64,000 nucleotides of DNA, taken from contig OX578142.1 in NCBI GenBank assembly GCA_951213105.1, positions 123,953,731 through 124,017,730 on the forward strand. Direction: 5' to 3'. Origin of the DNA: Amaurobius ferox (taxonomy: Eukaryota; Arthropoda; Arachnida; Araneae; Amaurobiidae). The position numbers were made by a program, and so were the translations under genes. Each line of letters begins with the position of its first letter. Positions within the stretch are counted from its first letter, which is position 1. The notes beneath the pieces were generated by a model, which had not been told where the DNA came from, ran no database searches, and saw only the letters and a list, made by a program, of their open reading frames with translations. Below, piece by piece: positions 1 through 64,000 of this stretch.

Positions 1-120
1 CAAAAGAATATAATGAAAATAAAATGAAAATATATCTACCCTTAGTACTGTGGTACTTTTGGAAAGCATGTGTATTACCAATCATCTCAAACAGGTTACA
101 GTGAATTTTTTGTTACTGAC

Positions 121-325
<205 letters not shown>

Positions 326-1064
326 GAAAGATAGGCTCCAACTGCAAAATTCACATACACTATTTACTCAGTTTATGTTTTGATTATTTCATTATCTTAA
401 AACTTTCTAACATATACTATAAGCATTTCATAAATTAAATTCATAATTAATATCTACTACGTGTTTCTTCACATTTGTTACATTATTTCGAGATATAGAG
501 TACATACTACTTAATATTAGTCATTTTCAATAAGTTCTATCTAATCCCTCAGATATGTATTGACATTTGGAAAGCACACAGTCCCAAATTAACCCTTAAT
601 ATTTACTCAACAGCGCAGAAAATTTGGATGCGGGTATGAAAGGGTCTTCGTAAATCAAGTCACTTATTATTTCTTCAAATTGTTCTGACTTGAAAGGCTA
701 GTTAACATTATATCAATGTGTCGAAACCATTAAAAGTGAATTATGTTGATATATTTATTCATATTCTATGAATTCAATAATTTTAGAACAGTGTGTTTAA
801 AAAAAATCTGTTTCATATTAAAATATACAAGAGCACATTTATTAGTTTCATGTGAATCTTTGTCATTCATTTCATGAGCTACACCAGTATTTTCATAAAT
901 TTATATTATGATTATTAAAAATATATAATATATAAATTAAATTATCTGTTTTCATTAATTTTTACGTATTGGTAAAGATAAATATACATAAATTAGGAAA
1001 TATTTTATTAATTGATATGTATAGTACACTATCTAATTTTTACTAATTAATATATATTTGTAAA
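326..1064. other. AT-rich sequence, nothing recognised
   Basis: No open frame of substance, no repeat family member and no RNA-like structure was seen here. Confidence 0.5.
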
Positions 1065-1330
1065 ATCTATATAAATAAAATTGAAAATCTGTCTGTCTCT
1101 CTGTTTGTTTGTCCCATCATCACGGGAGAACTGCTAAACCGATATTAATGAATTTTTGTGGGTAGCCTTGAAATAGCACCCCTTAAATTTTATCCAAGTT
1201 TTGAGTTTCAAAGGCCAGGGGTTATTAAGATATTAATAAAAAACGAAACATTTTCTTAGGAGTTCTACTCTTTAACTCCCTGGTTCCTCCAAACGAAAAG
1301 GTTGGAAATCGTTTGTTTAAAACGTGAAAG
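1065..1330 (+). mobile_element. Family E dispersed repeat, copy 1 (Helitron-like start)
   Basis: It begins ATCTATATAAATAAAATTG, followed by CTGTCTGTCT and a block like CACGGGAGAACTGCTAAACC. The same order recurs at 4047 and, inverted, at 31365. The constant TC start after an A fits non-autonomous Helitrons of arthropods. That class is an inference, because no 3' hairpin with CTRR was identified and the 3' limit is uncertain. Confidence 0.55.
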
Positions 1331-1890
1331 TGAATTAAAATTTTATTTCTGAGTTTGGTGGAAGATTTTTGCGCTAATTAGACACTTTCTGAAAACATCA
1401 ATTGCTTGAAACCATAAATGTTTGAAACATGAATTTAAATGGAAAATCTATCAACATGGTATATTTTTCACAAGCTTTTAATCAACAATGAAAAGTATTA
1501 AGAAATCAAAATGGTATTTAATTATTAGAATTTTATGAGGAAGATTCTATCTTATATCATATTGCTTGGCAACACATTTAAATTAAATGTGCTTGTTATT
1601 GTTTATTATTATTATTTTTTCGTTTTGAATAATAAATAAATGGATATAAAAATATGTCTTATAAATGAACGGTTTGATTTTTCTTTTAATTATATTAATT
1701 GCGGATTGCGTACATCACTTTCATTTATTTTGGCAAAGAGTTTTCAGACTTTTATATTGTGGTTAGCCAAAAAACTCATATATTGTGTTTAACCAATAAA
1801 CACATTTAGCCAATTGTTGAAACAGAATAAGGGTAGAACGGGTTTATCTTCTAATACAATTTTAGTGTTTTCATTAAGTATATACAAACA
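1331..1890. other. AT-rich sequence, nothing recognised
   Basis: Possibly the diverged 3' part of the family E copy, but no boundary or gene could be seen. Confidence 0.4.
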
Positions 1891-2752
1891 GGATCAGGAT
1901 GCTTTGTTCAGATATGCAAATTCAGATTTACGAATTTGGCGGGATATCACTAACTTGGCAACATTTCTTAAACGTTGCGAAATTGTCGGAAATGTCGCCA
2001 AATTGAAGAAAATGTCGCTAAATTGATAAAAACGACGCTAAATCAATGAATTTAATTTTGTTTTGTTAGAAGAGAGTACTAAAGTCATGTTTCGGTAGCA
2101 TTTGTCTGTCAGTCCAACCGTCCTTATTAATACATTTGGCGAATTTTTAAAATGTCGCTAAATTCATCAAAATGTTTATAAATCTCTAAAAATATCTTGA
2201 AGTTGATACAATTGAGCTAAATAAATGAAATTAATTGTATTTTGCTAGGAGATAATATTATGAAAATGTTTCGTCAATTTGTCGCCAAGTGGGACTGTCA
2301 GTTCTATAGTCCCATTTGGAGATACATTTGGCGATTTTTAAAATGCCGCTAAATTGGCAAAAATATAGCCAAATTGATTAAATGACGCTAAGTTTATTAA
2401 AATGACACCGAATCGATGAAATTCCAATATTATGCACAATTAAGTACGATTTTCTAGATAATCGCTATCGTTTTGTGAGAATTAAAAAATATTTTTTCTA
2501 AATTTATTTACAAACTGAACTAGTATTCTTTATTCTTCACATCTGCCTGTAAAGATAATTTTGTATATCCAGCCCAGATATTCTTATACATTTTTTAGAA
2601 GAATTAAATTACATATTTTAATAGAATATTTTGAATAACATTTAAGTTGAATATTTTGAAGTCATTTGGAATACTATAGGAATTTACACATAATTGTGAA
2701 TGGCAAGTTTCTTTATATTATATGATCCGTATAAAGAATGGTATACTGCTAA
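1891..2752 (+). repeat. Family D repeat, copy 1 (minisatellite-like body plus 3' unit)
   Basis: The body is built from roughly 20-bp degenerate steps of the type AAATTGATAAAAATGTCGCC, arranged in larger units of about 200 bp. Each larger unit contains a GTCTGTCAGTCC-like stretch followed by ACATTTGGCGA. The 3' part (about 2450-2752) ends GGTATACTGCTA and aligns with 17480-17792 and, inverted, with about 30466-30670. Short open frames across it are incidental. Confidence 0.75.
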
Positions 2753-4032
2753 CAGGAAAGATCAATCATGCTTAAAGCATTGATAATGAAAAACTTTCCA
2801 ACTCCAATGCAATTATATTTAAACATCTCTAAAATGCAATGCATTCCTCGGTAATATTTTAAAACTTATCACAATACTACCTTAATTTATTATATTTGAA
2901 AACGTAAACCTTCATCGAAAAAAATGAACTTCATTCAAATGACGGCATTGAAATATAAATTGCCTGGTTTAAACATCTCTAAAATGCAATACATTCCTTG
3001 GTAATATTTTTAAAATTATCATAATACTACGACAATTTATTATATTTGAAAACTTCATCGAAAACAACTGAAATTCATTCAAATGACGTCATAGAAAAAA
3101 TAACACGCCTGACTCTCTCTATAAAACCAGCATTTCACTCATAACCAATTTCCCATTCATTTCATTCTTCACAATACTATAATAATTTATTTTATTTAAA
3201 AATTAAGACCATGGAGCTACATGTAATTAAACTCTATGCTTAAAACTTCATCGAAAAAATCGTCTTTCTCTCTGTAAAATCAATGAATATTTCATTCATA
3301 TCAGCTATGCAGACTCCATGAGCTAAATAATTTTGGGTTAAAGAAATACAGCAATTCTTATACAACTCATTCTACATATTTTGCTGTTTACATTTTACAT
3401 AAGTGAAAAATAGGCTTCGTTGTAGAAATAATCAAATTTGGATGATCATTTAAACTCAAATATATTGCAATTGCGTTGTTTTATTATGTAGGTGCACAGA
3501 ATTTCAGCAAAAATAAAGCGGTTTTAGGACGGATCCAACACTCAATATGAAATAAAAAGAACGTTAAAAATCACGATTTTGTGACAAGATGAATGCCGTA
3601 TTTCATTTTGAAGTGGGTCACGTGATCTTTTCATATCATGGTCACGTGATCGCTTCATATAAGGGGTGTAATTATTATTTTAATTTTTATTTTAAAAACT
3701 ACTGAATATATTTTGCTGAATTTTTTTTTATATATTTTATGGAATAATTTGAATATTACCTAAAATTTTCGAAGCAATTTGTGAATTTTAAATCCGCTTA
3801 AAAAATGTTTGAAAAGTTAGGTCCCATAGGGTTCAATGTATTTCATTTTTTCAACAGGGTTCAATCCAAAACTAATTGGGTGATATTATTCATTTATATT
3901 TCCATAGGTCCTACAGACCGTCTGAACAACATACTGAAATTTCATTTTGATTATGTAATTTTTACGGCAGTTTTCGTGCTAACGGGCGGACAGACAGAAT
4001 GAACAAAGTCATAAACACTTTTCAACTTTGTT
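2753..4032 (+). mobile_element. Family C dispersed element, copy 1
   Basis: It starts AGGAAAGATCAATCATGC and ends in the stem-loop AACACTTTTCAAC...GTTGCAAAGTGTT. The same ends and internal order (GTGGGTCACGTGATC, then GTCCCATAGGGTTCAATGTA, then GAATGAACAAAGTCATAAAC) recur at 25018/27478, 32155 and 44549. This copy carries an internal tandem duplication of about 150 bp (TTTAAACATCTCTAAAATGC at about 2818 and 2968). No coding capacity is seen, so it is non-autonomous. A terminal stem-loop is reminiscent of Helitrons, but the class is undecided. Confidence 0.75.
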
Positions 4033-4046
4033 GCAAAGTGTTAATA

Positions 4047-4250
4047 ATCTATATAAATAAAATTGAAAATCTGTCTGTGTATTTATTTGTGGATATATTT
4101 GTGTGTTCATTTGTCTCTTTACCACAAGAGAACGGCTGCACCAAATTGGATGACATTTTCGGGATAGACTTGAAATAGCCCCACAAAGTTAGTCTATATT
4201 TCGTGATTTTAAGACCAGAGGTTATAGAGATATTGATAAAGGAAACGCAC
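4047..4250 (+). mobile_element. Family E dispersed repeat, copy 2
   Basis: Begins ATCTATATAAATAAAATTG exactly as copy 1, followed by CTGTCTGTGT and CAAGAGAACGGCTGCACC. It lies just beyond the end of the family C copy. The 3' limit is unclear. Confidence 0.55.
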
Positions 4251-4367
4251 TATTAAACCTTCTATTGAGATTGCATTATGCAAACGATATTTGTTCAGCA
4301 ACATTTTTTGAAAAAAAAAGATATAATATTGATAAGCTACGGAATTAAACCTAGTGAGTTTATATTT

Positions 4368-4404
<37 letters not shown>

Positions 4405-4689
4405 TTTTGCTAAGAAACGGAATTGAACCCAACGAGTTATAATAGTAAATATTTTTCGATTTAAATTATAAAGAAATATACTATATACATATATAAATAC
4501 ATTTTTATTGCAATTTTATTTTTGATTGGATCATATATCATTTCGGCCTTTGGGTTGAACGAGTTTATATTATTGATATTTTTAAATTCTTACACAATCA
4601 GTTTCATTTTGGGAAAGCTTTTTAAAATCGATATATTGTAGTAAGGGTCTCCTTATACATGGGCATAATCTTCTAATCTACGAAAATAT
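4251..4689. other. AT-rich spacer with short (TA)n
   Basis: Contains a 32-base (TA)n tract at 4371-4402. Nothing else was recognised. Confidence 0.5.
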
Positions 4690-5016
4690 AAATGATTACG
4701 TCTGTCCGTCCCTGTAACGCTTGCCGAGAGATTTGGCGGGCTTTTTTTTAATGTTGCGAAATTGATGAAAATTTTGTTGAATCGCTAAAAATGTTCCCAA
4801 ATTGATAAAAATATCACCAAATTGATAAAAATGATGTCAAATTAATGAAATTACTTTTGTTTTGAATGGGGATAGTATTGTAATGATGTTTCAGTAGTTT
4901 TTAACTGTCAGTCCATCCTACGTGACAACAAATTTGGCGACCTTTAAAAATGTGGCCAAATTGCTCAAATATCCCCAAATCGAGAAAACTGTTGTCAACT
5001 TGATAAAAATGTCACC
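4690..5016 (+). repeat. Family D repeat, left half interrupted by the palindrome
   Basis: Shows the same AAATTGATAAAAATG steps and CTGTCAGTCC block as copy 1. It stops abruptly at the palindrome edge and the family resumes on the other side at 17174. The last stretch (4919-5016) is repeated in direct orientation at 17174-17291. Confidence 0.75.
4919..5016 (+). repeat. Direct repeat flanking the palindrome, left copy
   Basis: Runs from TACGTGACAACAAATTTGG to GATAAAAATGTCACC and abuts the GGGG of the palindrome end. The right-hand copy at 17174-17291 is the same apart from one additional 20-bp repeat step. It reads as a long target-site duplication, with one step lost here or gained on the right. 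Confidence 0.8.
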
Positions 5017-5114
5017 GGGGAGGTGGCTCAGGAGGAGAGGCCCTCTTTGGGAGGGAATTTCCCTCTTTGGAGTGGATCCTCTTTGGGAGGATGCCTCTCT
5101 TGAGCCACCTCCCC
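5017..5114 (+). repeat. Terminal hairpin of left arm
   Basis: GGGGAGGTGGCTCA (5017-5030) pairs perfectly with TGAGCCACCTCCCC (5101-5114). Inside it GGAGAGGC can pair with GCCTCTCT, and a smaller hairpin GAGGGAA/TTCCCTC (5051-5065) sits within the loop. A stem with small arms in its loop resembles the T- or Y-shaped ends of hairpin-ended replicons. That resemblance is structural inference only. Confidence 0.7.
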
Positions 5115-5290
5115 TCTTTGGAGTGTCTTCCCTCTTTTGAGAGGAAGCTCCTCTCAGAGGGTCTTGAGACCCCCAGGAGGGAGGATGCCCCCCTCCCCTC
5201 TTTTGGAAGTTTAGTGAGGTGGTGCAGCACCGGATGCCTCTCTTGGGAGGATGCCTCTTTCCTAGTATTGCGAAAGATGTCAAGAGGGCA
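5115..5290 (+). repeat. GC-rich CCTCTTT/GGGAGG tandem motifs
   Basis: Repeated CTCTTTGGGAGG-like and CCTCTCTTGGGAGG-like steps, each weakly self-complementary. The base composition is far above the surrounding AT-rich DNA. Frames through it on both strands are low-complexity and not considered coding. Confidence 0.75.
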
Positions 5291-5621
5291 ATTGCGAAGT
5301 CTTTCACGGAGGCATGATGACTCATACGGAGTGAGTTTCACTCTTGAGAGGGAATGTCACAATCGCTGACTGACCCTTGACCTGAGGAAGTGGTTTCAAG
5401 GGATGTCGCAATCGATGACTGAGCATCACACAATCTGGAAATGACGTGTCGCGCCTTGGAGCTCCTTAGCACACGTCCTCCCTCTCTGCTGGTCAGCGAC
5501 AGACTGAAAGATCTTATCAGCGTGAAGTAGTTAAAGCGCCCTCTGGCGAATTTTGATGAAGTGCTGCCATCTATCGGCATTTTTTTTTTTTTTTTTTCCA
5601 AAAGAAATTAATGTTTCACTT

Positions 5622-5697
5622 GTCAGGAGCTGGATTCGATCTTGGGCCCAACTGATTAGAAGTCGCGCGTCTTACCGCCGTGCCAAAGCACCCGTGC
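5622..5697 (-). repeat. tRNA-like (SINE head) sequence, left arm
   Basis: On minus it reads GCTTTGGCACGGCGGTAAGA (A-box-like), then TTCTAATCAG, then GATCGAATCC (B-box-like). The anticodon stem does not pair, so it is not a functional tRNA. An adjoining T-tract (5581-5597) would be the A-tail of a short SINE on this strand. The mirrored copy reads GACACAGCGG where this reads GGCACGGCGG. Confidence 0.6.
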
Positions 5698-5844
5698 TTT
5701 ATAGGCAGTTAACTTCGAAGTGTACCTTATCAGTGGAAGTTAGATTATTTTTCAAAGTTCATTCGAATAGCGATGCAAGGGTGCGTTTTAAAACAGAATG
5801 TTACGGACTGAATATAAATCTGTGTATTATAACATTATGATTTT

Positions 5845-6600
5845 TTAAAAACAAATGTATACACAAACTTTAAAAACACGAATGTAATAATTAGCTAAAA
5901 TTGTATTCAGTGGATTTTTTTTTTTAAAAATAAATCAATACGATTTTTATAATAATAACGAAATGATTTCGAATGTTTAAAAACAAATTGATTACGGATT
6001 TCCAATGAACACACAAATTGTGTTCAGTGGACACACAAATTGTGTTCAATGAATACGATTCGACCATTTTAAGTGTTGTGTATCTAAAAACAAATGTATA
6101 CACAAACTTTAAAAACACGAATGTAATAATTAGCTAAAATTGTATTCAGTGGATTTTTTTTAAAAATAAATCAATACGATTTTTATAATAATAACGAAAT
6201 GATTTCGAATGTTTAAAAACAAATTGATTACGGATGAACACACAAATTGTGTTCAATGAATACGATTCGACCATTTTAAGTGTTGTGTATCTAAAAACAA
6301 ATGTATACACAAACTTTAAAAACACGAATGTAATAATTAGCTAAAATTGTATTCAGTGGATTTTTTTTTTTTTTTTTTTTTTTAAATAAATCTAACTATC
6401 AATATAATTTTTTTTAAAAATGATTTGAATACACCCAAGTATAGTTACGCATTTTCAAAATGGTGTTAAGTGAATAGCATTCGACCATTCTGAGTGTTGT
6501 GTATCTAAAAACAAATGTATACACAAACTTTAAAAACACGAATGTAATAATTAGATAAAATTGTGTTCAGTGGACATGAAACTTGTGTTTTGTGAACAGG
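5845..6600 (+). repeat. Tandem unit, four copies, left arm
   Basis: ACAAATGTATACACAAACTT starts at 5851, 6090, 6297 and 6511, each followed by AACACGAATGTAATAATTAG and a poly(T) run. The spacings are 239, 207 and 214. Open frames here simply follow the repeat. Confidence 0.85.
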
Positions 6601-9241
6601 ATTCAACCATTCTAAGTGTGTGTGTGTGTGTGATTTTTGAAAAATAAATCTAAAAGTATATAAAAATAATAATAATGAAAATTAGAACTCACAGAACGAC
6701 CTCTTCACTACCCGCTAGTCAAACTTCAAATGAGTGAGACACTCTCATTACGCTATTAAAAATTAGATCTTATCATCACCAGTATGAGGTGTTGCCACCT
6801 ATTTTTTCTAATAATATATTTTAATAGTTGGATACTTCAAGGGTCTGATTTGGTACACGTAATCTGAAATACATCATTTTAATGATATTACGCATTGAAT
6901 ATGATTCGGCCATTTTTAAAATGGTGGATGTAATTGAAATATCGAAGTTTAGAATTTAACAAACTAACGAATTTTCACCCCCAAAAATTTTAGCATTCAG
7001 TTTAAATAAAACCCAATGAATATGATATCACCATTTTAACATCGTAATTTTACTACCATTATAGAACTTAGAAGTGAGTGTACATTATTTTTTTCAGGAC
7101 ACCAACACATTTTAAAATCTATTGAATAGGAATAGACCATTTTGCACATACATGTACCTAGATTTCAACACCCGGTATTAAAACCTGCTAAACATGAAAC
7201 GAGTAAGTATTGTGTGAGATTTTATCACACTAACTTTCAAACTTTTTAAATTTTTAAAAATGTCCGAAATAGTTGTATTTCATCGGTAGACATAAATTGT
7301 ATGGAACACATTTTTATGAAAAAAATATCTGTTTCGACAGCTTTTAAAAATAGATTTCTACAGTTGTACACTACGGTTCTAGAATTTTCTAGAATTTTCT
7401 AAATACGAATCGACTGTTTGAACTACCAATGGTGGTTTTACCGATGCAAATATTTACAGGACAAATATTTCAATGAAACCGAACTTAGTTGAAGCTTCTA
7501 AGTTTGAATATTTAGAATCATTTCATATAATTTTTATATTCACATTGAAAATAGTTAACAAAATTGGAACTCACGGAGCGACAACTTACTGTCCACACTC
7601 CAAATGAGTGATACACTCTTATTACATTATTAAAAATTAGATCTTATCTATAATGATGTCATTATGTTGCCATATTGCCACCACACAATTATTCTTTCCA
7701 AATTATGCATTTTTTCTTTTTTCTTTTTAATAACTTGCTACTGTCTTATGCTATCCATTTTTTTTTTCATATAAGCAGATATTCCACATACCTTCTAAAT
7801 GTTAAGTTGTAATTTAAAAAAAAAAAAAAAAAAAGCATTAGAGGTGTATTTTACGTCTGAATTCGTCCAAGTGGAAATCCGACAATTGCAAATGCATGAT
7901 TGCATCCTCACATTTCAATAGACACCACTAAAATGTGTGGATCTTATTTTGAAAAAGCTGCTCTCAGAAAGAATATGTATATGAATACATATTTTCCATA
8001 AATATACCCCCTCCCCCCCCCCCCCTCAATACACACAACATGCAGGCCAAAGACTCACCCAAAATACATTCCAAATCGGCTCTATAGCTTATCGCGCTTA
8101 TCAGTGTAACAGATAGTAACCCAAAGTTCATGTTCGCAAAGCGAGTTAATTGCAATGTTATTGTTTTAAGCAGTTCCCATATTTAAATGAAAAATTTATC
8201 AAATTATACAATACATACAAGAGCTGGAAGATCATAGCATTTCAATATTATAGAATACTCACAATGTTTTTTTTTTCCCCATTTAAAATTATCAAATTTT
8301 AATGCAATTTGACAAAAATTGCACAATACTTAGTGTATGACTATCAAATAAGAGCTAGGTTTTATTGTTACAACAACGTTTAAGATCATTAAACGAATAT
8401 ATATATATATATTTTTTTAAAGAAGAATAGTATATAACTTACTGTTTTTAAGGATAGGTGATTGTTAACATTGAATTTAAATGAAAGAGTGACCCTCTGA
8501 GACAAGTACAGTACATTGCAATAACATTAAAAAATATGAAAGATATGCAATTAACACCTTAAAAGAAACATGTAATGAGTTTTGATATCTTAATAGGAGA
8601 CATTATTGACATGCACATAGAAATGTCACAATTTTGTGACTGTAGGTGCTCCATAAGACCCCTCTGCTCTTAATGAATGATCCCATTTGAATGTACATAT
8701 TTAACAGCATACAGAAAATGACAGGACTACAACAAAATTTTACACCTATTACAGAATAACTCCCAACTTCGTAGATTTTTAAGAAACTACAGTAGAATTT
8801 TCACCGATTCTTAGAGATTGAAACACAGCATTGTTTATGAATCTTCATACTTTAGAGAATGGAACATAACTTACCATTTATTTTGAATGAATTCAGAATT
8901 TTGACATTGATTATAAATTTATGATTTAAACTCTGTAAAGTGTAAATATCCTTTGTTATGAAACTCACACTGTAGACATTTGATATGATTCGAATAAATC
9001 TATTTTTAATTTTTTATATTTTATTTTAAAAAGTGAGATTAGTAAACTTGTTACACTTGAATGTATAGATACATAACTCATAACCATATAACATTTCTTA
9101 AATGGAACATGCTTAAAAAAAAAAAAATTAGCTAATGAGTATAAATAAGAAATTCAATTTGAAAGATAAAAACCATTTAATGAATCTATTATTCATGAAA
9201 TACACATTAACCATTATCAGTTGTACATTTAAACAAATAAG
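6601..9241. other. Left arm, non-coding stretch
   Basis: Contains a direct duplication of about 120 bp (6675-6800 and 7560-7690), both copies carrying ATTAAAAATTAGATCTTATC (6755 and 7629), and short poly(A), poly(C) and (TA)n tracts. No other gene was found. A possible poly(A) signal for the minus-strand gene (AATAAA on minus) lies at 9020-9025. Confidence 0.6.
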
Positions 9242-10357
9242 TTAAAATGATTTCCTTATTGCACATTCATAGTCCTCTGATTTGAATGACTCGAAAAAAT
9301 TTCTATCATAACAGTAAAAGACTTCTTCACCACGCAACAAAACTTTCTTAGCAATGTTATTAATGTCAAGATTTAGAAGCACTTGTTCAGACACTCTGTC
9401 ATACATTTGTAATGGAGTGCTGTAAAGACATTCATGGTAACTTAAATCTTCAACTTGAGCAACACAGCCGACACATTTGAAAAGTTTTCTTACATGACAC
9501 ATGATGTTGTCATGAATACAAGAGATTAATTGTTCGAATGCAAAATTTTTGTCACAAATAAGTGATGGTAGAAAGGTTATAGTGTTCTTTATTTTTAATA
9601 TTTGAGCAGGAAGCCACTCTATAAATATACTTTCTCGAAGATGTATACTAATGTTGTTAACACTATTCTGTAAACATGCTATTTGATTTTTATCTAAGGT
9701 AATATGACACTGTGTTAGACAAAATTTTGAATCATATAATTGAATTATTTTCTGCAAATGCAATTTTCCGTTGTCATTGAAACAGAACAACTCATTGCGA
9801 CTGACGAAAGAGGTATCTGCATATAGAATATTGAACGACCACAATTTTTGAGAAAATTCACTCCACGTAGCCGGTGACAGTGTAACACCTTCACGCGTAG
9901 GCTGTAATTCATTTCGATCGTTAGAGAGATATTTCCATATATACACTTTTAACTTCCCATGACGAAGTTTTAAATATACATACACATTAGATCCTAAATG
10001 CCAACGACGGAGTGCATCTTGCATAAAATCTGAAGAAGTAGATTCACTCGAAATTGATTCTGCAGTGGAAGATAACACTCCGCTATGTGTTAGAGCACAA
10101 GAAAGTAGATCTTGAGTTGAGTTTTCAACCTCGGTGAGAACTTGTGAATTGACAACGGTAGATGTTTCTGCTGGGGTTTTGGAAGACATAAGATAGGTCT
10201 CTAACCAATCCTCAGCAAATTTTTGTGAGGGCGAATTAATCACATCTGAGACAATGTCCACAGATTTTGTTTCTTCTAGGGTAGGAACAGTCAACTCCGC
10301 ACTATTTACACTAGAAATTATTTGCTCGAGTGATGGCATACTTTGAATTTTAGGCAT
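9242..10357 (-). CDS. PC4/p15-domain protein, left copy
   Basis: Intact 371-codon frame from ATG (10355-10357) to TAA. The frame stays open 12 codons further upstream but only to a GTG, so the ATG is preferred; an upstream intron cannot be excluded. Residues about 119-176 match the PC4/Sub1 C-terminal fold: VYVYLK, GKLKVYIWKY, PTREGVTLSP and a Trp at 165 (the PC4 hallmark of K/R-x-G-I-x-L-x-P followed by W). Residues about 184-236 look like a second, weaker PC4 repeat (GKLHLQKIIQLY, then HITLDKNQIACLQ). The C-terminal part has C295-x2-C298-x9-H308-x-C310, a possible zinc site. The first 110 residues are Ser/Thr-rich and probably disordered. PC4 proteins bind ssDNA and melted DNA and act in transcription and repair; the role here is inferred. 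It differs from its twin by Ile rather than Val at residue 102. Confidence 0.85.
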   Translation of the reverse strand: MPKIQSMPSLEQIISSVNSAELTVPTLEETKSVDIVSDVINSPSQKFAEDWLETYLMSSKTPAETSTVVNSQVLTEVENSTQDLLSCALTHSGVLSSTAESISSESTSSDFMQDALRRWHLGSNVYVYLKLRHGKLKVYIWKYLSNDRNELQPTREGVTLSPATWSEFSQKLWSFNILYADTSFVSRNELFCFNDNGKLHLQKIIQLYDSKFCLTQCHITLDKNQIACLQNSVNNISIHLRESIFIEWLPAQILKIKNTITFLPSLICDKNFAFEQLISCIHDNIMCHVRKLFKCVGCVAQVEDLSYHECLYSTPLQMYDRVSEQVLLNLDINNIAKKVLLRGEEVFYCYDRNFFESFKSEDYECAIRKSF

Positions 10358-11054
10358 TCTTTTTAGATAGTAACATCCAACTACGACATTCACAGTATAA
10401 GATTTATTTTTAAAACACTAACATCTTAAAACATTATAATTTTGTCGCAGCTATGAACGAACCAAACCTATCCACACAACGCCCAAAGTTGAAATGACTT
10501 ATCAAACAACTTCATAAGTATAATCACATAACCTAAATCGAGTGTCGTGTGCAAACAGATCACATAAGATATGAAGTGATTAGAACTTATAATTTTTAAT
10601 GAATCGTACAACATTAGATTGTGGTAAATACAATTGTTATCTACATGAGAAAATTTCTATATTATTTCATTCAGCTTCGAAATCATAGAGTGAAAATATG
10701 TACCAAACTTACTTAAAGTTCCTAATTTTAAATCACATTAACATTATATACATAGAAAAATTTTATATATATTTTTATAACTTTAGGTGATATGTATCAC
10801 GCGGAATATACAAGAATAGCTACCAAAAACACGAAAATAACTAACAGTATGAGGCCTTCACAAGTCGACATCCAAACTAGAAATGAACGATAAACACACT
10901 AATTACAACAATTAGATGAGTGCTTATCAGTTCTTATCTTATCTAAGATTTCACATAAAATGACGTCATCACTCCAAAGTTCACAAGATGACGTCATTGG
11001 TCCAAGGTTCGCAAGATAGTCGTTTAACCTTTTAAAATTAAGAAGTAATTAAAA
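10358..11054 (-). promoter_or_regulatory. Upstream region of left PC4-like gene with two CRE sites
   Basis: Perfect TGACGTCA octamers (CREB/ATF-type) lie at 10961-10968 and 10989-10996, the second beside CCAAT-type sequence. A TATA-like stretch (mirror of ATAAAAATATATATAAAA on the right) lies about 410 bases before the ATG. The start of transcription cannot be fixed from sequence. Confidence 0.5.
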
Positions 11055-11105
11055 TTTTTATAATTGTGAATAAGTGATTTAAAATTAAGAAGTAATTACT
11101 ACCGA
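11055..11105. other. Spacer at the palindrome axis
   Basis: 51 bases between the arms. It contains TTTAAAATTAAGAAGTAATT, a direct repeat of the innermost left-arm sequence (11032-11051). This suggests the centre was altered by a small slippage or repair event. A short asymmetric centre makes a long palindrome more stable. Confidence 0.8.
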
Positions 11106-11802
11106 TTTTAATTACTTCTTAATTTTAAAAGGTTAAACGACTATCTTGCGAACCTTGGACCAATGACGTCATCTTGTGAACTTTGGAGTGATGACGTCAT
11201 TTTATGTGAAATCTTAGATAAGATAAGAACTGATAAGCTCTCATCTAATTGTTGTAATTAGTGTGTTTATCGTTCATTTCTAGTTTGGATGTCGACTTGT
11301 GAAGGCCTCATACTGTTAGTTATTTTCGTGTTTTTGGTAGCTATTCTTGTATATTCCGCGTGATACATATCACCTAAAGTTATAAAAATATATATAAAAT
11401 TTTTCTAAGTATATAATGTTAATGTGATTTAAAATTAGGAACTTTAAGTAAGTTTGGTACATATTTTCACTCTATGATTTCGAAGCTGAATGAAATAATA
11501 TAGAAATTTTCTCATGTAGATAACAATTGTATTTACCACAATCTAATGTTGTACGATTCATTAAAAATTATAAGTTCTAATCACTTCATATCTTATGTGA
11601 TCTGTTTGCACACGACACTCGATTTAGGTTATGTGATTATACTTATGAAGTTGTTTGATAAGTCATTTCAACTTTGGGCGTTGTGTGGATAGGTTTGGTT
11701 CGTTCATAGCTGCGACAAAATTATAATGTTTTAAGATGTTAGTGTTTTAAAAATAAATCTTATACTGTGAATGTCGTAGTTGGATGTTACTATCTAAAAA
11801 GA
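11106..11802 (+). promoter_or_regulatory. Upstream region of right PC4-like gene with two CRE sites
   Basis: TGACGTCA at 11164-11171 and 11192-11199, the exact mirror of the left pair, so four CREs lie within 240 bp around the axis. A TATA-like ATAAAAATATATATAAAA is at about 11382. Together with the left arm this forms a symmetric bidirectional promoter. Confidence 0.5.
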
Positions 11803-12918
11803 ATGCCTAAAATTCAAAGTATGCCATCACTCGAGCAAATAATTTCTAGTGTAAATAGTGCGGAGTTGACTGTTCCTACCCTAGAAGAAACAAAATCTGT
11901 GGACATTGTCTCAGATGTGATTAATTCGCCCTCACAAAAATTTGCTGAGGATTGGTTAGAGACCTATCTTATGTCTTCCAAAACCCCAGCAGAAACATCT
12001 ACCGTTGTCAATTCACAAGTTCTCACCGAGGTTGAAAACTCAACTCAAGATCTACTTTCTTGTGCTCTAACACATAGCGGAGTGTTATCTTCCACTGCAG
12101 AATCAGTTTCGAGTGAATCTACTTCTTCAGATTTTATGCAAGATGCACTCCGTCGTTGGCATTTAGGATCTAATGTGTATGTATATTTAAAACTTCGTCA
12201 TGGGAAGTTAAAAGTGTATATATGGAAATATCTCTCTAACGATCGAAATGAATTACAGCCTACGCGTGAAGGTGTTACACTGTCACCGGCTACGTGGAGT
12301 GAATTTTCTCAAAAATTGTGGTCGTTCAATATTCTATATGCAGATACCTCTTTCGTCAGTCGCAATGAGTTGTTCTGTTTCAATGACAACGGAAAATTGC
12401 ATTTGCAGAAAATAATTCAATTATATGATTCAAAATTTTGTCTAACACAGTGTCATATTACCTTAGATAAAAATCAAATAGCATGTTTACAGAATAGTGT
12501 TAACAACATTAGTATACATCTTCGAGAAAGTATATTTATAGAGTGGCTTCCTGCTCAAATATTAAAAATAAAGAACACTATAACCTTTCTACCATCACTT
12601 ATTTGTGACAAAAATTTTGCATTCGAACAATTAATCTCTTGTATTCATGACAACATCATGTGTCATGTAAGAAAACTTTTCAAATGTGTCGGCTGTGTTG
12701 CTCAAGTTGAAGATTTAAGTTACCATGAATGTCTTTACAGCACTCCATTACAAATGTATGACAGAGTGTCTGAACAAGTGCTTCTAAATCTTGACATTAA
12801 TAACATTGCTAAGAAAGTTTTGTTGCGTGGTGAAGAAGTCTTTTACTGTTATGATAGAAATTTTTTCGAGTCATTCAAATCAGAGGACTATGAATGTGCA
12901 ATAAGGAAATCATTTTAA
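11803..12918 (+). CDS. PC4/p15-domain protein, right copy
   Basis: Intact 371-codon frame, ATG at 11803 and TAA at 12916-12918; the frame is open back to a GTG at 11767 without another ATG. Identical to the minus-strand twin except Val for Ile at residue 102. It carries the PC4-type domain (about 119-176), a probable second degenerate PC4 repeat (about 184-236), a C-x2-C-x9-H-x-C cluster (295-310), and a Ser/Thr-rich N-terminus. At 371 residues it is much longer than a cellular PC4 of roughly 110-130 residues, and it has no visible introns. That fits a mobile-element or viral-type gene rather than the host coactivator. Both copies being open argues that the protein was under selection recently or that the arms are kept alike by gene conversion. 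No transposase or nuclease motif is evident in it. Confidence 0.86.
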   Translation: MPKIQSMPSLEQIISSVNSAELTVPTLEETKSVDIVSDVINSPSQKFAEDWLETYLMSSKTPAETSTVVNSQVLTEVENSTQDLLSCALTHSGVLSSTAESVSSESTSSDFMQDALRRWHLGSNVYVYLKLRHGKLKVYIWKYLSNDRNELQPTREGVTLSPATWSEFSQKLWSFNILYADTSFVSRNELFCFNDNGKLHLQKIIQLYDSKFCLTQCHITLDKNQIACLQNSVNNISIHLRESIFIEWLPAQILKIKNTITFLPSLICDKNFAFEQLISCIHDNIMCHVRKLFKCVGCVAQVEDLSYHECLYSTPLQMYDRVSEQVLLNLDINNIAKKVLLRGEEVFYCYDRNFFESFKSEDYECAIRKSF

Positions 12919-15559
12919 CTTATTTGTTTAAATGTACAACTGATAATGGTTAATGTATATTTCATGAATAATAGATTCATTAAATGGTTTTTATCTTTCA
13001 AATTGAATTTCTTATTTATACTCATTAGCTAATTTTTTTTTTTTTAAGCATGTTCCATTTAAGAAATGTTATATGGTTATGAGTTATGTATCTATACATT
13101 CAAGTGTAACAAGTTTACTAATCTCACTTTTTAAAATAAAATATAAAAAATTAAAAATAGATTTATTCGAATCATATCAAATGTCTACAGTGTGAGTTTC
13201 ATAACAAAGGATATTTACACTTTACAGAGTTTAAATCATAAATTTATAATCAATGTCAAAATTCTGAATTCATTCAAAATAAATGGTAAGTTATGTTCCA
13301 TTCTCTAAAGTATGAAGATTCATAAACAATGCTGTGTTTCAATCTCTAAGAATCGGTGAAAATTCTACTGTAGTTTCTTAAAAATCTACGAAGTTGGGAG
13401 TTATTCTGTAATAGGTGTAAAATTTTGTTGTAGTCCTGTCATTTTCTGTATATTGTTAAATATGTACATTCAAATGGGATCATTCATTAAGAGCAGAGGG
13501 GTCTTATGGAGCACCTACAGTCACAAAATTGTGACATTTCTATGTGCATGTCAATAATGTCTCCTATTAAGATATCAAAACTCATTACATGTTTCTTTTA
13601 AGGTGTTAATTGCATATCTTTCATATTTTTTAATGTTATTGCAATGTACTGTACTTGTCTCAGAGGGTCACTCTTTCATTTAAATTCAATGTTAACAATC
13701 ACCTATCCTTAAAAACAGTAAGTTATATACTATTCTTCTTTAAAAAAAAAATATATATATATATTCGTTTAATGATCTTAAACGTTGTTGTAACAATAAA
13801 ACCTAGCTCTTATTTGATAGTCATACACTAAGTATTGTGCAATTTTTGTCAAATTGCATTAAAATTTGATAATTTTAAATGGGGAAAAAAAAACATTCGT
13901 GAGTATTCTATAATATTGAAATGCTATGATCTTCCAGCTCTTGTATGTATTGTATAATTTGATAAATTTTTCATTTAAATATGGGAACTGCTTAAAACAA
14001 TAACATTGCAATTAACTCGCTTTGCGAACATGAACTTTTGGGTTACTATCTGTTACACTGATAAGCGCGATAAGCTATAGAGCCGATTTGGAATGTATTT
14101 TGGGTGAGTCTTTGGCCTGCATGTTGTGTGTATTGAGGGGGGGGGGGAGGGGGTATATTTATGGAAAATATGTATTCATATACATATTCTTTCTGAGAGC
14201 AGCTTTTTCAAAATAAGATCCACACATTTTAGTGGTGTCTATTGAAATGTGAGGATGCAATCATGCATTTGCAATTGTCGGATTTCCACTTGGACGAATT
14301 CAGACGTAAAATACACCTCTAATGCTTTTTTTTTTTTTTTTTAAATTACAACTTAACATTTAGAAGGTATGTGGAATATCTGCTTATATGAAAAAAAAAA
14401 TGGATAGCATAAGACAGTAGCAAGTTATTAAAAAGAAAAAAGAAAAAATGCATAATTTGGAAAGAATAATTGTGTGGTGGCAATATGGCAACATAATGAC
14501 ATCATTATAGATAAGATCTAATTTTTAATAATGTAATAAGAGTGTATCACTCATTTGGAGTGTGGACAGTAAGTTGTCGCTCCGTGAGTTCCAATTTTGT
14601 TAACTATTTTCAATGTGAATATAAAAATTATATGAAATGATTCTAAATATTCAAACTTAGAAGCTTCAACTAAGTTCGGTTTCATTGAAATATTTGTCCT
14701 GTAAATATTTGCATCGGTAAAACCACCATTGGTAGTTCAAACAGTCGATTCGTATTTAGAAAATTCTAGAAAATTCTAGAACCGTAGTGTACAACTGTAG
14801 AAATCTATTTTTAAAAGCTGTCGAAACAGATATTTTTTTCATAAAAATGTGTTCCATACAATTTATGTCTACCGATGAAATACAACTATTTCGGACATTT
14901 TTAAAAATTTAAAAAGTTTGAAAGTTAGTGTGATAAAATCTCACACAATACTTACTCGTTTCATGTTTAGCAGGTTTTAATACCGGGTGTTGAAATCTAG
15001 GTACATGTATGTGCAAAATGGTCTATTCCTATTCAATAGATTTTAAAATGTGTTGGTGTCCTGAAAAAAATAATGTACACTCACTTCTAAGTTCTATAAT
15101 GGTAGTAAAATTACGATGTTAAAATGGTGATATCATATTCATTGGGTTTTATTTAAACTGAATGCTAAAATTTTTGGGGGTGAAAATTCGTTAGTTTGTT
15201 AAATTCTAAACTTCGATATTTCAATTACATCCACCATTTTAAAAAATGGCCGAATCATATTCAATGCGTAATATCATTAAAATGATGTATTTCAGATTAC
15301 GTGTACCAAATCAGACCCTTGAAGTATCCAACTATTAAAATATATTATTAGAAAAAATAGGTGGCAACACCTCATACTGGTGATGATAAGATCTAATTTT
15401 TAATAGCGTAATGAGAGTGTCTCACTCATTTGAAGTTTGACTAGCGGGTAGTGAAGAGGTCGTTCTGTGAGTTCAAATTTTCATTATTATTATTTTTATA
15501 TACTTTTAGATTTATTTTTCAAAAATCACACACACACACACACTTAGAATGGTTGAATC
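12919..15559. other. Right arm, non-coding stretch
   Basis: Mirror of 6601-9241. AATAAA at 13135-13140 could serve as the poly(A) signal about 220 bases after the stop. It holds the duplicated ATTAGATCTTATC-bearing block and short homopolymers. No other gene was seen. Confidence 0.6.
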
Positions 15560-15771
15560 CTGTTCACAAAACACAAGTTTCATGTCCACTGAACACAATT
15601 TTAGCTAATTATTACATTCGTGTTTTTAAAGTTTGTGTATACATTTGTTTTTAGATACACAACACTCAGAATGGTCGAATGCTATTCACTTAACACCATT
15701 TTGAAAATGCGTAACTATACTTGGGTGTATTCAAATCATTTTTAAAAAAAATTATATTGATAGTTAGATTT

Positions 15772-15805
<34 letters not shown>

Positions 15806-16318
15806 ACTGAATACAATTTTAGCTAATTATTACATTCGTGTTTTTAAAGTTTGTGTATACATTTGTTTTTAGATACACAACACTTAAAATGGTCGAATCG
15901 TATTCATTGAACACAATTTGTGTGTTCATCCGTAATCAATTTGTTTTTAAACATTCGAAATCATTTCGTTATTATTATAAAAATCGTATTGATTTATTTT
16001 TAAAAAAAATCCACTGAATACAATTTTAGCTAATTATTACATTCGTGTTTTTAAAGTTTGTGTATACATTTGTTTTTAGATACACAACACTTAAAATGGT
16101 CGAATCGTATTCATTGAACACAATTTGTGTGTCCACTGAACACAATTTGTGTGTTCATTGGAAATCCGTAATCAATTTGTTTTTAAACATTCGAAATCAT
16201 TTCGTTATTATTATAAAAATCGTATTGATTTATTTAAAAAAAAAAAATCCACTGAATACAATTTTAGCTAATTATTACATTCGTGTTTTTAAAGTTTGTG
16301 TATACATTTGTTTTTAAA
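15560..16318 (-). repeat. Tandem unit, four copies, right arm
   Basis: Mirror of the left-arm array. Each copy reads AAGTTTGTGTATACATTTGT on plus and is separated by poly(A) runs. The number of units is the same in both arms, although the homopolymer lengths differ. Confidence 0.85.
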
Positions 16319-16463
16319 AAATCATAATGTTATAATACACAGATTTATATTCAGTCCGTAACATTCTGTTTTAAAACGCACCCTTGCATCGCTATTCGAA
16401 TGAACTTTGAAAAATAATCTAACTTCCACTGATAAGGTACACTTCGAAGTTAACTGCCTATAA

Positions 16464-16578
16464 AGCACGGGTGCTTTGACACAGCGGTAAGACGCGCGAC
16501 TTCTAATCAGTTGGGCCCAAGATCGAATCCAGCTCCTGACAAGTGAAACATTAATTTCTTTTGGAAAAAAAAAAAAAT
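16464..16578 (+). repeat. tRNA-like (SINE head) with A-tail, right arm
   Basis: A-box-like TTTGACACAGCGGTAAGA, then B-box-like GATCGAATCC at 16521-16530, ending in 13 A's (16566-16578). It has the pol III promoter arrangement of a short SINE. It is not a tRNA gene because the stems do not pair well. Confidence 0.6.
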
Positions 16579-16869
16579 GCCGATAGATGGCAGCACTTCA
16601 TCAAAATTCGCCAGAGGGCGCTTTAACTACTTCACGCTGATAAGATCTTTCAGTCTGTCGCTGACCAGCAGAGAGGGAGGACGTGTGCTAAGGAGCTCCA
16701 AGGCGCGACACGTCATTTCCAGATTGTGTGATGCTCAGTCATCGATTGCGACATCCCTTGAAACCACTTCCTCAGGTCAAGGGTCAGTCAGCGATTGTGA
16801 CATTCCCTCTCAAGAGTGAAACTCACTCCGTATGAGTCATCATGCCTCCGTGAAAGACTTCGCAATTGC

Positions 16870-17042
16870 CCTCTTGACATCTTTCGCAATACTAGGAAAG
16901 AGGCATCCTCCCAAGAGAGGCATCCGGTGCTGCACCACCTCACTAAACTTCCAAAAGAGGGGAGGGGGGCATCCTCCCTCCTGGGGGTCTCAAGGCCCTC
17001 TGAGAGGAGCTTCCTCTCAAAAGAGGGAAGACACTCCAAAGA
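16870..17042 (-). repeat. GC-rich CCTCTTT/GGGAGG tandem motifs, right end
   Basis: Mirror of 5115-5290, with repeated CATCCTCCCAAAGAGG-like steps. Frames here are low-complexity and not taken as genes. Confidence 0.75.
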
Positions 17043-17140
17043 GGGGAGGTGGCTCAAGAGAGGCATCCTCCCAAAGAGGATCCACTCCAAAGAGGGAAAT
17101 TCCCTCCCAAAGAGGGCCTCTCCTCCTGAGCCACCTCCCC
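17043..17140 (+). repeat. Terminal hairpin of right arm
   Basis: GGGGAGGTGGCTCA (17043-17056) pairs with TGAGCCACCTCCCC (17127-17140), with the same small inner hairpins as the left end. It is followed by about 33 bases (17141-17173, beginning GATCCGCCGCAG) that have no counterpart on the left. These could be filler DNA or an untrimmed element end. Confidence 0.7.
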
Positions 17141-17173
17141 GATCCGCCGCAGAACGCCCCTTTTATAACTACT

Positions 17174-17291
17174 TACGTGACAACAAATTTGGCGACCTTT
17201 AAAAATGTGGCCAAATTGCTCAAATATCGCCAAATTAACGAAAATATCCCCAAATCGAGAAAACTGTTGTCAACTTGATAAAAATGTCACC
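17174..17291 (+). repeat. Direct repeat flanking the palindrome, right copy
   Basis: Matches 4919-5016, with one extra 20-bp step (GCCAAATTAACGAAAATATC). Sequence continues past it into ordinary family D DNA. Confidence 0.8.
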
Positions 17292-17792
17292 AAATCAATG
17301 AAATTAATTGCGTATAGAAAGATGATAGTATTGTAATGCTGTTTCGGTAGCGTTTGTCTCTTAGTCGAACTGTCCCACTTTCTAACAAATTTGGCGACTT
17401 TTCATAATGCCGTCAAATTAATGAAAATGCGACCGAATTGAATTGATGAAAATTACTCCTAATTTATAAAAATTCAGTATTTTGCAAAATTAAGTTCAAT
17501 TTACTTAATAATCCCTGTCACTTTGTGGGAATTAAATAATAGTTTTTGTAAATGTGTTTAGAAACGAGACCAGGATGGGGTTTTTCCTTCAGATCTTCCT
17601 GTGAAGATAATTTTGTATAACGAGAACAGATACTCTTATACATCTTTTCAGGAGAATTAAATTAAATATTTTAATAATATGTTTAGAATAACAATGTCAT
17701 TTAAAGTATTATAGGAATATGCACTGAAGTTTTAATTTCTTTATATTATATATTCCGTGCGAAGAACTGGTATACTGCTAGTATATTAACAA
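17174..17792 (+). repeat. Family D repeat, right half
   Basis: Continues the D copy broken by the palindrome. It contains another AACAAATTTGGCGACTTTTC unit at about 17385, then the D 3' part ending GGTATACTGCTA, as at about 2740-2751. Confidence 0.75.
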
Positions 17793-17860
17793 AAATATAG
17801 CCTTAAAAAACAAGAATGTTTTACCCTATCAAAATTCTTCCAATGATGTAGAGATGTATG

Positions 17861-18124
17861 TAAGTAGATATGCTTTTTTTTCCCAATGGCCAGGCATTTG
17901 ATATTCATCATTCGCCCATACACCGGCCAGAACCGTTAACCTGTTAGCCGTCATATGACGTTGCCCCGGCGCACCAGTGGGGGGGGGGGTCGGAACACAC
18001 CGTGCCCAACGACATAACATCCATGCCTGAAGGTGGGATTCGTACCCACAACCCGGCAGCCGAACGATCGCTAGGAAATGCTTGCCTTGACCGTTCGACC
18101 ACCTCGTCGGCTTAAGTAGATATG
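17861..18124 (-). mobile_element. tRNA-derived SINE with 12-bp target duplication
   Basis: On minus it begins CGACGAGGTGGTCGAACGGT, a tRNA-Ser/Leu-like A box. It has GTGGGTACGAATCCCACC (B box) about 60 bases on, continues through a unique body and ends in an A-rich tail (TTTTTTTTCCC on plus, about 17874-17884). It is flanked by the direct repeat TAAGTAGATATG at 17861-17872 and 18113-18124. Body about 240 bp. The intact target duplication suggests a fairly recent insertion. The 63-codon frame inside it is incidental. Confidence 0.88.
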
Positions 18125-18480
18125 TTTGCTCAGTGATTTAAAACGCGAATTCTCGGCGTAGAAAATTGCTTTTTGTCGTTAATAAAAAGCACAGGAGACG
18201 TTATATAGCATTTAAAAATAAAAAGTATATATAACTTTGAAAGAGAAATGTCTTTGATATTTTAAATAATTGCCCTAAAGACCAGAATTTTGATAAAATT
18301 TAGACCTGTTTGTAAACCTATTTAAATTCTCAAGGCAAAAAAAAACGCCATTTGTCTTAACCGAGAACTATATATCTAGGGTTGTGGAGAATATTTTCGA
18401 AAAATATATTTTTAATTATTCACAAGAAACTTAATAGATTTCTTCAGATTTACACCATTGTCGCTTCAAATTTCAGTTTT
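18125..18480. other. AT-rich sequence, nothing recognised
   Basis: No gene or repeat family member was identified. Confidence 0.5.
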
Positions 18481-18645
18481 ACCTTTTAATGTATAGGAAT
18501 CGTATCGAAAATCGGAACTTGAGATTTCGACGGATTGAACAATCTAGTCTGTGTGGATGTCTGTGGAATGTATTTATCCGACATAGCTCAAACACTATTA
18601 GACAAAATTTTACAAAATGTGGTATATATATATATATATATATAT
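18481..18645 (+). mobile_element. Family B element, 5' fragment
   Basis: AATCGTATCGAAAATCGGAA and TTTCGACGGATTGAAC match the start of the full family B copies, followed by ACAAAATTTTACAAAATGTG and a (TA)n tract (18623-18645). The rest of the element is missing. Confidence 0.6.
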
Positions 18646-19305
<660 letters not shown>

Positions 19306-19494
19306 AAAAATAAATTATTAAATCCAAAGTTAGAATGTATGTAGTAACTCATAATACACTATTCCAAAATTTTCTACAAATACAAAGAAATTAAGACAAA
19401 AAGAGGAAATAATAAAGCATAATGCAAGTCATAAGGACAAAGACAATCAACAAATTTCAAAAATGAGGAATGCAAATAAGAAAACAAAACAAAC

Positions 19495-22916
<3,422 letters not shown>

Positions 22917-23000
22917 ACTTAAATTGAACCGATCTGAGAGATAAACCTTTCTGGTAGGTCGGACGGTCTGGGTCTCAACAACAACAACCTTTCTGTTCTT
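22917..23000 (+). repeat. Dispersed motif GGTAGGTCGGACGGTCTGGG with (CAA)n tail
   Basis: TTTCTGGTAGGTCGGACGGT then CTGGGTCTCAACAACAACAAC. Related copies lie at about 38311-38360 (minus), 56088-56129, 58030-58066 and, diverged, at 62881. GC-rich for the window and ending in a simple repeat, it looks like the terminal segment of a small transposon or retroposon. Confidence 0.65.
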
Positions 23001-23064
23001 TCCCGGCCGTCCAAATTGCTGCTCATGTCTAAATACGAGTCGGAAAGTCTGGGCTTTCGACATG

Positions 23065-23844
23065 ACTTTCCCTGCAATACGTGGTAATGTATACGAAAAG
23101 TATTTTAATCATGCCGATAATCGCAACTCGAGTTTTCGACGGATCTGCACATTTTAGGACCTCTAGAATATGAAAAAACTATTTTTAGCGTGAAGTCTGT
23201 GTGTGTTTGTGTGTCTGTCTACCTGATGTATGTATCCACTCTAACTCAAAAACTGATGGATCAAATTTCATAAAATTTAGTAGGTAAGTTACTTATGTAT
23301 GACCCTGGTGCGGATTAGCTTTTGGTACGATTTGAAATTAAAAAACCTGCCTTTTTTTAAAAACTGGCATGCAAAACTTGTTTATATCCACTCTAACTGG
23401 AAAACCAATTAACCAAATTTTGCAAAATTTTGTGGATGAGTCTCTTGTGGCATACCCTAGTGCTAATTAAATTTTGGTATGAGTCTGAAAAGAATAACCT
23501 CTATTTTTTTACGAAATGGTCCGCAAAAAAAGCCAAAATGTAAAATAAAAGACAACGTATGCTCAAATGTATCAATTAAATTCTTGTTTTATACTTAATT
23601 TTTGACGATAAAAAGAATAAGGCCAATCCCATTACCCTAGAGCTATCCGTTCTCGAGATATTTTAGTTTTTTTGCATTTTTGCTACCACGGTTTTAAGAA
23701 TAAGTCCTGTTACCAAATGAAAATGAAAGCTGAATAAAAAGTGTAACTTCAATTAATTATCCGTGTTATTTAGTGCAATTAAACTCAATTTAATGAAATA
23801 TTATTGAAATAAAGAGAAAATTAATTTGAATCTACAGAGAAAGT
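23065..23844 (+). mobile_element. Family B element, complete copy 1
   Basis: Starts ACTTTCCCTGCAA and ends CTACAGAGAAAGT, an imperfect terminal inverted repeat. Internally it has the family's ordered landmarks: CTCGAGTTTTCGACGGATCT, a GTGTGTCTGTCT stretch, repeated CCGAATTTCA-AAATTTGGTAG blocks, and a CTATCCGTTCTCGAGATATT block. About 780 bp and non-coding. Confidence 0.75.
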
Positions 23845-25017
23845 CAGATGTTGCTCACATCAGATCCTTTGATACACCTACTAGTGGCGTGCTGGTGCAT
23901 CGTGAACAGGAGGGGTCCAGGGAAAATTTACTATTCCAGGCCCCATTCAATATTTCTTTCAAGCATACATCTATGGGACGCAGCCTTGTAGGTTACAAAG
24001 TAGTTACCAGGGAGCAGCACCGCAAGGGTTTAATGTGTAATCTAACTTTACAAAACTTATAAAAATGCTTTAATTATTGATGCACGGAATCCATAATCAA
24101 AAAGCCAGATTTGAAATTTATTTTCCTTAATTGGCAATACATATTACTTTTCCTTAATGGGAACCACATTTGAATTTGTCTTTCAAAACATTTATTTTCG
24201 TTTGATAAATAACTGTTCGCTATTTGGTCCGTCATAAGATTTACACCAGAAGAACAGGATCCTTTTTATGATCTTCAGGGCTCCAATGCATATATCCAAA
24301 CTTCAGAGAAAAGCAGGTTTTTGTGTATCTTTCAGAAAAATCATCAGAGTGATAACTATTGAAGCAGTAACACTCTAAAATAGCCCAATGAATGACTAGA
24401 AAGTCCGGTTTTGAAAGCAACTGAGGCTAGATACAATGCGGCTTTATGATAACAAAATGACGTATCATGAAAAACACCATTCTTAGATAAAATGTACTAA
24501 AGCTTTTTCAAATAGTTCATTGTTATGGAAAACATTTTTATTCGTATTATCATATATGTTGTATTAATTTAGATACGTCTTCAACAAAAATAGCATAGTA
24601 TTAACCTATTAAAAGAAAGCCAATCAACCTTATAAAGGCAAAACGACGTATCATAAGATATGTTTTTCTGTAATCACAAGGACGAATAATGTTCCGTATT
24701 TCTATGGTGCGTGAGACCTGTGGTCGTAAAAGCAAGTTATAGAACTGGGAACTATCCACAACAGATGTCCTGCAATGCCAAAAAAATTTCAGACCATTTA
24801 ACACTAGAGGCGTCAATGCATTGAATTGCGGAATCTATTGAAACGAGAAATGTAATACTCCAATACGGACCTATTTTTCTCAAAAATGATATAAGAGTTT
24901 AACTATTCAGCTAAAGGCAATTAAAAGGTATTAATAAAGCAGTTCTGAACATTAATGAAAATAAACTTGAAGAGGATTTAGTTTGCTTCTAAACTGTTTA
25001 ACTTTTGTTTTAAAAAA
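23845..25017. other. Unrecognised DNA
   Basis: No gene, RNA or repeat could be identified. Short frames at 23826-24062 and 24601-24816 lack any recognisable motif. Confidence 0.45.
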
Positions 25018-25440
25018 TAACAAGAAAGATCAATCATGCATAAGCATTGATTATGAAACACTTTCCAACTGAAATGCAATTTCATTTAAAAATTTCTAAA
25101 ATGTGATACATTCAGTGGTGATATCTTTTACATTTCACAGTACTACAGTAATTTATTATACTTAAATATTTAAAACTGTATCGAAATATAAGTCATCTAA
25201 TTCTCTATGCAAAATCAAGAAATATTTCATTTATATAACTTGTATTCCAGACTCCAGAGTTAAATAATTTCGTGTGAAAAAATTTCAGCAATTCTTATGT
25301 AACTCACCCTACAAACGCTTGAGATATTTGCATTCTGCATAAGTTAAAATTAGGCTTCGTTGAAGAAATAATAAAAGTTTATGGATCATTTAAAATCACA
25401 ACTATTGTAATTGCATAGGCACGGAATTTAGATACACAGT
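25018..25440 (+). mobile_element. Family C element copy 2, 5' part
   Basis: ACAAGAAAGATCAATCATGC start, then CACTTTCCAACTGAAATGCA, as in other C copies. It stops at AGATACACAG next to a TG microsatellite and two family B insertions. The 3' part resumes at about 27478. Confidence 0.75.
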
Positions 25441-25461
25441 TAATACACAGATACACAGATA

Positions 25462-25490
25462 ATATATATATGTGTGTGTGTGTGTGTGTA
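25462..25490. repeat. (TA)n(TG)n microsatellite
   Basis: Short TA run followed by about ten TG dinucleotides at the junction between family C and family B sequence. Confidence 0.85.
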
Positions 25491-26296
25491 TTCAAAGTAT
25501 TGGAATCGTGCCGAAGATCGGAACTCGAATTCTCGAAGGATCTACACGTTCTGGCACTTCTAGAACACGAAAAAACTATTTTTAGGAAGACGTCTGTATG
25601 TGTAAGGGTGTATCTGTGTATATTTCTGTGTCTCTGTGAGGATATTACATCCACTCTAATTGAAAAATTAATGGACCGAATTTCATACAATTTGGTAGGT
25701 ATGTTTTTGTGGGAAATCCTGATGTTCATTAGATTATAGTACGATTCGTAATAAAAGAATCTGCCTTCTTTGCGAAATGGCCGGCAGAAATTGCTTTTAT
25801 CCACTCTAGCTAAAAACTAATGGAACAAATTTAACAAAATTTGGTGTATAATATTTCAATAACCTACAAGTGATTTATATACCAAATTTAACAAAATTTG
25901 GTATATAAATCATTTGTAGGTTATTCTTGTACGATTCGGGAAAAAGGAACGGGCTACTTTTGCAAAATGGCCCGCAAAAATCGATAATATAAAAATAAGA
26001 CTACGTGTGCTCAATTATATCAATTAAATTCCTATTTTATACGTGATTTTTAACAACAAAAATAATAAAACTAACCCCATTACTCTAGGACTAGCCGTTC
26101 TTGAGATATTCTAGTTTTTCGCGTTTTCGCTACGCCACCTTTGACAATAAGTCCAGCTATCAAATGAGAACCAAATTTAAGTTTAATGTGTAAATTCAAT
26201 GTCATTCAAAATACTTATGACTGTTATTTTGTGCAGATAAACTCAAATTATTATTGAAGAAATAAAGAGAACGTGAATATGAGTCTGCAGGGAAAG
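25491..26296 (+). mobile_element. Family B element, copy 2 (5' terminus missing)
   Basis: Has the internal family B landmarks (GGAACTCGAATTCTCGAAGG, ACGTCTGTATGTG, ACGAAATGGC-like blocks, AGCCGTTCTTGAGATATTCT) and the 3' end CTGCAGGGAAAGA. The expected CTTTCCCTGCAA start is replaced by the TG microsatellite. Confidence 0.7.
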
Positions 26297-26626
26297 ACAT
26301 GTGCTGACAATATTAAAACAATGATTTATAGAAGTGAACGGGGATTTTGAAAACAATGTATGATCTATATTTAAAGATCCACCAAATTTTTGTAGAATAA
26401 AATGTTCAACAAATTTAAACTGTGTACCAAATTTTAACTCTCTAGGACGTAGGAAAGTGCATTAAAAATGCCATCAAATAAGTATATCATGAAGAGTTAT
26501 ATAAAATTAAAAAAAAATTTTGAAAAGTCGTTATCTACAAAATTTATTTTTAAATGTGAAGCCTCTCTCATATACAAAATGATTAAACTCTTGGAAAGAT
26601 ATTTATTATATAATATATCTCTTTTT
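26297..26626. other. Spacer between two family B copies
   Basis: AT-rich. A 62-codon frame at 26468 is lysine-rich and unrecognised. It may belong to the split family C host element or to an older insertion. Confidence 0.4.
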
Positions 26627-27420
26627 ACTTTCCCTGCAATACATGGTAATGTATAGGGAAAGTATTGGAATCATGCCGAAAATCACAACTCGAGTTTTCG
26701 ACGGATCTACACGTTTCGAGACCTGTAGAATACGAAAAAACCATTTTTAGCGTGACGTCTGTGCGTGTGTCTGTCTGTCTGTCTGTCTGTCTGTGTGTCT
26801 GTCTGTCTGTCTGTGTGTCTGTCTGTCTGTCTGTGTGTCTGTCTGTCTGTGCAGATTTTGTATCCACTGTAACTAAAAAACTAATCGACCGAATTTCACA
26901 AAATTTGGTAGGTAAGTCACTTGTGGGCGGGGCTAGTGCTGATTAGTTTTGGGTACGATTCGGAATAAAAGAACCCGCCTTTTTTTGCGAAATGGCCCGC
27001 AAAAGCTTGTATCCACTCTAGCTGAAAAACTAATGAACCGAATTTCATAAAATTCGGTAGATGAGTCACGTATAGGTCACTCTGGTGCTGATTAGATTTT
27101 GGTACGATTCGGAAAAAATTAACCTGCCTTTTTTTGCAAAACGGCCCGCAAAAATCTTCAAAATCTAAACTAAAGAACTTGGTATACTTAGATATATCCA
27201 TTAAATGCCCGTTTAATACGTAATGTTTAACGACGAAAAGAATAAGACCAACCCCATTACACTAGGACTAGCCGTTCTCGAGATATTTTAGTTTTTCGTA
27301 CTTTCCCTACGCCACCTTTGAAAATAAGCCCGGTTACCGAATGAGAACGAAATTTGAATTAAAAGTGAATTACATTTAATTGAAATAAATAGAACGTGGA
27401 TATAAGTTTGCAGGGAAAGT
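26627..27420 (+). mobile_element. Family B element, complete copy 3 with perfect 13-bp TIRs
   Basis: ACTTTCCCTGCAA (26627-26639) is the perfect reverse complement of TTGCAGGGAAAGT (27408-27420). The 5' end also forms a local hairpin with TGTATAGGGAAAGT (26650-26663). It contains a TCTG-rich microsatellite (26768-26851). At 794 bp and without coding capacity, it fits a MITE-like element. No clear short target duplication was visible, so the class is open. Confidence 0.8.
26768..26851 (+). repeat. (TCTG)n microsatellite
   Basis: TCTG repeats interrupted regularly by TGTG, within the family B copy. It appears to be an expanded version of the short GTCTGTCT stretch in its relatives. Confidence 0.95.
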
Positions 27421-27477
27421 CATGTGCTGCCCACATCAGATTTTTTCTTTCTGGAGGATATCCCAAAAGTCAGAATT

Positions 27478-27868
27478 TAATTGAATTTGTTTTTTTTCCC
27501 TATATTAAATAATTTTTAATTAAAAAACTACTTAATATATTTTACTGAAATTTTTTTATATATTTTATTGGATAATGTGAATATTTCCTTAAAATTTCGA
27601 AGCAATTTGTGAATTTTAAATTTGCTTAAAAAATGTTTGAAAAATTAAGTCCCATAGGGTTCAATGTATTTCATATTTTCAATCCGGGTTCAATAAAAAA
27701 CTATTAGGGTGATTTTATTTATTTATATTCCCATAGGTCCCACAGACCGTTTGAACAACATACTAAAATTTCATTTTGATTAAGTCATTTTTACGGTAGT
27801 TATCGTGCTGACGGACAGACAGAATGAACAAAGTCATAAACACTTTTCAACTATGTTGTAAAGTGTTA
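27478..27868 (+). mobile_element. Family C element copy 2, 3' part
   Basis: Resumes the family C order: GTCCCATAGGGTTCAATGTA, GAATGAACAAAGTCATAAAC, and the terminal stem-loop AACACTTTTCAAC...GTTGTAAAGTGTT. It is separated from its 5' part by about 2 kb of family B insertions. Confidence 0.75.
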
Positions 27869-29427
27869 AAAATAAAATTGTATTCAACACATTGAAATTT
27901 CGTATCAAAGCAATTCATTATAGGGTGATAGTCTAGGAAAAGATTATCAGATGAAACATTTAAGTAATAAATATTTCTATATAAAACATTTATTATGTTG
28001 TGGGAAAATCATTCTAAAAATGTGTAAAAGTCCTCTGTATAATAAAATATTAAAGTTGAAAGGGAAGAAAAAGACAATCGGAAATATTAGTATAAAATAG
28101 TCTTTTATTTCCAGAAATGTATAATCAAACGTTCTTAATGTGTAGTACATATTTTGTTTTAAGAAATGTTATTTAAATATCCGCTTTATAGAAAGCTTAA
28201 AATTGCGGCAATATTTAAATTTGACAGCACTGTTCGATTTCAAACATTCTAGGGTTATCAGTATTTTCAAAACTATTTTTAAATACTTTTCAATTATCAT
28301 AGTTATTTTATATTTTAACATAGGTTTTTAAATACTTACATGCATATATTTTTTCAATATAGGTACCACATTCTAAGAATTTTATAATCCTTTAAGTGCA
28401 TGTTTGATGTACATTTCTACATTTAAATATCAATTTAATATTGTCAGCAAAAAACTAAATAAAGATTGGGTATTATCTTGTTAGAATAATGTAATTACAT
28501 TTTTTTTTCAAATCGGCATTCTTTGAAATATTTAATCTCCGGTACAGTATTCTTTCGCAGAACTGAAAAGCAGCGATTATGCTATATGAAAAGATATATT
28601 ACTCCTTAAATTTAATTATAAAAACATCCAAATATTCTAAATATAAAAACATCGAAAACAATATTATAATTAGCTACATTACATTTAAAATTCCTTCCAA
28701 ACTTTATGAATGTCAGTGTCCCCTCGGGATAGACATTAATTCCTCGCTAACTAATTGCAGGGAAATAAAACCCACACCGCTCGTGCAATATATATGTGTT
28801 AATTCATTAAAACAAAATACACTTTGTTGGTACGTTTTCACAAATGTGTTTATTTTAGTAAAAGTTTAGATGAATTTTTTGCTAAAAATTTTAGAACAAA
28901 AATATCATAATATCGTAAAATTTTTTATCTAATGTTTCTATCTAATATCCTGATGTTGTAGTTTTGTAAAACAATAATTCTTTTAAATATAACATACGAA
29001 ATGGACCTTATTTTCATTAGATTTTGTTAATGAAAATGCCCTTTAAAATGTTATAATCCCTACATTTTATCCCAAAAAGTACAGCAAATTAAAATCAATA
29101 ATCTTAAGCAGAAAGGCAAAATAAAAGTGTTCTAAAGTTAACTACAAGTTAAACTTATTTTAGTGCCATTAATGTAGCATTTGTACTATACAAAGTGATG
29201 ATAATCACAGCAACCCTATTGAAAGTCTTCTACAGTATTACGTATTTAAATTCATCAACGTAGACATATCCTTTAAGGCATGCAGAAGCGATTTTACAAT
29301 ACAATAATTATATACAGTAATTATTAGGACCATTACAGTAATTATATTAAGACAATTTTCTTTACAATTACGTATTGAGATATCATATATTATCAGTGCG
29401 TTTCTCCATCCACATGAAAAAATTTCA

Positions 29428-29428
<1 letters not shown>
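27869..29428. other. Unrecognised AT-rich DNA
   Basis: The 96-codon frame at 28579-28869 has no recognisable motif and typical AT-rich composition. No repeat family member was seen. Confidence 0.45.

Positions 29429-29511
<83 letters not shown>
29429..29511. repeat. (TA)n microsatellite
   Basis: About 82 bases of uninterrupted TA. Confidence 0.97.
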
Positions 29512-29513
<2 letters not shown>

Positions 29514-30465
29514 CTGGTATTTGTTTATGTAGGTGATTAAACTCACTGAGAATGTATGATCTGTCTCTCAAGACGTAAATGGTCTTAAAGTAAATAAAGT
29601 AAATGGTCTTAATATTTAATTGTAGAGAATGATCAGTCCATTTTCTATGTTATCGATCATCAAGCGTAGTATCAGATTTGTTATTGTTTCCATTGAGCAG
29701 CTGTGCTATACCAGTAAGCCGCGGTTAGCAATGTAGGTCACCTCCTTATTTTCATACAAGCAAAAATAATAAAAAGTGTACCGTTCTTGTACATTTTCAC
29801 CAAATTTTGCTTTTGAAATTAAGGCATGTTCAAATTTTACGCATTTTCTCTACACACAGCATTAACTTGAACACTGTGAAGAATGTCTAAAACACTATTA
29901 TTTTCGTTGACGTTTTTCCACATCTCTCCCTTCTCTTTGTCTGTTTCTACTACTATTTCAGAAATGTCCACAAAGTACATTGAAAAGGAACACGTTAATT
30001 GTAATCCCCGTGTCTGTATGAAATCTATATAGTGGTAGCCAGTCATGCATACTCATTCGACTTACCGCTAGCAAAATAAATTTGATATGCAGTGTCACGA
30101 ACCCCATAAGAAACGTATAGAGGTTTAGAATGCCACTCTGCATTTTAACGTGTATGGAATGATATAAATTATTTTTTCTTGCTTAAACTTTTAATAAGTC
30201 CGTTCGTTCATGCCTGCCAACGGGTTAAAATAATAAATGCCAAAAGATTAAAACCATTCATCTGGATGTGAAATTGAATATTTACATAGAATATATAGAC
30301 AGGGCCTTAATAAAAAAAGCTTCCATAAAGTTTCATATATATTCATTTTTTATTATTAGACGTGAGAAATAATGCAGCAAATTCAAGTATTGGAATTCCC
30401 AAAATTGTAATGCAACAATTATTCTAGAAATATATATATTACTATCAGCATACTCGTTCTTTGTG
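29512..30465. other. Unrecognised DNA
   Basis: Two overlapping short minus frames (29837-30046, 29958-30143) have no known motif. Nothing else was seen. Confidence 0.45.
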
Positions 30466-30670
30466 CGGAATGTATAAAAAACTTAAAATTCACAATTATG
30501 TGCAAATTCCTATAGTATTTTACATGACAATATTATTCATTCTATTAAAGTATTTAAATTAATGCTCCTGAAAAGAAGTTTAAGAATCTCTGTTATCTCT
30601 ATACAAAATCATCTTCACAGGCAGATCTAAAGAATAAAATATCCTAGTCCCGCTTGTAAACCAATTTAAA
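30466..30670 (-). repeat. Family D repeat, 3'-part fragment
   Basis: Inverted relative to 2450-2752: it shares AAATTCCTATAG, AAAATCATCTTCACAGGCAG and the spacing between them. The minisatellite body is absent. Confidence 0.6.
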
Positions 30671-31109
30671 ACAAACGTGAAATCGAATCAATATATGTCA
30701 AACTGAAAGTACTAAAATTGTATTGGAAGATATAACAGAACTACTTATATTCTTGTAGATTAGAAGGTATACTCGTACTACAATAAATGAGTTTGAAAAA
30801 TCTTTGCCAAAGTAAAACATATGATGTAATAAAATATCAATTATCCCCTCATTCTTAAAACTTGAGGGGATAACCAAAATAAAACAAATAACGCCTTAAA
30901 TAGAAAATATCAATAATTCCAGTAATATTTAACATGCAGGCCGTAATTAATATAATTCAGTCAAAGATGCAATTTCGATCACATTTATTTTATATACATT
31001 TCTTTATTATTTAAATTGGAAAAGATTTAATAAAAATCGTCTGCCGCATAAACACATTGGATTTAAATCCGTTGTTAAGGGACATGATATCATTTTTTCA
31101 AATAAATTT
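30671..31109. other. Unrecognised AT-rich DNA
   Basis: No gene or repeat assigned. A weak inverted pair (TTATCCCCTCA at about 30841 and TGAGGGGATAA at about 30863) can form a small hairpin. Confidence 0.45.
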
Positions 31110-31365
31110 ACGGGGAAAATATCATCTGCATAATGCTATATCTATGAAAGGTTTCACTGTGCGTTTTTTAAATTTAATATCTAGGCAACTCCTGGTCCTA
31201 GAAACTCGAAACACAGACTAAATTGTAAGTTGGGCTGTTCCAAGGTTACAAATAAAATTTCATGAAATTCGGCTTAGCCGTTCTCCCGTGGTGATGAGAT
31301 AAACATATAGACATACATTAAGACAGAAAGACAGACAGAAATATTTTAAATTTTGTTTATATAGA
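31110..31365 (-). mobile_element. Family E dispersed repeat, copy 3
   Basis: On minus it starts TCTATATAAACAAAATTTAA, then CTGTCTGTC and CACGGGAGAACGGCTAAGCC, the same landmarks as the copies at 1065 and 4047. It continues with GGAACAGCCCAACTT and ACCAGGAGTTGCC. About 255 bp recognisable. Confidence 0.6.
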
Positions 31366-31371
31366 ATAGTA

Positions 31372-32154
31372 TCGATTATCTACGAGTACAAATGAACTAA
31401 TGTGAAATTTATCAACGCTTTCAGTTACAGAAATTATACAGTTTGATTAAAATTAAAAAAAAAAATGTTTATAATTTATTAAATATTTTACAAACCCATT
31501 TAAATTTTACAAATTTACCGTGTGTATATTAAATATTATATGGATGTGAAAATGAAGAGGAAATTCAATCTTTTCAGAAACTGATCGTTAAAAACAGAAA
31601 TTTCGGAAAATATTTGCTTTAAGAATTCTGATTTTGCTATAATTGTTTACTTTGTGTCCCCAAAACTCAATTATTTAATTTATAACTAAATAAATATTAA
31701 ATCGAAGCTGGTTTTCCTTCAGATTATATCAACATATTAGAAATTTTAATAAACTCTAGGATGAACATCGTGTTATAAATGAAAATACATTATTACAGCT
31801 ATTATTCACCATGAGAAGCAAAGGAAATATATTTGACACATTTTAACATAGCTGGCGAAATTATTTTTTTTTAAATATAATTTTTATATTCATATAGAAA
31901 CAGCAAAATTTGAAATAGAAACATCTTGCTCCCGTCACACATCGAGATATGATTTTGTACCAAAATGAAAGTTTTAGTGTGCGTTATCTGAAAAAAATAT
32001 TAAGCCATGCTTTTAACACATATTATTGATTATTAAATTTGATTTATGGAAAAAATATAGACTGTAGCATAATTACCGTAGCATATTTCACATGAAATAG
32101 GTCATGCTTTCATGTATTTCATGTTTCAATGAAATTTATGTTAAAGAAATATAT
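31372..32154. other. Unrecognised AT-rich DNA
   Basis: No gene or family member identified. Confidence 0.45.
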
Positions 32155-33130
32155 AAACAAGAGCAATCTTGCATAAAGCATTGGTTACGAAACACTTTCC
32201 AAATGCTATGTAATTTCATTTAAACATCTCTAAGATCCGAAACATTCAGCACGGATATATTTTAAATTATCACACTACTACAATAATTTATTATATTTGA
32301 AAACTTAAAACTTCATCGAAAATATGAACTTTATTCAAATAGCTCATCAAAATATAAATCGTCTGGCTCTCTATGTAAAAGTAATGAATATTTCATTCAC
32401 ATCACTTTTATTCCAGACTCCAGAGCTAAATAATTATGCGTGAAAAAATTAAGCAATTCTTGTACAACTCATCTTATTTACATTCTTGTTTACATTCTGC
32501 ATCCATTAAAATAAAGCTCCGTTGTAGATATAATCAAAGTTTGGTGATCATTTAAACTAAAAAATATTGTAAGTGCGTTGGCGCAGAATATAGATACACA
32601 GAAAATACACAAAAATAAAGCAGGTTTAGGACGGGTGCAACACTAAATATAAATTTAAAAGAACTTTAAAAATCACTATTTTTACACTTTGAAAAAAGAT
32701 GAATGCCATATTTTATTTTGAAGTGGGTCACGTGATCTATTCATATGATATGGGTGTAATTATTATTTTCATTTAAATTTCAAAAAACTACCGAATATAT
32801 TTTACTTAATTTTTTTTATATATTTTATTGGATAATTTGAAAATTTTCCAATTTGTGAATTTTAACTTCGCTTAAAAATTGTTTTTAAATAAGGTCCCAT
32901 AGGGTTTAATGTATTTCACTTTTTCAATCTGTGTTCAATCCAAAATTAATTGGGTGATATTATTTATTTACATCCCCATATGCCCCACCGACAGTCTTAA
33001 AAACATACTAACATTTCATTTTGATAAAGTCATTTTTACGGCAGTTATCGTGCGAAAGGATAGACAGACAGACAGGGACTGAATGAACAAAGTCATAAAC
33101 ACTTTTCAACTATGTTGAAAAGTGTTAAAA
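32155..33130 (+). mobile_element. Family C element, copy 3
   Basis: Begins ACAAGAGCAATCTTGCATAA and ends in a perfect stem-loop AACACTTTTCAAC-TAT-GTTGAAAAGTGTT. Internal landmarks include GAAGTGGGTCACGTGATC and GGTCCCATAGGGTTTAATGT. About 975 bp, non-coding. Confidence 0.8.
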
Positions 33131-33735
33131 AAGAAGAGTTTTACATTGTTTATTTCCTTTTGAATTTTAAATAACATTAAATTCAAATACATTTTAGGAC
33201 ACAAACTTACTGAATAATAGAGCTAAACATTATTTCGAATTTTATGAATGAAAAGCAAATTCTCCTAAATATCTCTTGTATTTCAACTGCATCCTATTTT
33301 CAAATAGCAAAAAAAAATAACAATTTATGTAACAATCATTATATAGAAATTTACAATTTATATTTTCTAGCACGTATACACTACTAGATTTTATAATTTA
33401 AAATGGAATCTCAATTATTTCATTTTAATCCATTTTTATCACAAATATTTATAACTTACGCTATATTTAGTTATTAAAGTTTTATTTTACGAAATATGTA
33501 TTATTATTTTAAAATAGCTACCAAAATAGTAAGTGTATTTCTAAATGCTATTGTTAGTCAATTCCAAGTAGAAAACTCATTTTAGCCCCCAAAATAAATA
33601 TTCAGATTATTGCCTACTTTTAGAGGATTTTAAAATTTTGGATGTGCATGTGTGTTAGAAAAAACTTTAGATTTCATATAACAATATCGAGGAATAAAAA
33701 TGCACTATGTGATATCATAAGAAATTGATACTGTT
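33131..33735. other. Unrecognised AT-rich DNA
   Basis: Nothing supported. Confidence 0.45.
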
Positions 33736-34140
33736 GCATCAGTTACAGAAGCATATTACGTCAGTTACAAAATATATTGTCATTTTTGAAATTATGGTTG
33801 ATAAATAAATTATACATAGTTATGCATTTTGTCTATCAGTTACTTAGTATTGTTTATATGTAAAAATCACCATTCTAGCTTTAACATTTTGATAGATATT
33901 ATATAACTTTTTACTGAATCAGCAATTACATCTTGTCCAATTGCGTCACGTCAGTTACAGAATTTTAAGATATAATTATAGAGGTATATTCATAGCAAGA
34001 AAACTTTTTGAAAGTTGCTATATGATAGATATAGGTAATAAATATTCTAAAGCATAAAGTTTTACTTTGTCATTTTTAGTAAATGTTTCTTGGTATAAAG
34101 AATGCATAAATCTTGTATTGCTTGTTACGTCAGTTACAGT
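33736..34140 (+). repeat. Cluster of interspersed GTCAGTTACA motifs
   Basis: ATCAGTTACA at 33738, GTCAGTTACA at 33760, 33950 and 34129, and a shorter ATCAGTTACT at about 33834. Three are preceded by TACGTCAG or CACGTCAG. The intervening sequence is unrelated, so this is not a simple tandem repeat. Confidence 0.6.
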
Positions 34141-37100
34141 GGAACTGACCTGTTCTAAAATTTAATTTAAAGATAATCTAATATTTTAATTACACTTGAA
34201 ATTTCTCGGCAGTGTTTATGTGTATGGTAATTAACCTGTTTAAGAGCCACATACGAGGTCTAAAGCGTTACCCTCAAAGTTGAAATTGAGACCGAAATTT
34301 ACTTGATTAAAGTTCAGTCAAATTTTCTATACATTATAGTATAAAGGATTCTTGTCTAAGTATTTAATATGCATATCAAATAAAAGTAAAAATTTAAAAA
34401 ACATTTTGCGTTAGATTAAAAGATATAATATAGTTCAAAATTTAACTGTAAAACTTAGTTAAAAACTTCAAAGTCTATTGAAGCTATAAAATTGTGCCTT
34501 GGTTTAACCCAAATATAAAATGCATTTCAAACCATTTACGATTTTTTTTCACAAATAGCATCAAAATCACCATTAAATTACGCTTAAGTTTATGCTGCAA
34601 TAACAAGAAATTCTGCATTTTGTCAATTTAGAATAAATATTTCTTCGATTTTAAATCTGCTCAAAATTATGTATACATTCATATCCAAGTTAAATATAAA
34701 AATAAAACTATTCAGAAATTAGATAAATGGCATTAAATTAATTTCCTGTAATTTTATACACATAGCTCTTCTTCCCAATACGTAAATAAAGTAAAATTTA
34801 AAAACAATTTTTATATAGAAACATTTTTATACAGCAACTAAGCTTCCATAGTCTTTCAATGTACTAGGATGTCATTTTTGACCCGAAACTTAAGCGAAGA
34901 AGGGCACTACATGTTTAATAACTTATATTTTATATTTCATTTTAATAACTCATGTTTAATATTTCATGTTTAATGTCTCATGTTTATAACATGTTTAATA
35001 ACATGTTTATACCATGTTTTATATTTCATTAAAGTAGTAAAATATTCAATATATTAAATTCAAATATTAAATATTAAGTAATTAATGTAAAAGGCAGCCT
35101 AGTAACTCGTACAATTGAGCAACTTACACCAATTAAATTATCCTGTTTGACGAGCGAATTTTTTTAATTAATTTTTATCCATTGACTTAACATTATCTGG
35201 TCTTTGACCTCAAATATATTAGTATATAAATTGAAATTTAAAATTCAAGCTATTCCATTCGAGTTAAAACATGATTAGTTCAAGATTTGTGTGAAATATT
35301 TTATTCGAATAGGTCAAGTTTCGCTATGTCAACGAAACTTTTGCTAACAATTAGATTTGATTAGGTGTTATGGAAGTTACACTCTGAACTAGCTGGGCTT
35401 TAAATATAATACTATTCCGTATCGAATTCCATTGTTACCAATACATAGCTTTCTTCCTGGAAACTTACAATGTTTCTATTGATTAAAATGCTGTATGTTT
35501 TAATAAGGATATAATCAATCAACAATATTTCAAATATTTTAACAGATTATGTAAGAAAAGAAATACAACCTAATCATATTTATGCAGCATTTATATTCAC
35601 CTTTAAACACATTTATTCTCTTAAAACGATAATTGATGCAAATCATAACACAGATTTGTGCCATTGGGATATGCTGTCTTTTAAATTTCGAAAAATTTTA
35701 AATTATTCAAATATATCAAAATCATTTTAAAGTTTAAGTGTTAGTGTATAAATTTCTTTACCAAATTTGGCGTTTTACAAATAACTGAGTTTATTTGTGA
35801 TTCAAAATGATAGAATAGAGGTATAATAGTAGTATTTAGAGAATTGGTACCTGGTCCGTCGGAGATCAATAGCTCGATTCCCTTCTGAGAAATGAGTTCG
35901 TAATAAAAGTTTCAAAAAGTACTTTTATTAGCTTGTTGGTAGAATCTGTTAAAACAATGTTTATATTTGAAAATTTAAAATCAGTAAAATGTCTTTAAAG
36001 AAAATTGCAGAGAATTAGTCTTAATTTTGTTCAAAACAAAATTGGACCAGGTCCTGGGGCTGAAACCAGGCCTTTAGAATTGGGCACAATTGTGCTTCCA
36101 GCTACACTACTCCTATTGTTTAAGAAATTACTCGAAATGCGTTACATAATGTTAAGCAGCAGTGTTAAAATGTATTTTAATCATCTATAACATTTTTTCT
36201 TTATAAGATAGATACAAATTAAAATATTTTATTTAACTTTTTATTAAGAATGTAATTCAAATACTTTTCTAGGAGCTATAAAATCCAACCAATTGTAATT
36301 TTTACAAGCAAACGACTAATCCATTTAACTAAATCATTCTTAATCTGAAAATTCAAATAATTCGTTAGTTGATAAGTGGTATCAACCGATTTCGCAGAGA
36401 AGAAACAGCCATCCTTCTTCAAGACAAAAAGTCATACCATCTAATGTAAGAGGGATATTCACTTTTTTAGGATAACGTACGTATAAAATGAATTTCTGTT
36501 TAAATATGAGTGTGGGTTCTGGTTTTGGTATGATTTAAAAAAAATCGTTAAAAGTTTGAGAAGGAGGATCATGTATGTTTGACCTCCATTGTAATTATAG
36601 GATTCAAGTACTCACAGATTCTGGATAAGCGTACCAAATTTCATTCAATTTGTCATTTAGTTCTTGAGATATTGAGTTCGTAGGTCATCCCATAGATATA
36701 CTAAAACGCACTCACACCATCATTTCAAAAACGTTGGATTTACGTTCAGGCATGCTCAAAACGTGTAAATCTGATTAAAACTTAAATTTGAATTTTTGAT
36801 CCCATCATCATACTTTCTCCATATATTAAAGTACAAAAATAATGTAAATCTCATTGCATGTCGTTTTTGCTACTTAGAGTATCCGCTTAAATGTGTTTAT
36901 CACATATATAAAAGGCATTTCCATACAACAAAGCTGTCCGTTATTTAGAGTTTTAAGTTGTCTGCTACATTAGCGTGTCCGTTAATACAGGTTTCAGTGT
37001 TATTCTTCTATAATGTTTTTATTTTTTCTTTAATATTATTTTTTATAATTATTATTTTGTATTAACTATTAGCTTTTATATTATTATAAATTATTAACTA

Positions 37101-37499
37101 AAACATCGGTTCTGCAAATCTTACATAATAAAGAAATATGTATATGTGTCTTTTTTTCTGTCTATCTATGCAATCTGTATCGAGAAATCAATACATCGTA
37201 CCATGGAAAATGATCTATCAAACACATTTTGAACGGATTCCATACAAAAAACAGAAAAATGTTAAAGAAAAATATATACTTTTCATGCTCTTTAAATCTC
37301 TCCGATATTTATATTACGATATACAAAATTTGACATGCCATCCAACGTTCATATTTTAACAGCAGTTCCTAAATACATCACAGACCACCCCAGAAAAAAA
37401 GTAATTTCATAAACCCATCCGTTGATTGACTACATTTTTTTTTAACCAACCATGAATTTTTTAATAAACCTAGCAATAAACTGACTCCTCACCCCATCG
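34141..37499. other. Unrecognised AT-rich DNA
   Basis: Includes a degenerate array of CATGTTTA steps at about 34909-35030. Short frames (36005-36190, 37138-37359) carry no recognisable motif. No repeat family with ends was detected. Confidence 0.45.
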
Positions 37500-37870
37500 A
37501 GGTGATATGTAGGGTAAAAGGTTGGGTTCTACCACCCCCCCACGTACAGCGAAAGAATCACTTCATTTTGTTGAGGAGTGAGCGAGGTATTAATCTTTTC
37601 CTTTTCGGACCCCGGAGATATCCTGGTTGAGCGTCTTTGAGGTTTTGAGTTGGTGAGATTTGGAGTGCAGGTGTTGGAGTGCAGGTATTGGAGTGCTGTA
37701 TCACATTGGAGTGCTATATCACAATTATTTAAGTAGTGGGCAATTATTTTGTGCTGGTCAATGTATGTATAAATTGGTTTAATTGTGCTGAGATTGTTGA
37801 AATTAAGATTTAAATTGCGGTACGCATTTTTCATTATGTTTTATGTGAATAAAATGTATTTATTTTATAT
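37500..37870 (+). other. GC-richer block with short direct repeats and poly(A) signal
   Basis: Distinct from its surroundings. It contains four steps of TGGAGTGCAGGT / TTGGAGTGCTGTATCAC (37670-37722) and ends in a GTGAATAAAATGTATTTATT transcript-end-like motif at about 37846. It could be an old LTR or an untranslated exon. LTR-type TG/CA ends were not found, so no class is assigned. Confidence 0.4.
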
Positions 37871-38310
37871 GACTACCCTGATTTAACTCATCGGGCACAT
37901 TATCTGGTACTTTATAAAATAAATGACCCTTATCTGGTAATAAAAGTACTAATAATATTAAAATTGTGCAAGAAAAAAATAAATTAATTGTCTTCATTTT
38001 AGCAAGTAAAACAATACATTGCCTATTAATAACCTTGTGCATCTTGACTGAAAAATGAAGTTGAAACAAAATATCCACGCATACGCTGTCCAGTCTTAAT
38101 GACACAACAATATATCGTTCAGAAATGTGCTGCTTGCATCAGATTTTATTAACTATAATCGAATCACAAAACATTCGTAATTTGCATTGTATCTTAATTA
38201 AAGCATTTATAACCGAATAGAAAATAGTTATAGAAAGTTTGTAACAATTCAGCATTTGGGAGATAAAATAATCATTTTGGGGTTATCTCGTTCATTTTGT
38301 TCAATTTTTT

Positions 38311-38360
38311 GTGGTTGTTGCTGTTGAGACCCAGACCGTCCGACCAACCAGAAAGGTGTA
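38311..38360 (-). repeat. Dispersed GGTCGGACGGTCTGGG motif, minus copy
   Basis: GTTGTTGCTGTTGAGACCCA then GACCGTCCGACCAACCAGAAAG, the reverse complement of the motif at 22945. Confidence 0.65.
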
Positions 38361-38394
38361 CTTTTTTTTTTTTAATGGTGAACAACCTATTTTA

Positions 38395-38870
38395 TTTTTA
38401 TTTTACTACGCAGTATATTCAAATAGAGAAAATATTATGTTGGTTGCTCAGAATCCGACTGTTGGATTGAATTTTGACGCATTTACGAGCTTTGTGCATT
38501 TTCGGATAACCATTTTTTAAATGAATTATGTATGACAGACCTTTCATAGTATATTATTCAAGCAAATTGAGCAAATTAATCTGATGCAATTTAGTGCGTC
38601 AGTTAACATAAGACGCCTATTGATTTTCAAGAATCCATTTCTTTTTATTTTAGTACGCAGTACATCCAAATAGAAAAAGTGTTATATTGGTTGTCAAAAA
38701 CCCGACCGTCGGATTTTGATGAATTTGCGCGCTTCGTGCATCTCCGAATGACCATATTTTAAATGAAGTCTGTGTTCTTGCACAATATATTATTCAAGAA
38801 TATTGAGCAACTCCGATTCAATTTGATGCATTGGTTAACGTATGATGCCTATTGATTTTTAAAGAAATAA
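38395..38870 (+). repeat. Tandem duplication, period about 247 bp
   Basis: TTTTTATTTTACTACGCAGT (38395) and TTTTTATTTTAGTACGCAGT (38642) begin two diverged units. Shared landmarks are CCGACYGTYGGAT, CTTYGTGCAT, and ACGCCTATTGATTTT / ATGCCTATTGATTTT at the ends. No frame is conserved between the units. Confidence 0.8.
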
Positions 38871-44548
<5,678 letters not shown>

Positions 44549-45556
44549 TATTTTTAACACTTTACAACATAGTTGAAAAATTTTCAAGACTTTGTTCATT
44601 CTGTCTGTCTGTCTGTTTGTCGGTTCGTTTGCACGATGACTGCAATAAAAGTGACTTTATCAAAATTAAATTTTAGTATGTTGTTAAGGCCGTCTGTGGG
44701 ACACTGGAAATGTAAATAAATAATATCACCCAATTAGTTTTGGATTGAACCCAGGTTGAAAAATTGAAATACATTGAACCCTATGGGACTTAATTTTTTA
44801 AACATTTTTAAACGAAGTTAAAATTCACAAATTGTTTCGAAAATTTTAGAAAATATTCAAATTATCCCATAAAATATATAAAAAAATGTCAAGTTTTTAA
44901 CAAAAAAATTAAAATAATAATTACACTCATATAATATGAAGAAATTACGTGACCCACTTCAAAATAAAATACGGTATCCATCTTTTTTTCCCAGAGTAAA
45001 AATCGCGATTTTTAAATTTCTTTTAAATTTATATTTAGTCTTGCATTCGTCCTAAAATCGCTTTATTTTTGTGCATTTTCTATGCATATATTCTACGCCA
45101 ACGCAATTACAATATTTTTGAGTTTAAATGATCATCAAACTTTGATTATTTCTACAACGAAGCCTAATTTTAATGGATGCAGAATGCAAACAAATGATTG
45201 TAAGAGTTGCATAAGAAATACGTTAACCAATAATGAGTTCCATAAGAATTGAATTTTTCCACGAAAAATTAATTAACTCTAGGGTCTAGAATAAAAGTGT
45301 ATGAGTGAAATATTCACAGCTTTTACATAGAGAGCCAGACGATTTATATTTCGATGATGTCATTTGAATACAGTTCCTTTTTTTCGACGCAGTTTCAAGG
45401 TTTCACGTAAAACAAATTATTGCAGTTCTGTGATAATGAAAAAAATATCACCGCTGAATGTATCGCATTTTAGAGTTGTTTAAATAAAACTGCATTTCAG
45501 TTGGAAAGTCTTTCATAATCAATGCTTTATGCATGATTGATCTTTCTTGTATTAAA
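44549..45556 (-). mobile_element. Family C element, copy 4
   Basis: On minus it starts ACAAGAAAGATCAATCATGC (right edge) and ends in TTCAACTATGTTGTAAAGTG (left edge), with the family's GAAGTGGGTCACGTAATTTC and AAGTCCCATAGGGTTCAATG inside. About 1.0 kb. The 111-codon plus frame at 44341 merely runs into it. Confidence 0.8.
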
Positions 45557-47942
45557 TATTACACTTGCTTCTAAACCTTTTTACTTTTGCAAATATTATT
45601 ATTTTCACTAGATTTATTTTCTCAAGGTCATGAATATATATATATATATTCTATGGTTGTAAGAATGGATTTTTAATTGAACAAAAATTTAATATTTAAA
45701 AAAATATTGCGCAAAAATGTTAATTTTTTTATATTTTTCGATAGTTTATCGTTATTATTTTTTCAAAAACGTTCTATTTATAGAAATATCCATTCTTATA
45801 AGTATCTACATATGTTTGATACGAAACTTGTAAGCGATGTGCGAAACGGCATGTCGGTTTCAAATTCAGGACATACAAATACATACTAATTATTTTGCCT
45901 TTCATTGACACAAAATCGTAGCAAGCAAGTATTAATGATGCAATTTATCATATCTTAATATAAGCCATAATGTATTTTTGCCGACTTGTTGTGTTGTATT
46001 TAATTTACTTTCATTCATAATTTCAATTTCTAATTATTTATAGTTACGCATATTGTTTTCCCTGCTTATTGATGAAACGGCATACATTCTTTGAAAAGGA
46101 ACGAAGATGTGCACAAAGGATTGTAAATGGGCGATTTCAGCAACTTATTAATTTAATTTATAGTTAGTTAATAAATCTGAATTATTTTTGGCAAATTGTA
46201 TTAAGCACGGAGAAAATACTTAATTGATTTCAAATCTTTATCGATTTTCCTTGGTACTGATGAATGGAAATAAAAGATAAAGTGTTTTCTATCATTTTTA
46301 CCTTTCCTATTAATATATAAACATATGTAAACAGAAAATACTGTGGAGTCAAAATATAACTCCATCACAGTATTTTCTATAATACTGTGATGGTACTATA
46401 ATACTGTGATATAACTTATATAACTCAGAATTTTTATGAATTTACACGTTTGAAGCATCCCTAGTTACGAATCAATCAATTTTTCAGTGATGCTTGCTTG
46501 CATGTGTATGTCTCTCTGTAAGTCCAGAGACAATATTTTTCGAACAAATTAAGCAAATCGACTGAAATTTGATGCAAATGTATTAAAAGATCAAAGATTT
46601 GTTGGCTTTTACAATAAACAGAAAAGGGAAAGGTACTCAATTTTTCGAAAAAAATTTCCAAAATCGAAATAAAAACATTAAAAGGAAACTATGTTGAAAA
46701 ATAATACAGAAGTAGTTATTTTATATTATGTATTTCTGATTAAAATCGAACTGCGCCATTCATATAACTATTAACATACGCCATTTTAGGGATGGATATT
46801 GCATATTTTCAATTCAAAATAGAATAATTTAAAAAAATTAACATGCTTTTGCCAAATGGGTAAACTTTTTGTAAGTATATATAACAAAAAAAATAATGGA
46901 ATCAATTGTTTTGAAAATAGCATGAGCCGTTCTAGACATAGTGGTAATGTTACTTTTCCACCTGGTGCGTGACATCTTTTGAACGAATTGAGTAACCAAA
47001 TGAAATTTCGTGCTACTATTTCAATCAATTAACATTTGAAGCCGATTAATTTTTGGGGTAAGCAGACCAGGTTAAAACTCTCTCAATTTATCAAACACTT
47101 TGTTTTTGAAAATAGATAAAAGCGTAATGAAAAATGTAGTAGATTTTTAACATTATGTTGAAAATTTTCACAAAAATAGTTATTTTTTACATAAATTTAC
47201 ATTAAAAACACACTACATTTACATAACATGCTCCTTTTATGAGATATTTCCAGTTTTGAATACAAAATAGAATAAATAATAAAAGATATACTCGCTATTT
47301 TTAAATGAATGGCTGCTTTATGAATACGTTTATTTGGAAATGAATTGAAACTATAAGAATTATCACATTCTGTTTTCAAGATATTAGAAATTTTACTCCC
47401 TTACGGAGTGAGCATATTTCTCGCAAAATTCATGCTCTTTGCAAAAAATTCGGTATGTTTAACTGAATATATAAAACATATAATCCTATTAATTTTCCAC
47501 GAGATCTAGTCATATGAAAGCTTTCATTTTTATTGTCCCTTAATATCAAAATTTCGCACACAAAAGTCAAGAATTCCACACTTTACAATGCAGGAAAAAG
47601 TTACCTACATACGAAATATACGTTTCTTAAACTTTAAAAAAGGAAGAAGAGCAACTGGTGTTAAAACAGTTTACTCATTCTTAAGCTGGCAGTTTTTGAG
47701 CACTCGTTTCTGACTTCTATTCCCGTTGAATTTAGAATAATAATAATGCGTAAACGAAAGGTATTGGAACACTTTGTTACGATGTGCATGTTTTCGTGCA
47801 TTAACTATTTCCTTTCTTCATTGCTTACTTGCATTATAAATGTTTAACTGTGGCATGATTTATTTTAATTTTTCTCTATAATAAATATAATTGGTAATAA
47901 TAATTGTTGTCTTACTATTGTTTTTACGAAAAATGTTTCCTT
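45557..47942. other. Unrecognised AT-rich DNA
   Basis: Includes a clean hairpin at 46333-46378 (AGAAAATACTGT pairing with ACAGTATTTTCT, inner GGAGT/ACTCC) beside further ATACTGTGAT copies. No gene was recognised. Confidence 0.45.
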
Positions 47943-48525
47943 GAAACATTTATTTCTCAAAATATGCTATAGATGGGGCTCAGATGATGGATGATTTGGA
48001 TTTAGCATCAAATTTCGCAGAAGAACGAAGAGTTCAATAAAGTTTTTTATTCCCAGTTATTCCCATTTCCAGTTCAAAAATCCTCAACCTTCTCGAAACA
48101 TCTACTTCTCAGGATTGGCAAAAGCTCAGATAATATCTGATACAGATTTAGTATCAAACTTTGGAGGAGGGAGGGCGGTTTACTAAGCATTTTTACTTCC
48201 GGCTTCTTTTCCACTTCCGGTTCAAAAGAGGAGGGTTCCCTACAGATTTCCACTTTCAATTAAAAAAATTTTGAAATATCTATTTATCGATATCTGCTAT
48301 AGATATCGCTTACATGATGGCTGATATGGATTCATAATCAAATTCCGGGGGAAATCAGGGGTTCACTGAGCATTTACATTTTCGGTTCAAAAATGTCCTT
48401 GAAATATCTATTTCTCAGGATTGTTTATAGATAAAGCGTAAATGATGCCCGATATGGATTCAGGATTGAATGCCAAGCGTTTAGGGGGTTCACTAAAGAT
48501 CTCCATTCCCGGTTCTGGAGGTGTT
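47943..48525 (+). repeat. Degenerate tandem array, four units of about 130-180 bp
   Basis: Units begin GAAACATTTATTTCTC (47943), GAAACATCTACTTCTC (48095), GAAATATCTATTTATC (48273) and GAAATATCTATTTCTC (48401). Each is followed by a GCTATAGAT-type stretch, GATGGATGATTTGGATT-type sequence and TTCCGGTTC near the end. Confidence 0.8.
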
Positions 48526-48968
48526 ATTTGCTGTTTTTCAGAAAATATGTATACTTATACGAAAAAAGTATTCAAGAGAAAATAAAAGCACCTAATAGTT
48601 CCATTAAATGAAGTGGCCACACCATTTACAACCATATAAAGGCTCCTTTGGAATTCCTTGTTAACAATGCTTTATTGCGAGTTTCAACAATAGTGTATCG
48701 TCTGTTTAGAGTATTTTAATAAATAACTGTAATTTAGATAACTCTGATTATTTTATTGTTTAATATGATAAATTATCTTCTTTTTTAGATAATTTTAAAG
48801 TTAAAACTTTTTCCTGCAGTCATAGATCAGAGTACATTAACGTAAGAAAACAGATGATAACGTAAGAAAACAAATGATGAACTTTGATATCTGATTTTCT
48901 AATATCAGATTGGTTGTTTATGTCAGATATATGTGATATAACCCCTCATATATAACTGTCAGATATAA
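48526..48968. other. AT-rich spacer
   Basis: Contains repeated ATATCAGATT/ATATCTGA words close to the following tandem repeat, and a short direct repeat AACGTAAGAAAACA (about 48840 and 48859). Confidence 0.5.
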
Positions 48969-49385
48969 CACTTTGATATCTGACGCCCATATATGTCAGA
49001 TTGATTGTTTATGTTATGCTAAAATTACTTTAAATTTTGACATGAATATATCTGCCACCAAACTATTCTTTGCCAAAGCTAACTTGAATACATCGTGGAA
49101 GCTACGAGTGCCTCTGGACTCAATTTTGTCTTCAAGCACCCGCTATGTGTACAATAAAGTATGGAAACAAAACACTTTGATATCTGGCTTCCTAATCATT
49201 TATCTAAATGCATTTGTTAGATAGGTTGTTTATTTTATGCTAAAAGTGTTTTAAATTTTGACATGAATTTATCTTTCACTAAATTATTCTTCACCCCAGA
49301 CTAACTTCAAAATATTGTGGAAGCTAAGAGTGCCTCTGGACTCAGTTTTGTCATCAGATACCCGTTATGTGTACAATAAATGGTA
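48969..49385 (+). repeat. Tandem duplication, period 204 bp
   Basis: CACTTTGATATCTG at 48969 and 49173. Both units share TAAATTTTGACATGAAT, GTGGAAGCTA, GAGTGCCTCTGGACTCA and GTGTACAATAAA. The frame at 48973-49224 crosses the junction and is not conserved in unit 2. Confidence 0.85.
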
Positions 49386-51005
49386 TTTTCTACAGCTTAA
49401 GAATCTCTTAGGATAAGGAAAATGTGAGTTGAAAAATATTTATTTCAATATGAATTTCAAAGTATAGATTCTAAAAATTAAATGTGAGACAGATAAAATG
49501 TAACAGAAAATTTCAATATCCTTGTAAAATTTTCACTTTTCACGTTTTAAAAATTATGTTGTAGCTCTTTTTTTTATTTTAAAAGTTTCCGTATGAATTT
49601 AACAAAGTTTTATATCAGAGCTATACTTAGGAACAAAATTTTGTGGTTATAGCTTAAAGCGAATGCAACTTAAGAGTCTTTACAGAATGCAATCTTATCT
49701 CAACTCTTTTTATATATTAATTTAATAAATTTGTATATTAATTTCATTTCATATTCTAGATTTAAATTGGAAAATTAATATCACATCACATTTTAGGATC
49801 ATTAAATTGCATGTTTGAAATCAAAATTAAATTGTGCATTACTTAAAATCCTGTTCCGAGAAAATTACATTGGGGAGCTAAACTTTGATACAAATTTCTA
49901 AAAAATATTTTTCTAAAACAAAAATTTATTTTTAAAAAAGATTTCAGTCGTGTAACCAAAAAAACACCATATTGATTATAAAAATTGTGTATATTTTTAA
50001 GAAATAATGATGCAGAAAGACTTTATTTATCCATGTCTATGTTTTCGAGATATAAAAGAAAAAATTTCAATGCAGACGAGTTTGATATATATTTACAACA
50101 TTCACTTCAGTTACTGTGGGATCTCATTAATTTCTTCTGTTTTCATTTCACTTGACAAAATGACTTCCTTAATTAGGATCAGTTGTTTGTAGATTTTCAG
50201 TCCGAGGAAAATTGAGACAGGAGCAGTGATGCATTGAAAGTTGTTCTATACCTCGCATATATAACTTTGTCTCTTTGGAAAGTTTTAAAATATTTCATTT
50301 ATACCATCAGTATGCACGTGTATTATACGAAATAACTTTAACCAAGCCCAAAATTATCCATCCTATGAAATAGTTTGCAGTACAAAGTACAATTTTGTCT
50401 TTGAAGTTTTCTGAAAAATTTAGATAAACTTTAACATTCTTTCCAAATGGAAAATTATTTGAGTACTTAAATCTAATTTCAATACTGATTTTCTCTACAT
50501 ATTATAACTAAGATGTCACGTAGTCGTTTGAAATTGATTTATAAGTTTAAAATGAGGCACTTTAATACAATACATTGACGTACGCCAGTCAGATGATTAA
50601 TTATTTTCTTTTGTCTATTCTATAATTTATATCCTAATTGTCTATTCTATATTGTAAATCACTGTACGGGGAGTAGAGTGGTTTATAATTTATCTAATCA
50701 AGTCTTACACATAGTCCAAAGAGAAATATATCAAACATGAATCACGAAATAGACGTAATATTATTAACCCAGAGAAATACGTTGTAAAATGTTTATTTAT
50801 TATTAAAAGATTTTATTTAAATCTTCATGACCGATGTGCAGTTGTCTGTCTATTATAACTTCTAGGATGGCAGTTTTAACATACTTTCGTAAGCCCTATG
50901 ACAGCTGAAATTTGGTACACCGCTCAGTCTAATAGAACATTTTAATCCATTAAAATTTGGCGTATCCTCAAAAAATTTATAAAAGAGACCAATATTCAGC
51001 TTCGT
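49386..51005. other. Unrecognised AT-rich DNA
   Basis: No gene or repeat family member identified. Confidence 0.45.
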
Positions 51006-51006
51006 T

Positions 51007-51039
<33 letters not shown>
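51006..51039. repeat. (TA)n microsatellite
   Basis: Short TA tract directly at the left edge of the RT element. Confidence 0.9.
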
Positions 51040-51040
51040 G

Positions 51041-51597
51041 ATTCAAAAGTATCATAAGGGGATGCTTACAGGGAAGTATTAAATGGTCAAGGGGGATTGT
51101 GACCCCTTGTTCCCGGTTAAAGCATGCTGTGATTCCAAGGAAACACTCCAGGAACCAATACCCGCCTGAAGCAATCCTCCATCCATCATCATATCAGGAG
51201 AAGCAAAATCCACGGTGAGTATACCAAAAACTCGTAGTCCATTACATTGAAATAAAAGGCGAATGGAGGAAACATGCACGTCTTACAACCTTAACCTTTC
51301 AAACAAAACAATGACTAAACTTTTACCATTAATGGTAAGTTTCTTCGTTTTACGAGTATGATCTCTTCATGCGTATTGCAATGATTATATCAGTTTGTTG
51401 AAATTTGCATAAAAGATGCTCTTATAGTTTTTGTAAAATACCTCATAATAATGTCTTAGAAATCGCCTAGGATATTGTTGTTTTACTGCATCATAAACGA
51501 AATTAAATTCGCAAATAATGCGTTCACGTTGGGTTGTATTTAATCTTTTATACCATTTTAGGTGATTGAGTATTAAGTTGCGGAATGCTCCTATATT
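51041..51597 (-). repeat. Inverted repeat of RT element, left, with RT C-terminus
   Basis: On minus it encodes the unbroken RT tail (MNIGAFRNLILNHLKWYKRL onward, frame 51385-51600), ending TANFNKLI-like at a stop (the frame reads YANFNKLI). The 3' region follows, with GTTTGAAAGGTTAAGG-like and GGGGTCACAATCCCCCTTG-like blocks. The right-hand equivalent is frameshifted, so this half preserves the tail better. Confidence 0.75.
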
Positions 51598-51759
51598 CAT
51601 ATCAGAAATTTTACAAATTTGACAAACTTTTTAAGAAAGATCTTGATGAATTTATTTATAAAATAGCAATACAATATAGCTTTCCAATTGAACATTTCAA
51701 GAATGGAAAAGTGCTGTTTTGAAAAGTATTAAACTTATTACAAAAATGTGCATAATAAA

Positions 51760-52940
51760 ATAGCTAATTAAAAACTGGATAAGAATCATTTAGATGAATT
51801 AAAGAACAAATTCGCTGTCACTTATATGGACAAAATACCTTCAAACTATGCATTCACCTGTAAAAATATTATGTAGATAATTTAAGAAAAAGTTACAAAA
51901 ATGACAATATGTATAAACAAAATTGTTTATCTCAAAAAGCCAATGAAAACAGGATAATAGCATTATATAAGCGAATCGGTATTGAAATTGATATTGTTAA
52001 ATTCCCTTACTTGGTGTTGATACCAAAAATGCACAAGTCACCAATCAAATTTAGACCTGTAACAGTGGATTTTAGAACATACTTAACTAAGGTAAATGCA
52101 ATCCTACTGAATATTTTAAGGCCTACTATGTTGACTATCAAATCCAATGGAACAGTAATGGTATCCAACAGTTATGAAGTTATCGACAAATTGAGCAAGA
52201 TACCTGATCGTCTTTATCTAAAAAGTTATGATTTTAGAGATTTGTTTAATAATATAAATTTAAAGGACCTTTATGATATTATGATTGAAACCTTTGAAAC
52301 TTACGACTTGCATTTAAAGATCAACATCAATAAGTTCAAGAATGTAATCAAATTCGTTCTGTATGAAAATATCCTTTATAACGGAATTTCCTTCTACCAA
52401 CAAGTACAAGGAATCCCCATGGGAGGTGGATGCTCATCCATGTTGGCCGACATATATTTAAATAAGTATGAAATTGGAACACACATTCTAAATGAAGTCC
52501 CGTTTTTCAGATTTCTAGACGATGTTCTGATCGGACATATAGAAAGTACATATCAATTCGATTTCAGTTTTTACCCGGTAAATTTAGAGCTAATCGAGAC
52601 AAAAAGGGAAGAAATGGTGGACTTTTTGGATATATGCATATATTACGATGAAAAGAACAAGATATGTTTTACAATGTATGATAAAAGGAAAACTTTTGAC
52701 ATTGACATCAACTACATAATTAACTGGAATACCAATTTGAGTATAGGAGTATTCCGCAACTTAATACTCAATCACCTGATAAAAGACTAAATACAACCCA
52801 ACGGGAACGCACATATTTGGGAATGGAATTTAGTTTGTGAGGCAGTAAAACAACAATATCCTAGGCGATTTCTAAGACATTATTATGAGGCATTTTACAA
52901 AAACTATAATAGCATCTTATATGCAAATTTCAACGAACTG
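51760..52940 (+). pseudogene. Reverse transcriptase (Penelope-like?), broken at both ends
   Basis: The central open frame 51909-52790 gives 293 residues with RT motifs in order: PYLVLIPKMHKSPIKFRPVT (33-52), motif A SYDFRDLFNNI with D108, motif B QGIPMGGGCSSMLAD (167-181), motif C FRFLDDV with D204-D205, and a motif D/E-like NLELIETKREEMVDFLDICI. All three catalytic aspartates are present; FLDD replaces the retroviral YxDD, as in Penelope, telomerase-like and related RTs. Upstream coding (DELKNKFAVTYMDKIPSNYA, from about 51795) is in another frame and breaks near 51870. Downstream the tail goes out of frame at about 52788, where a few bases are missing relative to the inverted left copy. No GIY-YIG nuclease is attached. 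It is not functional as it stands. Confidence 0.82.
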
Positions 52941-53309
52941 ATATAATCATTGCATTACATATGAAGAGATCATATTCGTAAAACGAAGTAACTTACCATC
53001 CATGGTAAAAGTTTAGTCATTGTTGTGTTTGAAAGGTTAAGGCTGTAAGACGTATATGTTTTCTCCATTCGCTCTCTTTTATTTCATTATAATGGACAAC
53101 GAGTTTTTGGTATACTCACCGTGGATTTTGCTTTCCCTGATATGATGATGGATGGAGGATTGCTTCAGGCGGGTATTGGTTCCGGGAGTATTTCCTTGGA
53201 ATCAAAGTATGCTTTAACCGAGAACAAGGGGTCACAATCCCCCTTGGCCGTTTAATACTTCCCTGTAAGCATCCCCTTTTTATTTCTTTTCCTTATTATT
53301 TTGAATCAT
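52740..53309 (+). repeat. Inverted repeat of RT element, right
   Basis: Mirror of the left repeat with moderate divergence: CTAGGCGATTTCTAAGACAT, TACTCACCGTGGATTTTGCT, TGCTTCAGGCGGGTATTGGT, CCCTGTAAGCATCCCC. Confidence 0.85.
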
Positions 53310-53425
53310 ACTTTTATGTTTATATTGTAAGAGCTGCATCGCGTCTTATGATACTTATAAGCTGTTTAAATATGTTCGTAAATTTGATCGCAAAATTTGG
53401 GCTAAATATTGTAAAATCTTTTGTT

Positions 53426-53428
<3 letters not shown>

Positions 53429-53480
<52 letters not shown>

Positions 53481-53504
53481 GTATATATATATAATATGTA
53501 TATA

Positions 53505-53589
<85 letters not shown>

Positions 53590-53590
53590 A
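53429..53590. repeat. (TA)n microsatellite with AATATG interruptions
   Basis: About 160 bases of TA with several TAATATG breaks. Tyr-Ile frames are artefacts. Confidence 0.95.
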
Positions 53591-54379
53591 TGAGGAACAT
53601 TTTAATACGTGATAATGTAAAGTTAAACACTACCAACATCAACCATTTAACATTGACCATCTCGATTTCTTATGATTTGCCTCCATTGAAGCTGCTCATG
53701 ACGAGTTTTAAATGCAAACTTTAACCCCAAAACGAAGTTTTTATATTTACTTGTTTTTATTCTTTATATTATTAGCATTAAAAATAAAATCTGCACTCCT
53801 TGCTTATGTTAGTTATTATTATAATAATATTTTCCATACCAGAATCACCTTTCCCCCAGGATGGGGCAAATTGATATATTTCAACTTAATGAACAATTAT
53901 TAAATAATCAATCATGGGTTTCTAATTTTATTTTCATAAAATTTAATTGGATCAATCAATAAAAGAAGAAACGAAATATATTTTATTATTTAAAAAATTT
54001 AAAAATTAAGGAATTTAAAAGCTTGAATTATTAAATTATTGAAGCAAATTAAATTAAATTTATAATTAAAAATTGAAAACATAAAAATGCATCAACTTGC
54101 CCCGTCTTTCCTATACGCGTTTCAATAATACGAACTTAAGTTACAAATTTTGAATGTGTAAATATATTTCACTATAATTCGAATATTAATATAAATAGAA
54201 GTTTTTCTTGTAAATGTGCATTTATATTTATATTTTCATATAAGCTAGGAGAGAAAAATTACAAGTTTAATATTCTGTATAAACAAAAAAATCTAGAAGT
54301 TGTAAGTAATGCTCTTATCCATCAACGCAATGATATTAATATATATTTTGCCGTTTTCCTCTCACAATTCACAATTTTC
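53591..54379. other. Unrecognised AT-rich DNA
   Basis: Nothing supported. Confidence 0.45.
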
Positions 54380-55205
54380 CTTTTCAAAAATATCACAGTA
54401 TAACTGGAAAAATTAGCACGCCGATGGAAAAAATACGGAAACTTTTCCGAAAGAGAGTGTGACCAACGGTATACATTTCCAACTTCTCTGAAACCTCTGT
54501 TGCAACAAAACATAAAATATTTTATTTTTCTTTTATAAATAAAAATAGTATAAACTACATCTGACTATGCAATGAAATTTGTAAATTTATTTTTTATATT
54601 AGTTATGTGTGTTCGATTTTGAAATTATGACACAAAATTACACGCGCGTTAAGCTATGAATGCAAAAGTATTCTTTGTAATAGAATATTTGACCAAGTAT
54701 GATAAATGATTAATTACATATTTGATGACTAACAAAAATCTTTATTTATTTTAATTCTTATATGAAGAAAAACATAATTATATAGTACTTTACGCTGCCA
54801 TACCTGTTAACTCGTGGGAATTTTTATGATGTTATTTATTTTCCACTTTTACAAATATCCCATTAAAATATACACAAGCTGAGAAAATTATTTTCCCACA
54901 TATTAAGTGATCAAATATATAAGACATATTCAACTTACCTGTCTAACAATGGTTAATATAAATATGCGTAAATCCGCTAATTTCATTTATTGTGTATAAA
55001 GAAAATTTTCTTTATCATGTGACATTTGTTATATCAGTGAAAGGAATGAATTTTATACATTTCAGTTATTTTTTTTTATAATATTATTATTTATTTTCTT
55101 ACTTCGCGAACATCCCGTAAAAATTCACGCACAGGTGGAAAAAGTGAATAGTTTTTCCGCAAAAGTAAGTGACCAAAGGCATAAAAAAATCCAACTTACC
55201 CCCGG
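54380..55205 (-). repeat. Three diverged copies of a roughly 100-bp unit
   Basis: Copies at about 54380-54492, 54855-54945 and 55110-55198. On minus each starts (GT)AAGTTGRA, continues with GGTCAC or GATCAC, a run like TTTCGGAAAA and a TTTTTCC-type stretch. Two begin with an ideal 5' splice-site word, CAG/GTAAGT or GGG/GTAAGT. Confidence 0.5.
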
Positions 55206-55815
55206 TCAGAAGAGCTAGAAACAATAAAGACATGTGCAACATAGCGAACAAAGCGAAAGATGCGGGTTTGTCTCTTCAAGCTAAGCGCGTGTTTTACTGG
55301 AGCAGAAATTTTGCTTCAGTTGATGTCCAACCCACCGTTCCCCCTACTCCCGATTTTTCCTGATAGTTCCGATCTTGGGCAGCCAGCGCTCCGGAGCGGT
55401 CGCTGCTAGAACTAGAAGAGATCGATGTGACTTACCTGAGCAATACGTGCCCCATGAGTTACACCGTAGAAATTTAGATAAAAGGAACAAAAAACTTTAC
55501 TTTGTATTATTTGCGCGCGTGGAAAAAATGGAAGAAAGTTGGCGTTATAAAATTGCGTGGCTGAACGGCGGAGAAGAGTGGCGGAGGGGAAATTTAGATT
55601 TATAAAGCGAGCTTTCCGTGTTTCTTACTCCTCCCGGAAGATCTGAAAAGTTAGCTGAGTGCTTCAAGTTGTTTGCGGCAGAGTGTGGAAGGTACGGATT
55701 TGGGATGTAAACCAATTACGCCTTTTCTGCGTGACATTAAAAACGACATTTATTGTGCTTTGATTCACGGCGATTTTTCAATGAATGTTTAAAGTAAAAT
55801 TTAAAAATAAATTCT
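55190..55815 (+). pseudogene. Decayed coding-like region, unrecognised
   Basis: GC-richer than its surroundings, with dense coding-like frames that shift: RRARNNKDMCNIANKAKDAG onward to a stop at about 55361; then CDLPEQYVPHELHRRNLDKR...WLNGGEEWRRGNLDL to 55605; the same frame past that stop as SELSVFLTPPGRSEKLAECF; and finally CKPITPFLRDIKNDIYCALI in another frame, ending at a TAA near 55793. AATAAA follows at about 55806. The pieces look like one broken gene, or exon debris, rather than chance. I do not recognise the family, and the plus frames lack ATG starts at the proper places. Confidence 0.45.
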
Positions 55816-56087
55816 TTAGTTAAACAACATGGTTTTTATTTTCAAATTTAAGACCAGAATGCTAATAATGTCTATCTGATAAGTTTTTTTTAGAACAAGT
55901 TGCACACGAACATCAATCAGGGATTCAAACAGTGTCGTTTCCACAAAGAATTGAATAAAGTGACAAATTTTAATTTTCAGGGGGCTCGATTTTATACCCT
56001 ACGGTACTATGTGTAGAATTTACTCGCTCTGCAACTGAATTTTCAAGGAAATAAAATTACACCATTAGCTTTCTACGGTTACCTTAC
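55816..56087. other. Unrecognised DNA
   Basis: Nothing supported. Confidence 0.4.
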
Positions 56088-56129
56088 ACCTTTCTGGTAC
56101 GTCGGACGGTCTGGGTCTCCACAACAAAC
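56088..56129 (+). repeat. Dispersed GTCGGACGGTCTGGGTCTC motif
   Basis: CCTTTCTGGTACGTCGGACG, then GTCTGGGTCTCCACAACAAAC, related to the copies at 22945 and 38311. Confidence 0.65.
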
Positions 56130-56319
56130 ATTATCATTCTATGTGAACATATGACTTGCTTTTGTGTATCTCTACATATGTATCAGTGAAATTTTTATAT
56201 AATTTGTTGCATAAATTCTTGGAGGGAAAAGTTATGATGCTGTCACTAAAACATGGGGAGTCAGGCTTCGACATGAGTATTCAATCCTCAGCTCAAACAG
56301 TCTCGACAGCCTAAACGCC

Positions 56320-56351
<32 letters not shown>

Positions 56352-57182
56352 AGCAAATAAAAATACAAACCCCATCGACAAGCATGCGAATCCATTGCTT
56401 CTGTTACTGCAAGACTACATTGTTAAATGCTTATTGTATGTTGTCCGACAATAGATTGGAAAAAACAAGACTGTATTTGAACGAAATGGGACAGGAGATA
56501 TTTTCATGTATTATTTAATCACGAAATATTAGCAAAGTATACGAGAGGAAAAAGTTTAAAAAATCTAATGGAGCATACAATCACAGATTAATACAAGTTG
56601 ATAATACATACAATATTATGGTTTGCACTTAGAATATATTATTACAATTTAAAATATAAATCCAATTGAAGCATTCATAAAAAAATACAAAATTGTACTT
56701 TATATAACTGATAAATTCATGTAAAATTCTTACCATCAGGTCTGAAAACATTCGCTGCTCAAGAATGAACGACATGTTCAAATGAGTGGAGTTGAGTGCA
56801 TGATTGTAGTACGAGAAGATAAAACCATGGGGTTGACAACAGTTGAAGAAATGTGAGTTCGTAGTGCGTGCACGTGTTCACAATCACTCTTGATAGTGAA
56901 GGAACTTATACTACTGCTTACAAGTGCTTGAGGAAAACTGTACACAGTGTTCAGTATTTTTTTAAACATGTTGAAACTGAATACTAGCCAGACGTTTAAT
57001 TCATAACGTAAAGTTGAATATTTAATTTTTGATAACAGAACTGGGAAGAATATTGGCCACCTTATAGCTAACTGATAAATAAGGAGATAAAAGTATAAAA
57101 TTCCTTGGGAAAACCTCTTGCCGTTGAAGGCTAGAAACCGAATTCGTCTTGTTGAATTTATGCTCAAGTAATTCTATCGTTT
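56130..57182. other. AT-rich DNA with short (TA)n
   Basis: (TA)n at 56319-56345. The 129-codon minus frame (56778-57167) has no recognised domain. The region just upstream of the GIY-YIG relic may be decayed element sequence. Confidence 0.45.
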
Positions 57183-57596
57183 TATACATCGTTCAATATT
57201 CTTTCCGGTTTCAATTTTAGGTGTGTATTCAAACCACTTAACAAAATTAATTTCTCTTTTTTTAAAAATCATATCCCTGTCTTAAAGAGTTGGGGTGTTT
57301 ACCATATTCCTTGTGAATGTGATCCTGATTATGTTGGTCAAAGTAAAAGAGTTCTTAAATTTCGTATTCAGGAACACATGAGCCCTGCTTCTAAACAATA
57401 AGTTTTTTAAATGGCAATTGCTGAACATTCTTGGGGTTCTAATCATGATTTTATTTTTTCCAAAGCTGAGATCGTTTCTACTCTTAATTTTATTTTTGAA
57501 ATGTACTTACTTGAAAGTTTCTGCGTTGTTTCTTCTTTACAATTCCTTATTAATAATTGTCCCTTCTTCTCTTCTGCTTGGAAATCCCTGGTTTAA
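57183..57596 (+). pseudogene. GIY-YIG endonuclease relic of a Penelope-like element
   Basis: One frame reads from about 57183 to the stop at 57594-57596, interrupted by two in-frame stops at about 57400 and 57409. It shows FKNHIPVLKSWGVYHIPCEC (the GIY strand as GVY), DPDYVGQSKRVLKFRIQEH (YIG as YVG, then the R-x3-H region), AIAEHSWGSNHDFIF, and the typical tail LLESFCVVSSLQFLINN...FFSSAWKSLV. This is the C-terminal nuclease half of Penelope-type retroelements, which nicks target DNA for insertion. The RT half is not recognisable upstream. It is unlikely to be the missing part of the RT element at 52 kb, whose own C-terminus is seen to end without it. Confidence 0.8.
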
Positions 57597-57763
57597 TTTT
57601 TCGATTTCATTTGCTTCCTTCTTATTTTGGTTATATCCTTTTCTTGGTTTTTTTTTTAATTTAATTAGGATTTTATGGACCATTGATTTTAATTGTTTGT
57701 TGGACTTCACATTCCTCTTTACACATTACGTCCTAACTTTTGTTCTTTCCTCCTTTCTTGATC

Positions 57764-58070
57764 TCGGCCCAGACTGTCAGACCTACCCGAAAATGTAAAG
57801 AATTTGTTTAGACAGCCGGGGCCGTGCCACCCAATTTAGACCGGAACCCAGTGACTGTGGCAGCTACAGGGAACATAACCTCCTCCCCCTGCCATCAACC
57901 TCTCAGAAGGATTTTCTGACCCACAGATTTAACTCGGTAGTACGGTCCCTGCGGATGCCTCCTCCACTGGCTTCCGGTTCTAAACTGGATGGCACTTTTC
58001 AGCCATCCAAACAGATACATTCCACCTTCGGGTAGGTCGGTCGATCTGGGTCGAAGAAGAAGAAACAAAA
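57764..58070 (+). mobile_element. Small element with imperfect terminal inverted repeats
   Basis: The left end (CGGCCCAGACTGTCAGACCT, then ACCCGAA) is inverted relative to the right end (TTCGGGTAGGTCGGTCGATC, then TGGGTCGAAGAAGAAG). About 300 bp and GC-rich for this window, it lies shortly after the GIY-YIG relic. The end motif is the one scattered at 22945, 38311 and 56088, so those may be termini of the same family. A 3' untranslated part of the Penelope relic is an alternative reading. Confidence 0.55.
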
Positions 58071-58079
58071 GAGTTAAAT

Positions 58080-58330
58080 TAACGCGAATGACGCCAAATT
58101 GATAAAGTTTAAAATCAAAACGTAAGTAATTAGGACTAGGATTTAAAATTTTATGAATGGATTGAAATTCAAGCTAATCATTAAACTGTATAAAATATGA
58201 AGTTTGTCTGTATGTTCGTCTGTTCCACTTGGGGACAAATTTGACGACTTTGGCTACTTTTGAAAACTGTCAAAAAAATTAACAAAACCCCACAAATCGA
58301 CAGAAATGCCAAAAATTCGAAACATCATAT
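58080..58330 (+). repeat. Family D-like fragment
   Basis: GACGCCAAATTGATAAAG, GTCTGTTCCACTTGGGGACA and AAATTTGACGACTTT resemble the family D units at 2090-2400 and 17340-17400, with much divergence. Confidence 0.45.
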
Positions 58331-58968
58331 GATATTCATAAACTTCATAAGCCTCAAAGAAATAAAAAAGAAATGATATCTTTCAAAAAACACCCGAAAT
58401 GTAAAAAAAGGGGGTAAGGGTAAAATGTTCTATACATCCTCATATGCACGTCGTACAGACACATCTGACAAAATAAATAAACAGAAAAATAATTGTTTAA
58501 ACTACATTTAATTCTAGACTACATCAAAGTTCAAAACAAATGCTATTTGTGCTGTGGAAAATGTGAAGTTGTATTATCTTTCTTATTTTTTACCTATATT
58601 AATTAAAAAGTTAGTTAGACAACTTCCATCTATATAAATAATGCTTTTCTTGTAATGTTTGTATGGTAACAAAAAAGAAAAAGAAATTTAAAGTTATACT
58701 TTTTGATTAATTATCATTAATCTATCATATCTTAACATGGCCGTAAATTACTCGTATAGTGGAACTCATTATTGAAGTAGTACATCGCTTTGTTGTGCCG
58801 CTATATAAAACCCTCCAATTATTTATCTTTGCGTGAGTTCTGTAAAGGAATATTACTAGAATAATATTAAATCGATTACTCCATTTAAACTTTACCAATA
58901 AAACATTTATTAACAGCATAAATACTTATTACACTTATTAACACATTACACAATTAATTATTAGTTTT
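58331..58968. other. AT-rich DNA left of the LTR
   Basis: If the LTR is a 3' LTR, this should be internal retroelement sequence, but no protein motif can be read in it. Confidence 0.4.
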
Positions 58969-58980
58969 GGCGGGGGAACA
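58969..58980 (+). other. Probable polypurine tract
   Basis: GGCGGGGGAACA immediately before the TGTGGGACC start of the LTR, the place where plus-strand priming occurs in LTR retroelements. Confidence 0.5.
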
Positions 58981-59640
58981 TGTGGGACCACCTAACTGGC
59001 CTAATATATTTGTTTAGACCTAGATATCTTTTTGAGGAACACATACCTTCAAGTTTGTCTTGCATTTTGTCACCATCAGGTACTTCGCCGATCATATTAC
59101 CGGAATAGACTCGAAGTACTTATTCACTGACCCGTAATATCGACGATCACTTTGTACTCATGGCGTGCACACGCGCACATCAACAAGTCATCATGTCGCA
59201 TAAGTATCTCTCTAGTCTCTGCACAAGTCATTAAGTCATAATTGTAATGTCGAACTCGAACTGCTGTTCCACAAGTCGTTATTTAAGTCATCGTCTCGAA
59301 GTTATCTGTATAAGTCTGCTCCTAGTGTCCATCTTTGGTCACAGGCTGTGGCTCCCTTTTTCCCTCTGGGGTGTCACTCCCCCTTTGCTTTCATTTACAG
59401 CATGCAGTGTGACGTAACAAGCACTTTCTTCATTGGTTAATCATTGAACCAATGTCGCTACTTGGCATCCTCGTAAGGGCCCTAAAGGCCCCCTCTGTCT
59501 TGACGCTCCTAAATTTATGGTTTGCTGTAAACCTCGGCGCCATCCAGACTACAAGTATTGTTCTAAGTTTCGAACACAATAAATAACTGGAATAAAACTG
59601 TCTCACCAAAACACATGTGAGATCTATTTCTGGTCTCACA
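58981..59640 (+). mobile_element. Long terminal repeat (660 bp), probably a 3' LTR
   Basis: Begins TGTGGGACC and ends GGTCTCACA, matched inverted termini with the standard TG...CA. AATAAATAACTGGAATAAAA at about 59579-59597 gives poly(A) signals close to the 3' end. Base composition is higher in GC than the flanks. A purine tract precedes it. Only one LTR is in the window and no matching target duplication was found, so it is either a truncated 3' end or an altered solo LTR. Confidence 0.7.
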
Positions 59641-59965
59641 GTTTGATTTCCCCATGGCTCAGTCTCATCTACTAAGTGAACTAAAATACTGAGTCTGAGA
59701 ATAAAAAAGCCAAAGTACTCAGTATTTCCACATTGTGCTGTGGATATTTAAAGTAAAGGATCAGTGCTTCGGCTACATCTAAAAACTAAAACAGTTGTTC
59801 TAGTCATATGTGGATATTCAAACGGAAGATTAAATGTTTCAGACTACATCAAAGTTTAAAATAGATATGCATGTTCACTGCTCCAAAACAAACTATTTAA
59901 AGATGTCTGTACTATTCATCTGTGCTGCAGGTAATGTGATCAAAATCATTCACTATTTACCTTTA
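59641..59965. other. AT-rich DNA right of the LTR
   Basis: Shares AGACTACATCAAAGTT with 58513, left of the LTR. Otherwise nothing recognised. Confidence 0.4.
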
Positions 59966-60200
59966 CTTTTCCTACAATACATGGTGATGTATAGGGAAAC
60001 CATTAGAATGGAGTCGAAAATTAAAAATTGATGGTTCGGCACCCTAGAACACAAATGCACCATTTCCAGCATAACGCCTGTATGTGTGTTTGTCTATGCA
60101 ATGTATTCATCCACTCAAGCTACAAAACGATACGACATTTCACAAAATTTTGTTAGGTAAAGCACTTACAGGTTATCCTGGTGCATTTATTCTTCTGCTT
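59966..60200 (+). mobile_element. Family B element, 5' fragment
   Basis: ACTTTTCCTACAATACATGG then TGATGTATAGGGAAACCATT, AACGCCTGTATGTGTGTTTG and TTTCACAAAATTTTGTTAGG, matching the first third of family B. The 3' part is missing. Confidence 0.65.
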
Positions 60201-60695
60201 ATTTTTTATCAGGTTTGCCTGTGAGACGTGCATACCAGGGCGTAATCGAAACTAAAACATTTTGCTCTCGCCCCCTTTTTTCATATCTCAGATTTTTTTA
60301 AAATAGGACCTATGGAAGTTCCTATGACAAAAAGATTTCAAGATTTCAATCACAAAGGGATCTTTATGAAGTTATGGCTATATTACTGTAACTTTTGAAG
60401 AATTGCATTCCAAATTTTCGTAATATAAAATTACAGAAAAGGAGAATGTCTTATTTTTAAACAAACTTCACATTCATTTAAATATAAGAATTTGAAACAA
60501 TATGCAGATCCTATCCAACTCATAAATGGTATTGAGATAAGAACATATTTAATCCTTGGTTACTATTATTTTATTTGCTTTATTTTGATTTATAATATGT
60601 TTCGAATGTTTATTTGTACTTTAATAAAACTTTTTTTCTATTCCATTATTTTTATCCGATTCTATCTAAAAATAAATAAATAAATAAATAAATTT

Positions 60696-60736
<41 letters not shown>

Positions 60737-61313
60737 CTTTCGATCTTGATCTGATTCTTTCTTCTTGTTATCAGAAGAATAAACCTTGATTAGTTTCTTA
60801 AATCAGGTCTAGTCGAATTTTCATTGAAATCAGGAAATATTCTACAACCAAACTTACAAAATACAAAAAAGGTAGCTTAAACTTCTTCACTGGTGTTAAA
60901 AATTATAATAGAGTTCCCACATCACTAAAAGTATATATTATTTTTAGAAAAAGGAAAATGAATTGTTAATTGCTTATTCATTCATTGAAATACATTTAAA
61001 CCCTTGATACATTTTAGTGAATTTATTCATTCATGCAAACTTATTGAAAATTGTAGTGAAGACATAAATATTTAGATTCCAATGACATACTTCAGATTTC
61101 TATTTTTCACCCCAGAAGGTTTTTCTTTATATTTTTGCGAATTTTATGTTTTTAGAAATATGAAAAGCATTAATTTGATTTCTAAAGTAGGCTCTATTTA
61201 TTGTCATAGAATTATCAATTTTGTGCTGCCTGAAATGTGGGAAGACTAATGCTTAAATGGTATAAACTCAACCTACTTAATCATGTGGATCTGCAAAGCA
61301 CAAAATCCGTACA
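60201..61313. other. Unrecognised AT-rich DNA
   Basis: Contains (AAAT)n at 60669-60692 and (TA)n at 60699-60732. No gene recognised. Confidence 0.45.
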
Positions 61314-61441
61314 TACGACTCTGCATATTATAATATTCATACTTACTTCGACTTTGCATATTATACTTCGACTTTGCATATTATACTTCGACTTTGCATA
61401 TTATAATATTTGTCCTATACGACTTTGCATATTATAATATT
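61314..61441 (+). repeat. Tandem repeat of CGACTTTGCATATTATA
   Basis: Five to six steps of about 21-33 bp built on CGACTTTGCATATTATA(ATATT). Confidence 0.9.
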
Positions 61442-61469
61442 GTAAGATCCACATACACTATAAGTGATA

Positions 61470-61560
61470 AGAATTTCGACCTGGCAGATTAATGGGTATA
61501 GTGTAGCTGATCAGTTCAAAGATCGTTAGTTCAAATCGAGGTTTGGACATGAATTTTTTG
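61470..61560 (+). repeat. Possible tRNA-like SINE head
   Basis: CTGGCAGATTAATGGGTATA is A-box-like and TTAGTTCAAATCGAGGT is B-box-like at a tRNA-like distance. Weak and degenerate. Confidence 0.3.
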
Positions 61561-61873
61561 CAATATTCTTTTATTCCCGGTTCCTTCTAAACAAAAAAAT
61601 TCCAAAGCAAAATTTACTTCCATAGGTAATTTCTAGAGATATATGTTCAGAATGTGGGAAGATGAAATTCTGGGGTGATTCTTTGCGGTGTCTGGGGATC
61701 TGGAAAATTTTCAGAACCTGAAAAATTTAGGGACGTTTTTCTAACTAGAAAAGTCTGAGACAAGTTGGGGAGATTTAAATTTGGAAAAACAGGGAAACTT
61801 AAAATATATAATTTTCAAAATTTTGGGCAGAAATATTACGCTATTGTAAATTTTCATTTGTAGTGCTTTCCAG

Positions 61874-62690
61874 AGTCCACTTCGATGATAAGAGCTTGCA
61901 ATTTCGTCCCAGTAACTCAACGGTAGAGCGTCGGCTGGCCAGTTCGGAGATCCGGGGTTCGATCCCTGATTGGGGCAGCAAGACTCTTTACAATGGCGCC
62001 CAAGCAAATCAACCCTGCAGTTTAGTACAGTGATATCGGAGGTCTGAAAGTGACCCCAGTACCACTAGTACGGATTTAGTGGACTCTGAAATATTGAGCG
62101 CCGATTTCAAACTGAGAGGATAATAACCACACAGGATACTAATCTGGGTAAAAATAGTAGTACCAGAAGGCTAGTCAGATTATCAGTAGCCCGCCAACCT
62201 AACATTAGAGTGTGGAGAATGCAGAGTTAACTTCGACGATAAGAGCTTGCAATTTCGTCCCAATACCTCAACGGTAGAGCGTCGGCTGACCAATTTGGAG
62301 ATCCAGGGTTCGATCCCCGATAGGGGCAGCAAGACTCTTTACAATGGCGCCCAAACAAATCAACACTGTAGTTTAGTGCAATGATATCGGAGGTCTGAAA
62401 GTGACCCCAGTACCACTAGTACGGATTTAGTGGACTCTGAAATATTGCGCGCCGATTTCAAATTGAGAGGATAATAACCACGCAGGATTCTAACCTGGGT
62501 AAAAATAGTAGTAACAGAAGGCTAGTCAGATTATCAGTAGCCCGCCAATCTAACATTAGTGGGTGGAGAATGCGGAGTCCACTTCGACGATAAGAGCTTG
62601 CAATTTCGTCCTAGTAGCTCAACTGTAGGCAATCGACTGGCCAGGGTTCAATTTCCTGTTGGAGCAGCAAGGTTTTTTACAGCTTGTTAG
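61874..62690 (+). repeat. 351-bp tandem array with tRNA-like heads (2.3 units)
   Basis: AGAGCTTGCAATTTCGTCC at 61891, 62242 and 62593, exactly 351 apart. Each unit starts with a tRNA-like sequence. The first two continue through shared blocks (CAAGACTCTTTACAATGGCG, GTGACCCCAGTACCACTAGT, GATTATCAGTAGCCCGCCAA); the third is cut off after about 95 bases. Units 1 and 2 are closely similar. It is probably a tRNA-derived SINE or satellite multiplied in tandem. Confidence 0.85.
61906..61976 (+). repeat. tRNA-like sequence in array unit 1
   Basis: 71 bases. GTCCCA pairs with TTGGGGC at the ends, D-arm ACTCAACGGTAGAGC (A box), T-arm CCGGGGTTCGATCCCTG (B box). The anticodon stem is poor and the loop lacks the normal U33 (TGGCCAG), so it is a pol III promoter-bearing relic rather than a working tRNA. 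Copies at about 62257-62327 and 62608-62660 are more decayed. Confidence 0.6.
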
Positions 62691-63200
62691 TAAAAGCATT
62701 GACGAGAGGTTTTCTTAAAACACATATGTCTTTGGAAAAACTGTAGTGTCGTATTTTTTGTCAAATTTTTTATTGTGCCAATTTTTCTTTTATAAACACG
62801 AAAAAAAAAATATAAGAAATGCTTAAAACTCTACATTTTTCTTAGGGTCTTTTATACCTTTTCTGTTATTAAATTAAATTGAAGAACCCAGACCGTGCGA
62901 CTCACCTTATAGGTTTTGAGTAACTTAGTTGCACAGCCGGGAAAGGATACCTCCAGCATTCAGGCGGCAGAAGAAGAAAAGTTGAAAAAACAGTTGAAGA
63001 AAATATTGACTTTTATACAAACAGTTTGGCATAGCATCTAAAACTTGACAGATACGTCCATAGTCATAAATGGGCAGTGAGTTAACGCGAATTTTGAAAA
63101 TAGATCATTAAAAAATGAAGGTTAAAAGAAATTGAAAGCACATGAAAAGCAAAAGCAAAATTTGAAATAAAACTTTTGATAATAGACAAGCAGAAGAAAA
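62691..63200. other. AT-rich DNA with a dispersed-motif fragment
   Basis: GAACCCAGACCGTGCGACTC at 62885 resembles the inverted GGTCGGACGGTCTGGG motif, and GCAGAAGAAGAAAAG lies about 80 bases further on. Possibly a diverged copy of the element at 57764. Confidence 0.4.
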
Positions 63201-63271
63201 TCTTGATTATGATTAATTCATGATTATGATTAATTCTTTATTATGATTAATTCTTTATTATGATTAATTAG
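63201..63271 (+). repeat. Short tandem repeat of ATTATGATTAATTC
   Basis: Four steps of about 17 bases. Confidence 0.9.
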
Positions 63272-63955
63272 AGAGCCAGAGATACTTAAAAGTCCTTAAT
63301 TTAAATTTATGCTTTAAAGGAACCTTAACACATTGCCTAATTTTTACTATAAGTGTTTACATACTCCTTTAAATTTTGAATCTCTTTTGGAGAAAATTTA
63401 GTTTAATAGTTACAAGGAGAAACAACTTCAGTCAATTCCAATAATTTGATAGTACCTGATATTACTTTCATTCTGCTTTTAAATGGATTACGTTAGTTTG
63501 GTAATTTACCTTTTTACATACCAATTTTGGCGTTGTTGAATAGATTTACTGTAGATTGTGTATGAAATTTTTCTCTAATTTCAGATTTGATTGGCAATCC
63601 TAAGTAACTTCTGTTTTTAAAATGCCCTTATTTTTCCCAAAAAGTATTTAAAGAATGCTTAATTTTTCTTAATGAGTCAGAGCTCCGTAAGGACTTAGTT
63701 ATTAGAATGTGAGCAAACCTGCCATAGGTGAATTCAAAATTTCCTTGCATAGGAAACATACATAATAATTATTCAAATTTATAATACTTAAGTTTAGTTA
63801 TAGAAATAATGTTAGAAGTTATTAAACAGATAAATGAAATGAAGCCTCAGCTTTACAATTACACAGTGGAACTCATTTCTTACAAATTCGAAGTTGCTAA
63901 ATGGAAAATTTGTTTCAAATGTTAATATGTCATTTTACAATGGGTTATGAAAGTT
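63272..63955. other. AT-rich DNA, nothing recognised
   Basis: No gene, RNA or repeat family seen. Confidence 0.45.
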
Positions 63956-63956
63956 T

Positions 63957-64000
<44 letters not shown>
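63956..64000. repeat. (TA)n microsatellite at window end
   Basis: TA tract with one TATG interruption, running off the window. Confidence 0.95.

What the first reader, a model, noticed from the sequence alone, without database searches (positions are those of the whole stretch)
5016..17141. A 12.1-kb near-perfect palindrome carrying two divergent copies of one PC4-domain gene
Seen directly: two arms of 6.04 kb with a net length difference of 3 bases, a 51-bp spacer, and both genes intact with one amino-acid difference. Long palindromes are unstable, so this one is young, maintained by gene conversion, or was produced by a replication mechanism such as a head-to-head dimer. The arm carries no known transposase, Rep/SF3 helicase, integrase or polymerase. 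A foldback-like element whose only product is a PC4-type ssDNA-binding protein is not something I can match to a described family.
Basis: partly seen in the sequence, partly recalled or inferred. Interest (0 to 1): 0.92.

Follow-up and report, generated by a model that had tools for sequence, protein, structure and literature searches.

The report
Palindromic Maverick-like elements carrying paired PC4 genes
The 12-kb palindrome is a real, recently active mobile element present in hundreds of copies in this large animal-type genome; its copies seem to be born with two identical mirror-image arms, which suggests that it is copied through a folded-back single strand.

Summary
The palindrome is real (arms 6,040 and 6,037 bp, 49-bp spacer), but not a lone oddity. 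The window lies in a 3.56-Gb genome. The 13 copies that I read all have two arms, two of them partly truncated. An end pattern occurs 571+593 times, reversed control 0+0; of 100 listed ends, 86 form 43 pairs, median 12.2 kb.

All 11 copies with both ends have exact 6-bp target-site duplications; 10 of 11 end 5'-AGTAGT...ACTACT-3'. That is the Maverick/Polinton signature (PMC8097293). The genome also holds open Polinton polymerase and integrase frames. The only gene found in the arm is a PC4-domain gene, open in 25 of 25 arms.

Arms of one copy share family variants (398 alike, 7 unlike); 69 of their 75 differences are private. So the arms were near-identical at insertion.

My reading: a helper-dependent Maverick-type element multiplied as a self-complementary molecule. 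The helper is unidentified: 0 of 5 Polinton genes checked lie near the 12-bp end sequence. The window copy lost about 32 bp at its left end beside a 117-bp flank duplication.

The parts
5016..11055 (+). left arm of the palindrome (outer end to axis)
11056..11104 (.). 49-bp spacer at the axis; other copies have the same spacer in either orientation, or (read by eye) a longer near-perfect palindrome with a 10-nt loop
11105..17141 (-). right arm of the palindrome
17142..17173 (+). true right terminus, 32 bp (reads 5'-AGTAGTTATAAAAGGGG... inward on the - strand); its counterpart is missing on the left
17174..17179 (+). target site duplication TACGTG, right copy
4919..4924 (+). target site duplication TACGTG, left copy
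4919..5015 (+). left copy of a 117-bp direct repeat of the right flank 17174-17290, identical but for one missing 20-bp unit; aberrant left junction
9242..10357 (-). PC4-domain gene, left arm (371 aa from ATG at 10357)
11803..12918 (+). PC4-domain gene, right arm (371 aa)
10960..11017 (.). two 28-bp direct repeats, each with TGACGTCA (CRE-like; name recalled); mirrored at 11143-11200; possible shared divergent promoter region (inference)
   Evidence: 4 of the window's 5 TGACGTCA
5017..5620 (.). GC-rich terminal block with strong nested hairpins; differs much between copies
5846..6574 (.). subterminal tandem repeats of about 207-240 bp

Best explanation
A family of about 12-kb, fully palindromic mobile elements of Maverick/Polinton type that depend on a helper. 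Shown: dispersed copies, 5'-AGTAG(T) ends, exact 6-bp target-site duplications, one intact PC4-domain gene per arm and no enzyme gene found, and two arms that were near-identical when each copy read was inserted. Inferred: an integrase supplied in trans by a Maverick/Polinton joins the AGT-AGT ends to the target. The element multiplies as a self-complementary strand, for example the strand displaced during protein-primed replication, which snaps back at the short axis loop and copies itself. New insertions then have two arms made from one template. The PC4-type protein, encoded outward from the axis, coats the single-stranded intermediate. The window copy integrated normally at its right end; its left end lost about 32 bp and was joined aberrantly with a 117-bp flank duplication.
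For: 6-bp duplications in 11 of 11 copies with both ends, and AGTAGT ends in 10 of 11. The same pair of features is described for vertebrate Mavericks (PMC8097293: passages, section 7). End pattern 571+593 hits, reversed control 0+0. Open Polinton PolB frames (76 of 4,221 candidates scored, some with stops) and integrase frames (126 of 12,030 candidates scored, one listed row with a stop). Integrase with rve and chromodomain beside PolB in L033. Arms of a copy group together on a tree: 12 changes for 13 groups, the least possible, reached by 0 of 200 shuffles. Arms alike at 398 copy-by-site cells, unlike at 7; 69 of 75 arm differences private; 0 of 66 copy pairs violate the identical-at-birth inequality. 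Gene open in 25 of 25 arms that hold it. Coding sites vary less than the rest: 21/1113 against 123/3228, p 0.002, or 0.026 without the most variable bin.
Against: No helper element with the same ends was found: the 5 Polinton genes on the listed first 125 Mb of C1 have no AGTAGTTATAAA within 170 kb, and 0 of the 8 PolB matches that could be checked on C1 and C2 lie inside a listed element. The 12-mer AGTAGTTATAAA alone is no commoner than its reversed control (1573+1613 against 1864+1890). Polinton ends in this genome were not read. The element itself shows no PolB, integrase or capsid gene. The direct selection test within the gene is not significant (N 14, S 8, p 0.11). The single-strand step is inferred; gene conversion in the donor could also make arms alike. 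On the tree, 2 of 12 two-armed copies (C19 and the window) are not one clade, the window's arms in 0% of bootstrap trees, and only C18, C2 and C20b have starred support. 6 of 75 arm differences involve alleles seen elsewhere.
Confidence: 0.63

Rival explanations
1. An ordinary foldback transposon of the Mutator or P kind whose terminal repeats grew until they met; moved by cut and paste, with arms kept alike by gene conversion inside the chromosome.
For: Long inverted arms with subterminal tandem repeats, as in Galileo, whose longest copy has TIRs of 4.2 and 4.7 kb and no transposase segment (PMC4168063, passages).
Against: Target duplications are 6 bp in 11 of 11 copies, against 7-8 bp in Galileo and 8-10 bp in Tetris (passages). 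Intact genes lie inside the arms. Arm differences fit divergence since birth without further conversion.
Confidence: 0.15
2. Same mobile element, but the arms become alike by gene conversion within integrated donor copies rather than through a folded single-strand intermediate.
For: Long palindromes are known to convert (recalled). 6 of 75 arm differences involve alleles also seen in other copies.
Against: The 66 copy pairs tested all fit arms identical at insertion (0 violations), and 69 of 75 differences are private mutations, so conversion after insertion is rare in the copies read. This does not exclude conversion in donors.
Confidence: 0.25
3. Head-to-head dimer of a parvovirus-like genome.
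For: Arm of about 6 kb with GC-rich terminal hairpins.
Against: No Rep, helicase or capsid gene found in the arm; axis 40-mer at 97 places in the genome; 6-bp duplications.
Confidence: 0.03
4. Assembly or amplification artefact.
For: Single-molecule foldback artefacts make perfect inverted joins (recalled).
Against: 12 more palindromes at other places with their own flanks, 11 with exact duplications; arms of the window differ by substitutions outside homopolymers.
Confidence: 0.01

Closest known systems
Maverick/Polinton elements (vertebrate Mavericks, PMC8097293)
   Same: 6-bp target-site duplications; 5'-AGTAGT...ACTACT-3' ends; size near the lower end of the range (12.7-24.6 kb described; 11.4-12.7 kb here in 10 of the 11 copies with both ends, 9.1 kb in one)
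   Different: no PolB, integrase, ATPase or capsid gene found; the terminal repeats are the whole element, not 46-1,447 bp; carries two PC4-domain genes
Foldback transposons (Galileo, Tetris)
   Same: very long inverted arms with subterminal tandem repeats; long two-arm copies without transposase (passages)
   Different: 7-10 bp duplications there; here 6 bp, an intact gene in each arm and a recurrent axis
Palindromic defective genomes of adenovirus and other protein-primed invertrons
   Same: palindrome with the same replication end on both sides, explained by fold-back of a displaced strand (recalled; the passages of PMC1864894 seen support only strand displacement and panhandle-shaped intermediates of invertron plasmids)
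   Different: those are by-products (recalled); this is a family inherited in the genome that has multiplied to hundreds of copies and keeps its own gene
PC4/SUB1 ssDNA-binding coactivators
   Same: PC4 region at residues 131-184
   Different: 371-aa protein with a long C-terminal part and a C-x2-C...H-x-C motif conserved in the two relatives; only two relatives found in 5.8 billion proteins

Membership tests
Maverick/Polinton | 6-bp target-site duplication | tested here: met
   11 of 11 copies with both ends
Maverick/Polinton | conserved end motif such as 5'-(AGT)2//(ACT)2-3' | tested here: met
   AGTAGT in 10 of 11, AGTAGA in 1; motif from PMC8097293
Maverick/Polinton | protein-primed DNA polymerase B and retroviral-like integrase in the element | tested here: not met
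   no such ORF found in the arm (spliced genes not excluded); so not an autonomous member
Maverick/Polinton | capsid, ATPase and protease genes | tested here: not met
   only the PC4 gene found in the arm
Maverick/Polinton (non-autonomous derivative) | ends shared with an autonomous element of the same genome | tested here: inconclusive
Foldback transposons | long inverted arms with subterminal repeats | tested here: met
Foldback transposons | 7-10 bp duplications of the Mutator/P type | tested here: not met
   6 bp
Parvovirus dimer | Rep/NS1 and capsid genes | tested here: not met
PC4 family | PC4 domain above the Pfam cut-off | tested here: not met
   17.8 bits against 25, but matched to solved PC4 chains at E 6e-4

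The most novel reading that the evidence does not exclude
A separate class of self-complementary mobile genome: a palindromic satellite of Mavericks that replicates as a folded single strand, makes both arms anew in every cycle, and carries only its own ssDNA-binding protein. Through it the genome has gained hundreds of near-perfect 12-kb palindromes with working genes.
Probability: 0.4. Interest if true: 0.85.

Novelty: new variant of a known kind. Interest (0 to 1): 0.74.

Why it matters
Long palindromes are usually thought of as unstable rarities. Here one genome carries them by the hundred, as a mobile element that appears to remake both arms between insertions. That gives a natural record of arm divergence since birth, a test case for how Maverick-type elements replicate, and an example of a helper-dependent satellite that keeps a single ssDNA-binding-type gene.

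Tried and rejected
Considered and dropped: (a) a 117-bp target-site duplication, my own first reading of the direct repeat 4919-5015 / 17174-17290. The other copies showed 6-bp duplications and a missing left end here, so I read it as an aberrant junction. (b) Spacer inversion as a flip-flop of hairpin replication: insertion in either orientation explains it (54 against 43 places, p 0.31). (c) Head-to-head parvovirus dimer, host segmental palindrome, assembly artefact. (d) Structure prediction: mean pLDDT 38.9 with 3 sequences, too poor for a fold search; only the strand order in the PC4 region agrees. (e) No relatives confirmed in viral contigs or genome contigs, no match of the arm in phages, of an end 30-mer in viral contigs, of the window in Rfam, and PHROGs matches of the protein only at E 0.024 or worse. 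(f) Papers: searches found none; some searches were seen as listings (46 and 109 listed 12 of 19 and 12 of 114). Passages were read from PMC4168063, PMC4079207, PMC6431247 and PMC1864894, and passages and section 7 from PMC8097293; no paper was read whole. As far as titles and abstract starts show, none of the listed papers describes a palindromic Maverick or a PC4-bearing transposon. (g) The organism was not identified.

Full report
Observation. The inverted repeat 5016-17141 is present at 99.27% identity. Exact arms are 5016-11055 and 11105-17141 with a 49-bp spacer. The two genes are open and differ by one residue, I102V, counted from the conserved ATG. Both known relatives start at the same place. 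The PC4 domain is weak in Pfam (E 0.0024, below the cut-off) but is supported by solved PC4 chains (E about 6e-4). Only two relatives, 55% and 50% identical, were found among 5.8 billion proteins. Eight other ORFs of the arms gave nothing convincing; a gene split into short exons is not excluded.

It is a family. The whole-genome search answered after eight unanswered calls. The window is G000:C7:123953731-124017730 in a 3.56-Gb assembly. The arm matched at 39 places in 16 loci (19 of 3,728 candidates scored). I read 12 loci besides the window (10, one each); 3 could not be fetched. All 13 have both arms, but C11b lacks the inner part of its right arm, C7b its right end, and the window its leftmost 32 bp. 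The best inverted self-matches are 98.3-99.7% in the 11 copies (C8 and C2 are not in that call; the C11b block is only 1.8 kb). The outer few hundred bases match less well in some copies, for example 84% with gaps in C20a. The end pattern occurs 571+593 times against 0+0 for the reversed control. Of the 100 rows listed, 86 form 43 pairs with a median length of 12,185 bp (range 6.0-19.7 kb), and 14 are single. A 31-mer of the gene's 3' end occurs 116+117 times, control 0+0. Of the 100 rows listed, 90 form 45 divergent pairs. The axis 40-mer occurs at 97 places. Protein searches with three queries listed 107, 113 and 111 gene copies of 4,471, 4,009 and 4,109 candidates. Many stand in divergent pairs; by eye few rows are shared between lists. 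Stops were seen in 0, 2 and 4 of these rows. The lists show the best matches only, so this is biased toward open frames.

Ends. In 11 of 11 copies with both ends, the element begins AGTAG and is flanked by an identical 6-bp duplication, each with a different sequence. Ten of the 11 begin AGTAGT and one AGTAGA. PMC8097293 describes the same for vertebrate Mavericks: 6-bp duplications (passage) and, as the commonest motif, 5'-(AGT)2//(ACT)2-3' (section 7). The genome holds Polinton polymerase frames (85 matches from 76 of 4,221 candidates scored, several open over about 1,520 codons, others with stops). It also holds integrase frames (126 of 12,030 candidates scored, one listed row with a stop). 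One locus, L033, shows the integrase (rve plus chromodomain), a phospholipase-A2-like protein and PolB side by side. Against a simple link, AGTAGTTATAAA does not occur within 170 kb of any of 5 Polinton genes on the listed first 125 Mb of C1. Also, 0 of the 8 PolB matches that could be checked on C1 and C2 lie in a listed element; two more on C2 lie beyond the listed rows. The 12-mer alone is no commoner than its reversed control (1573+1613 against 1864+1890), so it is the longer end pattern that marks the family. The helper is therefore an inference.

The window copy. Its right end is 17173, followed by TACGTG. TACGTG also stands at 4919-4924. Between there and the palindrome lies a copy of the right flank (17174-17290, less one 20-bp unit), and the outer 32 bp of the left arm are missing. 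The joined flanks align in one piece with a related repeat at 1990-2751, scoring 381, against 132 and 261 for either side alone. I read this as normal joining of the right end and aberrant joining of the left.

How the arms stay alike. In 25 arms over about 4.3 kb (inner part, window 6700-11040) substitutions are 0-0.35% within copies and 0.13-1.01% between copies. Arms of the same copy sit together on the tree: 12 changes for 13 groups, the least possible, 0 of 200 shuffles as low. Copy by copy, 10 of 12 two-armed copies are one side of a branch, three of them with starred support (C18, C2, C20b); C19 and the window are not (the window in 0% of bootstrap trees). At sites that separate subfamilies, both arms agree in 398 cells and differ in 7. 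Of 75 differences between arms, 69 are private to one arm and 6 are not, and in 66 of 66 pairs the between-copy distance exceeds the mean of the two within-copy distances. So arms were near-identical at insertion and then drifted apart. New mutations in one arm must reach the other between one insertion and the next. A self-complementary single strand does this automatically; conversion in the donor is the rival. The axis fits a fold-back: read by eye, in the longest form (C18, C2) it is a near-perfect palindrome with a 10-nt loop.

The gene. The frame is full length in 25 of 25 arms that hold it; one has 6 extra residues, and the 26th arm (C11b, right) lacks the gene. Coding sites vary less than the rest (21/1113 against 123/3228, p 0.0018; p 0.026 without the most variable bin). 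The test within the gene points the same way but is not significant (14 non-synonymous, 8 synonymous, p 0.11). The gene points outward from the axis, where TGACGTCA occurs four times. I infer an ssDNA-binding role from the PC4 domain.

Verdict. A new variant of a known kind: it has Maverick-type ends and duplications but none of the Maverick enzymes was found in it, it is entirely palindromic, and it carries a PC4 gene in each arm. I found no such element in the paper searches named in Tried and rejected.

Noticed in passing
G000 genome-wide: PC4-domain frames of about 340 and 535 aa occur as dispersed multi-copy genes (150 of 1,914 candidates scored), some as divergent pairs such as C23:11173701(-)/11176544(+). 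Other PC4-bearing mobile families probably exist.
   Followed up: no
G000:C10:144943624-144984166: Three divergent gene pairs 10,049 bp apart, followed by two more copies: looks like a tandem array of elements.
   Followed up: no
L033:1-5901: Polinton with open integrase (rve + chromodomain) and PolB frames (PolB runs off the stretch) and a phospholipase-A2-like protein; 126 integrase copies scored genome-wide.
   Followed up: partly
window 51864-52787 and 57156-57398: Reverse transcriptase ORF (RVT_1, E 1.6e-8) and, about 4.4 kb on, an ORF that looks GIY-YIG-like by eye; possibly a Penelope-like element (label recalled), beside an inverted repeat 51056-51602/52735-53278.
   Followed up: no
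window 5580-5720: tRNA-like stretch followed by an A-run on the minus strand, inside the arm: perhaps a SINE carried by the element (by eye; ARAGORN and Rfam found nothing).
   Followed up: no
window 61871-62628: 351-bp tandem repeat with a stretch that looks tRNA-like by eye.
   Followed up: no
window 1956-2751, 4788-5015, 17174-17780, 30440-30676: Dispersed, internally repetitive host family with 20-bp sub-units that was the insertion target.
   Followed up: partly
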